A DNA stretch of 64,000 nt, from contig NZ_JABBWV010000001.1 of the NCBI RefSeq assembly GCF_012999535.1, positions 558,001 to 622,000 on the forward strand, read 5' to 3'. Numbering within the stretch: the first letter of the stretch is position 1; every line of letters begins with the position of its first letter. The position numbers and the translations under genes are program-made. Source of the stretch: Microbispora sp. H11081 (lineage in GTDB: Bacteria; Actinomycetota; Actinomycetes; Streptosporangiales; Streptosporangiaceae). Positions 1 through 64,000 of the stretch are shown here, one piece after another. Under the pieces are notes generated by a model. That model worked only from the letters and a program-made list of their open reading frames with translations. It searched no databases and had not been told where the DNA came from.

Positions 1-506
1 TCGAGGTGCGCGGCCGACAGCAGGCGCCGTACGCGCCGCAGGGCCTGGCCGACCTCGTCCTCGGTGAGCCCGCCCAGCGTGCGCGCCGCGGGCATGACCA
101 GTCCCTGCTCGCCGTCCGCGTACGCGGCGGCGGGGGTGCCGGCGAAGGGGGACAGCGCGGGGACGGGCGCGTGGTCGAACAGGCCCTCCTCGCCGTCCGG
201 AATCGGGGTGAGCACTGGCCCGGGCCGGGCGACCACCGGGCCGGAGACGACCACGTCCTCGCCTCCCGAGGCGGACGGACGGACGACGCCGAGCCTCTCC
301 AGGACGTCGGGCCGCAGGACCACGACGAGTCCCAGGAACACGACCAGGCCCGCGACCGCCGCCGCCACGACCGGGCGGCGCCGCCGTGCCGGGGGGAGAG
401 GGGACGTCCGGGCCGCGGCGGTCATCCGCCGGATCTCGTCCTCGTCGAACTGCGCGACCAGCGCCTCGAAGCGCGCGTCGATGTCATCGGGGTCCGCGGG
501 CCGCAC
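1..506 (-). CDS. Hypothetical single-pass membrane protein, C-terminus cut by window edge
   Basis: The reading frame runs off the start of the window, so only about 168 N-terminal residues are visible. The chosen GTG (504-506) has a GGAGGG ribosome site four bases upstream. Residues 7-30 are acidic (DDIDARFEALVAQFDEDEIR), an arginine run precedes a membrane helix at about 45-64, and the remainder would lie outside the cell (N-in topology). The last visible part (LGGLTEDEVGQALRRVRRLL) resembles a conserved C-terminal helix of many uncharacterised actinobacterial proteins. No enzyme motif is visible and the function is unknown. GC-rich third positions over the whole frame support real coding. 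Confidence 0.7.
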   Translation of the reverse strand, partial: MRPADPDDIDARFEALVAQFDEDEIRRMTAAARTSPLPPARRRRPVVAAAVAGLVVFLGLVVVLRPDVLERLGVVRPSASGGEDVVVSGPVVARPGPVLTPIPDGEEGLFDHAPVPALSPFAGTPAAAYADGEQGLVMPAARTLGGLTEDEVGQALRRVRRLLSAAHL

Positions 507-636
507 GGTTCCCTCCAAGGCGCTCAGGTCGGTAACGATTTACCATACAGGGCATTTCTGCCACGGGCCTGCTCATGATGTCCGGCTTCGCGGCCGGGCG
601 CCAGACCGGTGACCCTCCCCGATACGCTGGGAAACC

Positions 637-1098
637 ATGAGTGACCGGCAGCCGCGTTGGACGCAGACCTGGATCGGGGGCCAGCGGGCCGCCGGGGTGG
701 ACCTGGGCTACCCCGGGGAGCGCCTCGGCCTGCCGGAGCAGGGGCGAGGGGCCGTCGCCGGGTGGGGCCGCAGGATCGGCGCCGTCCTCGTCGACTGGCT
801 GCTGTGCACCTGGGCCGTCGCGGGCGGCCTGCTGCGCGTCCAGGGCAACGATCTCGGCACGGTCGGCCTCGCGGTCTTCGCCGCCGAGTACGTCCTCCTC
901 GTCGGCACGATCGGCATGACGCTGGGCATGCGCCTGTTCGGCATCCGCGTGGCCGCGCTCGACGGCGGGCGGCCACGCTTCCTCGGCGTGCTGGTCCGCA
1001 CGCTGCTGCTCTGCCTCGCCGTGCCCGCGCTCATCTGGGACCGCGACCGGCGCGGCCTGCACGACCGCGCGGCCGGCACGGTCGTGGTCAACCTCTGA
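637..1098 (+). CDS. RDD family membrane protein
   Basis: The 153-residue protein has an RDD-type membrane domain. It carries the arginine/aspartate motif WGRRIGAVLVDWLL (about 43-56), helices at about 46-66, 72-93 and 112-127, and a C-terminal RDRRGLHDRAAGTVVV segment typical of the family. The cytoplasmic N-terminus of about 40 residues is polar and proline/glycine-rich, as in actinobacterial members. RDD proteins are small integral membrane proteins; some members affect ion transport, but no substrate can be assigned here. The gene stands alone and ends about 40 bp before the convergent response-regulator gene. Confidence 0.85.
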   Translation: MSDRQPRWTQTWIGGQRAAGVDLGYPGERLGLPEQGRGAVAGWGRRIGAVLVDWLLCTWAVAGGLLRVQGNDLGTVGLAVFAAEYVLLVGTIGMTLGMRLFGIRVAALDGGRPRFLGVLVRTLLLCLAVPALIWDRDRRGLHDRAAGTVVVNL

Positions 1099-1139
1099 CG
1101 ACACCTCTGGCCGGCCTCTGACACGGCGGGAGGCCGCGG

Positions 1140-1796
1140 TCAGGGTTCGACGAGGCCGGCGCGGATGGCGTAACGGGTCAGCTCCAGCCGGTCGCGCATC
1201 CCCAGCTTCTGCAGGATGTTCGCGCGGTGCCTGTCCACGGTCTTCACGCTGATGAAGAGCGTCTCCGCGATCTCTTTGGCCGAGTTCCCCTCGGCGATGA
1301 GCTTGACGATCTCCTCCTCCCGGGGCGTGAGGATGCTTTCCGGCATGCGCTCGCCCTGCCGGGCGCGCTGGAGGTAGTCGCGGATGAGGGCGGTCACCGC
1401 GCCCGGGTAGAGGAAGGGCTCCCCGCGCATCGCCGCGCGGCAGGCCTCGAGGAGGTCCTGGTCGGCGACCGACTTGAGCACGTAGCCGGATGCGCCGGCC
1501 TTCAGCGCCTCGAAGAAGTACTGCTCGTTGTCGTACATCGACAGGATCAGGATCCGGACGTGGGGCGCGCTCCGTGAGATCTCGCGGGCCGCCTGGATCC
1601 CGGTCATGCGGGGCATGGCGATGTCGAGGATGGCGAGGTCGACCTCTTCGGACCGGGCGGCCTCGACCGCCTCGGCGCCGTCGGCGGCCTCGGCGACCAC
1701 CATGAGATCGGGCTCCGCGTCGAGGATCAGCCGCAGCCCGCGCCGGACCAGGGCGTGGTCGTCCGCGAGCAGGATGCGGGTTCTTCGGCTCTCCAC
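1140..1796 (-). CDS. NarL/FixJ-family response regulator
   Basis: This 218-residue DNA-binding regulator has an N-terminal receiver domain (about 6-122) with the acidic pocket DD at 12-13, phospho-acceptor Asp near 58 (LAILDIAMPRM) and the conserved Lys in GYVLKS near 108. A C-terminal LuxR-type helix-turn-helix (about 152-212) follows, with LTPREEEIVKLIAEG and KTVDRHRANILQKL. The GTG start at 1794-1796 has GGAGAA nine bases upstream. It lies three bases downstream of the sensor kinase stop, so the two form a two-component operon. The signal and target genes cannot be read from the sequence. Confidence 0.93.
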   Translation of the reverse strand: MESRRTRILLADDHALVRRGLRLILDAEPDLMVVAEAADGAEAVEAARSEEVDLAILDIAMPRMTGIQAAREISRSAPHVRILILSMYDNEQYFFEALKAGASGYVLKSVADQDLLEACRAAMRGEPFLYPGAVTALIRDYLQRARQGERMPESILTPREEEIVKLIAEGNSAKEIAETLFISVKTVDRHRANILQKLGMRDRLELTRYAIRAGLVEP

Positions 1797-1799
1797 GGA

Positions 1800-2816
1800 T
1801 CAGTTCTCCTTCACCGCGTGTGGGGGTACGACCAGACGCACGTCCGTGCCGCCGCCTGGTGGGGACTCGATCGTCAGCCGGGCGCCGATGAGCAGGGCTC
1901 GCTCGCGCATGCCGCGGATCCCCGCGCCCTCCTTCTGCACGCCCCCGCACCCGTCGTCGGCGATGCGGAGCGTGAGCTGTCCCCTCTTGTGGGTGAGCGA
2001 CAGTTGCACACGTCGGGCTTGCGAGTGCCTGGCCACGTTCGTCAGTCCCTCCTGCGCGATCCGGTAGAGGACGAGCTCGACCTCGTCGCTGAGAGCGGGC
2101 AGGGCTGGATCGACCTCACGAGTGATGGCGATCTCGCTCGCCTGCGAGAAGTCGCTGCTCAGCGCGCTCAGCGCACTGTGCAGACCGAGGTCCTCCAGGA
2201 CCCCGGGCCGCAGCCGTCTGGCGACCTGCCGCACCTCGTCCAGGCTGGCGCGGACCGTCTCCTGGGCGGAGCACAGCTCCTCCTTGAGATCCTCGGGGGC
2301 CCGGTCGACGACGCGTTTGAGCGACAGCAGGGCGACGGTGAGGCTCTGGCCGATCTCGTCGTGCAGTTCGCGCGCGATCCGCCGTCTCTCCCCCTCCTGC
2401 GCGGCCAGCGCGTACGCGCTGCTGGCGCTGCGCTCGGCTTCGAGACGTTCGAGCATCTCGTTGAACGTGCCGATCACCTGGTCGAGGTCGCCGTTGCCGC
2501 TCTCCGTGACCCGGTCGCCCGTCCTGAGCAGGTCGACCCGCCGCATGAGAGTGGTGAGCGTGTCCAGCGGGGCCAGGCTCTTGCGGATCAGCAGCGCGTT
2601 GGCCGCGATGATCAGGGCGAGTCCCACGATCAGGACCGGTATCTCGGTGAGCAGGACCGGCGAGGACACGGTGGCGGGGGAGAGCGCGAGCACCAGCGTC
2701 CCGACGGTGAAGACCAGTCCGTTGATCACGAACAGCCGCCAGAACAGGGCGCGGGCCGGTCGCCGGAACCGGACCGCCGCTCCTCGGCCGGTTCGCGGGT
2801 CGGTGCGCTCGTTCAC
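1800..2816 (-). CDS. Two-component sensor histidine kinase (HisKA_3 type)
   Basis: The kinase is partner to the adjacent NarL-type regulator. From the GTG at 2814-2816 it has 338 residues: two membrane helices (LFWRLFVINGLVFTVGTLVL and a second ending in LIIAANALLI) enclosing a very short external loop, a HAMP-like linker (PLDTLTTLMRRVDLLRTGDR), a HisKA_3 dimerisation helix with the phospho-acceptor His in RRRIARELHDEIGQSL, and an HATPase domain with YRIAQEGLTNVARH, ADDGCGG and GIRGMRERA. All nucleotide-binding boxes are intact. The tiny sensor loop suggests intramembrane or membrane-proximal sensing. An in-frame ATG at 2868-2870 would add 18 residues; neither start has an ideal ribosome site. 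Confidence 0.92.
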   Translation of the reverse strand: MNERTDPRTGRGAAVRFRRPARALFWRLFVINGLVFTVGTLVLALSPATVSSPVLLTEIPVLIVGLALIIAANALLIRKSLAPLDTLTTLMRRVDLLRTGDRVTESGNGDLDQVIGTFNEMLERLEAERSASSAYALAAQEGERRRIARELHDEIGQSLTVALLSLKRVVDRAPEDLKEELCSAQETVRASLDEVRQVARRLRPGVLEDLGLHSALSALSSDFSQASEIAITREVDPALPALSDEVELVLYRIAQEGLTNVARHSQARRVQLSLTHKRGQLTLRIADDGCGGVQKEGAGIRGMRERALLIGARLTIESPPGGGTDVRLVVPPHAVKEN

Positions 2817-2907
2817 GGCCCCCAGCCTGCTCGTTCTCGTGCCCGGGTGTCCATGCGGGCTGTCTCCCATCGTCTGGGTCTCACTACATGTCATACCTCT
2901 CCGGATA

Positions 2908-2922
2908 TGGGTGCCGCACCCA
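2908..2922. promoter_or_regulatory. Palindrome in a divergent promoter region
   Basis: The sequence TGGGTGC-C-GCACCCA is a perfect 7-bp inverted repeat with a one-base centre. It lies in the gap between the divergent histidine kinase and the SPFH-like gene, 66 bp before the latter's ATG. Its position and symmetry suit a dimeric regulator, possibly the neighbouring NarL-type protein, but that assignment is a guess. Confidence 0.35.
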
Positions 2923-2987
2923 ATGGTGGCGGCGGGCCCGATTCCGAAGACTGGACCATGCGAGACGAAGCACGGAAGGGGGACGCG

Positions 2988-3587
2988 ATGACGCCGGCAG
3001 ACCACGGTTCCCAGCCGCCGCCGCTCGGCGCGTGGGCGGCGACGGCCGGAGCGCCGCCGGTCGTGCCGGCCGTCGCCGTGCTCCGCGTCGTCAAGGAGGG
3101 AGATCGACTGGTGGTGTTCCCATCAGGCCGCCGCACCAAGGTGAAGGAGCCCGGTGTCGCCGCCGCGCTGCCGGGCGCCGGCCGCGTCGTACGCGTTCCG
3201 CCGGGCCCGGCCTTCCTCGACCTGCTGTGGCTCGACGCCGTGACCGCGGACGGCGTCGCGGTGACCCTGAACGGCACCGCGCTGGCGTCCGTGCCGGATC
3301 CGGCCGCGTACGCGTCGGATCCCGGCGTCTCGGAGTCGGCCACCCTGAGGGCCACCGAGGCGGAGATCCGCGCCCACGTCGCGGAACGCGACCTGGTGGA
3401 GGTGGCCCAGCCGACCGGGGAGAGCCTGCGCGACCTGTCGGAGCGGGTCAGCCGCCGCACCCGCGAGTGGGGTGTCGAGGTGACCGTCGTCGACCTGCAC
3501 CGCGTCGAGAGGCGGCGCAAGGCCGACCTCGCCCGCTGGGCCAAGGGCCACTCGGCCCGCGCGGAGGAGGCGTGTACGAGGTGCTGA
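2988..3587 (+). CDS. Short SPFH/band 7-like protein without membrane anchor
   Basis: The 199-residue protein resembles the core of slipin/stomatin (SPFH) proteins. LRVVKEGDRLVVFPSGRRT, then a VVRVPPGPAFLDLLW strand, DAVTADGVAVTLNGTALASV, and the helix AEIRAHVAERDLVEV followed by REWGVEVTVVDLHRVE match the usual order of band 7 elements. The N-terminal hydrophobic anchor and the long C-terminal coiled coil of true slipins are missing. The ATG at 2988 follows AAGGGGG by five bases; an in-frame ATG 30 bp upstream lacks such a site. It heads a tight cluster with a KhtT-like and a CBS-domain protein, hinting at membrane ion-transport regulation. That function is inference. Confidence 0.72.
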   Translation: MTPADHGSQPPPLGAWAATAGAPPVVPAVAVLRVVKEGDRLVVFPSGRRTKVKEPGVAAALPGAGRVVRVPPGPAFLDLLWLDAVTADGVAVTLNGTALASVPDPAAYASDPGVSESATLRATEAEIRAHVAERDLVEVAQPTGESLRDLSERVSRRTREWGVEVTVVDLHRVERRRKADLARWAKGHSARAEEACTRC

Positions 3588-3620
3588 CCCAGGCCCTGCC
3601 ACCGATCGGAGGTACTTGAG

Positions 3621-3896
3621 ATGGACGTGACTCGAGCCACTCTGCCCGGCGTCTCGACCGTGGTGCACCAGTTCGTCACGCGCGACGGACAGCGCTTCGG
3701 CGTGCTCGTGGAGAAGGCCGGCGGCCGTCGGATTCTCGTCTACGACTCCGCCGACCCCGACACGCCGCTCCAGACGATCACCCTGGACCAGGGCGAGGCC
3801 GACGAGCTCGCGGACATCCTGCACAGCAGGCCCGTCCTCGACCGGATCGCCTACCTGGAACGCCGCTTCGCCGAGTTCGTGGAGGCGGCTCGGTGA
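3621..3896 (+). CDS. KhtT-like cation/proton antiporter regulatory subunit (N-terminal domain only)
   Basis: This 91-residue protein matches the N-terminal domain of KhtT-type antiporter subunits: an [21 protein letters not shown] opening, [17 protein letters not shown] in the middle, and the helix [13 protein letters not shown]. The usual C-terminal RCK_C ligand-binding domain is absent; instead it ends in a short helix [17 protein letters not shown] sits eight bases before the ATG. Its stop overlaps the GTG of the CBS gene (GTGA), showing translational coupling. The likely role is gating a potassium or sodium/proton transporter, perhaps the one encoded at 4610-5896, but no partner is proven. 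Confidence 0.72.
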
Positions 3897-4399
3897 CCAG
3901 AACCGGAATCGACTGCCTCCCCGATCGATGTGATGACCTGATGCAAGCACGCGATGTCGTTGTGAACCTGCCGACAGTGACCCTCCACGATTCCGTCGCC
4001 CGGGCCGTACGGATCATGGCGTTGAACCGGATGCCCGGACTGATCGTGGTCGACGACAGAAGACGGCCGGGATGGGTGCTTCCCGGCACGCAGGTTCTGC
4101 GTCTCATGGTGCCCGGGGCCTTCCAGGAGGACCCGGCGCTCGCCCGGGCGATCGACGAGGCCCACGCCGACCGCTTCTGGCAGGAACTGGCCGGCATAAC
4201 GGTGGGCGACTGTCTGCCGCCCCAGCCGCCCAAGCCGGTGACGGTGCGCCTCGACGCGACCCTGCTCGAGGTGGCCGCCCTCATGTCGCGGGTCCGCAGC
4301 CCCATCGCCGCGGTCGTCGAGAGCGACGGCACCCTGGCCGGGGCGATCACCCTGGAACGGCTTCTCACCAGCCTGGTGCTCGTCCCGCCGGGGGAGTGA
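3893..4399 (+). CDS. CBS-domain protein
   Basis: The 168-residue protein has two CBS motifs. The first spans about 17-65 ([26 protein letters not shown]... MPGLIVVDD). The second spans about 102-165 ([30 protein letters not shown]... [21 protein letters not shown]). CBS pairs bind adenosyl ligands and regulate enzymes or channels. The GTG start overlaps the previous stop and has GGAGG seven bases upstream; an internal ATG at 3941 has no ribosome site. Its neighbours suggest an adenine-nucleotide-responsive regulator of ion transport, which is inference. Confidence 0.85.
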
Positions 4400-4529
4400 C
4401 CACCCCGCGTGCGCCGCGGGTCACCCCGCACCCTTGCCGGCCGCGGAGGCGTCGCGTCCTTTCGCGCCGCGTCCTGCGGCATTTTCATGATCCGGAGGTT
4501 CCACCATTCACCGCTTCACCATGCCGTCG

Positions 4530-4559
4530 CCACGGCGCCGTCCCACAGGGGCGCCGTGG
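4530..4559 (+). terminator. Hairpin between CBS gene and transporter gene
   Basis: A 10-bp perfect stem (CCACGGCGCC / GGCGCCGTGG) encloses a 10-base loop. No T-run follows. It could end the transcript of the upstream three-gene cluster or sit in the leader of the transporter gene. Confidence 0.45.
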
Positions 4560-4609
4560 CTGAACTCCGCCCGCCGTAGGCTCATCGCCGGACCCCCGGG
4601 GCGCCGGAC

Positions 4610-5896
4610 GTGAGCGCGGTCGTCTCATTCACGATCTTCCTGGTGGCCTTCATCTTCATCGCCTCGGAGAAGGTCCACAAGGTCAAGGTGGTCCTCATCG
4701 CCGCGGGGGCGATGGCCGTCCTTGGGCTGATCCCCGGCGACGAGGTGTTCTTCTCGGAGACCGCCGGGATCGACTGGAACGTCATCTTTCTGCTGTTCGG
4801 CATGATGATCATCGTCGGCATCGTCAAACAGACAGGAGTCTTCGACTATCTCGCCATCTGGGCGGCGAAGAAATCGCAGGGCCGGCCGTACCGGCTGATG
4901 GTCATGCTGATGGTGATCACCGCGGTCGCCTCGCCGTTCCTCGACAACGTCACGACGATCATGCTCGTCGCGCCGGTCACCGTGGTGGTCTGCGACCGGC
5001 TCCGCGTCCCCGCCCAGCCGTACCTGATCGCCGAGGTCCTCGCGTCCAACATCGGCGGGGCGGCGACCCTCATCGGCGACCCGCCCAACATCATCATCGG
5101 CAGCCGCGCCGGGTTGACGTTCGTCGACTTCCTGGTCCACATGGCGCCGATCGTGGTCGTCATCTTCGTGGTGTTCGTGCTGCTCACCCGGGTGCTCTTC
5201 CGCAAGTCCTTCCGCTACGAACCCGAAAGGGTCGCGGCGGTGATGGCGCTGCAGGAGCGGCGGGCGATCACCGACCCGCGCCTGCTCGTGCGGTGCATGA
5301 TCGTGCTCGCCGGGGTCGTCGCGGGGTTCTGCCTGCACGCCGTGGTGCACGTGGAGCCGTCCATCGTCGCCCTGGTGGGCGCCGGGGTGATGCTGCTGGT
5401 GTCCCGCACCGACGTGTCCGACGTCCTGCGTGAGGTCGAGTGGGGCACCCTGGTCTTCTTCATGGGCCTGTTCGTGATGGTCGCCGGCCTGGTGAACACC
5501 GGTGTCATCTCGACGATCGGCGGCTGGGCCGTCGGCGCCGTCGGCGAGAACTACTTCCTCGCGGCCACGGCGCTGCTGTTCGGCTCCGGCGTGCTCGGCG
5601 CGTTCTTCGACAACATCCCCTACGTCGCCACGATGGTGCCGGTCGTCGAGGAGATGGTCGCCCAGGCCCCGAACCCGCAGACGGGGCAGGCGCTGTGGTG
5701 GTCCTTCGCCCTGGGGGCCGACTTCAGCGGCAACGGCACCGCGGTGGCGGCGAGCGCCAACGTCGTCGCCATCGGCATCGCCGCGCGCACCGGCCACCGC
5801 ATCGGCTTCTGGCAGTTCACCAAGTACGGCGCCCTCGTCACCGCGCTGAGCATCGCGATGGCCTGGGTGTACGTCTGGCTGCGTTACTTCCTCTGA
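4610..5896 (+). CDS. NhaD/ArsB-type ion transporter (IT superfamily)
   Basis: The 428-residue protein has about ten to twelve membrane helices and the twin re-entrant motifs of the ion transporter superfamily. Half one has FLDNVTTIMLVAPVTVVV and GGAATLIGDPPNIIIGS; half two has FFDNIPYVATMVPVVEEM and GADFSGNGTAVAASANVV. These resemble SLC13/ArsB/NhaD permeases that move anions such as arsenite or exchange Na+ for protons. There is no arsenic regulator or reductase nearby. The preceding KhtT-like and CBS genes make cation/proton antiport more likely than arsenite efflux; this is inference. The GTG at 4610 has only a weak ribosome site. Confidence 0.88.
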   Translation: MSAVVSFTIFLVAFIFIASEKVHKVKVVLIAAGAMAVLGLIPGDEVFFSETAGIDWNVIFLLFGMMIIVGIVKQTGVFDYLAIWAAKKSQGRPYRLMVMLMVITAVASPFLDNVTTIMLVAPVTVVVCDRLRVPAQPYLIAEVLASNIGGAATLIGDPPNIIIGSRAGLTFVDFLVHMAPIVVVIFVVFVLLTRVLFRKSFRYEPERVAAVMALQERRAITDPRLLVRCMIVLAGVVAGFCLHAVVHVEPSIVALVGAGVMLLVSRTDVSDVLREVEWGTLVFFMGLFVMVAGLVNTGVISTIGGWAVGAVGENYFLAATALLFGSGVLGAFFDNIPYVATMVPVVEEMVAQAPNPQTGQALWWSFALGADFSGNGTAVAASANVVAIGIAARTGHRIGFWQFTKYGALVTALSIAMAWVYVWLRYFL

Positions 5897-5912
5897 CGCA
5901 GAATGCCGGGAC

Positions 5913-6710
5913 CTACGACGCGGGCCTGGCGCACTGGAAGATCGCCGTGCCCGGCAGCAGCCGGCCGCGCAGCGGGCTCCAGCCGCCCCAGGCCCGGTCG
6001 TGGTCCAGCGGCCATTCCGGCTCGGTCAGCCCGGTCAGGACGAGCCCGGAAGAGGAGATCAGGCCGACCCAGTCGCCCATCGTCCTGTGGTGCTCCACGT
6101 ACGACGGCTCGCCGTCCTCGTCGAACTCCACGTACGGCGACCGGTCGAAGTAGGGGCGGTCGGCGGTCAGGCCGCGCGGGCCGGGATCGTCGGGAAAGGC
6201 CCACCGGACGGGGTGGCTGACGGAGAAGACGAACCGGCCGCCCGGCCGCAGCACGCGGCGCACCTCGGACAGCACCGCCCCGGCGTCCGCGACGAACGGC
6301 AGCGCGCCGTAGGCCGAGCACACGAGGTCGAACGACCGGTCCGCGAACGGCAGCGTCTCGGCGTCGGCCTGGACGACGGGCAGCGACACCCCCGCGTGCG
6401 TGTCGATCCGCTGGGAGTGGCGCAACTGCCGGTGGGAGAGGTCGACCCCGGCGACCGTGGCGCCCCGCGTCAGCAGCCACCTGCCGCACTGCCCGGCGCC
6501 GCAGCCGATCTCCAGGACCCGGCGGCCCGCCACGTCGCCCAGCAGGCCCGCGTCGGCCTCGTCGAGCCCTTCTGGACACCACACGAAGCCGTCGTCGCGC
6601 AGGAAGCCGCCGTGCTCCGCCTGGTACTCGTCGGCCGCGCCGTCCCACCAGGCCCGGTTGGCCCGGGAGGTCTGCGACCGGGAGATCGGCCGCCTGCCCA
6701 CGCGGTCCAC
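5913..6710 (-). CDS. Class I SAM-dependent methyltransferase
   Basis: The 265-residue protein has a Rossmann methyltransferase fold. Motif I is VLEIGCGAGQCGRWLL (about 65-80), followed by VAGVDLSHRQL, the acidic DAETLPFADRSFDLV motif, and LSEVRRVLRPGGRFVFSVSH. The substrate is unknown; the UbiE/type-11 style points to small molecules. N-terminal tryptophans and YQAEHGGFL are typical of an actinobacterial subgroup. The GTG start lies four bases after the DUF4191 stop on the same strand, so the two are probably cotranscribed. Confidence 0.88.
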   Translation of the reverse strand: MDRVGRRPISRSQTSRANRAWWDGAADEYQAEHGGFLRDDGFVWCPEGLDEADAGLLGDVAGRRVLEIGCGAGQCGRWLLTRGATVAGVDLSHRQLRHSQRIDTHAGVSLPVVQADAETLPFADRSFDLVCSAYGALPFVADAGAVLSEVRRVLRPGGRFVFSVSHPVRWAFPDDPGPRGLTADRPYFDRSPYVEFDEDGEPSYVEHHRTMGDWVGLISSSGLVLTGLTEPEWPLDHDRAWGGWSPLRGRLLPGTAIFQCARPAS

Positions 6711-6714
6711 GTCG

Positions 6715-7386
6715 TCAGCGCATCTTGGGGCCGCGCGGCATCCGGGCGCCCTTGGGGATGGGGCCCTTCGGCATCGGGACGGCGGGGGTGAGGGCGCGCA
6801 TCCGGTTGTTGACCTCGGACACCGCGCCCTTCTTCAGGTTGCGCGGCAGCTTCATCATGTGCCGCTGCAGCTTGGCCAGGGGCACCTGGCCCTCCGCGTC
6901 ACCGCACTGCACGTCGTACACGGGCACGTCGACCGCGACCCTCTGCACGCGCTTCTTCTCCGCGATGAGCATGCGCTGCACCCGGTTGGGCGGGCCCTCG
7001 GAGACCAGGATGACCCCCGGGTATCCGACGATCCGGAAGACGAGGTCCTGGTCGCGGTTGACCGCGACCGGCTTCTCCTCGACGTACCAGTTGCCGCGCA
7101 TGCTCTGCAGGATCGCGTACGTCGCCCCCGGCTGTCCGTGCAGCAGCGTGTACTGCGACTTCTGCGCCATGCGGCTGAAGATGATCATCCCGACCAGTAC
7201 GGCCGCGAAGAGGCCGAACACGATCCATGTCCAGCTGAAGATCACACCCAGCACGACGAACAGGACGAGCGTGCCCAGAGCCGACGCGTAGACGATCGGC
7301 ATGCCCTTGGGGTTCGCCTGCTGAATGATCTTCGCGACCATCCGGAGCTGCTTGAGGCGTCCCGGAGACGCTGCGTCTTTCGCCAT
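6715..7386 (-). CDS. DUF4191 membrane protein downstream of lipA
   Basis: The 223-residue protein belongs to the actinobacterial DUF4191 family. A basic N-terminus (RLKQLRMVAKIIQQANP) precedes two adjacent helices at about 30-72. A soluble domain follows with QSMRGNWYVEEKPVAVN, RIVGYPGVILVSEGPP and a conserved QKLxxHMMKLPRNL-like segment. The tail is basic and rich in Pro-Lys-Gly. Its place next to lipA is conserved in mycobacteria and streptomycetes, which suggests a link to lipoylation or membrane biology, but no biochemical role is known to me. Confidence 0.9.
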   Translation of the reverse strand: MAKDAASPGRLKQLRMVAKIIQQANPKGMPIVYASALGTLVLFVVLGVIFSWTWIVFGLFAAVLVGMIIFSRMAQKSQYTLLHGQPGATYAILQSMRGNWYVEEKPVAVNRDQDLVFRIVGYPGVILVSEGPPNRVQRMLIAEKKRVQRVAVDVPVYDVQCGDAEGQVPLAKLQRHMMKLPRNLKKGAVSEVNNRMRALTPAVPMPKGPIPKGARMPRGPKMR

Positions 7387-7415
7387 GGTGTGAAGGATAC
7401 AAACGCCGAGCTGAC

Positions 7416-8357
7416 TTAATGAAAACGAGACTCGCCAACGCGGGCGGCGACGGCCTGCTGGTACAGGCGGCCGGCCCGGTAGGACGAGCGCACCAGCGGG
7501 CCGGACATGACACCGGAGAAGCCGATCTCCTCGGCCTCCCGCTGGAGCTCCACGAACTCCTCGGGCTTCACCCAGCGGTCCACGGGGTGGTGACGCTGGC
7601 TGGGACGCAGATACTGGGTGATCGTCACCAGGTCGCAGCCGGCCTCGTGGAGGTCGCGCAGCGCCTGGGTGATCTCCTCGCGCTCCTCGCCCATGCCGAG
7701 GATGAGGTTCGACTTGGTGACGAGCCCCGCCGCGCGGGCCATGGAGATGACCGCGAGCGAGCGCTCGTAGCGGAACGCTGGGCGGATCCGCTTGAAGATC
7801 CGGGGCACGGTCTCGATGTTGTGCGCGAAGACCTCGGGCCTGCTGGAGAAGACATCCTCGAGCTGGCCGCGGTCGCCGTTGAAGTCCGGCACCAGCAGTT
7901 CGACGCCGCAGCCGGGCACCATCTCGTGGATCTGCCGGGCGGTCTCCGCGTACAGCCAGGAGCCGCCGTCGGGCAGGTCGTCACGGGCGACGCCGGTCAC
8001 CGTGGCGTAGCGCAGGCCCATCTGGCGGACGGACTCGGCGACGCGGCGCGGCTCGTCCCTGTCGTACTCGGCGGGCTTGCCCGTGTCGATCTGGCAGAAG
8101 TCGCAGCGCCGCGTGCACTGGTCGCCGCCGATGAGGAAGGTCGCCTCGCGGTCCTCCCAGCATTCGGAGATGTTGGGACAGCCCGCCTCCTGGCACACCG
8201 TGTGCAGCCCCGCGCCCTTCACCAACGACTTGATCTCGTTGAAGTTGGGGCCGTTGCGCAGCCGCGTCTTGATCCACGGCGGCTTCTTCTCGATGGGGGT
8301 CTGGCTGTTGCGCACCTCCAGGCGGAGGAGCTTTCGGCCTTCAGGAGCGACGGTCAT
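7416..8357 (-). CDS. lipA: Lipoyl synthase
   Basis: LipA is a radical-SAM enzyme that inserts two sulfurs into octanoyl chains on lipoyl domains. The 313-residue protein has both clusters: the auxiliary-cluster motif [12 protein letters not shown] (about 55-66) and the radical-SAM motif CTRRCDFC (about 82-89). The closing RSSYRAG motif near the C-terminus supplies the serine ligand of the auxiliary cluster. The ATG start is supported by family length. It is divergent from a TetR gene and followed by DUF4191, a standard actinobacterial arrangement. All catalytic residues are present, unlike in the lipB-like gene nearby. Confidence 0.97.
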
Positions 8358-8492
8358 GCGACATCCTTCGCAGCACTCCGCGGCAGCGGTCCGCGGGCCC
8401 GGGGTCCGAGCGGGGGCACGGGGCCCGGCGTCGTACGCGGGCCTGCGTGCCTGTCGGAACGCTCGTTCACGAACCCAGCTTATTACCTGCCT

Positions 8493-8726
8493 TCAGGTGA
8501 TCCGGGACAGCTCCCGGACCGTGCGGGCGAGGTGACGGGACAGCTCGGCGTCGATCCGGCCGGACTCGCCGGAGCCGAGGCCCACCGAGCCCTCGCCGAC
8601 GCCGGCCGATTCGAGGAGCACGGCCCGCAGCGCCGTCGGTGGCTCCGCCTGCCAGGCGGTCTGTCCGGCGGTGGCCTCCTCCGCGCCGTCCGGCAGCCGG
8701 CCGTCCCAAAATGAAATTGATTGCAA
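8493..8726 (-). CDS. Possible small hypothetical protein (77 aa), weak
   Basis: An open frame divergent from the TetR gene has strongly G/C-biased third positions over most of its length. No domain is recognised. The only ATG lies in AT-rich intergenic sequence inside the putative TetR operator, and the first seven codons look non-coding. The frame may therefore be a remnant, use another start, or not be expressed. The rest of 8358-8492 contains the lipA upstream region, with no further gene seen. Confidence 0.25.
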   Translation of the reverse strand: MQSISFWDGRLPDGAEEATAGQTAWQAEPPTALRAVLLESAGVGEGSVGLGSGESGRIDAELSRHLARTVRELSRIT

Positions 8727-8733
8727 GTTTGCA
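8722..8733. promoter_or_regulatory. Candidate TetR operator overlapping a leaderless promoter
   Basis: TGCAA-GT-TTGCA is a perfect 5-bp inverted repeat centred 19 bp before the TetR ATG. A -10-like TAGGGT (8735-8740) lies six bases before the ATG at 8747, which implies a leaderless transcript. The palindrome would then sit in the -35/-10 spacer, a classic place for autorepression. Confidence 0.45.
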
Positions 8734-8746
8734 GTAGGGTACAGAA

Positions 8747-9400
8747 ATGGCCGAAGGACTGCGGGAGCGCAAGAAGCGGCAGACCCGGCAGCGCATCACC
8801 GAGGTGGCGCTCGGGCTGTTCGTGGAGCGCGGATTCGACAACGTCACGATGGCCGAGGTCGCGCAGGCCGCCGAGGTGTCGGTGAACACCGTCTACAACT
8901 ACTTCCAGGCCAAAGAGGACCTCGTGCTCCCGCCCGAGGAGGCCTCACCCCGGAGGCTGGCCGACATCGTGCGGGAGCGTCCGCCGGGCCAGTCGGCGGC
9001 CGTCGCGGTGCTGGAGCGCCTGCGCGGGGAGATACACGGTCGCGAACGCGCGGTCGGGCTGAGCGCGGGATTCGGACGTGTGCTGGAGATGATGCGCGCC
9101 GCCCCCACGCTGACCGCCCGGCTGGAGGACCTCGGCCGCCGGATGACCGACGCCCTGGCGGTCACGCTGGCCGAGGAGACCGGCGCGGACGCCGGCGATC
9201 CGCTGCCGCGCGTGGTCGCCTGGCACATCGGCTGCCTCCACTCGCTGGTGTACGCCGAGATCGGGCGGCGTACGACGGCGGGGGAGAGCCCGGACACCAT
9301 CGCGGCCGCCGTGCTGGAGTTGCTCGACGTCGCCGAGAGCCTCCTGGGCGAGCAGGTCCGCGCCTATGCCGTACGAGAGGGACGACCGTGTTCAGAGTGA
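8747..9400 (+). CDS. TetR-family transcriptional regulator
   Basis: The 217-residue regulator has an N-terminal HTH domain (about 10-56) with RQRITEVALGLFVERGFDNVTMAEVAQAAEVSVNTVYNYF split across the three helices. A ligand-binding domain follows with a TetR_C-like region. No ribosome site precedes the ATG; a -10-like hexamer six bases upstream suggests leaderless expression. The gene overlaps the following DUF6204-like gene by 13 bp, so both are probably cotranscribed and perhaps coregulated. The ligand is unknown. Confidence 0.9.
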   Translation: MAEGLRERKKRQTRQRITEVALGLFVERGFDNVTMAEVAQAAEVSVNTVYNYFQAKEDLVLPPEEASPRRLADIVRERPPGQSAAVAVLERLRGEIHGRERAVGLSAGFGRVLEMMRAAPTLTARLEDLGRRMTDALAVTLAEETGADAGDPLPRVVAWHIGCLHSLVYAEIGRRTTAGESPDTIAAAVLELLDVAESLLGEQVRAYAVREGRPCSE

Positions 9401-9684
9401 CGATCAGAGGGAAGTTCAAGGGCCTCGACGACGTCGGCCGGGCCGCCGTGACGGCGGTGGGCGGCGCGGCCTACACCGAAGGCGGCTCGTTCACCCACGA
9501 CGCGAGCGTGTCCGCCTTCACCTTCCGCTGCCAGGTGCCCGCGGGGCCGGACGACGGCGAGGACGAGGCCGCGCTGGGAGCGATGGCCGCGCTGGACGCG
9601 CACGGGCACCCGTACGAGATTCTGCACGTGGCGGTGACCGACATGCGCCAGATCAAGATCCGCCGGAAGGGCCGCGGCGCGTAG
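9388..9684 (+). CDS. DUF6204-like small protein
   Basis: The 98-residue protein starts at GTG 9388, inside the end of the TetR gene, with GAGAGG seven bases upstream. It begins with a strand-rich FRVTIRGKFKGLDDVGRAAV and has GGSFTHDASVSAFTFRCQV and a final QIKIRRKGRG. This pattern matches small actinobacterial proteins of the DUF6204 type, which often sit beside TetR regulators. The function is unknown. The overlap with tetR suggests it is part of that regulator's own transcription unit. Confidence 0.7.
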   Translation: MFRVTIRGKFKGLDDVGRAAVTAVGGAAYTEGGSFTHDASVSAFTFRCQVPAGPDDGEDEAALGAMAALDAHGHPYEILHVAVTDMRQIKIRRKGRGA

Positions 9685-9687
9685 CCG

Positions 9688-10368
9688 TCAGGTGATGTCT
9701 TCCTCGTACAGGTCGTACGGCTCCTGGCCGAGAGCCTCGGCCAGGAGCTTGCCGGCGAACGGGATGACCTCGTCGACCGTGATCCGCCGGCCGGTCTCGG
9801 CCGACAGCGATGTGACGCCCGCGTCGTCGTCCCCGGTGATGCGGGTGTACCAGCTCAGGTCGTTGACGCAGTTGAGCGCGAACCCGTGCATGGTGACCCC
9901 GCCGGAGACCCGGATGCCGATCATGCCGAGCATGCGGTCAGGCAGCCCAAGCGCGGGATCGCCGGGCACCCACACCCCGCCGCGGCCCTCCACCCTGCGC
10001 GCGGTCAGCCCGAAGTCGGCGCAGACCTGGATGAGGACCTCCTCCAGCACCCGGACGTAGGAGACCACGTCGTCGATGCGGATGATCGGATAGCAGACGA
10101 GCTGCCCGGGACCATGCCAGGTGATCTTCCCGCCCCGGTCCACGTCGATGACGGGCGTGCCGTCGGCCGGCCGCTCGTGCGGCAGCGTCCGCTTGCCCGC
10201 GGTGTAGACGGGGGCGTGCTCCAGCACGAGACACAGGTCGGAGATCTCGCCGGCCACCCGCCGGGCGTGCAGCCGCCGCTGCAGGGTCCAGGCCTGCTCG
10301 TACGGCACGTCGACACCCAGGCGGACGATGGCCACGCCCTTCCCGTTCCCATCGTCCTTCACGTTCAC
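9688..10368 (-). CDS. lipB: LipB-like octanoyltransferase homologue lacking the Cys/Lys dyad
   Basis: This 226-residue protein is clearly LipB by sequence and position, with VLEHAPVYTAGKRTLP, RGGKITWHGPGQLVCYP, EGRGGVWV and TMHGFALNC. LipB transfers octanoate from ACP to lipoyl domains through a Cys/Lys dyad (Cys176 and Lys142 in M. tuberculosis). Here the Lys position reads Met (RMLGMIGIRV, where RKVAAIG-type sequence is usual). The usual xVPCGIADAGVTSL segment is shortened to ITGDDDAGVTSL, removing the Pro-Cys. The protein may be inactive, altered in substrate, or replaced elsewhere in the genome. The GTG overlaps the upstream stop (GTGA), so translation is coupled; an alternative GTG lies six bases downstream. 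Confidence 0.85.
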   Translation of the reverse strand: MNVKDDGNGKGVAIVRLGVDVPYEQAWTLQRRLHARRVAGEISDLCLVLEHAPVYTAGKRTLPHERPADGTPVIDVDRGGKITWHGPGQLVCYPIIRIDDVVSYVRVLEEVLIQVCADFGLTARRVEGRGGVWVPGDPALGLPDRMLGMIGIRVSGGVTMHGFALNCVNDLSWYTRITGDDDAGVTSLSAETGRRITVDEVIPFAGKLLAEALGQEPYDLYEEDIT

Positions 10369-11105
10369 AGCGTAGAGGTGAGCAGCCGGGGCTCGATACG
10401 CAGCTCCTTGACCGCGGCGCCGTCCCGCTCGATGCGGTAGGCGTAGCCCGCCGGGTCGATGGTCACGGCCTGGATGAACTCGGTGCCCACGTAGTGCAGC
10501 GCCACGCCCTCGTCGGCGGCGTACCCCTCGGGCAGCTCGCCCGAGGCGACCGACTCGTGCAGCAGCGCCCGCCGCTGGGGGTCGGAGTTGTAGTGGACGC
10601 CGCAGGAGTAAGGAAGCAGACCGAGGCCCTCTGCCCAGGGCCGCAGCCGCGGCCCGAACGAGTCGGTGTTGCCGCCCACGTGCCAGCACAGCGCGCCCGC
10701 GCTCTGCCCGGAAAGCACGATCCCCGACCGCCACGCCTCGGAGAACGCCTCGTCCAGGCCGTGCAGCCGCCACAGCGCGGCGAGGTTGGCGACGCTGCCG
10801 CCGCTCACGTAGATCGCGTCCTGCTCCAGGATCCACTCGCGGGGGTCCTCGACGTTCGGCATCGGGAAGACCGTGAGGTGGCTCACCTCCACGTCCCAGC
10901 GGGCGAACGCGCCGTACATCTTGAGCAGCCACTCGGCGTCGTCGCCCGTGGCGGTGGCGAGCAGGCCGAGCTTGGGCCGGTCCTGCCCGGTCAGGTCGAG
11001 GACGTAACGCAGCAGCGCGGTCGGCTCGATGAAGCCGTACCGCTCGGTCTGCCGGAACGACCCGCCCCCGATGGCGACGATGTGCGACTGCCCGATGCGG
11101 CTCAT
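10365..11105 (-). CDS. Peptidase E-like (S51 family) hydrolase
   Basis: This 246-residue protein resembles S51 peptidases (dipeptidase E/cyanophycinase superfamily). It has an AIGGGSF start, the strand KLGLLATATGDD, a VSGGSVANL segment, the nucleophile elbow SGQSAGALCWH (Ser within GxSAG) and later LGLLPYSCGVHYN with the His. These enzymes cleave Asp-X dipeptides or related isoaspartyl bonds. ATG 11103-11105 has GGGAG eight bases upstream; a GTG three codons earlier is possible. It is translationally coupled to the lipB-like gene, an unusual pairing. Confidence 0.85.
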   Translation of the reverse strand: MSRIGQSHIVAIGGGSFRQTERYGFIEPTALLRYVLDLTGQDRPKLGLLATATGDDAEWLLKMYGAFARWDVEVSHLTVFPMPNVEDPREWILEQDAIYVSGGSVANLAALWRLHGLDEAFSEAWRSGIVLSGQSAGALCWHVGGNTDSFGPRLRPWAEGLGLLPYSCGVHYNSDPQRRALLHESVASGELPEGYAADEGVALHYVGTEFIQAVTIDPAGYAYRIERDGAAVKELRIEPRLLTSTL

Positions 11106-11139
11106 GCCCACCACTCCCGTTCCCGGATCGAATGACTCC

Positions 11140-12039
11140 TTAGAGTACGGCGGACAGCGCCTCGCCGATGGTGGGATGGGCGAACCTGTGGCCCGCGTCG
11201 AGCAGCCGGCGGGGGAGCACCCGCTGCCCGGCGAGCAGGGCCTCCTCCGCGAACTCCCCGAGCGCCAGGCGCAGCGCGAAGCGCGGGGCGGGGACCGGCA
11301 TCGTCGGGCGCCGCAGCGCCTTCGCCAGCGCGGCCGTGTATTCGGCGTTGGTCACCGGCTCGGGAGCCGTCAGGTTCACCGGCCCGTCGAGGTCGTGCGC
11401 CAGCAGGAAGCGGGCCGCGTCCACCCAGTCGGGCAGCGAGATCCACGAGACGTACTGCCTGCCGTCGCCGAGCACCGCGCCCGCGCCCATCTTGAAGAGC
11501 GGCAGCATCCGGGCGAGCGCGCCGCCCCGGCCGCTGAGCACGACGCCTGACCGCATCAGCGACACCCGCAGGCCCGCCTCCGCGGCGGGCGCCGTCGCGG
11601 CCTCCCATTCGCGCACGAGACCGGCCAGGAAGCCCGTGCCCGACGGCGCGGACTCGTCCACGGCCCGGTCGCCGGTGTCGCCGTAGAAGCCGATCGCGGA
11701 GGAGGACAGCAGCACCCGCGGTCCCCGCTCGGCGCGGGCCAGCGCCTCCGCGAGGGTGCGGGTGCCGCTGACGCGGCTGTCCACCAGCTCCCGCTTGTAC
11801 GCCTCCGACCACCGGCGGTCGCCGATCCCGGCGCCGGCCAGGTGGACGACGGCGTCCGCGCCCTCCAGGGCCCCGGGGTCGAGCACCCCGTTCGCCGGGT
11901 CCCAGAAGCGCTCGTCAGGCCCGGAGGGAGGGCGTCGCACCAGCCGGCGCACCTCGTGCCCGTCGGCCCGCAGCGCGTCGGCCAGGGCCGTTCCGAGCAG
12001 TCCCGAGGAGCCCGTCACCACTGTCGTCATCGTGTTCAC
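11140..12039 (-). CDS. TIGR01777-family NAD(P)-dependent epimerase
   Basis: The 299-residue protein is an extended SDR of the TIGR01777 family. The N-terminal VTGSSGLLGTALADAL binds nucleotide. VVHLAGAGIGDRRW and SSSAIGFYGDTGDRAVDE follow; the usual catalytic YxxxK is not conserved in this family. A DUF1731 C-terminal region closes the protein, with LLDAGHRFAHPTIGEAL. The natural substrate is unknown. Its position between lipB and sucB is conserved in actinobacteria. Either GTG 12037-12039 or ATG 12028-12030 may be the start; neither has a clear ribosome site. Confidence 0.9.
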   Translation of the reverse strand: MNTMTTVVTGSSGLLGTALADALRADGHEVRRLVRRPPSGPDERFWDPANGVLDPGALEGADAVVHLAGAGIGDRRWSEAYKRELVDSRVSGTRTLAEALARAERGPRVLLSSSAIGFYGDTGDRAVDESAPSGTGFLAGLVREWEAATAPAAEAGLRVSLMRSGVVLSGRGGALARMLPLFKMGAGAVLGDGRQYVSWISLPDWVDAARFLLAHDLDGPVNLTAPEPVTNAEYTAALAKALRRPTMPVPAPRFALRLALGEFAEEALLAGQRVLPRRLLDAGHRFAHPTIGEALSAVL

Positions 12040-12134
12040 GTATGGATCATTACCCGCGGAAGGAGCGGTCGCGCGGCGCGCGGGCCCTTCGGGGGCCGCC
12101 GCACCCGCACCCCGGCCCGGGCCGGAGACGGCGA

Positions 12135-12164
12135 GGGCCGCCCCGCGAAAGCGCGGGACGGCCC
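12135..12164 (-). terminator. Intrinsic terminator-like hairpin after sucB
   Basis: GGGCCG-C-CCCGCG, loop AAAG, CGCGGG-A-CGGCCC forms two 6-bp stems separated by one mismatch. It lies between sucB and the TIGR01777 gene, both on the minus strand. No T-run follows, as is common in high-GC actinobacteria. Confidence 0.55.
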
Positions 12165-12207
12165 CGTGGCGTCCGGGCGTACGGCTCGCGCCGCGGCCCT
12201 GGTGCGG

Positions 12208-13698
12208 CTACGCCAGGCCGAGCTGGGCCTCGAAGCGGCCCTCCTCCAGACGGTGCTTGATCGTCGTGAGGAAGCGGGCGGCGTCGGCCCCGTCGACCAG
12301 GCGGTGGTCGTAGCTGAGCGCGAGGTACACCATCGAGCGGACCGCGATGACCTCGCCCTCCGGGGTGTCCACGACGACCGGGCGCTTGACGACCGCGCCG
12401 GTGCCCAGCATGCCGACCTGCGGCTGGTTGAGGATCGGCGTGTCGAACAGCGCGCCCCGGCTGCCGGTGTTGGTCAGCGTGAACGTGCCGCCGGTGATCT
12501 CGTCCGGGCTCACCTTGTTGGTGCGGGTGCGCTCGGCCAGGTCGGCGATCTTGCGGGCGAGCCCGGCGATGTTGAGGTCGCCCGCGTTCTTGATCACCGG
12601 GACGAGCAGGCCGCGCTCGGTGTCGGTCGCGAAGCCGAGGTGCTCGACGTCGAAGTAGGTGACCTCGTTGGTCTCGCTGTTGATCGTCGCGTTCAGCTTC
12701 GGGTGCTGCTTGAGCGCCTCCACCGCGGCGATCGCGAAGAACGGCATGAACGACAGCTTGACGCCCTCGCGCCGCAGGAACTCGCCCTTGGCCCGGTCGC
12801 GCAGGCGCGCGATGCGGGTGACGTCGACCTCGACGACCGTGGTGAGCTGGGCCGAGACCTGCAGCGACTCCACCATGCGCTTGGCGATGGTCTGCCGCAG
12901 GCGCGACATCTTCTCCGTACGGCCGCGCAGCGTGGTGTCCACCCGCACCTCCGACGCGGCGGGCGCCGCGGCGGCGGGGGCGGCGGGCGCCTGGGCGGGA
13001 GCGGGCGCGGCCTGGGGAGCGGCCGCCGGAGCGGCGGCAGCGGCGGCCTGCTCGCGCTGGACGCGGGCGGCCTCGATCACGTCCTGCTTGCGGATCCGGC
13101 CGCCGACGCCGGTGCCGGTCAGCGCGTCGAGGTCGACGCCGTGCTCCGCCGCGAGCTTGCGGACCAGCGGCGTGACGTACGGGCTCTCACCGGACGACGG
13201 CAGCGGGGTCGGCTCGCTCGGCTGCGCGGCCGGGGCGGGCGCCTGCGGCTGCGGAGCGGGGGCCTGCTGGGCCGGGGCGGGCGCCGGCGGCGGCGTCACC
13301 ACGGCGGGCGCGGGCTGCGGGATCGACGAGATCGGCGCCGCGGGCTGGGCGGGCGCGGGCTCGGGCGCCGCCGCCTGCGCGGGGGCCGGGGCGGGCTCGG
13401 GCTCGGGCTGCGGGGCGGGAGCCGGAGCGGCGGGCTCCGGGGCGGCCGGAGCGGCGCCGGCCTCGGAGTCGATCAGGGCGAGCTCCGCGCCGACCTCGAC
13501 CGTCTCGTCCTCGGCCACAATGATCTTGGTCAGGTAGCCCGCGGACGGCGAAGGGATCTCGGTGTCGACCTTGTCGGTCGACACCTCGAGGAGCGGCTCG
13601 TCGGCCTCGACGCGGTCGCCTTCGTTCTTCAGCCAGCGGGTGACGGTGCCCTCGGTAACGCTCTCGCCGAGCTGGGGCATGGTTACGGAGACCGGCAT
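12208..13698 (-). CDS. sucB: 2-oxoglutarate dehydrogenase E2, dihydrolipoyl acyltransferase
   Basis: The 496-residue E2 protein transfers succinyl or acyl groups from lipoate to CoA. It has one N-terminal lipoyl domain with the modified lysine in [10 protein letters not shown] (about 38-47), a long Ala-Pro-Gln linker (about 85-190), a peripheral subunit-binding domain ([19 protein letters not shown]), and a catalytic domain ending in the active-site motif [14 protein letters not shown]. Many actinobacterial homologues have two or three lipoyl domains, so one is at the low end. It is followed 34 bp away by lpdA on the upstream side, making an E2-E3 operon. The paralogue choice (2-oxoglutarate versus pyruvate) follows synteny with DlaT/SucB. 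Confidence 0.94.
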
Positions 13699-13732
13699 GG
13701 TGTTGTCTTCTCTCGCGTTCGCTAGGAGGGCT

Positions 13733-15112
13733 TCAGTTGTGGACGTGCAGCGGCTTGCCGGCCAGGGCCAGCATCGCCTCGCCGAGGGCCTCGGACTGGG
13801 TCGGGTGCGGGTGGATCAGCTGGGCGACGTCGGTGGCCGTGGCCTCCCAGTTGAAGATCAGCTGGGCCTCGGCGATCAGTTCGCCCACCCGGCTGCCCAC
13901 CATGTGGACGCCGAGCACCCGGCCGTCGCGCTCGGCGACGACCTTGACCTCGCCCTGGGTCTGCAGGATCTTGCTCCTGCCGTTGCCCGCGAGGTTGTAG
14001 CTCAGCTCGACGACGTCGTGACCGCGCTCGCGGGCGACCGACGTGGCGACGCCCACCGAAGCGACCTCGGGCTCCGAGTAGGTGATGCGCGGCACCCCGT
14101 CGTAGTCGATCGGCACCGGGTTGAGCCCCGCGATGTGCTCGGCGACCAGGATGCCCTCGGCGAAGCCGACGTGGGCGAGCTGCAGCGTGGGGATGAGGTC
14201 GCCCACGGCGTAGACGCCGGGGACGCTCGTCTGGCAGAACTCGTTGACGAGGACGTAGCCGCGCTCCATGGAGACGCCGTTCTCCTCGAAGCCGAGGCCG
14301 GCCGAGACCGGCCCGCGTCCGACGGCGACGAGCATGATCTCGGCGTCGAGGGTCTTGCCGTTCTCCAGCGAGACGACGACCCCGGTGTCGGTGGTCTTGA
14401 CGCTCTCGAACCGGGTGCCCAGCTCGTACTTGATCCCGCGGCGGCGGAAGGCGCGCTCCAGCAGCTTGGAGCTGGACTCGTCCTCAAGCGGCAGCAGGTG
14501 CGGCAGCGCCTCGACGATCGTCACCTCGGCGCCGAACGAGCGCCACACGCTGGCGAACTCGACGCCGATGACGCCGCCGCCCAGGATGACGACAGAGGAC
14601 GGGATCCGGTCGAGGACCAGCGCGTGGTCGCTGCTGATCACCTTCTCGCCGTCGATGTCCAGGCCGGGCAGCGACTTCGGCACCGAGCCGGTCGCCAGCA
14701 CGACGTTGCGGCCCTCGTACACCTGGTCGCCGACCACGACGCGGTTGGGGCCGGCCAGGCGGCCCTCACCCTCGACCACAGTGATCTTCTTGCTCTTGAT
14801 CAGCCCTGCCAGGCCCTTGTAGAGGCCGCCGATCACCTTGTCCTTGTACGAGTGGACGGCGGGGACGTCGATGCCCTCCAGACGGGTCCGGACGCCGAAC
14901 GACTCGCTCTCACGGGCCTGGTCCGCCAGTTCGGCCGCGTGCAGCAGCGCCTTGGTGGGAATGCAGCCGCGGTGCAGACAGGTGCCCCCGACCTTGTCCT
15001 TCTCGATGAGGACGACGTTCATGCCGAGTTCGGCCGCCCGCAGGGCACAGGCGTACCCACCGCTACCGCCACCTAGGACGACGATGTCATAGGGGCCGCT
15101 GCCATCAGCCAC
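13733..15112 (-). CDS. lpdA: Dihydrolipoyl dehydrogenase (E3)
   Basis: This 459-residue flavoprotein reoxidises dihydrolipoamide with NAD+. It has the FAD motif [18 protein letters not shown], the redox disulfide [15 protein letters not shown], the NAD motif [16 protein letters not shown], the FAD-binding AVGDL segment and the C-terminal active-site HPHPTQSE. The start is GTG 15110-15112 with AGGAG seven bases upstream; longer upstream reading frame is unlikely to be translated. It sits directly upstream of sucB on the same strand, so it feeds the same 2-oxo-acid dehydrogenase complexes. Confidence 0.97.
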
Positions 15113-15235
15113 TGGAATGCTCCTTGGTCGTTTTCGCACCGCCGGAAGGATCCGGCAGCATCCTTTCACTTGTCCCGGAAGATCGTGGCCCCGGGCCCGG
15201 GCCCGGTGGGCGCGGCGACACGGGGCCGTCCTCCG

Positions 15236-16744
15236 TTAAACAGTCCGCGTGGACGCGCCGTTCCCCGCGTAGTGCTCCGCGACCGCCACGAGCGTGCGGG
15301 TGATCGCGCCGGTGCCGCCCTTGGGGGTGTAGCCGTGCGGCTCGCCCTTGTTGAACGCCGGGCCCGCCATGTCGATGTGCGCCCACCGGACGCCCTCGGG
15401 CACGAACTCGCGCAGGAAGATGCCCGCGGCGAGCATGCTGCCCCACCGCTCGGGCTGGAGGTTGGCGATGTCGGCGACCGCGGAGTCGAGCCCCTTGCGC
15501 AGTTCGGCGGGCAGTGGCATGCCCCAGGCGCCCTCGCCCTGCTCGCCGGCGATGCGGACGACCTCCTCGCGCAGGGCGTCGTCGTTGGACATCACACCGG
15601 CCGTACGCCAGCCGAGCGCGACGATCTGGGCCCCTGTCAGGGTGGCCACGTCGATGATCACGTCGGGCTCGTCCTGTATGGCGCGGGCGATGCCGTCGAC
15701 CAGCACCAGGCGGCCCTCGGCGTCGGTGTCGAGCACCTCGACCGTCTTGCCGCTGTAGGTGCGCAGGACGTCGGAGGGGCGCTGGGCGCTTCCCGAGGGC
15801 ATGTTCTCCGCCAGGCAGAGATAGCCGACCGCGTTCACGGGCAGGCCCAGCCGGGCGATCGCGACGAGCGCGCCGAACACGGCTCCCGCGCCGCCCATGT
15901 CGGACTTCATCCAGTCCATGGAGGCGGCAGGCTTGAGCGACAGGCCGCCGGAGTCGAACGTGATGCCCTTGCCGACGAAGGCGACCTTCTTGGTGGCCTC
16001 GGGATGGCTGTAGGCGACGCGCACCAGGCGCGGCGGATTCACGGAGCCCTGGCCGACGCCGACGATGCCGCCGTAGCCGTCCTCCTTGAGCGCGACCTCG
16101 TCCAGCACCTCCACGGAAAGGCCCGTCCCGCCGCCGGTCTCCTGGACGATCTCGGCGAAGCGCGCCGGCCACAGGTCGGACGGAGGCGTGTTCACCAGGT
16201 CGCGCACGAGGGTGACGGCGTCGGCGAGCGTCGCCGCGCGGGCGACGGCCTCCTCGGCCCCGGCCGCGCCGGACAGGACGGCCAGCTCGCCGACCGGTTC
16301 CTTGCGGTCGCCGGTGGTGCGGTACCGCGTGAAGCCGTAGGCGCCGAGCAGGCCGCCCAGCGCGACGGCCTCCGCCTCGGCGGCGGTACGCGCGGGCAGG
16401 GCGAGCGCGGCGGACGCGGTGCCCGCGAGGGAGCGGACGGCGGCTCCGGCCGCGCGGCGCAGGGTCTCGGGATCGTAGTCGCCTTCGGGCGCGTCACCGA
16501 GCCCCACCACGACGGCGACGGGCGCGGGCAGCGCACCGAAGGTCGGGATCTTGGCGACTTCTTCGGGCTTGCCGGCGAACCCCATCGTGGTGAGGATCGC
16601 GGCGAGTCGTCCGTCCAGTGCCTGGTCGAGGCCTTCGCCGCCGGGGGCGGGACGGGGACCTTCCGGGGTCGTGTGGACGCCGATTATGAGAGCTGCGGTC
16701 TCGACGGAGACCGCGTCAGATGCGTTGATGCGCACTGTGGTCAC
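15236..16744 (-). CDS. pepA: Leucyl aminopeptidase (M17)
   Basis: The 502-residue cytosolic aminopeptidase has a variable N-terminal macro-like domain (1-170) and a C-terminal M17 catalytic domain. Metal and catalytic residues are visible in VGKGITFDSGGLSLKP, the K-S-D-M-G-G segment and the signature DTDAEGRLVLVD; ITG-type residues continue in DVATLTGAQ. It hydrolyses N-terminal residues in peptide turnover. The GTG start at 16742-16744 is followed by TTVRI. Its position upstream of lpdA on the same strand is conserved across actinobacteria (PepB/PepA next to DlaT). Confidence 0.96.
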   Translation of the reverse strand: MTTVRINASDAVSVETAALIIGVHTTPEGPRPAPGGEGLDQALDGRLAAILTTMGFAGKPEEVAKIPTFGALPAPVAVVVGLGDAPEGDYDPETLRRAAGAAVRSLAGTASAALALPARTAAEAEAVALGGLLGAYGFTRYRTTGDRKEPVGELAVLSGAAGAEEAVARAATLADAVTLVRDLVNTPPSDLWPARFAEIVQETGGGTGLSVEVLDEVALKEDGYGGIVGVGQGSVNPPRLVRVAYSHPEATKKVAFVGKGITFDSGGLSLKPAASMDWMKSDMGGAGAVFGALVAIARLGLPVNAVGYLCLAENMPSGSAQRPSDVLRTYSGKTVEVLDTDAEGRLVLVDGIARAIQDEPDVIIDVATLTGAQIVALGWRTAGVMSNDDALREEVVRIAGEQGEGAWGMPLPAELRKGLDSAVADIANLQPERWGSMLAAGIFLREFVPEGVRWAHIDMAGPAFNKGEPHGYTPKGGTGAITRTLVAVAEHYAGNGASTRTV

Positions 16745-16814
16745 GTGAGCCGATGCTAGCTGGGCTTACTCGGCTACGCATAAACGAGGGTCATCCTACC
16801 TATCGGCGGTCCGG

Positions 16815-16839
16815 ATGGTGCCAATGAAGCTAGCACCAT
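16815..16839. promoter_or_regulatory. GntR operator palindrome I
   Basis: ATGGTGCCA-N7-TAGCACCAT is a near-perfect 9-bp inverted repeat with a 7-bp spacer. It lies 41-65 bp before the GntR ATG. It matches palindrome II in both arm sequence and spacer length, which marks it as a real binding site for a dimeric protein. Confidence 0.65.
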
Positions 16840-16856
16840 AGCCACATATCGGATAA

Positions 16857-16881
16857 ATGGTGCTAATGTGAATAGCATCAT
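16857..16881. promoter_or_regulatory. GntR operator palindrome II, overlapping the start codon
   Basis: ATGGTGCTA-N7-TAGCATCAT repeats the arms of palindrome I with 42 bp between equivalent bases, about four helical turns. It covers the GntR start region itself. The outer pair TAGCACCAT (16831) and ATGGTGCTA (16857) also form a perfect inverted repeat. This fits cooperative autorepression by a GntR/YtrA-type regulator. Confidence 0.65.
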
Positions 16882-17335
16882 GTTGCTCACGCTCGATCTC
16901 AACGATCCGCGGCCCCTGCACGAACAGGTGGCCGCCGCCGTCAGGCGCGCGATCGGGGCGGGGGACATCGCCCCCGGCGACCGGCTGCCGCCGGCCCGCG
17001 ATCTGGCCGACGCGCTGGGCGTGAACGCGAACACGGTGCTGCGCTCGCTGCGCGACCTGCGTGACGAAGGGCTGCTGGAGTTCCGCCGAGGGCGCGGCGT
17101 GTCCGTGCTGCGCAGGCCGGACGGCCGTGAGGCGCTCAGGGCGCGGGTGCGGGACCTGCTCGACGAGGCCGCCGGATTCGGCCTCACCGCGGACGACGTC
17201 GTCGCCCTCGTCAGGGAACTCGTCGGGGACGGCATCGAGGACGGCATCGAGGACCTCGGCGGGGAGCCCCGCGAAGACCCCCGCGAAGACCTCGGCAAAG
17301 ACCTTGGCAAGGACGCCAGCAAGGAGACGGCATGA
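16880..17335 (+). CDS. GntR-family regulator (YtrA-like) with charged repeat tail
   Basis: The regulator has 151 residues from ATG 16880; GTG 16868 would add four. A winged-helix domain follows the strand LLTLDLNDPRPLHEQVAAAV, with GDRLPPARDLADALGVNANTVLRSL as recognition region and RRGRGVSVL as wing. A short C-terminal helix replaces the large effector domains, typical of the YtrA subfamily that controls ABC exporters or membrane proteins. The tail (about 118-151) consists of duplicated charged tetrapeptides (DGIE, PRED, LGKD). Its stop overlaps the next ATG (ATGA), so it is cotranscribed with the DUF1648 protein. Two flanking palindromes suggest autoregulation. Confidence 0.9.
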   Translation: MLLTLDLNDPRPLHEQVAAAVRRAIGAGDIAPGDRLPPARDLADALGVNANTVLRSLRDLRDEGLLEFRRGRGVSVLRRPDGREALRARVRDLLDEAAGFGLTADDVVALVRELVGDGIEDGIEDLGGEPREDPREDLGKDLGKDASKETA

Positions 17336-18351
17336 CCGACCGGCACGACAACCCCACAAGCGGCTTCACCGGCTTCCGCACCCGGCTCGTGGCGGCTGTC
17401 GCGGCATGGGCCGTACTGGTCGCCGCCGTGCTGGTGGCCGTGCCGCTGGCGTTCGCGGACCGCCTCCCCGACCCGCTGGCCACCCACTGGGGGACCTCGG
17501 GACGGCCCGACGGCTCCATGCCGTTCGCCGCCATGGTGCTCCTCGCCGTGGTGTGGGCCGTCGTCGCGGTGATCTGCCTCGGCGTCGCCGCGCGCGGCGC
17601 CACCCTGGTCCGCCGGGTGGCGCGCGCCTGGTTCTGCGCCGGGATCGCCTGGGCGGGCGGGTTCATGATCACCGCGCAGGCCGTGACGATCACCGCCAAC
17701 CTCGACCGCGGTGACTGGACCCGTGCGGCGGGCCTGAGCTGGCAGGTCGTGGTGGTCGTCGCCGCGCCGGTCGCGTTCGGGGCGCTGGGCTGGCTCGCCG
17801 GACGGCGCGGCCCGGATGTTTCCACCCCGCCGCCGGCGGTGGGACCGCTGATCGACCTCGAACCGGGCAAGCGGCCGGTGTGGGTCTCCACCACCGCCGC
17901 CCCCTGGGCGGCCTGGCTCGCACTCGTCGCCGTCGCCGCCGCGGTTGTCGTCGCGGGCGTGGCACTGTCCGGCCGGTTCCCCGGCGGCTGGGGCGCCGTG
18001 ACGGCACTCGCCCTCGTGGGCCTGATCGGGACGGTGCTGTCGTCGGTCTCGGTGCGGGTCGTCCCCGAAGCGCTGACCGTGTCCGTCGGCCCGCTGCGGT
18101 GGCCCTCGCGCCGGGTGCCGATCGAGCGCGTGGAACGGGCGTGGGTGGAGGAGCGGTATCCGGCCCAGGTGGGCGGATGGGGCTACCGCGGGCTCCCTGG
18201 CCGGGCCACGATCATGATCCGCGGCGGCGAGTGCCTCGTCGTCCGCTACACCTCGGGCGGTGAATTGGGCATCACCGTGGACGACGCCGCCGCGGGCGCC
18301 GCTCTCGTCAACGCCCTCGTCGCCCGCCGGCGCGCCTCCACGGAGAGGTGA
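17332..18351 (+). CDS. DUF1648-domain membrane protein
   Basis: The 339-residue protein has about six membrane helices. The first helix pair frames the DUF1648 signature DRLPDPLATHWGTSGRPDG (about 44-62). A C-terminal soluble domain (about 235-335) contains RVVPEALTVSVGPLRWPSRR and IMIRGGECLVVRYTSGG, resembling a PH-like fold. SdpI-related proteins share the DUF1648 segment and can act in immunity or signal transduction; a direct role here is unknown. Translational coupling to the GntR gene suggests the regulator controls this protein. Confidence 0.85.
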   Translation: MTDRHDNPTSGFTGFRTRLVAAVAAWAVLVAAVLVAVPLAFADRLPDPLATHWGTSGRPDGSMPFAAMVLLAVVWAVVAVICLGVAARGATLVRRVARAWFCAGIAWAGGFMITAQAVTITANLDRGDWTRAAGLSWQVVVVVAAPVAFGALGWLAGRRGPDVSTPPPAVGPLIDLEPGKRPVWVSTTAAPWAAWLALVAVAAAVVVAGVALSGRFPGGWGAVTALALVGLIGTVLSSVSVRVVPEALTVSVGPLRWPSRRVPIERVERAWVEERYPAQVGGWGYRGLPGRATIMIRGGECLVVRYTSGGELGITVDDAAAGAALVNALVARRRASTER

Positions 18352-18429
18352 GGACCGTGGGACGGCGGCACGCCGACGTCTGGCTGTTTCTCCTCGTCGC
18401 GTCGCGCTGACCGGCGCGTCCACTACCCC

Positions 18430-19365
18430 TCACACCAGCAGGGCGGCGACCAGCAGCGTGACAGTCGTGGCCGTCTCCACCAGGGCGCCGAGCACGTCGC
18501 CGGTGACGCCGCCCAGTCGCCGTACGGCCCGGCGGCGCAGCAGCGCGGCGGCCCCCAGCCCGGCGGCCATCGCCAGCAGCAGCCCGGCCACCGTGATCAG
18601 GTGCGGATCGTCCGACAGGCGGTGCAGCAATCCGGCGGGCCGCAGGCCCGCGTCGGCAGTGCCCTCGTAGAGGTTTCCTGGGGGCAGGTCCCGGACGGAA
18701 TAGCTGGTGTAGCCGAAGGTGACCGCCGAATCGAACGGCCAGCAGTAGTCCAGCAGCGACGGGCCGGCGGCCGCCACGAGGGCGAGCACCGCCACGACGG
18801 CGGCCGTCGCGAGGGTGGCCCCGATCGCGGCGCCCCGCCGTACGGTGCCGGCGACGAGCGCGCCGAGGCCGGTGGGCCGGGCGGCGGGCACGCCCTCGCG
18901 GCAGGCCCAGGTGACGGCCAGCCTGCCGGTCGCCGCGGCCGCCACCAGCGCGACCCAGGCGACCACGTCGTCCCGCGACAGCACGGCCACCTGCACGAGC
19001 AGGGCGACCACGAGGGTGACGACCCCGAACGGCCCGATGTCGGAGCGCTTCATCACGTCGAGCGCGCCGTCGGCCGGCTTGCCGCTGCCGAGCCCGTCGG
19101 CAAGGTCCGCGAGGCCGTCCAGATGCAGGGCCCGCGTCAGCCACGCCAGCGTGCCGACCGCGAGGACGGCGCCGAGCAGCGGCGAGCCCGACACCGCGCC
19201 CGCGACCACGAGCACCACGGCGGCGACCACGCCGAGCAGCAGGCCGGCGAACGGCGCCAGCGACATCGCGCGTCCCGCCACGGCGCGATCGACCTCGACC
19301 GGCCGTACGGGGAAGACCGTGAAGATCCCGACGGCGAACCGCCAGGCCGCGGCCGGTCCGTTCAT
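18430..19365 (-). CDS. cobS: Adenosylcobinamide-GDP ribazoletransferase
   Basis: CobS joins adenosylcobinamide-GDP with alpha-ribazole in the last stages of B12 assembly at the membrane. The 311-residue protein has the family motifs HLDGLADLADGLGSG, MKRSDIGPFGVV and the C-terminal GGVTGDVLGA, and several membrane helices. It is about 60 residues longer than usual because of an inserted segment at about 208-263 (from PSLLDYCWPF to SDDPHLI), placed between two late helices. It lies downstream of cobU on the same strand, 125 bp apart. No cobalamin riboswitch was seen upstream. Confidence 0.94.
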   Translation of the reverse strand: MNGPAAAWRFAVGIFTVFPVRPVEVDRAVAGRAMSLAPFAGLLLGVVAAVVLVVAGAVSGSPLLGAVLAVGTLAWLTRALHLDGLADLADGLGSGKPADGALDVMKRSDIGPFGVVTLVVALLVQVAVLSRDDVVAWVALVAAAATGRLAVTWACREGVPAARPTGLGALVAGTVRRGAAIGATLATAAVVAVLALVAAAGPSLLDYCWPFDSAVTFGYTSYSVRDLPPGNLYEGTADAGLRPAGLLHRLSDDPHLITVAGLLLAMAAGLGAAALLRRRAVRRLGGVTGDVLGALVETATTVTLLVAALLV

Positions 19366-19490
19366 GCGGCCTTCCCGGCTGCCCGCGCCGGGTCCCGCCG
19401 TGCCTGCGGCGCGCGGGCGCGCACCGCGCCGTGATCAGTGATTCGCTCGCTCGTTCGGGGTTCGTCGGACACGAGCGCACAGCGTAGTTC

Positions 19491-20564
19491 TCACAGGGGC
19501 AACGGGACGACCCGCCCGGCGATCACGAGGGCGACGTCCTCGGACTCGCGGGCCAGGGCCTGGTTGAGGCGGCCGAGCGCGTCGCGGAACAGCCGGCCGG
19601 CGGGGGTGGCGGGGATCACTCCGAGGCCGACCTCGTCGCTCACCGCGACCACGCGGGCGCGGGTGCCGCGCCAGGCGGCCACCAGCGCGTCGCACCGCCG
19701 CGCCACGCGGCCTAGCGCCGCGCCGTGGTCGTCCGCGCGGTCGCCCTCCGGCCAGGCCGCGCACTCGTCGAACACGGCCGCGAGCCAGGTGCCGAGGCCG
19801 TCGACGAGGTACGTCCCCGTAGCGCCGGAAAGGACGGCCTCCAGGTCGGTGGTCTCCACGGTCCGCCAGTGCGCGGGGCGCCGCTCCCGGTGGGCCCGTA
19901 CGCGGCCGAGCCACGCGGGGTCGTCGCCGCCGGATGGCCCGGTGGCGACGTAGGTCACCTCGGGTTCGGCGGCCAGGCGGAGCTCGGCCTCCTCGGACTT
20001 GCCGGACCGCGACCCGCCCAGCAGCAGCGTGCGGCGCGGCAGCGCGCCACCTCGCAGCGCCCCGGGCGTAGCCCCCTGACCGGCCGTGTCCGCCGAGCCG
20101 GCCGTGTCCACGACGGTCCCGTCGGGGACGACCGCCGCGCCCCAGAACCCGAGGCGGCGGGCCAGTTCGTCCTCGGTCGCGACACGGTGGTCGAGGCTCA
20201 CCGCGATGATCCGCGTCGCGGGCGTGATCCGCCCGCGGCGGCGCAGGTCGCCCAGCCGCTCCGGCCGGTCGGGCAGGTCCATGAGCACCACGTCGAAGGG
20301 TGTGTCCGCGTCCCGCGCCCCCGCCGGCGGTCCCACCGAGCAGAGCAGCCGTCCGCCGTCCGGTCCGGTGACCTCGCAGCCGTCGGCGGTGTGGCGGATC
20401 AGGTAGCCGTCGGGCGGGCGGGCGTCGGTGAGCCGTACGCGGCCGTCGACCAGGACGGACAGCGGGCGGCGGTGGCCGGGGGCGAGCCGGCCGCAGGACG
20501 CGCACGGGCACGCGGGGTCGGGCCAGCCCTCCGGGCCCCCGGTTCCCTCCAGGCGGACCTCCAT
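19491..20564 (-). CDS. cobU: Adenosylcobinamide kinase/guanylyltransferase with extra N-terminal domain
   Basis: The C-terminal domain (about 178-357) is CobU, with the P-loop LLLGGSRSGKSEEAE, the YVATG motif and SDEVGLGVIPATPAGRLFRD. It phosphorylates adenosylcobinamide and transfers GMP. The N-terminal 175 residues begin like actinobacterial fusions with a metallo-beta-lactamase-like domain (LEGTGGPEGWPDPACPCASC). The HxHxDH metal motif is absent, so this part seems degenerate. It forms a B12 cluster with cobS downstream. The ATG start is the only good candidate for the fused form. Confidence 0.92.
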   Translation of the reverse strand: MEVRLEGTGGPEGWPDPACPCASCGRLAPGHRRPLSVLVDGRVRLTDARPPDGYLIRHTADGCEVTGPDGGRLLCSVGPPAGARDADTPFDVVLMDLPDRPERLGDLRRRGRITPATRIIAVSLDHRVATEDELARRLGFWGAAVVPDGTVVDTAGSADTAGQGATPGALRGGALPRRTLLLGGSRSGKSEEAELRLAAEPEVTYVATGPSGGDDPAWLGRVRAHRERRPAHWRTVETTDLEAVLSGATGTYLVDGLGTWLAAVFDECAAWPEGDRADDHGAALGRVARRCDALVAAWRGTRARVVAVSDEVGLGVIPATPAGRLFRDALGRLNQALARESEDVALVIAGRVVPLPL

Positions 20565-20725
20565 GCGTTCCTCCCCGGCGTCCTCGGCGATCGGCGGGCC
20601 CGACCCTAGCCGCGCCGGCGCGGGAGGTGGAGGCCGGGGCCGAGAGGATAGGGTCCGGCTGCACGGCCTTTGTGTCGTACCGGTCCCGGCGCGGGGACGG
20701 CGAGGAGTCGAAGGAGCGGGTGCGG

Positions 20726-20932
20726 ATGATTTGGCGGTGGCGTTACGAGGACGCGAACGGCGGCGAGGTCACGGACCGGCCGCTGCCGAGGGAGATCTTC
20801 TCCAGCCAGTCCGACGCCGAGTCGTGGCTGGGGGAGAGCTGGCGCGAGCTGCTCGAGGCCGGTGTCGAGCAGGTGACGCTCATGGAGGACGAGCGGGTGG
20901 AGTACTCGGGGATGTCCCTGCGCGCCGAGTGA
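20726..20932 (+). CDS. Conserved small actinobacterial protein (68 aa)
   Basis: The 68-residue protein starts at ATG 20726 with AGGAG nine bases upstream. It begins MIWRWRYEDANGGEV and continues with SQSDAESWLGESWRELLEAG and VEQVTLMEDERVEYSGMSL. Very similar small acidic proteins are common and uncharacterised in actinobacteria. A strong bidirectional terminator follows 10 bp after the stop. No function can be assigned. Confidence 0.85.
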   Translation: MIWRWRYEDANGGEVTDRPLPREIFSSQSDAESWLGESWRELLEAGVEQVTLMEDERVEYSGMSLRAE

Positions 20933-20941
20933 GCCCGGCGG

Positions 20942-20976
20942 AGGCAGGGACCGCGCGGCGGGCGCGGTCCCTGCCT
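20942..20976. terminator. Bidirectional terminator
   Basis: AGGCAGGGACCGCGC, a 5-base loop, and GCGCGGTCCCTGCCT form a perfect 15-bp stem. It lies between the convergent small-protein gene and the aldo/keto reductase gene. Confidence 0.85.
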
Positions 20977-21012
20977 ACGTCACGACGCCGCCCGGTGGGC
21001 GGGAGCCGGGCG

Positions 21013-22011
21013 TCAGGGACGCGCGGCCGGGCTGACGGTCTTGCCCGGGTCGCGCTCGACGACCGTCCCGAGCACGTCGTCGATCTTCTTGAGCACCTCG
21101 GCGTCGAGCTTCACGCCCGCGGCCTTGACGTTGTCACGCACCTGCTCGGGCCGGGTGGCCCCGACGATGGCCGACGACACGTTGGGGTTCTGCAGCACCC
21201 ACGCCACGGCGAGCTGGGCCATCGTCAGGCCCAGGTCGGCCGCGATCGGCTTGAGGTCCTGCACCCGGCTCAGCACGTCGTCCTGCATCAGCCGGCTGAT
21301 GAAGCCCGAGCCCGCGGGGTCGGTCGCCCGGGACCCGGCCGGCGGCGGCTGGCCGGGCAGATACTTGCCGGTCAGCACACCCTGCGCGATCGGCGAGAAG
21401 ACGATCTGGCCCAGGCCCTCCTTCTCGCACAGCGGCACGACCTCGGCCTCGATGACCCGCCAGAGCATCGAGTACTGCGGCTGGTTGGACACCAGCCGGT
21501 CGAAGCCCATCTCGTCGGCGATCTTCAGCGCCCGGGCGATCTGGTCGGCCGTCCACTCGCTGACGCCGACGTACAGCACCTTGCCCTGGCGTACGAGATC
21601 GTCGAAGGCCCGCAGGGTCTCCTCGAGCGGCGTCTCCACGTCGTAGCGGTGTGCCTGGTAGAGGTCGACGTAGTCGGTCTGGAGCCGGCGGAGCGACCCG
21701 TTGACCGACTCCACGATGTGCTTGCGGGAGAGTCCCCGGTCGTTCTTGCCCTCGCCGGTGGGCCAGTAGACCTTGGTGAAGATCTCCAGCGACTCGCGGC
21801 GCACGCCCTTCAGCGCGCGGCCGAGGACCTCCTCGGCCCTGGTCCCCGCGTAGACGTCGGCGGTGTCGAAGGTCGTGACGCCCTCGTCGAGAGCGGCGCG
21901 GACGCACTCGACGGCGGCGTCCTCCTCCACCTGCGATCCATGGGTGATCCAGTTGCCGTAGCTGATCTCGCTGACCATGAGGCCGCTGCGGCCAAGATGA
22001 CGGTATTCCAT
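21013..22011 (-). CDS. Aldo/keto reductase
   Basis: The 332-residue NADPH-dependent reductase has an (alpha/beta)8 barrel of the AKR/voltage-channel-beta type. The catalytic tetrad is visible: Asp and Tyr in FDTADVYAG, Lys in IFTKVYW and His in YQAHRYD. NADPH-binding segments are SNQPQYSML, FSPIAQGVLTGKYLPG and IVGATRPEQVRDN. Such enzymes reduce aldehydes and ketones; the physiological substrate is unknown. It is divergent from the SMI1-like gene and ends at a bidirectional terminator. Confidence 0.93.
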   Translation of the reverse strand: MEYRHLGRSGLMVSEISYGNWITHGSQVEEDAAVECVRAALDEGVTTFDTADVYAGTRAEEVLGRALKGVRRESLEIFTKVYWPTGEGKNDRGLSRKHIVESVNGSLRRLQTDYVDLYQAHRYDVETPLEETLRAFDDLVRQGKVLYVGVSEWTADQIARALKIADEMGFDRLVSNQPQYSMLWRVIEAEVVPLCEKEGLGQIVFSPIAQGVLTGKYLPGQPPPAGSRATDPAGSGFISRLMQDDVLSRVQDLKPIAADLGLTMAQLAVAWVLQNPNVSSAIVGATRPEQVRDNVKAAGVKLDAEVLKKIDDVLGTVVERDPGKTVSPAARP

Positions 22012-22075
22012 GGTTCTGACCCTAGGTCATCCCGCCGGACAACCCTCCCGGGTGGTTCGCGGTAAAGTGCCGGGC

Positions 22076-23162
22076 GTGCGCCGGTTGATCATTTCCCGCC
22101 CCGTACGGCTGGCTCTGGCCGCCGCGCTGGTCGCCGGTGCCGCCGGGCTGGTGGTCGTCGTCGCACGCCGCCGTCGCGCCGCCGTGCCGGCGTCGTACCA
22201 GGTCCCGCGTCAGGTCCCGCGTCAGGTCCTGCGGGGGGGGCGCGGCGGACCGGGCAGGGCGCGGGCCGGAGCCGGTGCTCGGATGGCCCACGGCGAGCGA
22301 CTTCGAGAGGTACGACCGGCCGGAGGGCGGCTCGCCGGTCGCCCGTCTCCTCGCCGGGTTTCCCCGGATCGGGTGGCCGCGCGGGGCGCGGACGCGCCGG
22401 TTGACGGCCGCGCTCGTGGCGCTCGGCCTGCTGGCCCTCGGCGCGCAACTGCTCGACGACGCCGTGTTCGGCCCGCGGACCGGGATATCGGCCGCGTTCC
22501 GGGTGGAAGCGGACGGCGGGCCGGGCCCCGTGCCGCCGTCCGCCTGGGCCGTCGCCGACGCGCCCCCAGCGGAGCCGGCTGGGCCGGTGGAGCCTGTCGG
22601 GCTGCCGTCCCGCGACCCCGTGTGCGCGCTCGGGCAGCCGGGGTCCACGACCCCCGTCGTACGGCCGATCTCCCGCCGCGTGACGACGGCGGTGAACCGG
22701 CAGTGGCGGCGGATAGAGAGATGGCTGCGGGCGCACGCGCCCAGGACGTACGCCTCGCTGAACGGGCCCGCCGCTCCACGGCTGGTGGCGAAGGCCGAGG
22801 CGCGCCTGGGGATGCCGATCCCCGACTCGCTGCGGGCCTCGCTGCTGCGTCACGACGGCGCGCGGGGGCCTGCGGCGTTCCGGCTCCCGCCGTCCCACCG
22901 GATCCTGGGCGCGCGGGGACTGGTCGCGTCCCGGCCGGAGGCCTGCGCGATGGGCGGAGGCCTCCCTGTCGCCCGCGGCTCGGGCGGCGACTACCTCGTG
23001 ACCGGCCACACCACGGGCGGCGTGGGCTTCACCGGCCGGTCCGAGGACGAGTGGTCGTCGTACTACGCGCTGCTGAAGACCACGGCGGACGCACTCGCGG
23101 GCGACCACCCCATGGACGGCCCGGTCCCGGTGGTCCGGGAGGGCGTCCTGGGGTGGAAGTGA
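22076..23162 (+). pseudogene. SMI1/KNR4-like membrane protein gene frameshifted at a G8 tract
   Basis: Two frames together look like one gene. Frame one starts at GTG 22076 with a membrane helix (LALAAALVAGAAGLVVVV) and QVPR repeats. Frame two carries a second helix (RLTAALVALGLLALGAQLL) and a SMI1/KNR4-like C-terminus with AEARLGMPIPDSLRASLLRHDG, FRLPPSHRIL and GGDYLVTGHTTGGVGF. Passage from frame one to two occurs around eight consecutive G residues (22233-22240). Losing one G would join them into about 361 codons. It may be a pseudogene, a phase-variable gene, or a sequencing error. SMI1 proteins often act as immunity or scaffold proteins. Confidence 0.65.
22199..22240 (+). repeat. Three 12-bp repeats running into a G8 tract
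   Basis: The unit CAGGTCCCGCGT occurs twice perfectly (22199-22222), followed by the variant CAGGTCCTGCGG, whose end merges with eight G residues (22233-22240). The repeats encode QVPR-QVPR-QVLR. Both the 12-mers and the homopolymer are sites prone to slippage. Confidence 0.85.
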
Positions 23163-23204
23163 GGGCCCGGGTCGGATCGCCGCGTCAGATCGCCGCGGGC
23201 GTCG

Positions 23205-23840
23205 TCACCTCTTCGCGCCGGCCGTGTCCTTGAGGGCGACTGGGAGGCCGCCGGGCAGGACCGTGGGCTTGGGGAAACGCAGCCTGCGCATCTGGGACGA
23301 GCGCATCGCCGCGTAGAAGCCCACGCCCTTGAGGCTCTCGCCCGGGAACCGTGCCGCGGCCTCCTTCTTCACCCTGGCGGACACCCAGAAGGAGCTCGCG
23401 AGCACGAGCACCATCACGACCGGCAGGGACAGCGTGTAGACCGTGAGGACGACCGACCGCACCGGAATCGGGAACGGCACCATCGACATCAGCATGATGA
23501 TGAAAACGACGGGCAGGAAGTACTGTCCGGGCAACCGCCGCGCGTCCACCCAGTCGCGGGCGAACTTGCGCACCGGGCCGCGGTCGCGGACCGGCAGCGC
23601 TCGCTCGTCGCCGCGCAGCATGGCTTCGCGTTGCTTGGCGCGTAGCGCCCTGTCGCGCTCGCGGGCGAGACGGTAGGCCTCCTTGCGGTTGGCCGGAGCG
23701 GTCACCGGGGAGCGGCGGCGGCCCTGCGCCTCGCTCCGCTTCGGGGTGGGACGGCCCTTCCCCGGGGTGCCGTGGGGCTTAGGATCCTCAACAGGGACGG
23801 GGGAGTCCTCCGGGGAGGTCTGGCTGCGACGTCGGAACAC
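23205..23840 (-). CDS. DUF3043 membrane protein
   Basis: The 211-residue protein belongs to the actinobacterial DUF3043 family. A basic, proline-rich cytoplasmic N-terminus (1-60) precedes NRKEAYRLARERDRALRAKQ and a conserved GPVRKFARDWVDARRLPGQYFLP segment. Two helices follow (about 107-125 and 131-152), and a C-terminal soluble part has GESLKGVGFYAAMRSSQMRRL. The gene is divergent from the psp operon. No function is known. Confidence 0.9.
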   Translation of the reverse strand: MFRRRSQTSPEDSPVPVEDPKPHGTPGKGRPTPKRSEAQGRRRSPVTAPANRKEAYRLARERDRALRAKQREAMLRGDERALPVRDRGPVRKFARDWVDARRLPGQYFLPVVFIIMLMSMVPFPIPVRSVVLTVYTLSLPVVMVLVLASSFWVSARVKKEAAARFPGESLKGVGFYAAMRSSQMRRLRFPKPTVLPGGLPVALKDTAGAKR

Positions 23841-23904
23841 GTCGCTCAGCCTACCCGGAGTGCAACTTAGTGACGCCCTCGCGCGTTATGCGTAGGGTGA
23901 ACCC

Positions 23905-23921
23905 AGGCGGTTACACCGCCT
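23905..23921 (+). promoter_or_regulatory. Inverted repeat in the psp operon leader
   Basis: AGGCGG-TTACA-CCGCCT is a perfect 6-bp inverted repeat about 70 bp before pspA. A -10-like TAGGGT lies just upstream at 23893-23898. It could be a regulator site or a 5' leader hairpin. Confidence 0.4.
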
Positions 23922-23987
23922 GACAAGGGGCTTGAGACGGCTGGGGTCACCCATGCACAACCTTGGAGAAGGGGACGGCCGACGCGC

Positions 23988-24794
23988 ATGAGCGTGATGA
24001 AGAGACTTTCCATGATCTTCAAGTCCAAGGCGAACAAGGCCCTGGACAAGATGGAGGATCCGCGGGAGACGCTTGATTATTCCTACCAGCGTCAGCTTGA
24101 GCTGCTGCAGAAGGTCCGCAGGGGCGTGGCCGACGTGGCCACCAGCCGCAAGCGGGTAGAGCTGCAGATCAACCAGCTCGAGGGGCAGGCGTCGAAGCTC
24201 GAGAACCAGAGCAGGCAGGCTCTGGGGGCGGGGCGCGAGGACCTGGCCCGCGAGGCGCTGACGCGCCGCAACGGCCTCAACGCGCAGATCGCCGACCTGC
24301 GCATCCAGTACGCCAACCTCCAGGGTGAGGAGGAGAAGCTCACTCTCGCGAGTCAGCGGCTCCAGGCCAAGGTCGACTCCTTCCGTACGAAGAAGGAGAC
24401 CATCAAGGCCACGTACACGGCGGCCGAGGCGCAGACGCGGATCAACGAGGCGTTCTCCGGCATCTCCGAGGAAATGGGTGACGTCGGCCTGGCGATACAG
24501 CGCGCCGAGGACAAGACGGCGCAGATGCAGGCCCGCGCGGGTGCGATCGACGAGCTGCTGGCCAGCGGCGCGCTCGACGACTTCACCGGGAAGCGTGACG
24601 ACATCCAGGCGGAGCTCGACCGCATGGGCGGCGGCTCCGACGTGGAGCTCGAACTCGCCAAGATGAAGGCCGAGCTCGGCCAGGGCCCGGCGCCGAGGAG
24701 CGCGATCGAGCCCGGTCAGCCGGGTCAGGGCCAGGCCGCCCCGTCCAGCCAGCAGCACACACAGCAGCTGCGTCAGCCGGGGGAGGGACTGTGA
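23988..24794 (+). CDS. pspA: PspA/IM30 membrane-stress protein
   Basis: The 268-residue ESCRT-III-like protein protects the inner face of the membrane. It has the PspA_IM30 coiled coil throughout: an amphipathic N-terminus (MKRLSMIFKSKANKALDKME), the DPRETLDYSYQRQLELLQKVRRG core, and long alpha helices to about residue 225. The tail is disordered and Gln/Pro-rich (GQPGQGQAAPSSQQHTQQL). The stop overlaps the next GTG (GTGA). It heads a four-gene operon with pspAA, htpX and pspAB, a known actinobacterial arrangement. Confidence 0.95.
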   Translation: MSVMKRLSMIFKSKANKALDKMEDPRETLDYSYQRQLELLQKVRRGVADVATSRKRVELQINQLEGQASKLENQSRQALGAGREDLAREALTRRNGLNAQIADLRIQYANLQGEEEKLTLASQRLQAKVDSFRTKKETIKATYTAAEAQTRINEAFSGISEEMGDVGLAIQRAEDKTAQMQARAGAIDELLASGALDDFTGKRDDIQAELDRMGGGSDVELELAKMKAELGQGPAPRSAIEPGQPGQGQAAPSSQQHTQQLRQPGEGL

Positions 24795-25069
24795 TCGTCA
24801 GAATCATGGGTGAGGGACAGGTCGAGATCGGCGCCGCCGACATCGACGTCCTGAACGAGCTCGACAGCGAGCTGGAGGCCGCGATCGAGTCCGGCGACGA
24901 GACCGACTTCCGCGCCAAGCTGCACGCGCTGCTCGACAAGGTGCGTCACGTGGGCAAGGCACTGCCGGACGACTCGCTTGAGCCGTCCGAGCTGATCCTG
25001 CCGCCGGCCGACGCCTCGATCGAGGAAGTGCGGGAGATGCTCGGGGACACCGGGCTCATCCCCGGCTGA
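24791..25069 (+). CDS. pspAA: PspA-associated protein PspAA
   Basis: The 92-residue protein has the PspAA domain: a strand start MIVRIMGEGQVEIGAADIDVL, then an acidic helix region (LDSELEAAIESGDETDFRAKL) and LPPADASIEEVREML near the end. PspAA is known as a conserved partner of PspA in actinobacteria and archaea. It is coupled to pspA upstream by a GTGA overlap and to htpX downstream by a TGATG overlap. It may modulate PspA assembly. Confidence 0.9.
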   Translation: MIVRIMGEGQVEIGAADIDVLNELDSELEAAIESGDETDFRAKLHALLDKVRHVGKALPDDSLEPSELILPPADASIEEVREMLGDTGLIPG

Positions 25070-25962
25070 TGCCCCCCACGCGGTTCGCCCCTGATCGCGG
25101 GCTCACCGTCCGGATGACCGTGACGATGTTCCTGCTCGGGCTGCTCTACGTCGCGTTCGTGACCGTACTGGTCGTCGTGGGCGTACGCGCGGTCACCGTG
25201 CTCGTGATCGCCGGGGGTCTCCTGCTGGCGCAGTACTTCCTGTCCGACAAGATCGCGCTTTTCGCGATGGGCGGACGGGAGGTCTCCCCGCAGGAGGCCC
25301 CCGAGCTGCACGGGATCGTCGACCGGCTGAGCGCGATGTCGGGGACGCCGAAGCCGCGGGTGGCGATCGCGGACTCGGACATCCCGAACGCGTTCGCCAC
25401 GGGGCGCAACCAGAAGAACTCGGTGGTCTGCGTGACGACCGGCATCCTGCGCAGGCTCGACGCGCGGGAGCTGGAAGGCGTGCTCGCCCACGAGATGTCC
25501 CACGTGGCCCACCGGGACGTGGCGGTGATGACCATCGCCTCGTTCCTGGGCATCGTGGCCGGCCTGATGACGCGCTTCGCGCTCTACACGGGCCTGGGCG
25601 GCCGGAGGAACGGCAACGGCCCCCCGATCGGCCTGATCATCTTCGCGGTCTCCGGCCTGGTCTACGGCGTCAGCTTCCTGCTGACGCGGGCGCTGTCGCG
25701 CTACCGCGAACTGGCCGCCGACCGCGCGGGCGCGCTGCTGACGCAGCAGCCGAGCGCGCTGGCCAGCGCCCTGGTGAAGATCAGTGGCGACATCGGCAGG
25801 ATCCCGACGAGGGACCTGCGCGAGGCGCAGCCGTTCAACGCCTTCTTCTTCGCGCCGGCCGTCTCGGGCCAGAGCATCGCGTCGCTGCTGTCGACCCACC
25901 CGCCGCTGGAGCGCCGCCTGGAGGAGCTGTCCAGGATCTCCGCCGAACTCGGACGCGGGTGA
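25069..25962 (+). CDS. htpX: M48 zinc metalloprotease HtpX
   Basis: The 297-residue membrane protease has two N-terminal helices (about 15-36 and 37-58), a catalytic motif HEMSHVAHRD near residues 144-153, and a third ligand Glu in YRELAADRAGALL. Two further hydrophobic stretches lie between. HtpX degrades damaged membrane proteins. Its start overlaps the pspAA stop, so membrane quality control is made together with PspA. The protein ends with the conserved STHPPLERRLEEL. Confidence 0.95.
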   Translation: MPPTRFAPDRGLTVRMTVTMFLLGLLYVAFVTVLVVVGVRAVTVLVIAGGLLLAQYFLSDKIALFAMGGREVSPQEAPELHGIVDRLSAMSGTPKPRVAIADSDIPNAFATGRNQKNSVVCVTTGILRRLDARELEGVLAHEMSHVAHRDVAVMTIASFLGIVAGLMTRFALYTGLGGRRNGNGPPIGLIIFAVSGLVYGVSFLLTRALSRYRELAADRAGALLTQQPSALASALVKISGDIGRIPTRDLREAQPFNAFFFAPAVSGQSIASLLSTHPPLERRLEELSRISAELGRG

Positions 25963-25972
25963 GGGGGCGCTG

Positions 25973-26521
25973 ATGGGCTGGTTCGACGCGCTGCTCGGCC
26001 GGTCCAAGCCCGCCAAGCCCGATCTGGACGCGCTGTTCGCGCTGCCGTCGGCCGCCGTCACGTTGCAGGCCGCCACCGGTTTCGCCCCCACGGGCACCGG
26101 CTCCGTGTGCTTCCGCGCGGCGGAGGGCGGCGCCTTCGCCCGGCTGGAGCAGGACATCGAGGCCCTGATGGGCAGGGTCGAGATCTCCAGGGACTCCTAC
26201 GGCTACACCTGGCTCCTGGTGCGGAACCCCGACGTGGCCGGGCTCGTCACCGACCTGCACGCCGCCAACTCGTCCCTCGAGTCCGCCGGGTTCGGCCCTT
26301 CGCTGCTGTGCTCGCTCGTCGCGTTCTCCGGCCCCTCGCACCGGAAACTGGCGGTCGTGTACCTCTACAAGCGCGGCACCTTCTACCCCTTCGCCCCCGA
26401 TGGCGGCTCCCGCCGTGACAACGCGCTCGAACTCCAGGTGCGCGGCGTCCTGGAGCGCGAGCTGAAAATCGAACCAGACCTGGCGAGCTGGTTCCCCGTC
26501 TGGGGCGCTCCTGGCCTTTGA
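25973..26521 (+). CDS. pspAB: PspA-associated protein PspAB
   Basis: The 182-residue soluble protein matches the actinobacterial PspAB family. It starts MGWFDALLGRSKP, followed by LDALFALPSAAVTL and a central SYGYTWLLVRNPDVAGLVTDLH segment. AVVYLYKRGTFYPFAP lies near residue 130, and a C-terminal RGVLERELKIEPDLASWFPVWG closes the family signature. It is placed directly after htpX with a purine-rich ribosome site before ATG 25973. Its biochemical role is not known, though it co-occurs with PspA and HtpX. Confidence 0.88.
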   Translation: MGWFDALLGRSKPAKPDLDALFALPSAAVTLQAATGFAPTGTGSVCFRAAEGGAFARLEQDIEALMGRVEISRDSYGYTWLLVRNPDVAGLVTDLHAANSSLESAGFGPSLLCSLVAFSGPSHRKLAVVYLYKRGTFYPFAPDGGSRRDNALELQVRGVLERELKIEPDLASWFPVWGAPGL

Positions 26522-26539
26522 CCGTTTCTGGGAGTCTTC

Positions 26540-27289
26540 ATGACCGAGTGGACCCACCTGCGGTACACCGAGGCGGCCGCCTCTGAGATCGACCGCATGG
26601 CAGGGGCCGTACGGGGCCGGGACGGAACCGTCCCCGTCCCCACCTGCCCTGGATGGGATCTGCGCGCAATGACGGAACACACGGGGTCGGTCCACCGGTG
26701 GGCGGCCGCCATGGTGCGTGACGCGGCGCCGCGCCGGTACGACCGCGAGGCCATGGACCACGGCTTCCCCGAGGACTTCGCCGAGGCCGCCGGCTGGCTG
26801 GAGGCGGGCGGCGTCCTGCTGACGGAGGCGCTGAAGAGCCGCGACCCGGAGACCGAAATGTGGGGCTGGGCGGGGGAGCGGAACGCCCGGTTCTGGTCGA
26901 GGCGGCAACTGCACGAGACCGTCGTCCACCGCGCGGACGCCGAGATCGCGCTTGGCGTCACCCCCCGGATCGACGAGGACGTCGCGGCCGACGGCGTGGA
27001 CGAGTTCTTCGACGTGCTGCCGTACGCCCGGTGGCAGCCACGCGTCGCCGAGCTCAGAAGCGACGGGGAGGCGATCGCCTGGCGGACCGGCACGGGCCTG
27101 GCCTGGCTTGTCAGGCTGACCCGCACGGGGTTCGCCCACGAGAGGTCGGAAGGTCCTGCCGACGTCACCGTGACCGTGCCCACGGCGGGAGACCTGATGC
27201 TGACGCTGTGGAACCGGCGCGAGCCCGACGAGGTCCGTGGCGACGACGAGCTGCTGCGGTTCTGGCGCGAGCGCGCCCGGATCACCTGA
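26540..27289 (+). CDS. Mycothiol-dependent maleylpyruvate isomerase family protein
   Basis: The 249-residue protein belongs to the DinB/MDMPI superfamily, whose N-terminal four-helix bundle binds a divalent metal and uses mycothiol. Candidate ligands are His in CPGWDLRAMTEHTGSVHRW and the Glu/His pair in RRQLHETVVHRADAEIAL. A C-terminal MDMPI_C-like domain follows (about 170-249). The substrate is unknown; family members act on isomerisations or mycothiol conjugation. GGGAG lies six bases before the ATG. It follows the psp operon by 18 bp, but may not belong to it functionally. Confidence 0.87.
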   Translation: MTEWTHLRYTEAAASEIDRMAGAVRGRDGTVPVPTCPGWDLRAMTEHTGSVHRWAAAMVRDAAPRRYDREAMDHGFPEDFAEAAGWLEAGGVLLTEALKSRDPETEMWGWAGERNARFWSRRQLHETVVHRADAEIALGVTPRIDEDVAADGVDEFFDVLPYARWQPRVAELRSDGEAIAWRTGTGLAWLVRLTRTGFAHERSEGPADVTVTVPTAGDLMLTLWNRREPDEVRGDDELLRFWRERARIT

Positions 27290-27310
27290 GCCGCTCACCC
27301 CGGCCTCGCG

Positions 27311-27343
27311 GGGCGGCCACCCGGCTCCGCCGGACGGCCGCCC
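27311..27343. terminator. Bidirectional terminator
   Basis: GGGCGGCC-AC-CCGGC, loop TCC, GCCGG-AC-GGCCGCCC forms a 13-bp paired stem with one symmetric internal mismatch. It separates the convergent MDMPI-family gene and nadA. Confidence 0.85.
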
Positions 27344-27352
27344 GCGCGGAGG

Positions 27353-28507
27353 TCACGGCAGGGCGAGCATGCGGTCGAGGGCGACCTTGGCCCAGTGGGT
27401 GGTGTCCGCGTCGACCGTGATCCGGTTGACGACCTCGCCGTCGGCCAGCGACTCCAGCGCCCAGACCAGGTGCGGCAGGTCGATGCGGTTCATGGTGGAG
27501 CAGTAGCACACGGTCCGGTCGAGGAATGTGATCGTCTTGTCCTGGAACCGGTTCGCCAGGCGGCGCACCAGGTTCAGCTCGGTGCCGACCGCCCAGGAGG
27601 ACCCGGCGGGGGCCTCCTCCAGCTTCCGGATGATGTACTCGGTCGAGCCGACGAAGTCGGCCTTGTTCACGACCTCGTGACGGCACTCGGGGTGGACGAG
27701 CACGTTCACCCCGGGGATGCGGGCCCGCACCTCGTCCACGCACGCGGCGGAGAAGCGCCCGTGGACCGAGCAGTGGCCCTTCCACAGGATCATCTTCGCG
27801 TTCTCCAGCTGCTCCTGGGTCAGGCCGCCGTTCGGGCGGTGCGGGTTGTAGACCACGCAGTCGTCCAGGGACAGCCCCATCTCCAGCACCGCGGTGTTGC
27901 GGCCCAGGTGCTGGTCCGGCAGGAACAGCACCTTCTCGCCCCGCTCGAAGGCCCAGGTCAGGGCGCGCCGGGCGTTGGAGGAGGTGCACACGGCGCCACC
28001 GTGGCGCCCGCAGAACGCCTTGATGTCCGCGCTCGAGTTCATGTAGGTGATCGGCACCACGCGGTCGGCGACGCCGGCGTCCTCCAGGGCGTCCCAGCAG
28101 TCCTCCACCTGGGTGAAGGTCGCCATGTCGGCCATCGAACAGCCGGCGGCGAGGTCGGGGAGCACGACCGCCTGGTTGTCGCCCGTCAGGATGTCGGCCG
28201 ACTCGGCCATGAAGTGGACGCCGCAGAACACGACGTACTCCGCCTCGGGCCGGGCGGCGGCCTCGCGGGCCAGCTTGAACGAGTCGCCGGTCACGTCGGC
28301 GAACTGGATGACCTCGTCGCGCTGGTAGTGGTGACCGAGCACGAACAGCCGGTCGCCCAGCCGCTCCTTGGCCACGCGTGCGCGCTCCACGAGCGTCGGG
28401 TCGGACGCGGGAGGCAGCTCGCCCGGGCAGTCGACGCCGCGTTCGCTGTGCGGGTCGGTGCCCTGGCCGAGGATGAAGAGCGGAAGGCCGGTCTCGGTGA
28501 TCGTCAC
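27353..28507 (-). CDS. nadA: Quinolinate synthase
   Basis: NadA condenses iminoaspartate with dihydroxyacetone phosphate to make quinolinate for NAD. The 384-residue protein has cluster Cys in VVFCGVHFMAESADIL, in KGHCSVHGRFS, and in the C-terminal VCYCSTMNR; LGHHYQRDEV and PDQHLGRN are further conserved motifs. GTG 28505-28507 has GAGGGGG seven bases upstream; another GTG two codons earlier is too close to that site. nadB and nadC are not in the window. An inverted repeat lies just upstream, so regulation by an NAD-responsive repressor is possible. Confidence 0.95.
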   Translation of the reverse strand: MTITETGLPLFILGQGTDPHSERGVDCPGELPPASDPTLVERARVAKERLGDRLFVLGHHYQRDEVIQFADVTGDSFKLAREAAARPEAEYVVFCGVHFMAESADILTGDNQAVVLPDLAAGCSMADMATFTQVEDCWDALEDAGVADRVVPITYMNSSADIKAFCGRHGGAVCTSSNARRALTWAFERGEKVLFLPDQHLGRNTAVLEMGLSLDDCVVYNPHRPNGGLTQEQLENAKMILWKGHCSVHGRFSAACVDEVRARIPGVNVLVHPECRHEVVNKADFVGSTEYIIRKLEEAPAGSSWAVGTELNLVRRLANRFQDKTITFLDRTVCYCSTMNRIDLPHLVWALESLADGEVVNRITVDADTTHWAKVALDRMLALP

Positions 28508-28530
28508 GACCACACCCCCTCGGGGACTTA

Positions 28531-28545
28531 TCGTCTAACTGACGA
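28531..28545. promoter_or_regulatory. Inverted repeat upstream of nadA
   Basis: TCGTC-TAACT-GACGA lies 24 bp before the nadA start in an AT-rich promoter region; the flanks (CTTA and CTAA) add partial symmetry. It is a candidate operator, for example of an NrtR- or NadQ-like NAD repressor, neither of which is seen here. Confidence 0.4.
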
Positions 28546-28659
28546 CTAATCATTACATATCGCTTCGGCTGGTTCGCCGGGGGTCGCCCGTGGCGTACGT
28601 GGAATGTGTAGGGCTGCACGGGTGTTGGTAGCGTCTAGGTAGGACGTCGGAACCAATCG

Positions 28660-28676
28660 ACCGCCCGGAGGGCGGT
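28660..28676 (+). promoter_or_regulatory. Hairpin in the erpA leader
   Basis: ACCGCCC-GGA-GGGCGGT is a perfect 7-bp stem with a 3-base loop, ending 24 bp before the erpA ATG. It may affect translation or mark an operator; no known motif was recognised. Confidence 0.35.
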
Positions 28677-28700
28677 TGGCGCAGACGCGGGAGTCAGCAC

Positions 28701-29054
28701 ATGACGGTTGAGAGCAGCGAGACCACTCAGCAGGGCCTGATCCTGACTGACGCGGCCGCCGCCAAGGTCAAGAGCCTGCTCGAGCAGCAGGGCGAGGAAG
28801 GGCTGCAGCTCCGGGTGGCCGTCCAGCCGGGTGGCTGTTCCGGTCTCCGTTACCAGCTCTTCTTCGACGACCGGTCGATGGACGGCGACGTGGTCTCCAC
28901 CTTCGGCGGCGTCAACGTCGTCACCGACCGGATGAGCGCGCCGTACCTCATCGGCGCCACGGTCGACTTCGTGGACACCATCGAGAAGCAGGGCTTCACC
29001 ATCGACAACCCCAACGCGACGGGGTCGTGCGCCTGCGGCGACTCGTTCAACTGA
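28701..29054 (+). CDS. erpA: Iron-sulfur cluster insertion protein ErpA (HesB/IscA family)
   Basis: The 117-residue A-type carrier delivers iron-sulfur clusters to target enzymes. The three ligand cysteines are present: one in VQPGGCSGLRYQLFF and two in the C-terminal GSCACGDSF. Length and motifs match the family, with only a short acidic N-terminal extension. It sits close to nadA, LipA-type and cytochrome genes that need clusters or heme, and its place near ctaC and the kinase is conserved in mycobacteria. A terminator follows at 29098-29127. Confidence 0.95.
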   Translation: MTVESSETTQQGLILTDAAAAKVKSLLEQQGEEGLQLRVAVQPGGCSGLRYQLFFDDRSMDGDVVSTFGGVNVVTDRMSAPYLIGATVDFVDTIEKQGFTIDNPNATGSCACGDSFN

Positions 29055-29097
29055 CGGCGAGCGCGCGCCTCACGGCGGGCGTGGTGTGACATGTCAG

Positions 29098-29127
29098 CGC
29101 CCCGCGCGGATTGATCCGTGCGGGGCG
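29098..29127 (+). terminator. Terminator after erpA
   Basis: CGCCCCGC-G-CGGAT-TG-ATCCG-T-GCGGGGCG folds into 8-bp and 5-bp stems with one G-T mismatch. It ends the erpA transcript before the kinase gene. Confidence 0.7.
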
Positions 29128-29219
29128 TCGTCATGCGCCGAGACGGTACGCTCAGGAGGTTCTGCGGGATCCACGTCCCGCCCCCGTCTCCTGATGCTGA
29201 CAACGAGGAGAATGACCCC

Positions 29220-30206
29220 GTGCGCATCGCAGTCACCGGCTCCATCGCCACCGACCATCTGATGACGTTCCCCGGCCGCTTCGGCGACCAGCTCATCGCC
29301 GAGCAGCTCGACCGGGTGTCGTTGTCGTTCCTCGTCGACGATCTGCAGATCCGCCGTGGCGGATGCGCGGCCAACATCGCCTTCGGCATGGGCTGTCTCG
29401 GCCTCACCCCGATCCTCGTCGGCGCCGTCGGCACCGACTTCGCCGACTACCGCTCCTGGCTTGAGCGTCACGGCGTCGACTGCGCGTCGGTCCACGTGTC
29501 CGAGCTGCACCACACCGCGCGTTTCCTGTGCACCACGGACGAGGACCACAACCAGATCGCCTCGTTCTACACCGGCGCGATGGCGGAGGCGAGGGAGATC
29601 GAGCTCGGGCCGGTCGCCGAGCGTCTCGGCGGGCTCGACCTCGTCCTGATCAGCCCCAACGACCCGGCGGCGATGGTGCGGCACACCGACGAGGCGCGCC
29701 AGCGGGGCATCCCGTTCGCCGCCGACCCGTCGCAGCAGCTCGCCCGCATGCCCGGTGACGAGATCCGCCAGCTCGTCGAGGGCGCGGCGTACCTGTTCAG
29801 CAACGATTACGAGCTGGGCCTGATCGAGCAGAAGACCGGCTGGTCGGACGGGGAGATCCTGGACCGGGTCGGCGTACGGGTGACGACCCTCGGCCCCAAG
29901 GGCGCCAGGATCGACAGGAAGGGCGAGCCGTCGCTGCACATCCCGCCGGCGCCCGAGCTGGGCAAGGCCGACCCGACCGGCGTCGGGGACGCGTTCCGTG
30001 CCGGGTTCCTCGCCGGCCTGGCCTGGGACCTGTCGCTGGAGCGCTGCGGTCAGATCGGCAACCTCACCGCCACTCACGTGCTCGAGCGGGTCGGCTGCCA
30101 GGAGTACGAGCTCAGCCAGCGGGTCTTCCTCGAGCGGTTCGCCGCGGCGTACGGAGCCGACGCCGCTAGTGAAGTGGCCGCCCACGCCCGCTGCCACCAC
30201 GCGTGA
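29220..30206 (+). CDS. adoK: PfkB-family kinase, probable adenosine kinase
   Basis: The 328-residue protein belongs to the ribokinase/PfkB family. It has an N-terminal strand (RIAVTGSIATDHLM), the RRGGCAANIAFGMGCLG motif, and the catalytic anion-hole motif DPTGVGDAFRAGFL. The neighbourhood (erpA, cytochrome c oxidase) matches that of the M. tuberculosis adenosine kinase gene, which supports ATP-dependent AMP formation from adenosine. Other PfkB substrates cannot be excluded. GTG 29220 has GAGGAGAA seven bases upstream; longer frames would include the terminator. The stop codon lies inside the left arm of the inverted-repeat element. Confidence 0.87.
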   Translation: MRIAVTGSIATDHLMTFPGRFGDQLIAEQLDRVSLSFLVDDLQIRRGGCAANIAFGMGCLGLTPILVGAVGTDFADYRSWLERHGVDCASVHVSELHHTARFLCTTDEDHNQIASFYTGAMAEAREIELGPVAERLGGLDLVLISPNDPAAMVRHTDEARQRGIPFAADPSQQLARMPGDEIRQLVEGAAYLFSNDYELGLIEQKTGWSDGEILDRVGVRVTTLGPKGARIDRKGEPSLHIPPAPELGKADPTGVGDAFRAGFLAGLAWDLSLERCGQIGNLTATHVLERVGCQEYELSQRVFLERFAAAYGADAASEVAAHARCHHA

Positions 30207-30440
30207 TCTTGTAGTTTGTCGCAGAGACGGCGGCCCACCTGGGCCTGCGTACTCCGTGATCATGCAGTCAAAGCGGCCATAGCGGGCTCACCTGCGGATT
30301 CGTTGTCCGTGATCTTGCACATGCAAGATCACGGACGGCGTTTCCGCTGGTCGGTCGGGGCGTGGCGGCGACTAGTGCAAGATCATGCACGTCATATGCG
30401 CAGGTCAGGGGTGGTCCGTGCGACAAACTACAAGATCACG
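30202..30440. mobile_element. 239-bp inverted-repeat element (MITE-like)
   Basis: Perfect 22-bp terminal inverted repeats (30202-30223 and 30419-30440) enclose a region without genes. The left arm contains the adoK stop codon; the right arm ends one base before the stop of the convergent tusA-like gene. Inside is a 32-bp palindrome (30305-30336) and more degenerate copies of GTGATCNTGCA near 30251 and 30375. No transposase or clear target duplication is present. It may be a non-autonomous element or a dispersed regulatory repeat acting as a bidirectional terminator. Confidence 0.65.
30305..30336. repeat. Central 32-bp palindrome of the element
   Basis: GTCCGTGATCTTGCA, centre CA, TGCAAGATCACGGAC is a perfect 15-bp inverted repeat. 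It shares the core TGATCTTG with the terminal repeats, so one protein or process may recognise both. Confidence 0.85.
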
Positions 30441-30761
30441 TCAGTAGTTGCGGCGGACGTGGATGGACCAGCCGCCCTGCGGCAACTCGTAGCTCCCCAC
30501 GTGCTCGTGTGACTTCAGCCTGCACCAGGCGGGAACGTCGGTGAACGCGGCGGGGTCGTCGGCCAGTACGGCGACCACGCCGCCCGTCGCCACCTGGTTG
30601 ATCCGCTCGGCCAGCATGATGATCGGGATCGGGCACTTGCGGCCCAGGGCGTCGATCGTCAGCGCGGGCGGCTCCGCCGGCCTGGCCGGCGCGGCGGGCT
30701 CCGCTTCCCGGGCCGCCTCGGGAGACCGCCGGGCGCCGCCGCCCGTCCGTCTGCGCCACAT
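30441..30761 (-). CDS. TusA/SirA-like sulfur carrier protein
   Basis: The 106-residue protein has a TusA fold with the sulfur-accepting motif LGRKCPIPIIMLAERI (Cys near residue 43) and the family glycine-rich strand GGVVAVLADDPAAFTDV. A basic N-terminal extension (MWRRRTGGGARR) precedes it. Its ATG overlaps the stop of the cysteine desulfurase gene (TGATG). The two are thus made together and probably form a persulfide relay: desulfurase to carrier Cys. The final acceptor (thiolated tRNA, cofactor or other) is unknown. Confidence 0.88.
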   Translation of the reverse strand: MWRRRTGGGARRSPEAAREAEPAAPARPAEPPALTIDALGRKCPIPIIMLAERINQVATGGVVAVLADDPAAFTDVPAWCRLKSHEHVGSYELPQGGWSIHVRRNY

Positions 30762-31894
30762 CAGTGCACCCCCAAGCTCGACCGGATCCGCCGCACGATG
30801 TCCGGGAGCACCGCGAGGAACCGATCGACGTCGTCCTCGGGCACGCCACGGGGCAGCGATACCCGCACATTCCCATGCGTAAGCACGCCCATTGCCTCCA
30901 GGACGTGCGATGGACGAAGCGTACTCGCCGTGCAGGAGCTTCCGGACGAGACGGCGAAACCGGCCTTGTCGAGTTCTGTCAGCAGCGCCTCGCCCTCGAC
31001 GTACAGGCAGGAGAACGTCACGAGGTGGGGCAGCCGCAGGTCCGGGTCGCCGACGACCTCCACGTCGGGCACCAGGCGGGGCACCTCGGCACGGATCCGC
31101 TCGACCAGGGCCGACAGCCGCCTGCCCTCGGCCTCCGCCTCCTCGGCCCGGGCGCGCAGCGCCGCGGCGGCGGCCACGATCGCCGGCACGTTCTCGAACC
31201 CGGGCACCCGCCGCCGCTCCCGCTCGTCCTCGGGCAGCGGGGAGCGCCAGCGCACGCCCTTGCGCACCGCGAGCACGCCCACCCCGGCGGGGCCGCCCCA
31301 CTTGTGCGCGCTCGCGGTGAGGACCGACCAGGCCCCGGGGAGCGGCACGCGGCCCGCCGACTGCGCGGCGTCGACCAGCAGCGGCACGCCGGCCTCCCGG
31401 CAGGCGAGCGCGGCCTCCTCGACCGGCTGGAGCGTCCCCACCTCGTGGTTGGCCGTCTGCAGGCACGCCAGGGCCGTGCCGGGCCGCGCGACGGCCTCGG
31501 CGAACCGCCCGGCGTCCACCCGGCCCGTACGGCTCACGCCCACGAGCTCGACCTCGCCGCCCGCCCGTTCGTGGACCTCGCCCGCGTGCAGCACGCTGGA
31601 GTGCTCGACGGCGCTCGCCACAAGGCGGGTCCCGGCCCTGCGGCGGCCGGCCAGGGTGCCCAGCACTCCGAGGTGTACGGCCTGCGTCCCCGAGGTGGTG
31701 AACGACACCTCGTCGGGCCGGGCGCCGAGCAGTTCGGCTACCTCCGCCCTCGCTCGCTCCAGTAACATCTGGGCGCGGCGCGCCGTGCCGTACAGGCGGG
31801 CGGGATCGGCCCAGCCGGCGTCGATCGCCGTCAGCAGGGCGTCACGGGCCGCGGGGTGAAGAGGTTCGGTCGAAGCCGCGTCCAGGTAGGCCAC
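30761..31894 (-). CDS. Cysteine desulfurase-like PLP enzyme
   Basis: The 377-residue protein is a class V aminotransferase of the NifS/IscS type. It has the PLP lysine in TASAHKWGGPAG, the cofactor-binding SAVEHSSVLHAGEV and VDAAQSAGRVPLP, and the mobile catalytic Cys in SSGSSCTASTLRPSHVL. It converts cysteine to alanine and a persulfide, passed likely to the coupled TusA-like protein. No isc/suf genes are adjacent, so it seems dedicated to carrier delivery. The GTG start (31892-31894) has a TAATGT box seven bases upstream, suggesting a leaderless transcript. Confidence 0.9.
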   Translation of the reverse strand: MAYLDAASTEPLHPAARDALLTAIDAGWADPARLYGTARRAQMLLERARAEVAELLGARPDEVSFTTSGTQAVHLGVLGTLAGRRRAGTRLVASAVEHSSVLHAGEVHERAGGEVELVGVSRTGRVDAGRFAEAVARPGTALACLQTANHEVGTLQPVEEAALACREAGVPLLVDAAQSAGRVPLPGAWSVLTASAHKWGGPAGVGVLAVRKGVRWRSPLPEDERERRRVPGFENVPAIVAAAAALRARAEEAEAEGRRLSALVERIRAEVPRLVPDVEVVGDPDLRLPHLVTFSCLYVEGEALLTELDKAGFAVSSGSSCTASTLRPSHVLEAMGVLTHGNVRVSLPRGVPEDDVDRFLAVLPDIVRRIRSSLGVH

Positions 31895-32039
31895 AGTTAG
31901 GACATTAACGGGGGCTGGTCAGGGGGGCGGCGCCGGTCCGCGCTAATGTGTCCCCCAGCGTGAACTCAACCAAGTAAAGGGCAGACCGGCCAGAACGTTC
32001 GCGCCGGTCTCACCTCAGGGTCAATTGGAAAAACCGCCC

Positions 32040-32912
32040 ATGAGAGGAACTCTTGGGCTTCATCTGTGGGGTAGGCGATCCGTGAGTCCGACCCGCCGTA
32101 CGACACGGCGACCGTGGGCACGCCGCCGGTTGCCCGGAGCCGCCGCCGTGGCGCTGCTGGTGGCGTCCGGCACGGCGTGTAGCAACCAGGCCATCGATCA
32201 GTGGTCCCGTGGGGGCATGCCGGAAGGTGTCACCAAGCAGGCCGGCATCATCCAGACGCTCTGGAACGGGAGCTGGATCGCGGCTCTCGCCACCGGCGTG
32301 GTCGTCTGGGGGCTGATCCTCTGGGCGTGCATCTTCCACCGCAAGAAGAAGAACAGCCCCGACCAGCTGCCCCCGCAGGTGCGGTACAACCTGCCGATCG
32401 AGATCCTCTACACGGTGGTCCCGGTCATCATGGTCGCGGTCTTCTTCTACTTCACGGCCCGTGACGAGACCGAGATCATGCGGATGGACGCCAACGCCCC
32501 GGTCAAGGTGGCCGTCGAGGGCTACCAGTGGAGCTGGCGCTTCACCACGGAGTACCAGGGTCAGAAGGCCGTGGTCGAGGGCGTGCCCGTCGACCTCAGC
32601 AAGCAGAGCACGGAGACCCCGCAGGGTCCGCAGCTCGTGCTGCCGGTCAACACCCAGGTGGAGTTCGACCTGCACTCGCCCGACGTCATCCACTCGTTCT
32701 GGGTGCCGGCGTTCCTGTTCAAGCAGGACGTCTTCCCGGGCAACGTGCGCAACCACTTCCAGATCACGACGCTCGACAAGACGGGCGTCTTCGTCGGCCG
32801 GTGCGCCGAGCTCTGCGGTAGCGACCACAGCAAGATGCTGTTCTCCGTGAAGCTCGTCCCGCAGGCCGAGTTCGACCAGTACATCAAGAGCCAGGCGGGG
32901 AGTGCGCAGTGA
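32040..32912 (+). CDS. ctaC: Cytochrome c oxidase subunit II
   Basis: CtaC binds the CuA centre that receives electrons from cytochrome c. The 290-residue protein starts at ATG 32040, has a basic leader, a likely lipoprotein signal ending in SGTAC, two membrane helices (about 75-95 and 119-139), and a cupredoxin domain. The CuA motif [12 protein letters not shown] (two Cys, His, Met) is intact, as is the WSWRF aromatic patch. Its stop overlaps the ctaD start (GTGA). A TTG 15 bp upstream could also start it. It heads the ctaC-ctaD-ctaF operon. Confidence 0.95.
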
Positions 32913-34573
32913 CCGCCATTCAGGAACCGGTCGGCGTCGCCCCGCGGCCCTACACCAAGGGCACGGTCATCGCCAAGTGGCTGTCCTCGACCGACCACAA
33001 GGTGATCGGGCACCTCTACCTGATCACGTCGTTCATCTTCTTCCTCATCGGCGGCCTCATGGCGCTGGTGATGCGGGCGGAGCTCGCGCAGCCCGGGCTG
33101 CAGGTCGTCAGCAACGAGCAGTTCAACCAGCTGTTCACGATGCACGGCACGATCATGCTGCTCATGTTCGCGACGCCGCTGTTCGCGGGCTTCGCCAACG
33201 AGCTGATGCCGCTGCAGATCGGCGCCCCCGACGTGGCGTTCCCGCGGCTGAACATGGTGAGCTACTGGCTCTACCTGTTCGGCAGCACGATCGCCGTCGC
33301 CGGCTTCTTCACCCCCGGTGGCTCCGCGTCGTTCGGCTGGACCGCGTACGCGCCGCTGTCGAACGCGGTGACCTCGCCCGGCCTCGGCAGCGACCTGTGG
33401 ATCATGGGTCTGGCGCTGTCCGGCCTCGGCACCATCCTCGGCGCGGTGAACTTCATCACCACGATCCTCACGATGCGTGCCCCCGGCATGACGATGTTCC
33501 GGATGCCGATCTTCACCTGGAACATCCTGCTGACCAGCATCCTGGTGCTGCTCGCCTTCCCGGTGCTGGCCGCCGCGCTGCTCGCCCTGGAGGCGGACCG
33601 GAAGCTGGGCGCGCACATCTTCGACTCGCCCACCGGCGGGCCGATGCTGTGGCAGCACCTGTTCTGGTTCTTCGGCCACCCCGAGGTCTACATCATCGCG
33701 CTGCCGTTCTTCGGCATCATCACCGAGGTCCTGCCGGTCTTCAGCCGTAAGCCGATCTTCGGGTACGTCGGCCTGGTGGGCGCCACCATCGCCATCGCGG
33801 GTCTGTCCGTCACCGTGTGGGCCCACCACATGTTCGTGACAGGCCAGGTGCTGCTGCCGTTCTTCTCCTTCATGACGTTCCTCATCGCGGTGCCGACCGG
33901 GGTGAAGTTCTTCAACTGGATCGGCACGATGTGGCGAGGGCATCTGTCATTCGAGTCGCCGATGCTGTTCGCGGTCGGCTTCCTGGTGACCTTCCTCTTC
34001 GGTGGTCTGACCGGTGTCATCCTCGCGTCGCCTCCGCTGGACTTCCACGTGAGCGACACCTACTTCGTCGTCGCGCACTTCCACTACGTGATCTTCGGCA
34101 CCGTGGTGTTCGCGATGTTCGCGGGCTTCTACTTCTGGTGGCCGAAGTTCACCGGCAAGATGCTGAACGACAAGATCGGCAAGCTGCACTTCTGGCTGCT
34201 GTTCTTCGGCTTCCACCTGACCTTCCTGGTGCAGCACTGGCTGGGTGTCATCGGCTTCCCCCGGCGGTACGCCGACTACTCGGCCACCGACGGCTTCACC
34301 GACCTGAACATGATCTCCTCCGTCGGTGCGCTCCTGCTGGGCCTGTCCACCCTGCCGTTCTTCTACAACGTCTGGGTGACGTGGCGGAAGGCGCCCAAGG
34401 TCACCGTGGACGACCCGTGGGGCTTCTGCGGCTCGCTCGAGTGGGCGACCTCCTGCCCGCCGCCGCGGCACAACTTCACGTCGCTGCCGCGGATCCGGTC
34501 CGAGCGCCCGGCGTTCGACCTCAAGTACCCGCACATCACCGCCAAGCCTGAGCTGGTGGAGGAGTCCCGATGA
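32909..34573 (+). CDS. ctaD: Cytochrome c oxidase subunit I (aa3)
   Basis: The 554-residue integral membrane subunit binds heme a and the heme a3-CuB centre. Twelve helices are visible, with heme ligands in [15 protein letters not shown] and [11 protein letters not shown], CuB ligands in [15 protein letters not shown] and WAHHMFVTG, and the K/D-channel motifs [11 protein letters not shown] nearby. C-terminal residues extend into the cytoplasm ([18 protein letters not shown]). It is coupled to ctaC (GTGA) and ctaF (ATGA). Confidence 0.97.
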
Positions 34574-34965
34574 AGATCCAGGGATGGATGTTCCTGCTCT
34601 GCGGCGTCTTCTTCGCCGCCGCGGACGTGGTCTACTGGTTCTGGTCGAAGGAGCCGACCGGCACCACCGCCATGGCGATCTCCGTCGGCCTGGCCCTCAT
34701 GATCGGCTACTACCTGCTGTTCACGGCGCGCCGCATCGGCGACCAGCCGGAGGACAACAAGGAAGCCGAGATCAGCGACGGCGCGGGCGAGATCGGCTTC
34801 TACAGCCCGCACAGCTGGTGGCCGCTGTTCGTCTGCCTTTCGGCCGCGCTGACGTTCTTCGGCTTCGCGGTCGGCTGGTGGCTGTTCTTCATCGGCGTGT
34901 TCTGCACGCTCATGAGCATGATCGGCTTCGTTTTCCAGTACTACCGGGGCAACTTCTCGCACTGA
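34570..34965 (+). CDS. ctaF: Cytochrome c oxidase subunit IV
   Basis: The 131-residue protein is the small actinobacterial subunit IV of the aa3 oxidase. It has four membrane helices: about 5-24, 34-53, 86-104 and 106-124. EKPTGTTAM-like [15 protein letters not shown] and [11 protein letters not shown] are family motifs. It probably stabilises the bcc-aa3 supercomplex. The ATG overlaps the ctaD stop. A strong terminator at 34981-35018 ends the operon. Confidence 0.95.
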
Positions 34966-34980
34966 TCCCGTGAACCACAC

Positions 34981-35018
34981 CGGACGGCCGGTCGGCGATC
35001 TCGCCGACCGGCCGTCCG
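34981..35018 (+). terminator. Strong terminator after ctaF
   Basis: A perfect 16-bp stem (CGGACGGCCGGTCGGC / GCCGACCGGCCGTCCG) with a 6-base loop is followed by TGTTCTTT. It ends the ctaCDF transcript. Confidence 0.92.
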
Positions 35019-35107
35019 TGTTCTTTGCCCGCGTGCGGTGCGCGGACAGCCCGAGCGGTACGCCAATGGGGGTATAACCCCCGGAAAGCGACGCTAGGGG
35101 GACGGAC

Positions 35108-36277
35108 GTGCGTGCTGGTGCGGGGGCGCTGGCCCTTCTCGTGGTGGTAACCGGGTGCTCCACGTCGAATAAGAAAGACGAGGACCAAGGCGCCAAGACG
35201 GCGATCAGCATCAGTCCTCTCGACGGTGCCGCCGGCCTGCCGCCCGAGCTTCCGATCCTGATCGGCGCGGCGGGCGGAAAGCTCACCCATGTGAACGTGC
35301 AGGCCGCTGGACGGCCCGTAGCGGGCGTGTTCAGCCCTGACCGCACCCAGTGGCGCAGCGAGCGTCCCATGGCCCCAGGAACCGCCTACAGCGTCCAGGC
35401 GACGGCCGCGGGCTCCGCGGGCTCGGCGACCAGGAGCGTACGCTTCGCCACGAAGCAGGCCGCCAAGACCTTCGGCATCTCCACCCTGCTGCCCAACAAG
35501 CAGGACACCGGTCTCACGGTCGGCATCGGCATGCCGATCATCATCACCTTCGACAAGCCGATCACCGACCGCGTGTCCGTCGAGCGGAATCTGGTGGTGC
35601 GGGCTTCCAAGCCCATCGAAGGCGCCTGGCACTGGCTCGACGACAAGAACGTGGTCTTCCGTCCGGAGAAGTACTGGCCGACGTACACCAAGGTCCGCGT
35701 GACCGCCCGCCTGGCCGGCATCAGGGGCGGCGAGGGCATGTACGGCAAGCAGGACTACGTCAGGGACTTCGAGATCGGCCGATCGCAGATCAGCGTGGCC
35801 GACACCCAGACCCACCACATGAAGATCGAGCGCGACGGCAAGCAGATCAAGAACATGCCGATCAGCGCGGGCATGGGCGGCGCCCTGCGCCATCACACGA
35901 CCACCGGCATCCACGTGGCGATGTCCAGGGAGGACGTCACGGTCATGACGTCCCCCGACGCGGGACCCGGGCAGGCCGGCTACTACCAGACGACCGTGTA
36001 CAACAGCGTCCGCATCTCCAACAGCGGCGAGTACGTCCACGGAGCTCCGTGGTCGGTCGGCGACCAGGGCAACTCCAACGTCAGCCACGGCTGCGTGAAC
36101 ATCAGCCCCGAGAACGCCAAGTGGTTCAAGAACAACACCCTGATCGGCGACCCGATCATCGTGACCGGCACGCCGCGCAGGCTGGAGGCCACCAACGGCT
36201 GGAGCTACTGGCAGGACTCCTGGCCGGCCTGGCTCAAGCGCAGCCGTCTGCGCGCCGCTCCCGTCGACGAGCTCTGA
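35108..36277 (+). CDS. L,D-transpeptidase lipoprotein
   Basis: The 389-residue lipoprotein makes 3-3 peptidoglycan crosslinks. A lipobox VVVTGC ends the signal at about residue 17. Two Ig-like domains cover about 32-115 and 116-225. The YkuD catalytic domain (about 231-360) has the active-site motif SHGCVNIS with its catalytic His and Cys. The C-terminal tail is short and aromatic (NGWSYWQDSWPAW), as in Ldt of actinobacteria. GTG 35108 is preceded by AGGGGG six bases away. It stands alone between the cta and qcr blocks. Confidence 0.94.
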   Translation: MRAGAGALALLVVVTGCSTSNKKDEDQGAKTAISISPLDGAAGLPPELPILIGAAGGKLTHVNVQAAGRPVAGVFSPDRTQWRSERPMAPGTAYSVQATAAGSAGSATRSVRFATKQAAKTFGISTLLPNKQDTGLTVGIGMPIIITFDKPITDRVSVERNLVVRASKPIEGAWHWLDDKNVVFRPEKYWPTYTKVRVTARLAGIRGGEGMYGKQDYVRDFEIGRSQISVADTQTHHMKIERDGKQIKNMPISAGMGGALRHHTTTGIHVAMSREDVTVMTSPDAGPGQAGYYQTTVYNSVRISNSGEYVHGAPWSVGDQGNSNVSHGCVNISPENAKWFKNNTLIGDPIIVTGTPRRLEATNGWSYWQDSWPAWLKRSRLRAAPVDEL

Positions 36278-36475
36278 GCTACCTCGCCCGCGCCGCTCCT
36301 CCGCGATGGTGAAGCGGGAAACGCCGAGCGAGCCGGAGGGGCGCGCCGCCGGTCTGGACTGAGGAGCGCGCGGAGCGAGGAACGAGCGAGCGCGTGACGA
36401 GGGCCGTGATTCCGGCGTGCCTCCGGCATGACCCGGCGGGTGTGAGCGCCCCGACGAGCGACGCGGGAAACACAA

Positions 36476-36509
36476 CGGCCCGGCGGGGGAGTGTCCCCCC
36501 GCCGGGCCG
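36476..36509. terminator. Bidirectional terminator between ldt and qcrB
   Basis: CGGCCCGGCGGGGG and CCCCCGCCGGGCCG form a perfect 14-bp stem with a 6-base loop. It separates convergent genes. The rest of the 36278-36539 gap shows no gene. Confidence 0.9.
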
Positions 36510-36539
36510 CCGCGTTTTGCTTGGCCGGTCAGGCGCCCG

Positions 36540-38171
36540 TCAGTGAAGCTCCTTGCGGTCGCCGGTGCCGACGCCCGCGTGCTCCTCCTCGTGGTGGCCG
36601 TCGTGGTGGCCGTCCGTGAGCGGGACGTGGTCGGTGCCGTACGCCTCGCTCATCTTGGTGCGGAGCCGGCCGAGGGCCGTACGGGCGCTCTTGGGCGGGA
36701 TGCCCTCGCCGTCCTCGGCGCTCGTGAGCACCGGGATCTCCTTCTTGCCGCGGATGTGCTCGGCGATGTCCTCCGCCGGCGGCGTGTGGATCTCGATGTA
36801 CTGGCCGTTCGGCATCCGCTTGATGACGCCGGACTCCACTCCGTGGGACAGCACCTCGGCGTCCTTGCGCTGGAGGCCGATGCAGATCCGGTAGGTGATC
36901 CAGTACGCGATGGCCGGGCCGACGAAGACGGCGATCCGCCCGAACCAGGTCGTCGTGTACAGGTCGATGTGGAAGTTCGCCGAGATCTCGTCGTTGGCGC
37001 CCAGCAGCCACAGGATGCCGTAGAAGGTGATGCCGGCGATGCCGATGGACGTGCGGTGCGGGTTGTTGCGCGGCCGGTCGGCGATGTGGTGCTCGCGACG
37101 GTCGCCCGTGACCCACTGTTCCAGGAACGGATACAGCGCCAGACCCGTCATGACGATGCCCAGCGGCACCAGTGCCGGGATCAGCACGCTCAGCGTCACG
37201 GTGTGGCCGAGGAAGTTGATCTCCCAGGCCGGCATGATGCGGAGCGCTCCCTCCAGGAAGCCCATGTACCAGTCGGGCTGCGAACCCGCCGAGATGTCCG
37301 CCGGCGTGTACGGCCCGAACAGCCAGATCGGGTTGATCTGGGCGAAGGTGCCGAGCAGCGCGATGATCCCGAAGGTGAACAGGAAGAACGCGCCCGACTT
37401 GATCATGAACGCGGGGTAGAACGGCGCGCCCACGACGTTCTTCTCGGTCCGGCTCTTGCCCGGCATCTGCGTGTGCTTCTGCACCCACATCAGGATCATG
37501 TGGGCCGTGATGAGCGCGAGCAGGATGCCCGGGATCAGCAGGATGTGGAGCGTGTAGAACCGCGAGATGATGTCGTGGCCCGGATACTCGCCCCCGAACA
37601 GGAAGAACGAGACGTACGTGCCCACGATCGGGATCGACTGGGCCACGCCCTGCGTGATCCGCAGACCGGCGCCGGACAGCAGGTCGTCGGGGAGGGAGTA
37701 GCCGGTGAGGCCCTCGATCAGCGCCAGCGACAGCAGCAGGATGCCGATGATCCAGTTGAGCTCACGCGGCTTGCGGTACGCACCGGTGAAGAAGACCCGC
37801 AGCATGTGCACGGTCATGCCGGCCACGAACAGCAACGCCGCCCAGTGGTGGATCTGCCGCATGAGCAGGCCACCCCGGACGTCGAAGCTGATGTGCAGCG
37901 TCGAGGCGTAGGCCTCCGACATGTGCACGCCGTACAGCGGGGCGTAGCTGCCCGTGTACGGGACCTCGCCCATGCTCGGCTTGAACCAGAACGTCAGGAA
38001 CGTACCGGTCAGCAGCAGGATGATGAACGAGTAGAGCGCGATCTCCCCCAGGAGGAACGACCAGTGGTCCGGGAAGATCTTCCTCATGTTGCGCTTGAGG
38101 AAGTTCCCCGCGCCGATGCGGTCGTCGACGAAGGTCGACACGCCTGCGATGGCCTTGGGGGGAGCGTTCAT
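36540..38171 (-). CDS. qcrB: Cytochrome bc1 complex cytochrome b subunit
   Basis: The 543-residue subunit oxidises menaquinol. Heme-binding histidines lie in RQIHHWAALLFVAGMTVHML and in YTLHILLIPGILLALITAHM; the quinol-site motif appears as PDWYMGF (usual PEWY). About eight to nine helices form the core, followed by a long hydrophilic actinobacterial C-terminus (about 440-543) rich in His, Glu and Gly. Its start overlaps the qcrA stop. It is the last gene of the ctaE-qcrC-qcrA-qcrB operon. Confidence 0.96.
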   Translation of the reverse strand: MNAPPKAIAGVSTFVDDRIGAGNFLKRNMRKIFPDHWSFLLGEIALYSFIILLLTGTFLTFWFKPSMGEVPYTGSYAPLYGVHMSEAYASTLHISFDVRGGLLMRQIHHWAALLFVAGMTVHMLRVFFTGAYRKPRELNWIIGILLLSLALIEGLTGYSLPDDLLSGAGLRITQGVAQSIPIVGTYVSFFLFGGEYPGHDIISRFYTLHILLIPGILLALITAHMILMWVQKHTQMPGKSRTEKNVVGAPFYPAFMIKSGAFFLFTFGIIALLGTFAQINPIWLFGPYTPADISAGSQPDWYMGFLEGALRIMPAWEINFLGHTVTLSVLIPALVPLGIVMTGLALYPFLEQWVTGDRREHHIADRPRNNPHRTSIGIAGITFYGILWLLGANDEISANFHIDLYTTTWFGRIAVFVGPAIAYWITYRICIGLQRKDAEVLSHGVESGVIKRMPNGQYIEIHTPPAEDIAEHIRGKKEIPVLTSAEDGEGIPPKSARTALGRLRTKMSEAYGTDHVPLTDGHHDGHHEEEHAGVGTGDRKELH

Positions 38172-39247
38172 GATGCGTTCTCCCTAACTTCGGCTTCCGC
38201 GTCGCCACGCTCCCAGAAGCTGGGACCGACGGGGACCTTGAAGTCGGATTTCGCGACGAGGTAACCCTCCTCGTCGATGCCGATGGGAAGCTGCGGCAGC
38301 GGCCGGGCCGCGGGGCCGAAGATGACCTTCGCCCCGTCCGCCGCGTCGAAGGTCGACTGGTGGCACGGGCAGAGGATGTGATGCGTGGTCTGCTCGTACA
38401 GAGCCGCGGGGCAGCCCACGTGGGTGCAGATCTTGGAGTAGGCGACGATGCCGTCGTGGGTCCAGTTCAGGTTCGTCCCGGACTTGAGCTCCTCCGGGCG
38501 GAACTTGAGCAGGATCAGCGTCGCCTTGGCCAGCGCGTTCAGGTCCTTCTCGTAGCCCTCGGGGACCACGGAGAGGATGCCGCCGGGCGAGTTGAAGTCG
38601 GCCGCCCGGATCGGCTGGCCGGTGCCCTCGACCACGAGGCGGCGCGGCTTGCCGTCCTTGGTGGGCTCGCCCCAGACGGTGTGCCTGAGCGCGGTCCCGG
38701 GGAGCGGGCCGAGGTCCTTCAGCAGCACCAGCGGGGCCAGGCCCAGCGGAGCGGCGGCCAGCAGCAGCGTGCGGCGCAGCAGCCGGTGCTTGACGAACCC
38801 GCTCTCCTCGGCGCCCTGGAGGAAGGTCTCCTTGACGTACCCGCGCGCCTCGTCGTCGGAGCGCATCTCGTGGCGCTCCTGGATGAGGTTGTACTTCGGC
38901 ATGATCTGCCGGACCCACACCGTGAGGCCCGCGCCCAGCGCGAGCAGGGCGAGGGCCAGGGTGCCGCCGAGCGCGAGGTTCGACGTCGCCGTCCTGTCGA
39001 TCGTGCCGACCTGGAAGATCACGTACGACGCGACGAAACCGGCGCCGGACAGGAAGGTCACCAGGAACAGCAGCGCGACGAGGCGCTCGGCCTTGCGGGC
39101 TTTGTCGGGGTCCGGCGGGATCACGCCGGCGACGCCCTCGGGCGCGCGGATCGGGTCGGTGTCCGCGATCGGCGCGTCGGCGGGCGGCGTGCCGATGACG
39201 CGGCTCGGCACCCGTCCGCTCTCGGGGTACTCGTTCTGCTCTGTCAT
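38168..39247 (-). CDS. qcrA: Cytochrome bc1 complex Rieske iron-sulfur subunit
   Basis: The 359-residue Rieske protein carries the 2Fe-2S ligands CTHVGC and CPCHQS near residues 280-300. Actinobacterial QcrA has three N-terminal membrane helices: about 55-75, 92-112 and a third around 163-183; all are present here. Proton-coupled electron transfer from menaquinol to cytochrome c is its role. Start and stop both overlap neighbours (ATGA at each side). A 50-residue acidic/Pro-rich cytoplasmic N-terminus precedes the first helix. Confidence 0.96.
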   Translation of the reverse strand: MTEQNEYPESGRVPSRVIGTPPADAPIADTDPIRAPEGVAGVIPPDPDKARKAERLVALLFLVTFLSGAGFVASYVIFQVGTIDRTATSNLALGGTLALALLALGAGLTVWVRQIMPKYNLIQERHEMRSDDEARGYVKETFLQGAEESGFVKHRLLRRTLLLAAAPLGLAPLVLLKDLGPLPGTALRHTVWGEPTKDGKPRRLVVEGTGQPIRAADFNSPGGILSVVPEGYEKDLNALAKATLILLKFRPEELKSGTNLNWTHDGIVAYSKICTHVGCPAALYEQTTHHILCPCHQSTFDAADGAKVIFGPAARPLPQLPIGIDEEGYLVAKSDFKVPVGPSFWERGDAEAEVRENAS

Positions 39248-40074
39248 GCCGCCCGTCGCTTCTTGGCTGTGATCCAGATAGATGCCAGGACCAGGAGGCT
39301 GATACCCACGACCCACGCTACAAGGCCCTCGGTGACGGGTCCGATACGGCCCAGCCCGGAGCCGCCGGGGTCGACCTGCGACCGCACGTGGGTGATGTAG
39401 GCGATCATGTCACGCTTCTGCTCCGGCGTGATCGTGGAGTCGTTGAACACCGGCATCGCCTGCGGGCCGGTGATCATCGCCTCGTAGATCTGCGTCGGCG
39501 TCGAAGGGTTCAGCGACGGCGCGTACTTGCCGTAGGTCAGCGCGCCGCCGGCGCCCACGAAGTTGTGGCACTGGATGCAGTTGGCGCGGAAGAGCTCGCC
39601 GCCCTTGGCCGGGTCGCCCTTGGCCGGGTCGACCTGTTCGGCGCTGGGCACCGTTGGGCCGCCGCCCAGCGACTGGACGTACGCCGAGAGCTGGTTGACG
39701 GCCTCGTCGGTGGCCCACTCGGGGCGCGGCTTGCGCGGAGCCTGGGGACCCGCGTCGGCGGCCGGCATGCGGCCGCTGCTCACCTGGAAGTCCACGGAGG
39801 CGGCTCCGACGCCGATGAGCGTCGGAGCCCTCTTGGTGCCCTCGGCGTTCATGCCGTGGCAGCTCGCGCAGTGCGCCACGAACAGGCTCTTGCCCTGCGC
39901 CACGTCGTCGGCCTTGCCGGACGCGATCGCGGCGTCCGCGGTGCTGCCGTTCGGCGCCGCGAGCGCGTAGCCGCCGCCGAGCAGGCCCAGCGCGAGTGCC
40001 ACGACGGCGACACGCGCGAGGGGATGGCGCCGTCGGGCGGTGATGGAGTTCACCGAAATCCCCGTTCCGATCAT
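39244..40074 (-). CDS. qcrC: Cytochrome bc1 complex diheme cytochrome c subunit
   Basis: The 276-residue subunit has two c-type heme motifs, CASCH (about 68-72) and CIQCH (about 166-170), and a C-terminal membrane anchor ([18 protein letters not shown]). An N-terminal hydrophobic segment ([17 protein letters not shown]) is an uncleaved or cleaved signal. It carries electrons straight to the aa3 oxidase in the bcc-aa3 supercomplex. The ATG overlaps the ctaE stop; an internal GTG with AACGGGG upstream could also serve. Confidence 0.96.
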
Positions 40075-40688
40075 TTGATGATGTAGATGGTCGCGAAAAG
40101 GCCGATCCAGACCACGTCGACGAAGTGCCAGTAGTAGGACACGACGATCGCGCTGGTCTGCTGCTCATACGTCAAGCGCTTCGCGGCGTACGTGCGTCCC
40201 AGGATGAACAGGAACGCGATCAGACCACCCGTGACGTGCAAGCCGTGGAAGCCCGTGGTCAGGTAGAACACCGAGTCGTACGGGGTGTGCGAGAGGACGT
40301 GGCCCTCGCGCGCGAGGTTGGCGTACTCGTAGATCTGTCCGCCCACGAAGAAGGCGCCCATCAGGAAGCTTACGACATACCAGAATCGCAGCTTCTTGAC
40401 ATCGCCTCGTTCAACCGCCCACACGCCCAGCTGGCACGTGACACTCGACAGGACCAGAACGGTCGTGTTGAAGGTCGCGAACGGGACTTCGAGGTGCGCC
40501 TCGGGCCAGGGCGTGTCCTGTCCGAGGCTGACCGACCGGATGGTGAAGTACATCGCGAACAGCGCCGCGAAGAACATGAGCTCAGAGGACAACCACACGA
40601 TGGTGCCGACCTGAACCAGGTTCGGCCGGCTGGACCCGTGCGGTCTCGTCGTCGTAGTAATTGCGGATGCTGTCGCCACGCCCAGCAT
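40071..40688 (-). CDS. ctaE: Cytochrome c oxidase subunit III
   Basis: The 205-residue subunit III has five membrane helices and the family motifs [27 protein letters not shown] and [16 protein letters not shown], with [16 protein letters not shown] at the end. It stabilises the oxidase core. ATG 40686-40688 has GGAG eight bases upstream. It starts the minus-strand respiratory operon and is separated from the ctaCDF genes by about 5 kb, as in other actinobacteria. Confidence 0.95.
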
Positions 40689-40850
40689 TATTGCGGCTCC
40701 CCAGGTCGGGTCGCCCCACGACCCCCCGCTAGGGTCCACACGCGCTCGCGAAACGGGCATGTCATGGCAATCGCCCCGGGGCTGCGAGCCCTGCCACCGC
40801 GCCGGTAGCATCACGATGACCATACCCAGCGATTCGACAGTGAGCGTGCA

Positions 40851-41246
40851 ATGAGGGTTCTCGTCTACAGCGACGACGCAGGCACCCGGGAGAAGGTGCG
40901 GCTGGCCATCGGGCGGCGCCCCGCGGCGGACGTCCCTCTCGTCGAGATCGTCGAGTGTGCGACCCAGCCGGCCGTGATCCGGCATCTCGACTCCGGCGAC
41001 ATCGACGTCGCCGTCCTCGACGGCGAGGCGCAGCCGGCGGGCGGCATGGGAGTCAGCAGGCAGGCCAAGGACGAGGTGCACAACTGCCCGCCGATCCTCC
41101 TGCTGATCGCCCGCAGGGACGACCGCTGGCTGGCCAACTGGTCCCGCGCCGACGCCGTCGTCGCGCAGCCCATCGACCCGGTCGTCCTCGCCGAGGCCGT
41201 GGCCGACCTGATGCGCCGCCGCCTCAGCCTCACCCAGGCGCACTGA
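40851..41246 (+). CDS. Receiver-like conserved protein next to ctaE
   Basis: The 131-residue protein has a response-regulator receiver-like fold without an output domain: a starting strand [19 protein letters not shown], an Asp in [18 protein letters not shown] and a final [20 protein letters not shown]. Phosphorylation-site geometry is only partly conserved, so phosphorylation is uncertain. It is divergent from ctaE, a placement conserved in actinobacteria. No regulatory role is proven. Confidence 0.8.
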
Positions 41247-41468
41247 GCCGGGGCGTCCGGAGCCGGTCCCACCGGTGACGGCCGCGTGCCTGTCCCGGCC
41301 CGCGGCGCCGGGCGCGCCCCCCACCAGGACCGCGCACCAGGGCACCGCACAAGGACACCGTGAGCCAGGGCCACCGGGCACCCGGGCACCGGGCACCAGG
41401 GCATCAGGGCATCAGGGCGCTATGACGCGGGCGACCACGTCACAGGGCGGACGCCGGGCGCGCGTCGG

Positions 41469-41524
41469 GTCCACCGTGCCCAGTCCACCGAGCCCAGTCC
41501 ACCGGGCCCAGACCACCGGGCTCA
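41469..41524 (+). repeat. Four 14-bp tandem repeats upstream of trpD
   Basis: The unit GTCCACCGNGCCCA occurs three times with one variable base, followed by a variant GACCACCGGGCTCA. A less regular run of 8-bp CATCAGGG/CACCGGG units lies at about 41371-41418. The 385-bp stretch 41247-41631 contains no convincing gene, trp leader peptide or attenuator. Confidence 0.85.
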
Positions 41525-41631
41525 GGCCCGCTGCTCCCTGCGTGATCACAAAACGGGCGCGGAAGCGTCCTCGCCCCCAGCACCACCCGCCGACCCGACC
41601 GCAGCAGATCCCGAACCCCGCGGAGCCCACC

Positions 41632-42681
41632 ATGGACACGCGCACCACCTGGCCCTCGACGCTGAACGCCCTGCTCGCGGGCGAGAACCTGACGGCCGAC
41701 GAGACCGCCTGGGTAATGGGAGAGATCATGTCGGGGGCGGCGACCCCGGCGCAGATCGCCGCGTTCGCCGTCGCCCTGCGGGCCAAGGGCGAGACCGTCG
41801 CCGAGGTGACGGGCCTCGTCCGCACCATGTTCGAGCGCGCCACCCCCCTCACGGTCGAGGGGCCCGTGGTCGACATCGTCGGCACCGGCGGCGACCGGGC
41901 GCACACCGTCAACGTGTCGACGATGGCGGCGATCGTCGCGGCGGCGGCCGGTGCCAGGGTCGTCAAGCACGGCAACCGGGCCGCCTCCTCGCTGTGCGGC
42001 GCGGCCGACGTGCTCGAGCACCTCGGCGTCGCCCTAGACCTCTCGCCGCAGGCCACGGCGCGGGTCGCGGTGGAGGCGGGCATCGCCTTCTGCTTCGCGC
42101 CCGTCTACCACCCCGCGCTGCGCTTCACCGGCCCGCCGCGCAAGGAGATCGGCGTGCCGACGGTGTTCAACTTCGTCGGGCCGCTGGCCAACCCCGCGCG
42201 CCCCGCCGCCCAGGCCATCGGCGTGTTCGACGCGCGCATGCTGCCGGTCATGGCCGGCGTCTTCGCCGAGCGCGGCGTGTCGGCGCTCGTCTTCCGCGGC
42301 GACGACGGCCTGGACGAACTGTCCACCGCGGCCCCGTCGACGGTCTTCGTCGTCCGGGACGGCACCGCCACCCAGACGACCCTCGACCCGGCCGACCTCG
42401 GCATCCCCCGCTCCCAGCCGGGCGACCTGCGCGGCGGCGACGTCGCGTTCAACGCGGCGGCGGTCCGCGACCTGCTGGACGGCAGGGCGGGGCCGGTGCG
42501 CGACGCGGTGCTGCTGAACGCGGCGGCCGGACTGGTCGCCTACGACGGCCCCGGCGATGACCTGGTCGGCGAACTGCGCGCGGCCTACGCGCGGGCGGCG
42601 GACGCGGTCGACTCGGGCAGGGCGGCGCGGACCCTGGAGCGCTGGGTCGAGATCAGCCGCGCGCACGGCGGCACGGCCTGA
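41632..42681 (+). CDS. trpD: Anthranilate phosphoribosyltransferase
   Basis: TrpD transfers the phosphoribosyl group to anthranilate in tryptophan synthesis. The 349-residue protein has the PRPP-binding [36 protein letters not shown] and the anthranilate-binding [18 protein letters not shown] segments. The start is ATG 41632 with GGAG six bases upstream; a longer frame upstream is repetitive and unlikely to be coding. It lies alone, away from other trp genes, in the place it holds near qcr/cta genes in mycobacteria. Confidence 0.95.
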
Positions 42682-42779
42682 TCAACCCCACGACCGGCTT
42701 CGCCTCCACCCCTGGATGGATCACGCGTCCACCGTGATGGGGACGTGCCGGGTTCAGCTCGGGCCGTACCTTTTCGGCC

Positions 42780-43601
42780 ATGATGCGCCTGTCCGCCCTC
42801 CGCGTCGTCCGCCGCTGGGCCGCGTTCGCCCGCGCCGGGATGGCCCTGTTCCCCGCCGGTTCCCGCGGCGCACCCACCGCCGGCTCAGGACCCGGCTCAG
42901 GACCCGGTTCAGGACCCGGCGCGGTCTCCGGGGGACCGGACCGCGGCAGGGGCGGTCGGCCGTTCCCTTCGGCGGGCGGGACGGGCGCGCGGCGAGGGCG
43001 GGCCGGTGACGGCGAGGACGACCTCGCCAGGGAACGCCTGCGGATCGCCTCGGAACTGCACGACCTGGTGGCCCACGACCTGAGCGTGATGACGCTGGGC
43101 GTGGGAGCGGGCCGCCTGATCATGGACAAGGACCCGGAACGCGCCAGGCGGACCTTCCGCGAGGCCGAGGAGTCCGGCCGCCGGGTGCTGTCCGACCTGC
43201 GCAGGATGATGGGCCTGCTGCGGGCGGACCGGCAGCGGCGCGGCCCTCAGCCGGGCCTGGGGGACCTGCCCGGGCTGCTCGACGACTTCCGCGCGAGCGG
43301 TCTAGCGGTCTCCCTCAAGGAGGCCGGCGTCCGGGGAGGGGGCCCGGCCCTTGAGCTGTCGGCCTACCGCATCGTGGAGGAGGCGCTGGGCGACGCGCTC
43401 TGGTACGGCATGGCCCGCACGGCGACCGTCACGCTGCGGTGGCTGCCCGCCATCCTGGAGGTCGCCGTCCACGACGACGGACAGCCCCGCGACCGGCTCG
43501 TCAGCACCTGGGAGTGGGCGGCGTTGTTCGGCGGATCGGTCGCCGCGCACCCGCTTCCCGGCGGGTTCGAACTCCGCGTCCGGCTGCTGCGCCCCACTTG
43601 A
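42780..43601 (+). CDS. Sensor kinase-like protein with degenerate ATPase domain
   Basis: The 273-residue protein has a HisKA_3 helix with the phospho-acceptor His in RIASELHDLVAHDLSVM (about 88-104) and the second helix RRTFREAEESGRRVLSDLRR. The ATP-binding part is degraded: the N-box reads YRIVEEALGDALWYG instead of EALTN...H, DDG lacks a following glycine box, and GLxGMxER is replaced by STWEWAALFGG. It may be a pseudokinase or phosphotransfer protein. There is no membrane helix. Three 12-bp repeats (42880-42915) encode SGPG units. The ATG has no clear ribosome site and no response regulator is adjacent. Confidence 0.8.
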   Translation: MMRLSALRVVRRWAAFARAGMALFPAGSRGAPTAGSGPGSGPGSGPGAVSGGPDRGRGGRPFPSAGGTGARRGRAGDGEDDLARERLRIASELHDLVAHDLSVMTLGVGAGRLIMDKDPERARRTFREAEESGRRVLSDLRRMMGLLRADRQRRGPQPGLGDLPGLLDDFRASGLAVSLKEAGVRGGGPALELSAYRIVEEALGDALWYGMARTATVTLRWLPAILEVAVHDDGQPRDRLVSTWEWAALFGGSVAAHPLPGGFELRVRLLRPT

Positions 43602-43705
43602 CCGGGCCCCACCTGACCGGCCGTGCCGCGCCCGGTCGGGCGGGCCGCCGGGACCGGGCTGCAAGGGCCGTGCTGCAGGGGCCGGGCCGCCGGGGGCGGG
43701 CCGGA

Positions 43706-43993
43706 TCAGTCCGCGTCGGCGAGGCCGATGGAGAAGGCCGCCTCCAGGTCGTGGCGGGAGTAGGTGCGGAAGGCGATGTGCGTCTCGGTGTGACGCACGC
43801 CGGGCACCTTGTTGACGCGGCCGGGCACGACCTCGGCCACCTCGTCGTACCGGACGACCCTGACCATGGCCAGCAGGTCGAACTCGCCCGTGATCGAGTA
43901 CACCTCGCTGACGCCTTCGATCCCGGCGATGGCCTCGGCGACCTCGGGGATCCGGTCGACATCCGCCTTGATGTGGACGATCGCGGTGACCAT
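43706..43993 (-). CDS. Lrp/AsnC ligand-binding domain protein
   Basis: The 95-residue protein is a stand-alone RAM/AsnC effector domain. It has VTAIVHIKADVDRIPEVAEAI, VSEVYSITGEFDLLAMVRV and TETHIAFRTYSRHDLEAAF, but no DNA-binding domain. Such single-domain proteins bind amino acids and may partner full regulators. It lies downstream of and convergent with the pseudokinase gene; the 104-bp gap is GC-rich. Its position near trpD is common in actinobacteria. Confidence 0.9.
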   Translation of the reverse strand: MVTAIVHIKADVDRIPEVAEAIAGIEGVSEVYSITGEFDLLAMVRVVRYDEVAEVVPGRVNKVPGVRHTETHIAFRTYSRHDLEAAFSIGLADAD

Positions 43994-44044
43994 GGAGGCT
44001 CTCCTGCTGTTCCCGGCTTCGGCTTGTCGCCCCAGAGACTAGCG

Positions 44045-45778
44045 TCACCGCAGCGGCCGTCCCTCACGGCGGTCGCTCCGCTGGTGGCGGTAGGCGCGCT
44101 CGATGCGCTCGACCAGCCGCCCCGCGCCGTACGCGGGAAGGCTCCAGGCGCCGTCGACCTGCACGAGGCGCACGCCGGGGGAGTCGAGCCAGCGCAGCAC
44201 GCACTCGGTCTCCTCGGCGCTCGCGGCCGGCGTGGGGCCGGGACCGGGGGCGACCGTCTCCGCGGTGGCGACCAGCGCGTCCACGTAGGGGGTGGGGTGG
44301 GCGCCCCTGGGCATCACCCCGGCCGCGGTGAGCCTGCCGTACCGGATGACGTGGATGTCCCAGCCGCCGTCGAAGGCGGGGGAGGCCGCGACCATCTGCG
44401 GGATGCCGGTCAGCGAGCGCAGTCGCTGCATGCGCGCGGCGGTCCTGACGTAGGCCGCGAGCCGGTCGCGGTCGGCGGCCGCCTCCTCGTAGCGCTGCTC
44501 GGCGGAAAGGCGCCGCATACGCGCCTCCATGGCCGAGAAGACGGTCTCGGCGTCCTGCTCCATGGCCTCCCGGGCGCGGTGCACGTGCCGGGCGTAGCTC
44601 TCCTCGCTCTCACGGCCCTCGCAGGGCGCGCCGCAGCGGCCGATCTCGGCGAGCGTGCAGGCGGGGCGCCGCACGCGGGCCGACAGCCGTTCTGTGCACT
44701 GGCGCAGCGGCAGCGCCTCGTGCATGGCGGTCCGTGCGTCGTCGGCCGTGCGGCTGCTGCCGAAAGGGCCGAGGTAGGCCGCGCCGTCATCCTTCACCTC
44801 GCGCACGACGCTGAGCCGGGGGAACGCCTCGTCGGTCAGCTTGAGCCAGACCGCCCGCTCGGGGAAGCGGGACCGCCTGTTGTAGCGGGGCTTGGTGGCC
44901 CCGATCATCCGCAGTTCGCGGATCTCCGCCTCCAGCGCGGTGGCGCAGACGATCGTCCTGACCCGCTCGGCGATGCCGACCATCTCGCGGACGCGGGAGC
45001 GGGTCTCGCTCGCGGTGAAGTAGCTGCGCACCCGGTTGCGCAGGTTGGAGCTCTTCCCGATGTAGAGCGCCTCGCCCCGGGCGTCCTCGAAGACGTAGAC
45101 GCCCGGCGCGCCCGGCACCCCGTCGGCGAGGTGGCGCTTGCGCCGCTGCTCGGGGGTGGGGGCGCGGACGAAACCGCGCAGGTCCTCGAGCGTGTGGACG
45201 CCGAGCGAGCCGACCCGCCCGATGAGGCCGTGCAGCACGTCGACCGTGGCCCTCGCGTCGGCCAGCGCCCGGTGGCAGGGCTCGGTGGAGCTGCGGAAGA
45301 TCCGGGCGAGCGTGGCGAGCTTGCAGTTGGGGGTCTCGTCGCGGGTCAGCACCCGGCGCGCGAGGTCGGCCGTGTCCACGACGGGATTGGCCGGCGGCGG
45401 GTAGCCGTTGGCCTGGCAGGCCGCCTTCAGGAACGACATGTCGAACGGCGCGTTGTGCGCCACCAGCGCCGTCCCCGCCACGAACTCCAGGAAGCTCGGC
45501 AGAACCTCGGAGAACTTCGGCGCGGCCACGACCATCGCGTCGGTGATGCCGGTCAGCACGGAGATGAACGGGGGGATCGGGCCGCCCGGGTCGATCAGGG
45601 TGGCGAACTCGCCGATCACCTCGCCGCCCCGGACCTTCACGGCGCCGATCTCGGTGATGGCGTGTTCCGCCGACGAGCCGCCGGTGGTCTCCAGGTCGAA
45701 GACGACGAACGTCACCTCCCGCAGGGGAGTGCCGAGCTCGTCCAGCGTGCCCTGTACCGCGTCCACGCCCATGACCAT
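44045..45778 (-). CDS. DEDDh exonuclease fused to GIY-YIG endonuclease domain
   Basis: The 577-residue protein combines a DnaQ-like 3'-5' exonuclease (about 20-190; FVVFDLETTGGSS, HNAPFDMSFL, HRALADARATVDVL) with a UvrC-type GIY-YIG nuclease domain (about 215-300; GAPGVYVFEDARGEALYIGKSS) and a UVR-like helix (LSAEQRYEEAAADRDRL). This fusion is known in actinobacteria next to trpD and NlpC/P60 genes and relates to DNA repair; it is distinct from UvrC itself. The start is ATG 45776-45778; a TTG 18 bp earlier is less likely. A helix-hairpin-helix region was not recognised. Confidence 0.92.
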   Translation of the reverse strand: MVMGVDAVQGTLDELGTPLREVTFVVFDLETTGGSSAEHAITEIGAVKVRGGEVIGEFATLIDPGGPIPPFISVLTGITDAMVVAAPKFSEVLPSFLEFVAGTALVAHNAPFDMSFLKAACQANGYPPPANPVVDTADLARRVLTRDETPNCKLATLARIFRSSTEPCHRALADARATVDVLHGLIGRVGSLGVHTLEDLRGFVRAPTPEQRRKRHLADGVPGAPGVYVFEDARGEALYIGKSSNLRNRVRSYFTASETRSRVREMVGIAERVRTIVCATALEAEIRELRMIGATKPRYNRRSRFPERAVWLKLTDEAFPRLSVVREVKDDGAAYLGPFGSSRTADDARTAMHEALPLRQCTERLSARVRRPACTLAEIGRCGAPCEGRESEESYARHVHRAREAMEQDAETVFSAMEARMRRLSAEQRYEEAAADRDRLAAYVRTAARMQRLRSLTGIPQMVAASPAFDGGWDIHVIRYGRLTAAGVMPRGAHPTPYVDALVATAETVAPGPGPTPAASAEETECVLRWLDSPGVRLVQVDGAWSLPAYGAGRLVERIERAYRHQRSDRREGRPLR

Positions 45779-45845
45779 AGAGACGCCGACCGACAATCAC
45801 CGCACCGGCCCCAAGCGACGGTAAAGGAACGGCCAGGTGAGGGGC

Positions 45846-46421
45846 TTACGCGGCGGCCGCGCCCGCGTGCCATTCGCGAGCCAGCATCGCGTAGACCAGC
45901 TCGTCGCTCCACGCGCCGGCGAAGAACTCGTTCTCCACCAGGTGGGCCTCCTTGCGCATGCCGAGCCGCTCCATCAGGCGGGCGGAGGCGGTGTTGCGCG
46001 CGTCGCAGTTGCCGTGGACGCGGTGCAGCCCGAGACCCTCGAACCCGATGCGCAGGAGCTCGCGGGCCGCCTCGGCGGCCAGCCCACGGCCCTGGTACGC
46101 CGGGTTGAAGACGAAGCCGATCTCACCCTGGCGGTGCTCCCTGCTGCGCAGGAACAGGGTGAGATCGCCGATCACGGGCCCTCCGTCCGGCAGGGCGGCG
46201 GCCACGCTGAGCACGTCGCCGTCCTCCCCGAGCGAGGAGCAGGCGATCTTCCGGTCGAGCGCGGCCTTCGTCTCCTCCCGCGTACGGGCGTCCCAGTACA
46301 GGTACCTGGTCACCTCCGGCAGGGAGTGGAAGGCGTACAGGTCGTCGAGGTCGGCCTCGGTGAAGGGGCGCAGAACCAACCGGGAGGTCGTGATCGGGTA
46401 TGCGGGGGTGAACACCCGCAC
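45846..46421 (-). CDS. GNAT-family N-acetyltransferase (RimJ/RimL-like)
   Basis: The 191-residue enzyme has the GNAT fold of the RimJ type: an ITTSRLVLRPFTEADLDDLY start, IGDLTLFLRSREHRQGEIGFV and the acetyl-CoA loop NPAYQGRGLAAEAARELLRIGF. NCDARNTASARLMERLGM completes the signature. Ribosomal proteins or small amines may be its substrate; this cannot be decided. It is upstream of the DEDDh/GIY-YIG gene on the same strand, 67 bp apart. Confidence 0.9.
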   Translation of the reverse strand: MRVFTPAYPITTSRLVLRPFTEADLDDLYAFHSLPEVTRYLYWDARTREETKAALDRKIACSSLGEDGDVLSVAAALPDGGPVIGDLTLFLRSREHRQGEIGFVFNPAYQGRGLAAEAARELLRIGFEGLGLHRVHGNCDARNTASARLMERLGMRKEAHLVENEFFAGAWSDELVYAMLAREWHAGAAAA

Positions 46422-46750
46422 AGCGTACGGACTCAGGCCGGGCGGCCGGCCGTCCCGCGCCGCGCTCTCCCGCCCGTGCCGCCCGCGTCGCCGCGCCGGG
46501 CCGGGGGCGGCCGGTCACAGATCATGAACGCGGCATGGACACGGTGCGACGGTCGTACCCTTGTAAGGGACAAGAACAAGGGAGTGTCTCGCAGATCTTG
46601 CCGTGCGAGGGCCGCCCGTGGGGGTGCCGCGCGTCTCGCGGGCGGCGGGCGGAGGGGACGTTCTCGCACTCGGGGGCGACAGCGCCGCGAGGCGCCGCCG
46701 GCGACCGCGGTGGGCAGAAGCTTTGTAGGACACGGCCGAGGAGCGACGAG
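46422..46750. other. Intergenic region before the NYN gene
   Basis: This 329-bp gap lies between divergent genes and contains no supported gene. A perfect 7-bp stem, CCCTTGT and ACAAGGG with an 11-base loop, occurs at 46558-46582. The remainder is GC-rich with short inverted repeats; the promoter of the NYN gene should be here. Confidence 0.6.
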
Positions 46751-48067
46751 ATGAGTTCAGCCGGAGAAGGCCTGTCTCGTCCGTTGCCCGAGCAGGTTCG
46801 CTTACACGTGGTGGAGGTCGCGGCGCAGGTGCTGGGCTCGATGCCCGCCGCCGCGGTGCCGCCGCCGTTGCGCAACATCGCCAGGTTCGACCCGCGCAAG
46901 CGCGCCCGCCTGGGCAGCGCGCCGATCGCGGCCCAGCTGGAGAACGACAAGGAGTTCCGCGAGCGGGTGGCCGAGACCCTGGAGGCGGCCTGGCCCGAGC
47001 TGGTGACGAGCCTGGCCGAGGGCACGGTGCCCCCCGCGGCGGAGCCGGTGCTGGTCGCGGCGGCGGCCTACCTGACCCGTCCGCCCGGCTGGCCGGACCT
47101 GGTCGAGCAGGCGCGGGCCGATCTGGAGCAGGCCGCCGCGGCGGGCAGCCAGCGCGAACAGGCGGAGACGCGGCTGCGCGAGCAGCTCGCCGCGCAGCGG
47201 GCCGCCGCCAAGGAGGAGATCGACCGGGTGCGCGAGCAGCTCAAGGCGGCCCGCGCGGAGAACTCCGACCTGCGGCGCAAGCTGCACGACGCCCGGGAGC
47301 GGGTCAGGGCCGCGGAGGCCAGGGCGGACGAGCTGGAGGCCGAGACGGCCGAGGCGAGAGTCAGGGCGGCGAGCGCCAACGGCGCAGCGGAGACCGAGCT
47401 ACGCCGGCTCAAGGAGCGCCTGGCGGACGCCGAGCGCCAGCTGGAGGCCAGCCGCAGGGCCATCCGTGAGGGCCGCAGCATCGAGGACACCCGGGTGCGG
47501 GTGCTGCTGGACGCGCTGCAGGACGCCGCCGGAGGGCTGCGCAAGGAGCTCGGCCTGCCCACGACGATCAGCAGGCCCGCCGACTACGTGACCGCCGTCG
47601 TGCCGGGCGAGCCGGGCGTGACGGCCGTGCCCGCGCGGGCGCTGGCCAACGACGACCCGCAGTTGCTCGACCAGCTCCTGGCCATCCCCCACCTGCACCT
47701 GATCGTCGACGGCTACAACGTGACCAAGACCGGCTATCCCTCGCTGACCCTCGCCGACCAGCGGGCCAGGCTGCTCACCGGGCTCGGCGGGCTCGCCGTC
47801 CAGACGCGGGCGGAGGTGACGTGCGTCTTCGACGGCGCGGAGCTGAACGGGCCCGTCCCGGTGTCCGCGCCGCGCGGGGTCCGGGTGATGTTCAGCGCGC
47901 CCGGGGAGATCGCCGACGACCTCATCCGCACGCTCGTGCGGGCGGAGCCGCCCGGGCGGCAGATCGCGGTCGTCTCCTCCGACCGTGAGGTGGCCGAGTC
48001 GGTGCGCCGCATGGGCGCCCGCCCGGTGCCCTCGCTCCTGTTGCTGCGCCGGCTCGGCCGCGGCTGA
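46751..48067 (+). CDS. NYN-domain RNase-like protein with coiled coil
   Basis: The 438-residue protein has a conserved N-terminal helical part (1-130; PPPLRNIARFDPRKRARLG), a long coiled coil (about 135-250; Arg/Glu/Ala-rich) and a C-terminal NYN/YacP-type PIN-like nuclease domain (about 315-438). Nuclease acids are in LIVDGYNVTKTGYPSL, VTCVFDGAE and AVVSSDREVAESVRRMG. Similar actinobacterial proteins may process RNA. ATG 46751 has GAGGAG seven bases upstream. The coiled coil implies oligomerisation or tethering; no direct function is established. Confidence 0.9.
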   Translation: MSSAGEGLSRPLPEQVRLHVVEVAAQVLGSMPAAAVPPPLRNIARFDPRKRARLGSAPIAAQLENDKEFRERVAETLEAAWPELVTSLAEGTVPPAAEPVLVAAAAYLTRPPGWPDLVEQARADLEQAAAAGSQREQAETRLREQLAAQRAAAKEEIDRVREQLKAARAENSDLRRKLHDARERVRAAEARADELEAETAEARVRAASANGAAETELRRLKERLADAERQLEASRRAIREGRSIEDTRVRVLLDALQDAAGGLRKELGLPTTISRPADYVTAVVPGEPGVTAVPARALANDDPQLLDQLLAIPHLHLIVDGYNVTKTGYPSLTLADQRARLLTGLGGLAVQTRAEVTCVFDGAELNGPVPVSAPRGVRVMFSAPGEIADDLIRTLVRAEPPGRQIAVVSSDREVAESVRRMGARPVPSLLLLRRLGRG

Positions 48068-48203
48068 GCCCGCGTACGCACGCTCGGGACCCGCGTCGTC
48101 GCCCTGGGTGACGACCAGCGCGAATACCTGCGAATAGGTTGAAGCTACAAGATCGCCTAGATAGAGTCGCGCCGCAGGTTTCGTAGATCTAAAGGGGGCC
48201 TCA

Positions 48204-49166
48204 GTGCGAGGGCGTGTGCCGGTGGCCGCCGTTCTGGCCGCCGTGGTCCTGCTGACGCCGATGGCGGGCGCGCAGGCGGATCCGAAGCCCACAGTCGCTC
48301 AGGCCAAGGCGAAGCTGAACAAGCTCAACGAGCAGGCCGACAAGCTCGTGGACCGCTACAACGCGGCCAACGAGAAGTGGAAGAAGGCGAGAAAGAAGTA
48401 CCTCGCCATCAGCGAGGACTACAAGAAGCAGAGCGTCCGCGTGGAGGAGCTACGCTCCGGGCTGGTCACGATGGCCGTCAACAGCTACCAGGTCGGCGAC
48501 ATGGGGTCGTGGGGCGGCGTCTTCTACAGCTCGAACCCCGAGTCCATGCTGAGCGGCCTGGCCACGCTCAACCACATCTCGGCCGAGCGCGCCGGGCGGT
48601 TGCGGGAGTACGAGAGCGCCATCCAGGGCCTCAAGGACCGCCGTGACCAGAGCAAGGACCTCTACAAGGAGGCGGCCGACGTCAGGAGCGAGCTCGCCGG
48701 CGAGAAGGAGAAGGTCGACAAGCTCGTCAGGGAGCAGATGAAGCTGCTGCGCTCGCTCGGGACGTACAACCCTGGCAACCCCAACAGCGCCGGCGTCGCC
48801 TACACGGGACCGGCGTCGGGCAATGCGCTGGCGGCCCTCCAGTTCGCCTACAAGCAGGTCGGCAAGCCGTACCGCTACGGAGGCACGGGACCGGACGCCT
48901 GGGACTGCTCAGGGCTCGTGCAGGCCGCCTGGTCGGCGGCGGGGGTGTCCCTGCCCAGGACGAGCTACGAGCAGTGGGCCTGGGGGGCGAGCCGCAGGGT
49001 CTCCCTGGACGAGCTCCAGGCGGGCGATCTGCTCTGGCACGCCGGGTACGGCCACGTCGGCATCTACGCCGGTGACGGCAAGGTCGTGCACGCTCCCCAG
49101 ACCGGGGATGTTGTGAAGATTGTCACACTCTCGGAGTACCGCGCGATCGGCGCCGTCCGTCCGTGA
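48204..49166 (+). CDS. Secreted NlpC/P60 peptidoglycan endopeptidase (RipC-like)
   Basis: The 320-residue enzyme has a Sec signal (VPVAAVLAAVVLLTPMAGAQA), an N-terminal coiled coil (about 28-190) and a C40 domain (about 205-320). The catalytic Cys is in WDCSGLVQAAW, His in GHVGIYAGDG and third residue in HAPQTGD. The coiled coil plus NlpC/P60 matches RipC-type hydrolases that depend on FtsEX-like activation. GTG 48204 follows AAAGGGGG. It is paired with a second NlpC/P60 gene downstream, each with its own promoter region. Confidence 0.95.
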   Translation: MRGRVPVAAVLAAVVLLTPMAGAQADPKPTVAQAKAKLNKLNEQADKLVDRYNAANEKWKKARKKYLAISEDYKKQSVRVEELRSGLVTMAVNSYQVGDMGSWGGVFYSSNPESMLSGLATLNHISAERAGRLREYESAIQGLKDRRDQSKDLYKEAADVRSELAGEKEKVDKLVREQMKLLRSLGTYNPGNPNSAGVAYTGPASGNALAALQFAYKQVGKPYRYGGTGPDAWDCSGLVQAAWSAAGVSLPRTSYEQWAWGASRRVSLDELQAGDLLWHAGYGHVGIYAGDGKVVHAPQTGDVVKIVTLSEYRAIGAVRP

Positions 49167-49227
49167 CGCCCGTCGGGCGTCCATGATCGATGTGTCTGCT
49201 GTGGCGTTTTTCGGGGCCTGTGGCGGC

Positions 49228-49247
49228 AATGTGAGCAGAGTCACATT
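49228..49247. promoter_or_regulatory. Crp-like site and promoter for the riboswitch gene
   Basis: AATGTGA-GCAGAG-TCACATT has perfect 7-bp arms and matches the Crp consensus TGTGA-N6-TCACA. A -10-like TAAGCT lies at 49268-49273; a start near 49280 would place the site centre near -42, as in class II activation. This order (Crp site, ydaO riboswitch, wall-hydrolase gene) resembles Streptomyces rpfA. Confidence 0.7.
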
Positions 49248-49360
49248 TAGCCGATCTCTGCGTTGGGTAAGCTGCGCCTTCTCCTCTGCGCCCTTCGTTA
49301 TCTGATCTTTATCCGGCGGGGAGCGCTTTGCCGAACGCGCCGGGTCCTCGGTAGCTTCTG

Positions 49361-49389
49361 GGCCGCGGCGGGCACACCCCGCCGCGGCC
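49361..49389 (+). terminator. Strong hairpin between promoter and riboswitch
   Basis: GGCCGCGGCGGG, a 5-base loop, CCCGCCGCGGCC is a perfect 12-bp stem. It lies in the long leader upstream of the aptamer. It may end readthrough from the first NlpC/P60 gene or be part of leader regulation. Confidence 0.5.
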
Positions 49390-49464
49390 AACCGGCCAGG
49401 AGTGCCGGTAGCGAACCATCCACTGTCATCGGCGCCCCCATCACCCTCCCCCCGTGGGAATCCC

Positions 49465-49620
49465 CGGCGCCGGTGGCGTGCCGAGTCCGTGCAGTCAGGA
49501 GGCACGGAGCCGGGGAACCAACGACCTTCACGCGAAGGTCCGGGGTGAATCGGCGCAGTGCGCGCCGTAGGGCGACTTCCCCGCCCGAACCCGTCAGCTA
49601 ACCCGGTAGGCGTGAGCGGA
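49465..49620 (+). ncRNA. Cyclic di-AMP (ydaO/yuaA) riboswitch
   Basis: The leader shows the conserved ydaO blocks in order: CGGAGCCGGGGAACCAA (about 49505), a variable hairpin, CCGGGGTGAATCGGCG (about 49540), AGGGCGACTTCCCCGCCCGA (about 49569) and CCCGTCAGCTAACCCGGTAGGCG (about 49590). This class binds c-di-AMP and often precedes wall-hydrolase and potassium-transport genes in actinobacteria. Exact ends are estimated. It lies 18 bases before the start of the second NlpC/P60 gene, whose ribosome site GAGGAG follows closely. Transcriptional or translational control cannot be told apart. Confidence 0.9.
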
Positions 49621-49637
49621 AGATCCGAGGAGAGATC

Positions 49638-50297
49638 CTGTCTACCACCCCCGCTAGTCTGTCCCGTCTTGCCCGAATTGCCCTGGGAGGTGCCGCTCTG
49701 ACGGCATCAGTAGGGGTCGCCGGTGCGCAGCCGGCGGCGGCGGACCCGGTGACGGTCGAGATCGTCAAGACGGCCCCCGAGACGAAGACAGCGACCAAGA
49801 CGGCCGGAACGACGGCCGCGAAGACCGGTGCGAGCGCCGCCGCGCGCGAGGCCGCGGCGAAGAAGAAGGCAGCGCAGAAGAAGGCCGCACTGAAGAAGGC
49901 AGCAGTGCGGAAGGTCAGCAGGGCCGCGCTCCAGCGGGCCAAGGCCCTGCGCGCGGTGCGGATCGCCAGGCAGCAGATCGGCGACCCCTACCGCTACGGG
50001 GCCACGGGACCGGGCGCGTTCGACTGCTCGGGCCTGGTCCAGTACGCCTGGCGCAAGGCGGGCGTACGGCTGCCGCGTACGACGTGGTCCATCAAGAGCG
50101 CGGTCAGGAAGAAGGTGTCCTGGGGGAGTTTCAAGCCCGGTGACCTGATCTTCACGAGCGGCGGCGGCCACGTCGGCATGTACGTCGGCGACGGCAAGAT
50201 GGTCCACGCTCCGCGCACCGGCACCCGCGTGCGGATCGACAAGCTGGACGCCTACCGGAGGAGCAGTTTCGTCGGCGCCGTCCGTCCCGGCGCCTGA
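49638..50297 (+). CDS. Secreted NlpC/P60 hydrolase with apparent CTG start
   Basis: The frame encodes a signal peptide beginning at CTG 49638 (read as Met: STTPASLSRLARIALGGAAL) and ending near AQPAAADP. Then follow an Ala/Lys-rich linker and a C40 NlpC/P60 domain with FDCSGLVQYAWRKAG, GHVGMYVGDG and HAPRTGTRVR. No ATG, GTG or TTG in frame can encode the signal; the next GTG (49749) would remove it. GAGGAG ends five bases before CTG, and an in-frame stop lies at 49599 inside the riboswitch. CTG therefore seems to be the start. The gene is controlled by the c-di-AMP riboswitch and probably Crp. Confidence 0.85.
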   Translation: MSTTPASLSRLARIALGGAALTASVGVAGAQPAAADPVTVEIVKTAPETKTATKTAGTTAAKTGASAAAREAAAKKKAAQKKAALKKAAVRKVSRAALQRAKALRAVRIARQQIGDPYRYGATGPGAFDCSGLVQYAWRKAGVRLPRTTWSIKSAVRKKVSWGSFKPGDLIFTSGGGHVGMYVGDGKMVHAPRTGTRVRIDKLDAYRRSSFVGAVRPGA

Positions 50298-50310
50298 GGG
50301 CGCCGGTCAC

Positions 50311-50352
50311 CGGCACCCCCCGACCGGCACCCCCCGACCGGCACCCCCCGAC
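50311..50352 (+). repeat. Three perfect 14-bp tandem repeats
   Basis: The unit CGGCACCCCCCGAC occurs three times without error just after the NlpC/P60 stop codon. It has no coding role in a plausible frame. Confidence 0.9.
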
Positions 50353-50384
50353 CGGCGCGGCCCGGACACTGCCCCACCAGGGAC

Positions 50385-50423
50385 ACGGCCCCGCCCACCT
50401 CGTAGCGAGGTGGGCGGGGCCGT
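50385..50423 (+). terminator. Strong terminator after the NlpC/P60 gene
   Basis: An 18-bp perfect stem (from ACGGCCCCGCCC to its complement) has a 3-base TAG loop. It is the most stable hairpin in the window by stem length and ends about 18 bp before the next gene. Confidence 0.9.
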
Positions 50424-50441
50424 GGCGTCTGGCCCATTAGC

Positions 50442-51383
50442 ATGCACGGCGTGGGTGCCACGAACGGCGCGCCGGCGGGTGCGCCGGGCACGCGGGCCGA
50501 GGCGGACGGGCGCGGCGCGCAGGCCCCGCCCCGCTCCGCTACGCCGCCGCGCGCGGGCTCCCGCCGGCGGACGGCGGCCGTGGCCGTCGCGCTGGCCGCG
50601 CTGCTGGCCGGGCCCGGGGCCGCGGCTCCGCCCGATCCGCTGCTCGCCGCGCGGCTCGACGCCCGCGCCGCCGTGCGTGAGCATCCGGGGATGTGGACCG
50701 GCGCGTCCGTCGCCCGCGGCGGGCGCGCCGTCGTCGTCGGCTCGCCGCGGACGCTGGTCGCCGACATCGCCGAACTGGCCGACCGCGCGGACCGCACGGT
50801 GCGCGGGCTCTGGGGCGGGTACGGCGGCGCGGTGGTCCTCGTGCCGCGTGACGAGGAGCAGGCCGCCGCGCTGGGCGCGCCCGCGGAGGTGGACGGCCTG
50901 GCGGCCGTCGCCATCGGCGGCCGGGTCATCGTGCGGCCGGCCGCGTTCGCCCGCCTGTCCGCGACCGGCCGCCTGATCGTCGTCACCCACGAGCTGACGC
51001 ACGTCGCGACCGCCGGCCCCCGGGACGTCCCGATGTGGCTCATGGAGGGCTTCGCCGACTACGCCGGCTATCTGGACAGCGGGCTGCCGGTCCGCACGGT
51101 GGCCGCAGAACTGGCGGCCGACGTGGCCGCGGGCAGGCCGGCGCTGCGCGACCTGCCGGGGCCCGCCGACTTCGCCGCCAGGCCCGCCCAGGCGTACGAG
51201 GAGGCTTGGCTGGCCTGCCGCTACATCGCGGCGCGGTTCGGCGAGCGGAAGCTGGTCGCCCTCTATCGCGCCGCGCGGGGCGAGGAGTTCGGCGACGCCC
51301 TGCGGAGGGTGCTCGGGCTGACCACCGCCGACCTGACCCGCGGCTGGCGGGCGTACGCGCGGGAGCGGCTCGCCCGGCCCTGA
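50442..51383 (+). CDS. Peptidase MA-like secreted metalloprotease
   Basis: The 313-residue protein has a long polar N-terminus, a hydrophobic signal or anchor (TAAVAVALAALLAGPGAAAP, about 44-63) and a zincin domain. The metal motif HELTH in VVTHELTHVATAG (about 186-198) and the downstream glutamate in WLMEGFADYAGYL are present. C-terminal YEEAWLACRYIAARFG and LTRGWRAYARERL match the peptidase MA family. It probably acts outside the membrane. A TAGCAT box directly before the ATG hints at leaderless expression. It lies upstream of the mannosyltransferase gene. Confidence 0.87.
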   Translation: MHGVGATNGAPAGAPGTRAEADGRGAQAPPRSATPPRAGSRRRTAAVAVALAALLAGPGAAAPPDPLLAARLDARAAVREHPGMWTGASVARGGRAVVVGSPRTLVADIAELADRADRTVRGLWGGYGGAVVLVPRDEEQAAALGAPAEVDGLAAVAIGGRVIVRPAAFARLSATGRLIVVTHELTHVATAGPRDVPMWLMEGFADYAGYLDSGLPVRTVAAELAADVAAGRPALRDLPGPADFAARPAQAYEEAWLACRYIAARFGERKLVALYRAARGEEFGDALRRVLGLTTADLTRGWRAYARERLARP

Positions 51384-51462
51384 TCGGCGTGCGGCGGCTG
51401 CTGAGACAATGCCCTCTCGGGCGGCGCACGGACGGACCGCGCGGCACATTCCGGGGGTGAGG

Positions 51463-52572
51463 ATGACCAAGCGGACGCTGATCGTCACGAACGACTTCCC
51501 GCCCAGACCGGGTGGCATCCAGGCGTTCGTGCACGGCCTCGCCTCCCGCAGGCCGCCCGGCTCCGTGGTCGTGTACGCCCCGCGCTGGAAGGGGTGTGAG
51601 GACTTCGACGCCCGCCAGCCGTACGAGGTGGTCCGGCACGCCTCCTCGCTGATGCTGCCGACGCGCTCGGTGGCGAGGCGGGCGGCGGCGCTGGTCGAGG
51701 ACGGCGCCACCGTGGTGTTCGGCGCGGCGGCGCCGCTGGGGCTGCTCGCCCCCGCCCTGCGCGCCGCCGGCGCGGGCCGCGTCCTCATGCTCACCCACGG
51801 GCACGAGGCGTCCTGGGCCAGCCTGCCCGGCGCGCGCGCCCTGCTGGGCCGCATCGGCGCGGGGGCCGACGTGGTGACCTACCTCGGCGAGTACACCCGC
51901 CGCCGGATCGCGCGGGCCGTCCCCGCCTCCCGGCTCGTACGGCTCGCGCCGGGCGTGGACACCGCGGTCTTCCGCCCTGGGGCGGGCGGCGACCGGGTCA
52001 GGGCATCCCTCGGCCTCGGCGACCGGCCGGTGGTCGTATGCGTCTCGCGGCTGGTGCCGCGCAAGGGCCAGGACGTGCTGGTGCGGGCCTGGCCGCTCGT
52101 CCTGCGGCGCGTTCCCGGCGCGGTCCTGCTGCTGGTCGGCGGCGGCCCCGCACGGCGGTCGCTGGAGCGTGCGGCGGCGCGGGAGGGGCTGCGCGGCTCG
52201 GTGGTCGTCACCGGGTCCGTCCCCTGGGCGGGCCTCCCGGCCTACTACGACGCGGGCGACGTGTTCGCCATGCCCTGCCGGAGCAGGTTCGGGGGCCTGG
52301 ACGTCGAGGGCCTCGGCATCGTCTACCTGGAGGCGTCGGCCACCGGGCTGCCGGTGGTCGCCGGGTGCTCGGGCGGCGCCCCCGACGCCGTACGGCAGGG
52401 CGAGACGGGCCTGGTGGTCGACGGCACGTCGCACACGGCGGTCGCCCGCGCGCTGTGCGACCTGCTGACCGACCCGGCCCGGGCCCGCGCGATGGGCGAG
52501 CGGGGCCGGGCCTGGATCGAGGAGGAGTGGCGCTGGGACCTGGTCGCGGCCCGGTTCGCCGCGCTGCTGTGA
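51463..52572 (+). CDS. pimB: GT4-family glycosyltransferase, probable PimB'
   Basis: The 369-residue GT-B protein has the GT4 pattern: an N-terminal NDFPPRPGGIQAFVHGL, a LAPGVDTAVFRPG link, nucleotide-sugar binding VCVSRLVPRKGQDVLV, and the EX7E-like region FGGLDVEGLGIVYLEASATG. The neighbourhood with NlpC/P60 and acyl-CoA synthetase matches M. tuberculosis pimB', which adds the second mannose to phosphatidylinositol mannoside. Function by synteny and motif is likely but not proven. ATG 51463 has GGGG five bases upstream. Its last codons form the first unit of a 16-bp tandem repeat. Confidence 0.85.
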   Translation: MTKRTLIVTNDFPPRPGGIQAFVHGLASRRPPGSVVVYAPRWKGCEDFDARQPYEVVRHASSLMLPTRSVARRAAALVEDGATVVFGAAAPLGLLAPALRAAGAGRVLMLTHGHEASWASLPGARALLGRIGAGADVVTYLGEYTRRRIARAVPASRLVRLAPGVDTAVFRPGAGGDRVRASLGLGDRPVVVCVSRLVPRKGQDVLVRAWPLVLRRVPGAVLLLVGGGPARRSLERAAAREGLRGSVVVTGSVPWAGLPAYYDAGDVFAMPCRSRFGGLDVEGLGIVYLEASATGLPVVAGCSGGAPDAVRQGETGLVVDGTSHTAVARALCDLLTDPARARAMGERGRAWIEEEWRWDLVAARFAALL

Positions 52573-52653
52573 CGCCGCGCTGCTGTGACGCCGCGCTGCT
52601 GTGACGCCGCGCTGCTGTGACGCCGCGCTGCTGTGACGCCGCGCTGCTGTGAC
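52558..52653 (+). repeat. Six perfect 16-bp tandem repeats spanning a stop codon
   Basis: GCCGCGCTGCTGTGAC is repeated six times without mismatch. The first copy contains the last codons and stop of the pimB'-like gene. Because 16 is not a multiple of three, the TGA falls in all three frames across copies, giving stops in every frame after the gene. Copy number is likely variable between strains. Confidence 0.95.
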
Positions 52654-52677
52654 GCGGCGACCGGGCGGGCGGCGGGG

Positions 52678-54465
52678 TCAGCCGCCGTACAGTTCGTCGA
52701 TCTGCTTGGCGAAGTCGCGCATGACGAGGTTGCGCTTGACCTTCAGCGACGGGGTGAGGTGCCCGCTGTCCTCGGTGAGGTCGCCGTCGAGAATCGTGAA
52801 CTTCTTGATCTGCTCGGCCTTGGAGACCATGCGGTTGGCGGCGTCCACGGCCTGCTGCACCTCGGCCACGACCTCGGGGTCGGACGGCGAGTACGCGGTC
52901 TTGCCGTTGTCGCGCATCCACTGGTCCATGGCCTCGGGGTCGAGCGTCACCAGCGCGCCGATGAAGGGCTTGTCGTCGCCGACCACCATCACCTGGCTGA
53001 CCAGGCGGTGCGCGCGGATGGCGTCCTCGAGCGGCGCGGGCGCCACGTTCTTGCCGCCGGCGGTGACGAGGATCTCCTTCTTGCGCCCGGTGATGCGCAG
53101 GTAGCCGTCGTCGTCGAGGCTGCCGACGTCCCCGGTGTGGAACCAGCCCTCGGGGTCGACGACCTCCTTCGTCGCGCGCTCGTTGTTCCAGTAGCCGCCG
53201 AAGACGTGCCGGCCCTTCACCAGGATCTCGCCGTCGTCGGCGATGCGGATGGTCACGCCGGGGAACGGCTTGCCGACCGTGCCGATCTTGTTGGCGCCGG
53301 GGATGTTCACGGTCGAGGGCGCGCTGGTCTCGGTCAGCCCCCAGCCCTCGAACACCTCGATGCCCACGCCACGGAAGAAGTGGCCGAGCCGCTCCCCGAG
53401 GGCGGAGCCGCCGGAGACCGCGGCCGTCAGCGAGCCGCCGGTGGCCGCCCGCAGCTTGCCGTACACGAGCTTGTCGAAGGCCGCGTGCTTGAGACGCAGG
53501 CCGAGACCGGCCCCACCGGAGCTCTCGGCCTTGCTCCACTCGATCGCGGTCCTGGCGGCGGTGTGGAAGATCTTGCCCTTGCCCTCGGCGCCGGCCTTCT
53601 GCTCCGCGGCGTTGTAGACCTTCTCGAACACGCGGGGCACGCCCAGCAGGAAGGTGGGCTTGAAATCCCGCAGGTCGGGCGCCACGTTCTTCATGTTCGG
53701 GCTGTGCGCGAGCACCGTCTTCGTCTCGACCAGGACGACCTGGATGATCCGGGCGAAGCTGTGCGCGAGCGGGAGGAAGAGGAGCGCGGCCCTGCCGTCC
53801 ATGTCGAACAGCGACTCCAGCGGCCCCCTGGAGACGTTGCGGGCGGTGAACAGCAGGTTGTCGTGGGTGAGGCGGCAGCCCTTCGGCATGCCCGTCGTGC
53901 CGGAGGTGTAGACGATGGTGGCGAGGTCGGGGCCGCCGCGGCTCGCCCTGCGCTCGGCGAGCGTGTCGTTGCCCACCTCGGCGCCGAGCCGTTCCAGCTC
54001 GGCGAAGCCGCCCTCGTCGATCCGCCACAGCAGCGACAGGCCGGGCACGGCCTCGCTTACGGTCTCGGCGTGCGCGGCCGTCTCCACGATGACGGCCTTG
54101 GCGCCGCTGTCGGTCAGGATCCACTTCACCTGGTCCGCGGAGGACGTCTCGTAGACCGGCACCCCGACCGCGCCCGCCGCCCAGATGGCGTAGTCGGCGA
54201 CCGTCCACTCGTACCGGGTGCGGGACATGAGCCCGACCCGGTCGCCGGGCTCGACCCCGGCGGCGATCAGTCCCTTGGCGACCGCCGCCACCTGGTCCCT
54301 GAACTGCCCGGCGGTGACCGGCGTCCACGGAGCGTCCGGATCCGCGCCCTCCTTGCGGCTGATGACGACGGTGTCGGGTTCGTCCACGCCTCGCTGGAAC
54401 ACCACGTCGGTGCAGTTCGCGGATGCGGGCACGTCCACCAGCACGGGAACGCTGAACTCGCGCAC
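52678..54465 (-). CDS. fadD15: Long-chain acyl-CoA synthetase (FadD15-like)
   Basis: The 595-residue AMP-forming ligase activates fatty acids to acyl-CoA. It has the P-loop YTSGTTGMPKG, the VFEGWGLTETSAPS adenylate motif, GWFHTGDVG and the C-terminal GRKKEILVTAGGKNVAP; the catalytic Lys near the end is in LTPSLKVKRN. It sits convergent with the pimB'-like gene, as fadD15 does with pimB' in M. tuberculosis. GTG 54463-54465 is the apparent start. Chain-length preference cannot be read from sequence. Confidence 0.93.
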   Translation of the reverse strand: MREFSVPVLVDVPASANCTDVVFQRGVDEPDTVVISRKEGADPDAPWTPVTAGQFRDQVAAVAKGLIAAGVEPGDRVGLMSRTRYEWTVADYAIWAAGAVGVPVYETSSADQVKWILTDSGAKAVIVETAAHAETVSEAVPGLSLLWRIDEGGFAELERLGAEVGNDTLAERRASRGGPDLATIVYTSGTTGMPKGCRLTHDNLLFTARNVSRGPLESLFDMDGRAALLFLPLAHSFARIIQVVLVETKTVLAHSPNMKNVAPDLRDFKPTFLLGVPRVFEKVYNAAEQKAGAEGKGKIFHTAARTAIEWSKAESSGGAGLGLRLKHAAFDKLVYGKLRAATGGSLTAAVSGGSALGERLGHFFRGVGIEVFEGWGLTETSAPSTVNIPGANKIGTVGKPFPGVTIRIADDGEILVKGRHVFGGYWNNERATKEVVDPEGWFHTGDVGSLDDDGYLRITGRKKEILVTAGGKNVAPAPLEDAIRAHRLVSQVMVVGDDKPFIGALVTLDPEAMDQWMRDNGKTAYSPSDPEVVAEVQQAVDAANRMVSKAEQIKKFTILDGDLTEDSGHLTPSLKVKRNLVMRDFAKQIDELYGG

Positions 54466-54704
54466 GGGCCACTCCTTCGCGCACGGCCGCGCGGTCTCCG
54501 GAACGCCGTGCCGGGACCGCGTTGCGCGGCATCACTCTATGTGTCTCACCGGACGCTACCGTGCGATGTTACGCGGCGGTAGATCCGTCACCCAGGCGTT
54601 ATCCAGGGACAAATCGACGCTACCAGTGTCCCCATCGGGGATCGGCGCGACACCTTTCCGTTACCCAAGCGGGTGCTAGGTAAAGCGGTCGTTACGATGT
54701 GCGC

Positions 54705-55472
54705 ATGCGCATACACGTGGTCAGTGACGTCCACGGCCGGGCCGACGCGCTCGCCCGCGCGGGCGACGGGGCCGACGCCCTGATCTGCCTCGGCGACCTG
54801 CTCCTCTTCATCGACTACGCCGACCACTCGCAGGGCATCTTCCCCGAGCTGTTCGGCGCGGAGAAGGCGAGCGAGTTCGTGGGCCTGCGCACGGCGGGCC
54901 GCTTCGGCGAGGCCAGGGAGCTGTCGGCCGGTCTGTGGGCCTCCCTGGACGGGGATCCCCGCGACCTCATCGAGGCGGCGGCCAGGCGCCAGTACGAGCA
55001 GATCTTCTCCGCCATGCCGACGCCCGCCTACCTCACGTACGGCAACGTGGACATGCCGCGGCTGTGGGCGGAGCACCTGCGGCCCGGGCAGCGGATCCTG
55101 GACGGCGAGGTGGTGGAGATCGGCGGGCTCACCTTCGGGTTCGTCGGCGGCGGCCTGCGCACGAAGTACCGCACCCCGAACGAGATCGACGACGAGGAGT
55201 ACGCGGCCAAGGTCGAGGCGGTCGGCGAGGTGGACGTGCTGTGCTGCCACATCCCGCCCGCCATCCCCGACCTGCTGTACGACGTGGTGGCCCGGCGGTT
55301 CGAGCGGGGGAGCGAGGCCACGCTGGAGGCGATCAGGAGGACGCAGCCCCGCTTCGCGCTGTTCGGCCACGTCCACCAGCCCCTGGTCGGCCGGACGCGG
55401 GTGGGGCGCACGGAATGCGTCAACGTCGGCCACTTCCGCGGCCGTGGCACGCCTTTCGCCCTGGAATGGTGA
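54705..55472 (+). CDS. Metallophosphoesterase
   Basis: The 255-residue protein has the calcineurin-like metal motifs: SDVHGRADAL (D-x-H), GDLLLFIDY (GD), TYGNVDMPRL (GN-x-D replacing GNHD), CCHIPPAIPD and LFGHVHQPL (GHxH). Substrate may be a phosphodiester or phosphorylated metabolite; unknown. A -10-like TACGAT lies six bases before ATG 54705, with no ribosome site, so leaderless transcription is likely. A GTG two codons earlier is less fitting. It begins a four-gene set with SRPBCC, ArsA-like and DUF5304-like proteins. Confidence 0.9.
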   Translation: MRIHVVSDVHGRADALARAGDGADALICLGDLLLFIDYADHSQGIFPELFGAEKASEFVGLRTAGRFGEARELSAGLWASLDGDPRDLIEAAARRQYEQIFSAMPTPAYLTYGNVDMPRLWAEHLRPGQRILDGEVVEIGGLTFGFVGGGLRTKYRTPNEIDDEEYAAKVEAVGEVDVLCCHIPPAIPDLLYDVVARRFERGSEATLEAIRRTQPRFALFGHVHQPLVGRTRVGRTECVNVGHFRGRGTPFALEW

Positions 55473-55486
55473 AGTACGGTGGGCGC

Positions 55487-55924
55487 ATGGCTGATCGCAC
55501 TTCGTCGAGCATCACGATCGGCGCCGGCCGGTCGACAATCATGGCCGTCATCGCCGACTTCCCCGCCTACCCGGAGTGGGCCGGCCAGGTGAAGAAGGCC
55601 GAGGTCCTGGAGACGGACGCGGAGGGCCGCGCCACCCGGGTCCGGTTCGTCCTCGACGCCGGCGTGATCAGCGACGAGTACGTCCTCGGCTACGACTGGG
55701 ACGACGACGACGGCGTGCACTGGCGGATGACCGACGCCGGGCGGATGCTCTCCGGCCTGACCGGCAGCTACCGCCTGACGGGTGACGGCGACCGCACCGA
55801 GGTCACCTACGACCTCGCCGTGGACCTGAAGGTCCCGATGATCGGCATGATCAAGCGCAAGGCGGAGAAGGTCATCGTCGACACGGCGCTGAAGGGGCTC
55901 AAGCGGCGCGTCGAGGGCCGATGA
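55487..55924 (+). CDS. SRPBCC-family lipid/ligand-binding protein
   Basis: The 145-residue protein has a START/Bet v1-like fold: IMAVIADFPAYPEWAGQVKKAE, RVRFVLDAGVISDEYVL and the C-terminal helix KVIVDTALKGLKRRVEG. Such proteins bind hydrophobic ligands and some act as cyclases. A leaderless arrangement is seen: TACGGT lies six bases before the ATG. Its stop overlaps the ArsA-like start (ATGA), so it is coupled. The order MPE-SRPBCC-ArsA-like is conserved near fadD15 in actinobacteria. Confidence 0.88.
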   Translation: MADRTSSSITIGAGRSTIMAVIADFPAYPEWAGQVKKAEVLETDAEGRATRVRFVLDAGVISDEYVLGYDWDDDDGVHWRMTDAGRMLSGLTGSYRLTGDGDRTEVTYDLAVDLKVPMIGMIKRKAEKVIVDTALKGLKRRVEGR

Positions 55925-57081
55925 GGGTCCTGCTCTTCACGGGGAAGGGCGGGGTCGGCAAGACCACGGCGGCCGCCGCGACCGCGACGCTCGCCGCGGA
56001 GCGGGGCAACAAGACGCTGGTCGTCTCCACCGACACCGCGCACTCGCTCGCCGACGCGCTCGGCGTGCCGCCCTCGGCCGAGCCGGTCGAGGCCGCCCCC
56101 GGTCTGCACCTGCAGCAGGTGGACACCCAGAAGTCGCTGGAGCGGCACTGGGGCGAGTTGCGCGACTACGCCGGCGGCGTGCTGGCGGAGCTCGGCCTCG
56201 ACGAGGTCACCTCCGAGGAGATCACCGTCCTGCCGGGCGCGGAGGAGATCCTCGCGCTGCTCGAACTGCGCGAGCAGGCCCGCACCGGCCGCTGGGACGT
56301 GATCGTCGTCGACTGCGCGCCGACCGCGGAGACGCTGCGGCTGCTCGCCCTGCCGGAGGCGCTCGACTGGCACGTCAACCGTCTGCTCCCCGTGGGCAGG
56401 CGGATGCTGCGGGCGCTGTCGCCGGTCATCCGGCACGTCGCCAAGGTGAGCATGCCCGAGGGCGAGGTCGTGTCCGCGGGCGAGCGGCTGCACCGGGGCC
56501 TGCTGGAGGTGCGCGCGCTGCTCACCGGTGAGGACGCGTCCGTGCGGCTCGTGCTGACCCCCGAGGCCGTGGTCGTCGCCGAGGCCCGCCGCACGCTCAC
56601 CTCGCTCAGCCTGTACGGCTACCGCGTCGACGCGGTGATCGCCAACCGGGTCTTCCCCGAGGAGGGCGCGGACGAGTGGCGGCTGGGCTGGGTGGAGGCC
56701 CAGGCCAGGCAGCTCGCCGCGGTGCACGAGTCGTTCGCGCCGTTGCCCGTGCTCACCGCTCCCTATCTTCCCGCGGAGCCGGTCGGGACCGCCGCCCTCG
56801 CTGACCTCGCCGCGCGGATGTACGCGGACCGCGATCCCTTCGCCCGCCCCGACGCCGAGCCGCCGCTGAGGTTCACCGCCGACGAGCTGTCGCTGTCGCT
56901 GCCGCTCGCCGACCGCGACGACGTCGACCTCGCCCGCAAGGGGGAGGAGATCATCGTCACAGCCGGGTCGTACCGCCGGGTCATCGCCCTGCCCGCCGCC
57001 CTCGCCCGCCGCCGGATCTCCTCGGCCGCGCTCCGGGACGGCCGGCTCCGGGTACGGTTCGAGGCAGGAGGGGCGACATGA
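55921..57081 (+). CDS. ArsA/GET3-type ATPase
   Basis: The 386-residue protein has a deviant Walker A motif FTGKGGVGKTTAAAAT (residues 6-21), the switch segment VVSTDTAHSLADALG, and the Walker B-like VIVVDCAPTAETLRLL. A C-terminal about 80-residue domain (ADELSLSLPLADRDDVDLARKG) is a small HSP20-like fold common in actinobacterial members. There are no arsenic genes nearby. It may handle membrane proteins or other cargo; this is unknown. It is coupled to SRPBCC and DUF5304-like genes by overlaps. Confidence 0.9.
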   Translation: MRVLLFTGKGGVGKTTAAAATATLAAERGNKTLVVSTDTAHSLADALGVPPSAEPVEAAPGLHLQQVDTQKSLERHWGELRDYAGGVLAELGLDEVTSEEITVLPGAEEILALLELREQARTGRWDVIVVDCAPTAETLRLLALPEALDWHVNRLLPVGRRMLRALSPVIRHVAKVSMPEGEVVSAGERLHRGLLEVRALLTGEDASVRLVLTPEAVVVAEARRTLTSLSLYGYRVDAVIANRVFPEEGADEWRLGWVEAQARQLAAVHESFAPLPVLTAPYLPAEPVGTAALADLAARMYADRDPFARPDAEPPLRFTADELSLSLPLADRDDVDLARKGEEIIVTAGSYRRVIALPAALARRRISSAALRDGRLRVRFEAGGAT

Positions 57082-57512
57082 CGGAATCCAACGACACTGC
57101 TCCCCGCGGTCAAGACCCGCTCGGGTCCGCCGCGGAGGAGGCGATGAAGCTGCTCGACGCCGTACAGCGGCGGATGGGCCGCGAGTTCGGAAAGGGACTC
57201 GTCAGGGGCGGGGTGAGCGGCGTCGGGGCCGCCTTCGGCGGAGCCCGGCCGGGCGGCCGGAGCGACGACGTGTGGAGCGAGGCCGTCTCCGAGGACCACG
57301 ACGAGTACGTCTGCAGGGCCTGCCCGGTGTGCCGGGTCATCGCCGCGCGCCGCGAGTCCGGCGGCGACGTCACCGGCCATCTGGTCGCCGCGGGCGGAGA
57401 GCTCTTCGCGGCGTTCCGGCAGGCGGTCGACGCGTTGCAGCGCCCCCCGGCACGCCCTGCGGGGGAGCGGCGGCCCGGTGACTCCACCGTGGAGCACATC
57501 GATCTGGGATGA
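57078..57512 (+). CDS. DUF5304-like protein with CxxC motif
   Basis: The 144-residue protein has a helical N-terminus (AAEEAMKLLDAVQRRMGREF), a Gly-rich middle, and a CRACPVCRVIAARRES motif that could bind zinc. HLVAAGGELFAAFRQAVDAL follows. Its sequence and place fit the DUF5304 family between ArsA-like and glucokinase genes in streptomycetes. The ATG overlaps the ArsA-like stop. The function is unknown; partnership with the ATPase is inferred from coupling. Confidence 0.75.
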   Translation: MTESNDTAPRGQDPLGSAAEEAMKLLDAVQRRMGREFGKGLVRGGVSGVGAAFGGARPGGRSDDVWSEAVSEDHDEYVCRACPVCRVIAARRESGGDVTGHLVAAGGELFAAFRQAVDALQRPPARPAGERRPGDSTVEHIDLG

Positions 57513-57609
57513 CGGGCTCGTTGCGAGCGGATGACGGCGGGATTGCCACAACCCCGCTCCATCGGCTTCAATCGGCGCGGCGTGCCGGATCGGGCGGAAG
57601 GAAAACAGC

Positions 57610-58551
57610 ATGGCGCTGACCATCGGCGTGGACGTGGGCGGTACCAAGATCGCGTACGGTGTCGTCGGCGAGGACGGTTCCATCATCGAGCGAGACCTTC
57701 GGCACAGCCCGGCGGGCAGCCCGGAGAAGATCGCGCTCACCATCGCCGACGCGGTGAACGAGCTCGCGGGGCGGCACGACGTCAAGGCGGTCGGCATCGG
57801 CGCGGCGGGCTTCGTCGACGAGACCCGCTCGGTCATCCGCTTCGCCCCCAACCTCGCCTGGCGCGAGGAGCCGCTGCGCGAGAAGGTGGGCGAGCTGATC
57901 GACCTGCCCGTCGTCGTGGAGAACGACGGCAACGCCATGGCGTGGGGCGAGTACCGCTTCGGCGCGGGCCGGGGCGAGAGCCACGTGGTGTGCGTGACCG
58001 TGGGGACGGGCATCGGCGGCGGCATCGTGCTGGGCGGCGAGCTCTACCGCGGGCGGTGGGGGATGGGCGCCGAGCTCGGCCACATGCAGGTGGTGCCCGG
58101 CGGCCGTGACTGCGGCTGCGGCAACAGCGGCTGCTGGGAGCGTTACGCCAGCGGCAGCGCGCTGCTGATGGACGCCAGGAACAACGCGCAGGCCGACCCC
58201 GGCGGCGCCGAGCACCTGCTGCGGCTCGGCGGCTCGGTCGACGGGATCCAGGGCGAGCACGTGACCGAGGCGGCGCGCAGGGGCGACCGGGCGGCGGTGG
58301 CCGCCTTCGAGTCGCTCGCCGAGTGGCTCGCCCAGGGCCTGGCCGACATGGCCGCGGTCCTCGATCCCGGGTGTTTCGTCATCGGCGGCGGCGTCTCCGG
58401 CGCCGCCGACCAGTTCGTCGACCGGGTGCGCGAGGAGTTCGCCGCGCGGCTGACCGGCCGCGGCCACCGCCCGCCCGCCGAGATCAGGGTGGCGGAGATG
58501 GGCCCGGCGGCCGGGCTGGTGGGAGCCGCCGACCTCGCCAGGCTCCGCTGA
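57610..58551 (+). CDS. glk: ROK-family glucokinase
   Basis: The 313-residue sugar kinase has the ATP motif VDVGGTKIAYGVV, glucose-binding ENDGNAMAWGEY, VTVGTGIGGGIV, and ELGHMQVVPGGR before the ROK zinc motif CGCGNSGCWERYAS. It phosphorylates glucose and, in streptomycetes, the homologous GlkA also mediates carbon catabolite repression. It is separated from the DUF5304-like gene by 97 bp and followed five bases later by an EEP-family gene. Confidence 0.96.
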   Translation: MALTIGVDVGGTKIAYGVVGEDGSIIERDLRHSPAGSPEKIALTIADAVNELAGRHDVKAVGIGAAGFVDETRSVIRFAPNLAWREEPLREKVGELIDLPVVVENDGNAMAWGEYRFGAGRGESHVVCVTVGTGIGGGIVLGGELYRGRWGMGAELGHMQVVPGGRDCGCGNSGCWERYASGSALLMDARNNAQADPGGAEHLLRLGGSVDGIQGEHVTEAARRGDRAAVAAFESLAEWLAQGLADMAAVLDPGCFVIGGGVSGAADQFVDRVREEFAARLTGRGHRPPAEIRVAEMGPAAGLVGAADLARLR

Positions 58552-58555
58552 CCGC

Positions 58556-59281
58556 GTGCTGCGGGTCGCGACCTACAACGTCCGGGGGCTCAGGGACGAC
58601 CGCGCGGCGCTGGTCCGGGTGATCCGGGCCCTGCGCCCCGACGTGCTGTGCCTCCAGGAGGCGCCGCGCCTGCCCGGCTGGCGGCGGCAGCGGCGGGCGC
58701 TGGCCCGCGCCGCCGGCCTGTCCGTGGCGGCAGGGGGCCGGGTGGGCGGGACCGCCGTCCTCACCGCCCCGGCCGTACGGCTCCTGCGGGGGCGCGGCCA
58801 CCGCCTGCGGTGGTTCTCCGGGCTCGAATGGCGCTCCGTGGCGCTCGCCGTGGTGGAGAAGGACGGAGAGAGGTACGCCGTGTGCTCGGCCCACCTCGAC
58901 CTCGTGGCGGCGGCGCGGCTGAGCCACGCGGCCCAGATCGTGCCGCTCCTGGAGCGCGCCGCCCGGGAGTTCCGGGCCACGCCGGTGCTCGCCGGCGACC
59001 TCAACGAGACTCCGGGAGCGCCGGTCTGGCGGCTTCTCGGCGGCCGTTACACCGACTGCTTCGCCGCAGCGCGGGGCGGCGCGGCGTGCGGGGACGACGG
59101 GATCGGTGCGACCTTCCCCGCGCGCGCTCCCCGCGTGCGGATCGACGCGATCTTCGCGGGCCCCGGCCTGACCGTCCTGTCGTACGGCGGCGCGGACGTC
59201 CCGCCCGCCGACCTGGCCGCCGCGAGCGACCACCGGCCGGTCGTCGCAGAGCTCGCGCCGGGGCCGTCCACCGTGGCCTGA
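58556..59281 (+). CDS. Endonuclease/exonuclease/phosphatase family protein
   Basis: The 241-residue protein has the EEP fold: RVATYNVRGLRDDRAAL, PDVLCLQEAPRLPG (metal Glu), VCSAHLDL, AGDLNETPGAPVW and SDHRPVVAEL (catalytic Asp-His). It may be a DNase, phosphodiesterase or sphingomyelinase-like enzyme; there is no signal peptide, so it seems cytosolic. GTG 58556 is only four bases after the glk stop, suggesting cotranscription with the kinase. Confidence 0.88.
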   Translation: MLRVATYNVRGLRDDRAALVRVIRALRPDVLCLQEAPRLPGWRRQRRALARAAGLSVAAGGRVGGTAVLTAPAVRLLRGRGHRLRWFSGLEWRSVALAVVEKDGERYAVCSAHLDLVAAARLSHAAQIVPLLERAAREFRATPVLAGDLNETPGAPVWRLLGGRYTDCFAAARGGAACGDDGIGATFPARAPRVRIDAIFAGPGLTVLSYGGADVPPADLAAASDHRPVVAELAPGPSTVA

Positions 59282-59386
59282 GGGCCGGTGCGGGGTCGCG
59301 TCCGTGCCGTCCGGGTCGCCTGCCGTCAGTGAGCGGATTCACCGCCTGTGTGACGGGGAGGGCCCGGTCACCCGTACGATCGTTTC

Positions 59387-60580
59387 ATGACCCGCCGCCT
59401 CATACGGCGTGCGGTGCCGTTGTGTGTGCTGTTCGCCGGCCTGCTGGCCGGGTTCCTCCCGCGCGCCACACCGGTCGCGCACGCGCACGCAGCGATCGTC
59501 CACGCCCAGGCGGAGCGCGGCCCCTCGGGGGACGAGCTCGCCCAGGACGCGGGCTCCTCCACCGGACGGCTCCAGGCCGACGGCTCCCTGTCCGACGTCG
59601 CCGGCCTGTCCGCCAAGGACATCTGGGCCGTGGGCCAGCAGAACGCCTGGGACTTCTGGCGCAACCAGGGAGTCATCACCCACTGGAACGGCTCCTCCTG
59701 GAAGGAGGTGCCGATCCGGGGCGACGCCACCGGCGCCGGGCACCTGCGATCGGTCGCCGCCGCCTCGGCCGCCCAGGTCTGGGTCGTCGGCGACGGCCAC
59801 GACGGCCTGCCGTACGTGGCGAAGGGCACGCGCGACGGGTTCGACCGCGTCGGTGTGCCGCAGTTGCGCACGGGGGACTGGCTCGGCGGGGTCGCCGCGT
59901 CCTCCGGCCGGGTGGTCGCGGTCGGCAGCCGGGACGGAAAGGCGTTCCTGGTCAGCGGCAGCACCGCCAAGGGCGCGGCCTGGAAGACCGGCCAGGGCCC
60001 CGCGGGCGCGATGTACGGCGTGGCGCTCACGGGCCGCTCGGACGGCTGGGCGGTCGGCGACTCCGGCTCAGGGCCGCTGGCCATGCGCCTGACCGGCGCC
60101 GGGTGGAAGCAGGCCGAGCTGCCGAAGATCAAGGGTGGCTTCCTGCGGGACGTGTACGCGGACGGCCGCAAGCACGCCGTCGCGGTCGGGGGCGTGTACC
60201 GGAGCGGCGGCATCGCGCCGCTGGTCCTCGAATGGGACGGCAAGCGCTGGAAACGGCTGACGCCGCCGGGACGGCACGCCGAGTTGTACGGCGTCACGGG
60301 CAACGGCGACGGCGTGTACTGGATCTCCGGGTACGACCCGGGGCACGAGGCCGAGGGCTTCCTCATGCGGTTCGACGGATCGCACTGGACCAGGCTGCGC
60401 GGCCAGGAGACGACCGAGGACCGCACGGTGCGGCTGCAGGCGGTCGCGCACGTGGGCGACCTCACCATGGCGGTCGGCCACATGCTGGACGGCAAGGGCC
60501 GCTACACCGACCTCGTGGAGCGGTTCGGCCCGCCTCCCGCCGGGGACCGCACGGTGAAGGCGGCCCCGCCGGCCGACTGA
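59387..60580 (+). CDS. Secreted beta-propeller-like protein
   Basis: The 397-residue protein has a Sec signal (RRAVPLCVLFAGLLAGFLPRA, ending near VAHAHA) and then repeats of the type AKDIWAVGQQN, THWNGSSWKEVPI, AQVWVVGDGHDG, DGWAVGDSGSG and LEWDGKRWKRLTPP. Regular spacing of about 45-50 residues suggests a beta-propeller of six to seven blades. The function outside the cell is unknown; there is no catalytic motif. It appears monocistronic. Confidence 0.82.
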   Translation: MTRRLIRRAVPLCVLFAGLLAGFLPRATPVAHAHAAIVHAQAERGPSGDELAQDAGSSTGRLQADGSLSDVAGLSAKDIWAVGQQNAWDFWRNQGVITHWNGSSWKEVPIRGDATGAGHLRSVAAASAAQVWVVGDGHDGLPYVAKGTRDGFDRVGVPQLRTGDWLGGVAASSGRVVAVGSRDGKAFLVSGSTAKGAAWKTGQGPAGAMYGVALTGRSDGWAVGDSGSGPLAMRLTGAGWKQAELPKIKGGFLRDVYADGRKHAVAVGGVYRSGGIAPLVLEWDGKRWKRLTPPGRHAELYGVTGNGDGVYWISGYDPGHEAEGFLMRFDGSHWTRLRGQETTEDRTVRLQAVAHVGDLTMAVGHMLDGKGRYTDLVERFGPPPAGDRTVKAAPPAD

Positions 60581-60613
60581 CACCCCGCCGGCCGACCGGT
60601 CCCCGCGCCGGGG

Positions 60614-61135
60614 TCAGACGACCGCGCCGTCGTCCCAGCCGGAGTCGGTCGGGGGCCCGTCGCCCATGCGCACGACGAGGATCACGAACCCCGCGATGAA
60701 CGCCGACACCGCGGCGAACACGATCCAGCCGTCCATGGGCCACTCCAGCAGCGAGGCCAGGAGCAGGTAGGCAGGGCCGCCGAACAGCGCCAGCCAGGAG
60801 AGCCGGCTCAGCGTGTCACCCGGCGGCAGGGGCGGCGGGGGCGGGGGGATGTAGTGGTCGTCGTCCCCGGCTGTGGCGGGCGCGCGCGTCTCGCCCGTCT
60901 CGTCGGCCGTGTCCGCGTCCGCGTCGGCGAGGTCGACGCCCCCCGCGCCGTCCGCCGTGCTCGCGTTCCCGGGGAACCTGTCGCCCGGGGCGCCGTCGCC
61001 GGCGCCCGCGCCGGTCTCCTCGGCGACGTTCTCGCGGTCAGGCCATGGCTGTTCGGCCGAGGCGTCCTCGGCTGTCTTGTTGAACGAGGCGACGATCTGG
61101 CGCCAGACCTCGTCCTCGTCACTTTGCGGCGTCAC
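60614..61135 (-). CDS. Hypothetical two-helix membrane protein with acidic N-terminus
   Basis: The 173-residue protein has an acidic, low-complexity N-terminal half (Asp/Glu/Ala/Gly, about 20-95), a proline run IPPPPPPLPPGD, and two helices (about 109-127 and 132-154). The start DEDEVWRQIVASFN is typical of a conserved actinobacterial family adjacent to a lysophospholipid acyltransferase gene. No function is known. GTG 61133-61135 lies 12 bp after the hydrolase stop, so the pair is cotranscribed. Confidence 0.8.
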   Translation of the reverse strand: MTPQSDEDEVWRQIVASFNKTAEDASAEQPWPDRENVAEETGAGAGDGAPGDRFPGNASTADGAGGVDLADADADTADETGETRAPATAGDDDHYIPPPPPPLPPGDTLSRLSWLALFGGPAYLLLASLLEWPMDGWIVFAAVSAFIAGFVILVVRMGDGPPTDSGWDDGAVV

Positions 61136-61147
61136 GTCGATCCCGGG

Positions 61148-61912
61148 TCACAAGTCCTTCGTCAAGGGTACCGAGGCGTGGGAGCGGATGAACTCCAGGC
61201 TCCCCTCGAAGATCACAGGCGCGTCGTTGTCGAGGGTGGCGACATGATAGCTGTCCGTCAGCTCTCTGACCTCCAGATTGTTTCCCATCCTCGCCCGCAG
61301 GAACGCGACGCTGCCGGGCTTTACCACATGGTCGTCCCTGCTGTGGAACACCAGCACCGGCTGGGTCACCTTGGCGATGTCCGACTGGACGAGCCGCCAC
61401 AGCCGGGGCAGCGTCGCGGCGGCCCTGACGGGGGTGCGCGCGTAGCCGAGCTCGGTCGCGCCCTCCTTCTTGATGTCGCCCGCCACCCCGGGGATCGAGC
61501 GCACGACCTGCTTGAGCACCGGGGCCAGCCGCAGCAGCGGCACGTCGTTGACCACGGAGGGGTTGACCACGACGACGCCGCTGACGGCGTCCCCGTGGAC
61601 CTCGGCCAGGCGCAGGGCCATGCAACCGCCGAGCGACAGGCCCATCACGAACGCCTCCGCGCACCGGCCGCGCAGGTCGGCGAACGCCTTGTCCAGCTCG
61701 GCGTACCAGTCCTCCCAGCGGGTGCGGCTCATCTCCTGCCAGGTCGTGCCGTGGCCGGGCAGGCGCGGCAGGGACACCGTCAGCCCCGCTGCGGCCAGAT
61801 GCTCGCCCCAGGGCCGCATGGACTGCGGCGAGCCGGTGAACCCGTGGCAGAGCAGAACGCCGATCTCACCGCCCTCATGGTGGTACGGCTCCGCGCCCGG
61901 CAGCACTGGCAT
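61148..61912 (-). CDS. Alpha/beta hydrolase (carboxylesterase/monoacylglycerol lipase-like)
   Basis: The 254-residue enzyme has CHGFTGSPQSMRPWGEHL (oxyanion hole), the nucleophile elbow MGLSLGGCMAL, the acid in FHSRDDHVVKPG and the His in DSYHVATLDND. These make a full Ser-Asp-His triad. Short-chain esters or monoacylglycerols are likely substrates; the divergent PlsC gene hints at lipid turnover. There is no signal peptide. Confidence 0.92.
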   Translation of the reverse strand: MPVLPGAEPYHHEGGEIGVLLCHGFTGSPQSMRPWGEHLAAAGLTVSLPRLPGHGTTWQEMSRTRWEDWYAELDKAFADLRGRCAEAFVMGLSLGGCMALRLAEVHGDAVSGVVVVNPSVVNDVPLLRLAPVLKQVVRSIPGVAGDIKKEGATELGYARTPVRAAATLPRLWRLVQSDIAKVTQPVLVFHSRDDHVVKPGSVAFLRARMGNNLEVRELTDSYHVATLDNDAPVIFEGSLEFIRSHASVPLTKDL

Positions 61913-62030
61913 GGGAGACCTCCGCGAAACGGTGGCGTGTTCCGCCCGATACTCGCACGTTGGTCAGCCTTAGTGCGAGAGGGCTGGGCGTGCGAAGATG
62001 ACTGCACATCTGAGCCGAGGGGGTGCCCGC

Positions 62031-62729
62031 GTGTTTTACTGGGTGGTCAAGGCCATTATCTGGCCGGTCCTCCGCTTCGTGTTCCGCCCCTGGGCAGAAG
62101 GGGTCGAGAACGTGCCGAAGGAGGGCCCGGTCATCCTGGCCGGCAACCACCTGTCGTTCGCCGACCACTTCTTCGGCGCCGGTTTCCTGCCGCGCAAGGT
62201 CATCTCTTTGGGCAAGGCCGAATACTTCACCGGCCGCGGGCTCAAGGGGGTGGTGAGCCGCGCCTTCTTCTCCGGCGTCGGCACCGTGCCCATCGACCGC
62301 TCAGGCGGCAAGGCGAGCGAGGCGGCGCTCCGCACCGGCCTGCGCATCCTCAAGGAGAGGCAGGTGCTCGGCATCTACCCCGAGGGCACCCGCTCGCCCG
62401 ACGGGCGCCTCTACAAGGGCAAGACGGGTGTGGCGCGGCTCGCCCTGGAGTCCCGCGCCCCGGTGATCCCGTGGGCGATGGTCAACACGTTCGAGATGAT
62501 GCCTCCCGGTCGGCCCGTCCCCAAATTCGGCATCCGCCCCGGCGTCCGGTACGGCAAGCCGCTCGACTTCTCCCGCTACTACGGCATGGAAAACGACCGG
62601 CTGGTGCTGCGCGCCGTCACCGACGAGATCATGTACGCGCTGATGGAGCTGTCGGGCCAGGAGTACGTCGACAAGTACGCCGCGGCGGCCAAGACGGAAA
62701 CGACCGGGGCGGCTAGCGAGAACTCCTAA
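62031..62729 (+). CDS. 1-acylglycerol-phosphate acyltransferase (PlsC-like)
   Basis: The 232-residue membrane-associated enzyme has the acyltransferase boxes AGNHLSFADHFFGAGF (HX4D), GTVPIDRSGGKAS, GIYPEGTRSPDGRLY and VIPWAMVNTFEM. It transfers acyl chains in phospholipid synthesis. The N-terminal WVVKAIIWPVLRFVF is a membrane-binding helix. GTG 62031 has GAGGGGG seven bases upstream; an upstream ATG at 61998 has none. It is divergent from the hydrolase gene, consistent with a lipid-related locus. Confidence 0.9.
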   Translation: MFYWVVKAIIWPVLRFVFRPWAEGVENVPKEGPVILAGNHLSFADHFFGAGFLPRKVISLGKAEYFTGRGLKGVVSRAFFSGVGTVPIDRSGGKASEAALRTGLRILKERQVLGIYPEGTRSPDGRLYKGKTGVARLALESRAPVIPWAMVNTFEMMPPGRPVPKFGIRPGVRYGKPLDFSRYYGMENDRLVLRAVTDEIMYALMELSGQEYVDKYAAAAKTETTGAASENS

Positions 62730-62810
62730 TACTTCCGGTCCGGACGGGTAACGTGGCGTTGTCCGCCGCGCATGTACATAACACGTCGTTCGGATCGGAA
62801 GGCGTACAGC

Positions 62811-62918
62811 ATGCCAGCACGCAGGCACCGCACGTGGGCCCCGCCCGGCGCCGCAGGGCGCTCGCGCACGCCCCTGGGCAGCCGCCGGACTCCCGGCGCC
62901 CGTGAGCGCGCCGCATGA
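62811..62918 (+). CDS. Possible 35-residue leader ORF coupled to the MFS gene
   Basis: ATG 62811 has GGAAGG eight bases upstream. The 35-residue product is very basic (begins [12 protein letters not shown]). Its TGA overlaps the MFS start in an ATGA junction, as in translational coupling. It may be a regulatory leader peptide for the exporter. There is no homology that I recognise, so coding status is unproven. Confidence 0.4.
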
Positions 62919-64000
62919 GCGTCCGGGAGGAGCGGCAGGCCGCTCCCGAGTATCTGCCGCACCGTCAGATCCTGGTCGTGCTCTCCGGAGTGGCCGCCGG
63001 GATGCTGCTCGCGGCTCTCGACCAGAGCATCGTCGGCACGGCCCTGCCGCGCATCGTCAGCGAGCTCGGCGGCCTCGACAAGCTGTCGTGGGTGGTCACC
63101 GCCTACCTGCTCACCTCGACCGCGGCGACCCCGCTGTGGGGCAAGATCTCCGACCTGTACGGCCGCCGGATCATCTTCCAGACGGCGATCGGCATCTTCC
63201 TGCTCGGCTCGGTGCTGGCCGGGCTGAGCCAGGACATCGCCCAGCTCATCGGCTTCCGGGCGCTCCAGGGCCTGGGCGGCGGTGGCCTGATGGCGCTGGC
63301 GTTCAGCATCATCGGCGACGTCATCCCGCCGCGTGAGCGTGGCCGTTACCAGGGCTACTTCGGGGCCGTCTGGGGCACCTCCAGCGTCGCGGGCCCGTTG
63401 CTCGGCGGTTTCTTCACCGACGGGCCCGGCTGGCGGTGGATCTTCTGGATCAACGTGCCGATCGGGGTGATCTCGCTCGTCGTGACCTCGATGGCGCTGC
63501 GGATCCCCTTCACCCGCCGCAGCCACCGCATCGACTACCTGGGCGCGGCGCTGATCGTGGCCGGCGTGTCGTGCTTCCTGCTCTACCTCGACTGGGCGGG
63601 GGGCGAACTCGGCTGGACCGCGCCCGGCTCGCTGGCCATGCTCAGCGGGTTCGTGGCGCTCGCGGCGCTGTTCGTGTTCGTCGAACTGCGGGCGCCCGAG
63701 CCGATCCTGCCGATGCGGCTGTTCCGCAACAAGATCTTCAGCGTGGGCAACGGCTTCAACTTCCTGGCGGGCCTGGCGATGTTCGGCGGCATGATCTTCC
63801 TGCCGGTCTATCTCCAGGCGGTCCAGGGCATGTCGCCGACCGTGTCCGGCCTGGCGTTGCTGCCCGCGGTCTTCGGCATCTTCTCCACGTCGATCACCTC
63901 CGGGCAGATGATGAGCCGCACGGGCCGATACAAGATCTTCCCGATCCTCGGCGGCGCGGTCCTCCTGGTGGCCATGTGGCTGCTGTCCACGATCAAGGTG
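62915..64000 (+). CDS. DHA2-family MFS exporter, C-terminus cut by window edge
   Basis: At least 362 residues are visible with about 11 membrane helices of a likely 14-helix drug exporter (EmrB/QacA type). Motif A-like [14 protein letters not shown] (about 69-82), motif D-like [18 protein letters not shown] and motif C-like [18 protein letters not shown] are present. It would expel drugs or other small molecules by proton antiport. ATG 62915 overlaps the stop of a small upstream ORF. The coding sequence runs beyond base 64000, so the end of the gene is not seen. Confidence 0.93.

Follow-up and report, generated by a model that had tools for sequence, protein, structure and literature searches.

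Closest described systems

In the LipB octanoyltransferase of M. tuberculosis, the catalytic dyad is formed by Cys176 and Lys142, as given in PMC9307952. According to the same source, the E. coli LipB variants K135A and K135A/C169A have strongly reduced activity, and the double mutant is catalytically inactive but still binds C8-ACP with a KD of 36.4 uM. Here we describe a LipB homolog from Microbispora sp. H11081 that lacks both residues of this dyad. The following features were identified in the window, that is, the whole analyzed stretch of 64,000 nucleotides (contig NZ_JABBWV010000001.1, positions 558,001 to 622,000):

9688..10368, minus strand: putative LipB-family pseudoenzyme gene, 226 aa; the GTG start at 10368 overlaps the TGA of the S51 gene; stop codon at 9688-9690
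9931..9933, minus strand: Met146, aligned to Lys142 of M. tuberculosis LipB (1w66)
9805..9840, minus strand: ITGDDDAGVTSL, a shortened loop; active LipB has PCG (Cys176) there
10099..10137, minus strand: RGGKITWHGPGQL, kept acyl/phosphopantetheine pocket (pocket residue list from PMC9307952)
9871..9888, minus strand: HGFALN, kept pocket block including His157 of M. tuberculosis LipB

A LipB homolog without the catalytic dyad

An alternative start of lipB, GTG at 10362, lies two codons further in. In the alignment to 1w66, where the chain numbering equals the published numbering plus two with the same offset for Lys and Cys, Lys142 is matched by Met146, the codon (9931-9933) that the preliminary description had singled out. 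The PCG loop of the Microbispora lipA-type LipB is two residues short, the Pro and Cys falling in the gap. The deletion of PCG, claimed earlier, holds for the Microbispora gene but not as a general rule, as A, G, L, N or W occupies the Cys position in relatives whose loop has its full length.

The other LipB signature blocks had been described as intact, and the profile scores agree with this: 120.6 bits for Pfam PF21948 and 280.7 bits for NCBIfam NF010925 (cut-off 155). Compared with LipB octanoyltransferases (EC 2.3.1.181), the protein retains the LipB-type fold, the profile and the pocket motifs RGG, HGPGQ and HGFALN (residue list in PMC9307952), and lacks the catalytic Lys, replaced by Met146, and the catalytic Cys, replaced by a two-residue gap. 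The lysine of lipoate ligases (Lys133 of E. coli LplA), equivalent to Lys142 of LipB according to PMC9307952, is absent as well. By profile and fold, the protein belongs to the LipB family, although as a catalytic LipB it lacks two defining residues. The predicted structure (217 residues, 40 sequences, mean pLDDT 82.3, pTM 0.85) has 1w66 as its best solved match (TM 0.76, rmsd 6.7), with lower confidence (block means 56-71) at model residues 41-80, which cover most of the pocket loop.

Sequencing error is excluded as the cause, because both Lys and Cys are missing from the lipA-type LipB in 15/15 Microbispora genomes, none of which restores either residue.

The gene belongs to a row of genes whose other members in the window are:

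7416..8357, minus strand: lipA (lipoyl synthase), the sole match in the genome above the curated cut-off
10365..11114, minus strand: peptidase family S51 gene, directly upstream of lipB and overlapping it
11140..12039, minus strand: epimerase/DUF1731 gene (Pfam), a member of the same gene row
12208..13698, minus strand: 2-oxoacid dehydrogenase E2 carrying a single lipoyl domain and likely to be lipoylated
13733..15169, minus strand: pyridine nucleotide-disulphide oxidoreductase (Pfam), probably lpd

Along the minus strand the genes run lpd-like, E2, DUF1731, S51 peptidase, lipB, and then lipA and DUF4191; a second lipA match in the genome is weak and falls under the curated cut-off. The preliminary description had placed lipA next to lipB. 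The two genes are indeed in the same row but not immediately adjacent, since the plus strand carries a TetR and a DUF6204 gene between them (8747-9684). The gene coupling that it mentioned exists as an overlap, the partner being the upstream S51 peptidase gene.

A second LipB in the same genome

The genome (7.38 Mb, 50 contigs) contains two PF21948 matches, both of them LipB copies. The second LipB (L001), unlinked on contig 6, carries RKIVSIG and IPCGM, and thus both Lys and Cys, and also has the pocket. All 15 Microbispora genomes have two LipB matches, and the second copy has Lys and Cys in 15/15. The genome thus contains a paralog with all the catalytic residues, which may be catalytically competent. 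NF010925 ranks the dyad-less copy (280.7) far above the copy with Lys and Cys (181.3), and both are named LipB.

A search via PF21948 for lplA or another lipoate ligase as the substitute found none in the genome, where only the two LipB copies are matched. Loss of lipoylation by the host is unlikely: the genome has one lipA above the cut-off, a single GcvH, and an E2 whose lipoyl domain is among 12 biotin/lipoyl-domain matches.

Two outcomes had been envisaged at the outset, namely that the host lipoylates by another enzyme or that this protein does something else, and both gained support. The second LipB, the only other PF21948 match in the genome, has Lys and Cys, and we infer from these residues that it carries octanoyl transfer; the altered copy is under purifying selection with its ligand pocket kept, which would suit another role.

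The neighborhoods of the second copies, compared as BLAST clusters of stop-to-stop frames, are variable; recurring genes are an amino-acid permease (17/37 loci), a choline-kinase-like gene (15/37) and an FAD oxidoreductase (12/37), and relatives of S51, E2, lpd and lipA were found at 0/37 second-copy loci.

Distribution of the dyad in the family

We sampled 77 genomes from 57 genera, with no more than two from any genus, chosen from 200 drawn, retrieved 120 of their 123 LipB matches and read the two positions on the HMM alignment. Together with Microbispora this gave 91 of the 92 genomes with matches, the one left out (G040) having three fragmentary matches. The lipA-type copy keeps both Lys and Cys in 39/39 genomes without a second copy; of 51 genomes with both LipB types, both residues remain in 6, Lys alone is missing in 20 and both are missing in 25 (15 of these 25 being Microbispora), all genome counts being uncorrected for relatedness. 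Alignment with related genera thus finds the dyad loss recurring among kin, with Lys lost in 45/51 genomes with both types, a loss across the clade as is expected of a pseudoenzyme. Fisher's test, which ignores relatedness, yields 3.5e-19 for the association of Lys loss with the second copy and 0.02 for Cys loss occurring only after Lys loss.

Second copies were recognized by the motif K[IV][IVA]S[IV]GM, which includes the Lys itself, and a Lys-lost second copy would escape this count; none was seen off the S51/E2/lipA row when the HMM alignment was read by eye. One genome, 89% complete (G031), has only a LipB of the second type (L221), on a short contig. Extra PF21948 places beyond the LipB profile, which are probably LplA-like, were found in 8/91 genomes, seven of them without a second LipB; all eight retain Lys and Cys. 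Lys and Cys were also present in all 20 loci of the class picked for comparison, as read by eye in the printed stretches.

A set of named loci comprised the best 80 of 104 relatives in a scan; as these were drawn by similarity to the altered copy, the set is biased towards it, and here 6 loci keep both residues, 52 have lost Lys only and 22 have lost both. Loci that have lost Lys and kept Cys include those of Nonomuraea, Planomonospora, Planobispora, Herbidospora and three of four Acrocarpospora. Cys is absent from, among others, the loci of Microbispora, Planotetraspora, Sphaerimonospora and Microtetraspora.

Sequence and frequency of the dyad losses

Loss of Cys with Lys kept was not found among 222 LipB entries (including second copies, some genomes being entered twice). 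The Lys position of Lys-lost copies is occupied by Q, R, M, A, L or G, and the Cys position of altered copies by a gap, A, G, L, W, E or N. We built trees of LipA and of LipA plus LipB (128 sequences, FastTree), which rest on one or two genes and midpoint rooting. On these trees, 11 clades of Lys-lost sequences result when regain of Lys is disallowed, whereas plain parsimony needs 6 changes; Cys was lost in 3 and 2 clades. Acrocarpospora catenulata (L078), which the trees do not include, may represent one further loss.

All 39 second copies included in the tree fall into a single clade with support 1.0, together with one LipB from another family of the class (L233). This LipB shares 61% identity with the second copy and is the sole match of that query in its genome; its position among the second copies suggests lateral transfer. 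At one position, Arg is present in at least 97% of intact LipBs, and Cys is found there in 30/63 copies that have lost Lys and kept Cys.

Selection and conservation

We calculated dN/dS by the Nei-Gojobori method, which is uncertain at such G+C. Within Microbispora the ratio is 0.256 for the altered copy (105 pairs), 0.184 for the second copy (103 pairs) and 0.112 for LipA (45 pairs); for the intact lipA-type LipB across the family it is 0.401, at larger distances. Of 43 positions fixed (at least 97%) in 101 intact sequences, 37 are kept at 90% or more in sequences lacking both catalytic residues. Besides Lys and Cys themselves, the six exceptions comprise the Gly that follows Cys, Thr81, a Leu and an Arg. 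Pocket sites of the sequences lacking both residues have a mean entropy of 0.092 vs 0.502 for the rest (P 0.0016), with the pocket residue Thr81 changed to Ala in 7/31. All 119 Lys-lost entries (some genomes being entered twice) are full length, with a domain of 217-232 aa. Taken together, the altered lipB does not appear to be decaying, and the rest of the protein is under purifying selection, as would be expected of a conserved pseudoenzyme.

We nevertheless considered slow decay, in which the old lipB would have been redundant since the arrival of the second LipB and would be heading for loss, kept open only by its place in the gene row. The loss of the dyad is stepwise and repeated, as decay would predict, and the LipB/LipA dN ratio across all pairs is raised in Lys-lost loci (2.76 with Cys kept and 2.60 with both residues lost, vs 2.19 for intact loci). 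At matched LipA divergence, where the closest bin has only two intact pairs, the copies lacking both residues do not evolve faster than intact ones (2.64 vs 2.74, 2.24 vs 2.41 and 1.92 vs 2.47), while those with Cys kept are faster in one bin (3.94 vs 2.74), equal in another (2.45 vs 2.41) and slower in the third (1.98 vs 2.47); the higher ratio in the one bin fits some relaxation. Decay is opposed by the full length of all Lys-lost entries, by the dN/dS of about 0.25 within the genus, by the nearly fixed pocket and by the retention of lipB in 7/80 named loci, all of them Lys-lost, in which no lipA was found within 4 kb. These seven loci also weaken the idea that lipB is retained merely as part of a lipA operon. 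On balance we regard slow decay as unlikely.

Alternatively, the altered protein could still transfer octanoyl, either via another nucleophile or by non-covalent juxtaposition of donor and lipoyl domain. The kept fold and pocket and the place beside E2 and, mostly, lipA would suit this explanation, and so would the Cys still there in copies that have lost only Lys. Against it, the residues at the Lys and Cys positions seem too varied for one substituted mechanism, and the E. coli K135A and K135A/C169A variants are strongly reduced in activity according to PMC9307952, which makes continued transfer distinctly improbable.

The gene row and the S51 peptidase

The S51 gene is the same-strand upstream neighbor of the lipA-type lipB, with at most 214 bases between them, in 36/36 two-copy genomes outside Microbispora, including 6 that keep the dyad, and is also upstream in 16/39 one-copy genomes. 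It is present in 74/74 Lys-lost named loci and was found in 0/37 second-copy loci. Because the order occurs in 16/39 intact-only genomes and in the 6 dyad-keeping two-copy genomes, the link between S51 and lipB is, as read from gene order, older than the dyad loss and unbroken afterwards in our sample. The persistence of the link gives some ground for a joint new function, in which the altered LipB would recognize a lipoyl domain or acyl-ACP and the upstream-encoded S51 enzyme would act on the target, but the order predates the loss and we consider such a function very doubtful. Likewise very doubtful is the specific version in which the altered LipB, as the recognition half of a two-protein unit with S51, would use its kept pocket to grip octanoyl- or lipoyl-bearing domains for the S51 enzyme to act on, so that lipoylation of the neighboring E2 is monitored or removed.

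Other features of the row vary. A TetR gene similar to that between lipB and lipA was found in only 6/80 named loci, all six lacking both catalytic residues. In Herbidospora and Acrocarpospora catenulata loci (L075, L078, L079, L083, L088, L092 and L093), no lipA was found in the surroundings of lipB, where S51, DUF1731 and E2 remain; a DNA pattern for the lipA motif gave no match in the Acrocarpospora catenulata locus (L078).

A probable conserved LipB pseudoenzyme

Three points are established for Microbispora: the lipA-type LipB has no dyad, the genome encodes another LipB that has one, and the altered protein has been conserved. We assign a probability of roughly 0.62 to the explanation of the altered protein as a LipB pseudoenzyme that is conserved, was released by the second LipB and probably still binds octanoyl-phosphopantetheine or lipoyl domains without transfer. 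By the sequence criteria applied here it qualifies as a pseudoenzyme; binding with no transfer is inferred from the retention of the pocket and by analogy with E. coli K135A/C169A, as described in PMC9307952.

The following course of events may be proposed. An ancestor in the family would have gained a second LipB of another lineage beside the long-resident actinobacterial LipB. Judging by residues and distribution, the second LipB, keeping its dyad, would have assumed the transfer of octanoyl groups from octanoyl-ACP onto lipoyl domains. Comparison of the family members shows that several lines of the old copy lost the catalytic Lys and that some of them subsequently lost Cys, and the old copy does not seem to have decayed, its fold, acyl/phosphopantetheine pocket and gene position being kept. 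The most likely role of the altered LipB would be to hold octanoyl-phosphopantetheine donors and/or lipoyl domains with no transfer; it might serve as a sensor or buffer, or work together with the second LipB, with LipA or with the E2 complex.

The family looks like a natural replicate experiment in the conversion of a core metabolic enzyme into a pseudoenzyme: after the arrival of a second copy, Lys is lost first, in several lines, and Cys later, while the binding site is retained. It also provides a graded set of proteins, with the dyad intact, with Lys lost or with both residues lost, on hand to ask which roles LipB has besides catalysis. Automated annotation gives the name octanoyltransferase to proteins that are very probably inactive, as illustrated by the two Microbispora sequences scanned with NCBIfam. 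Among the matches listed in the open-access literature, we found no prior report of the dyad-less LipB pattern.

Comparison with known systems

The Microbispora protein resembles the LipB proteins of M. tuberculosis (1w66) and T. thermophilus (2qhs) in profile, predicted fold and pocket motifs, and passes the NF010925 equivalog cut-off; it differs from them in having neither the catalytic Lys nor the catalytic Cys and in the presence of a dyad-bearing LipB elsewhere in its genome. With LplA lipoate ligases and biotin protein ligases it shares the overall fold, as seen in lower-ranked structure matches, but the sequence belongs to the LipB branch, and the Lys on which LplA relies according to PMC9307952 is lost. 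The second LipB (L001) is of the same family and differs in the presence of Lys and Cys and in its separate lineage, which groups with L233. The E. coli LipB variant K135A/C169A, as described in PMC9307952, is changed at the same two positions; whereas that is a laboratory mutant, the Microbispora change is natural and kept across genera, and its binding of ligands is predicted by analogy.
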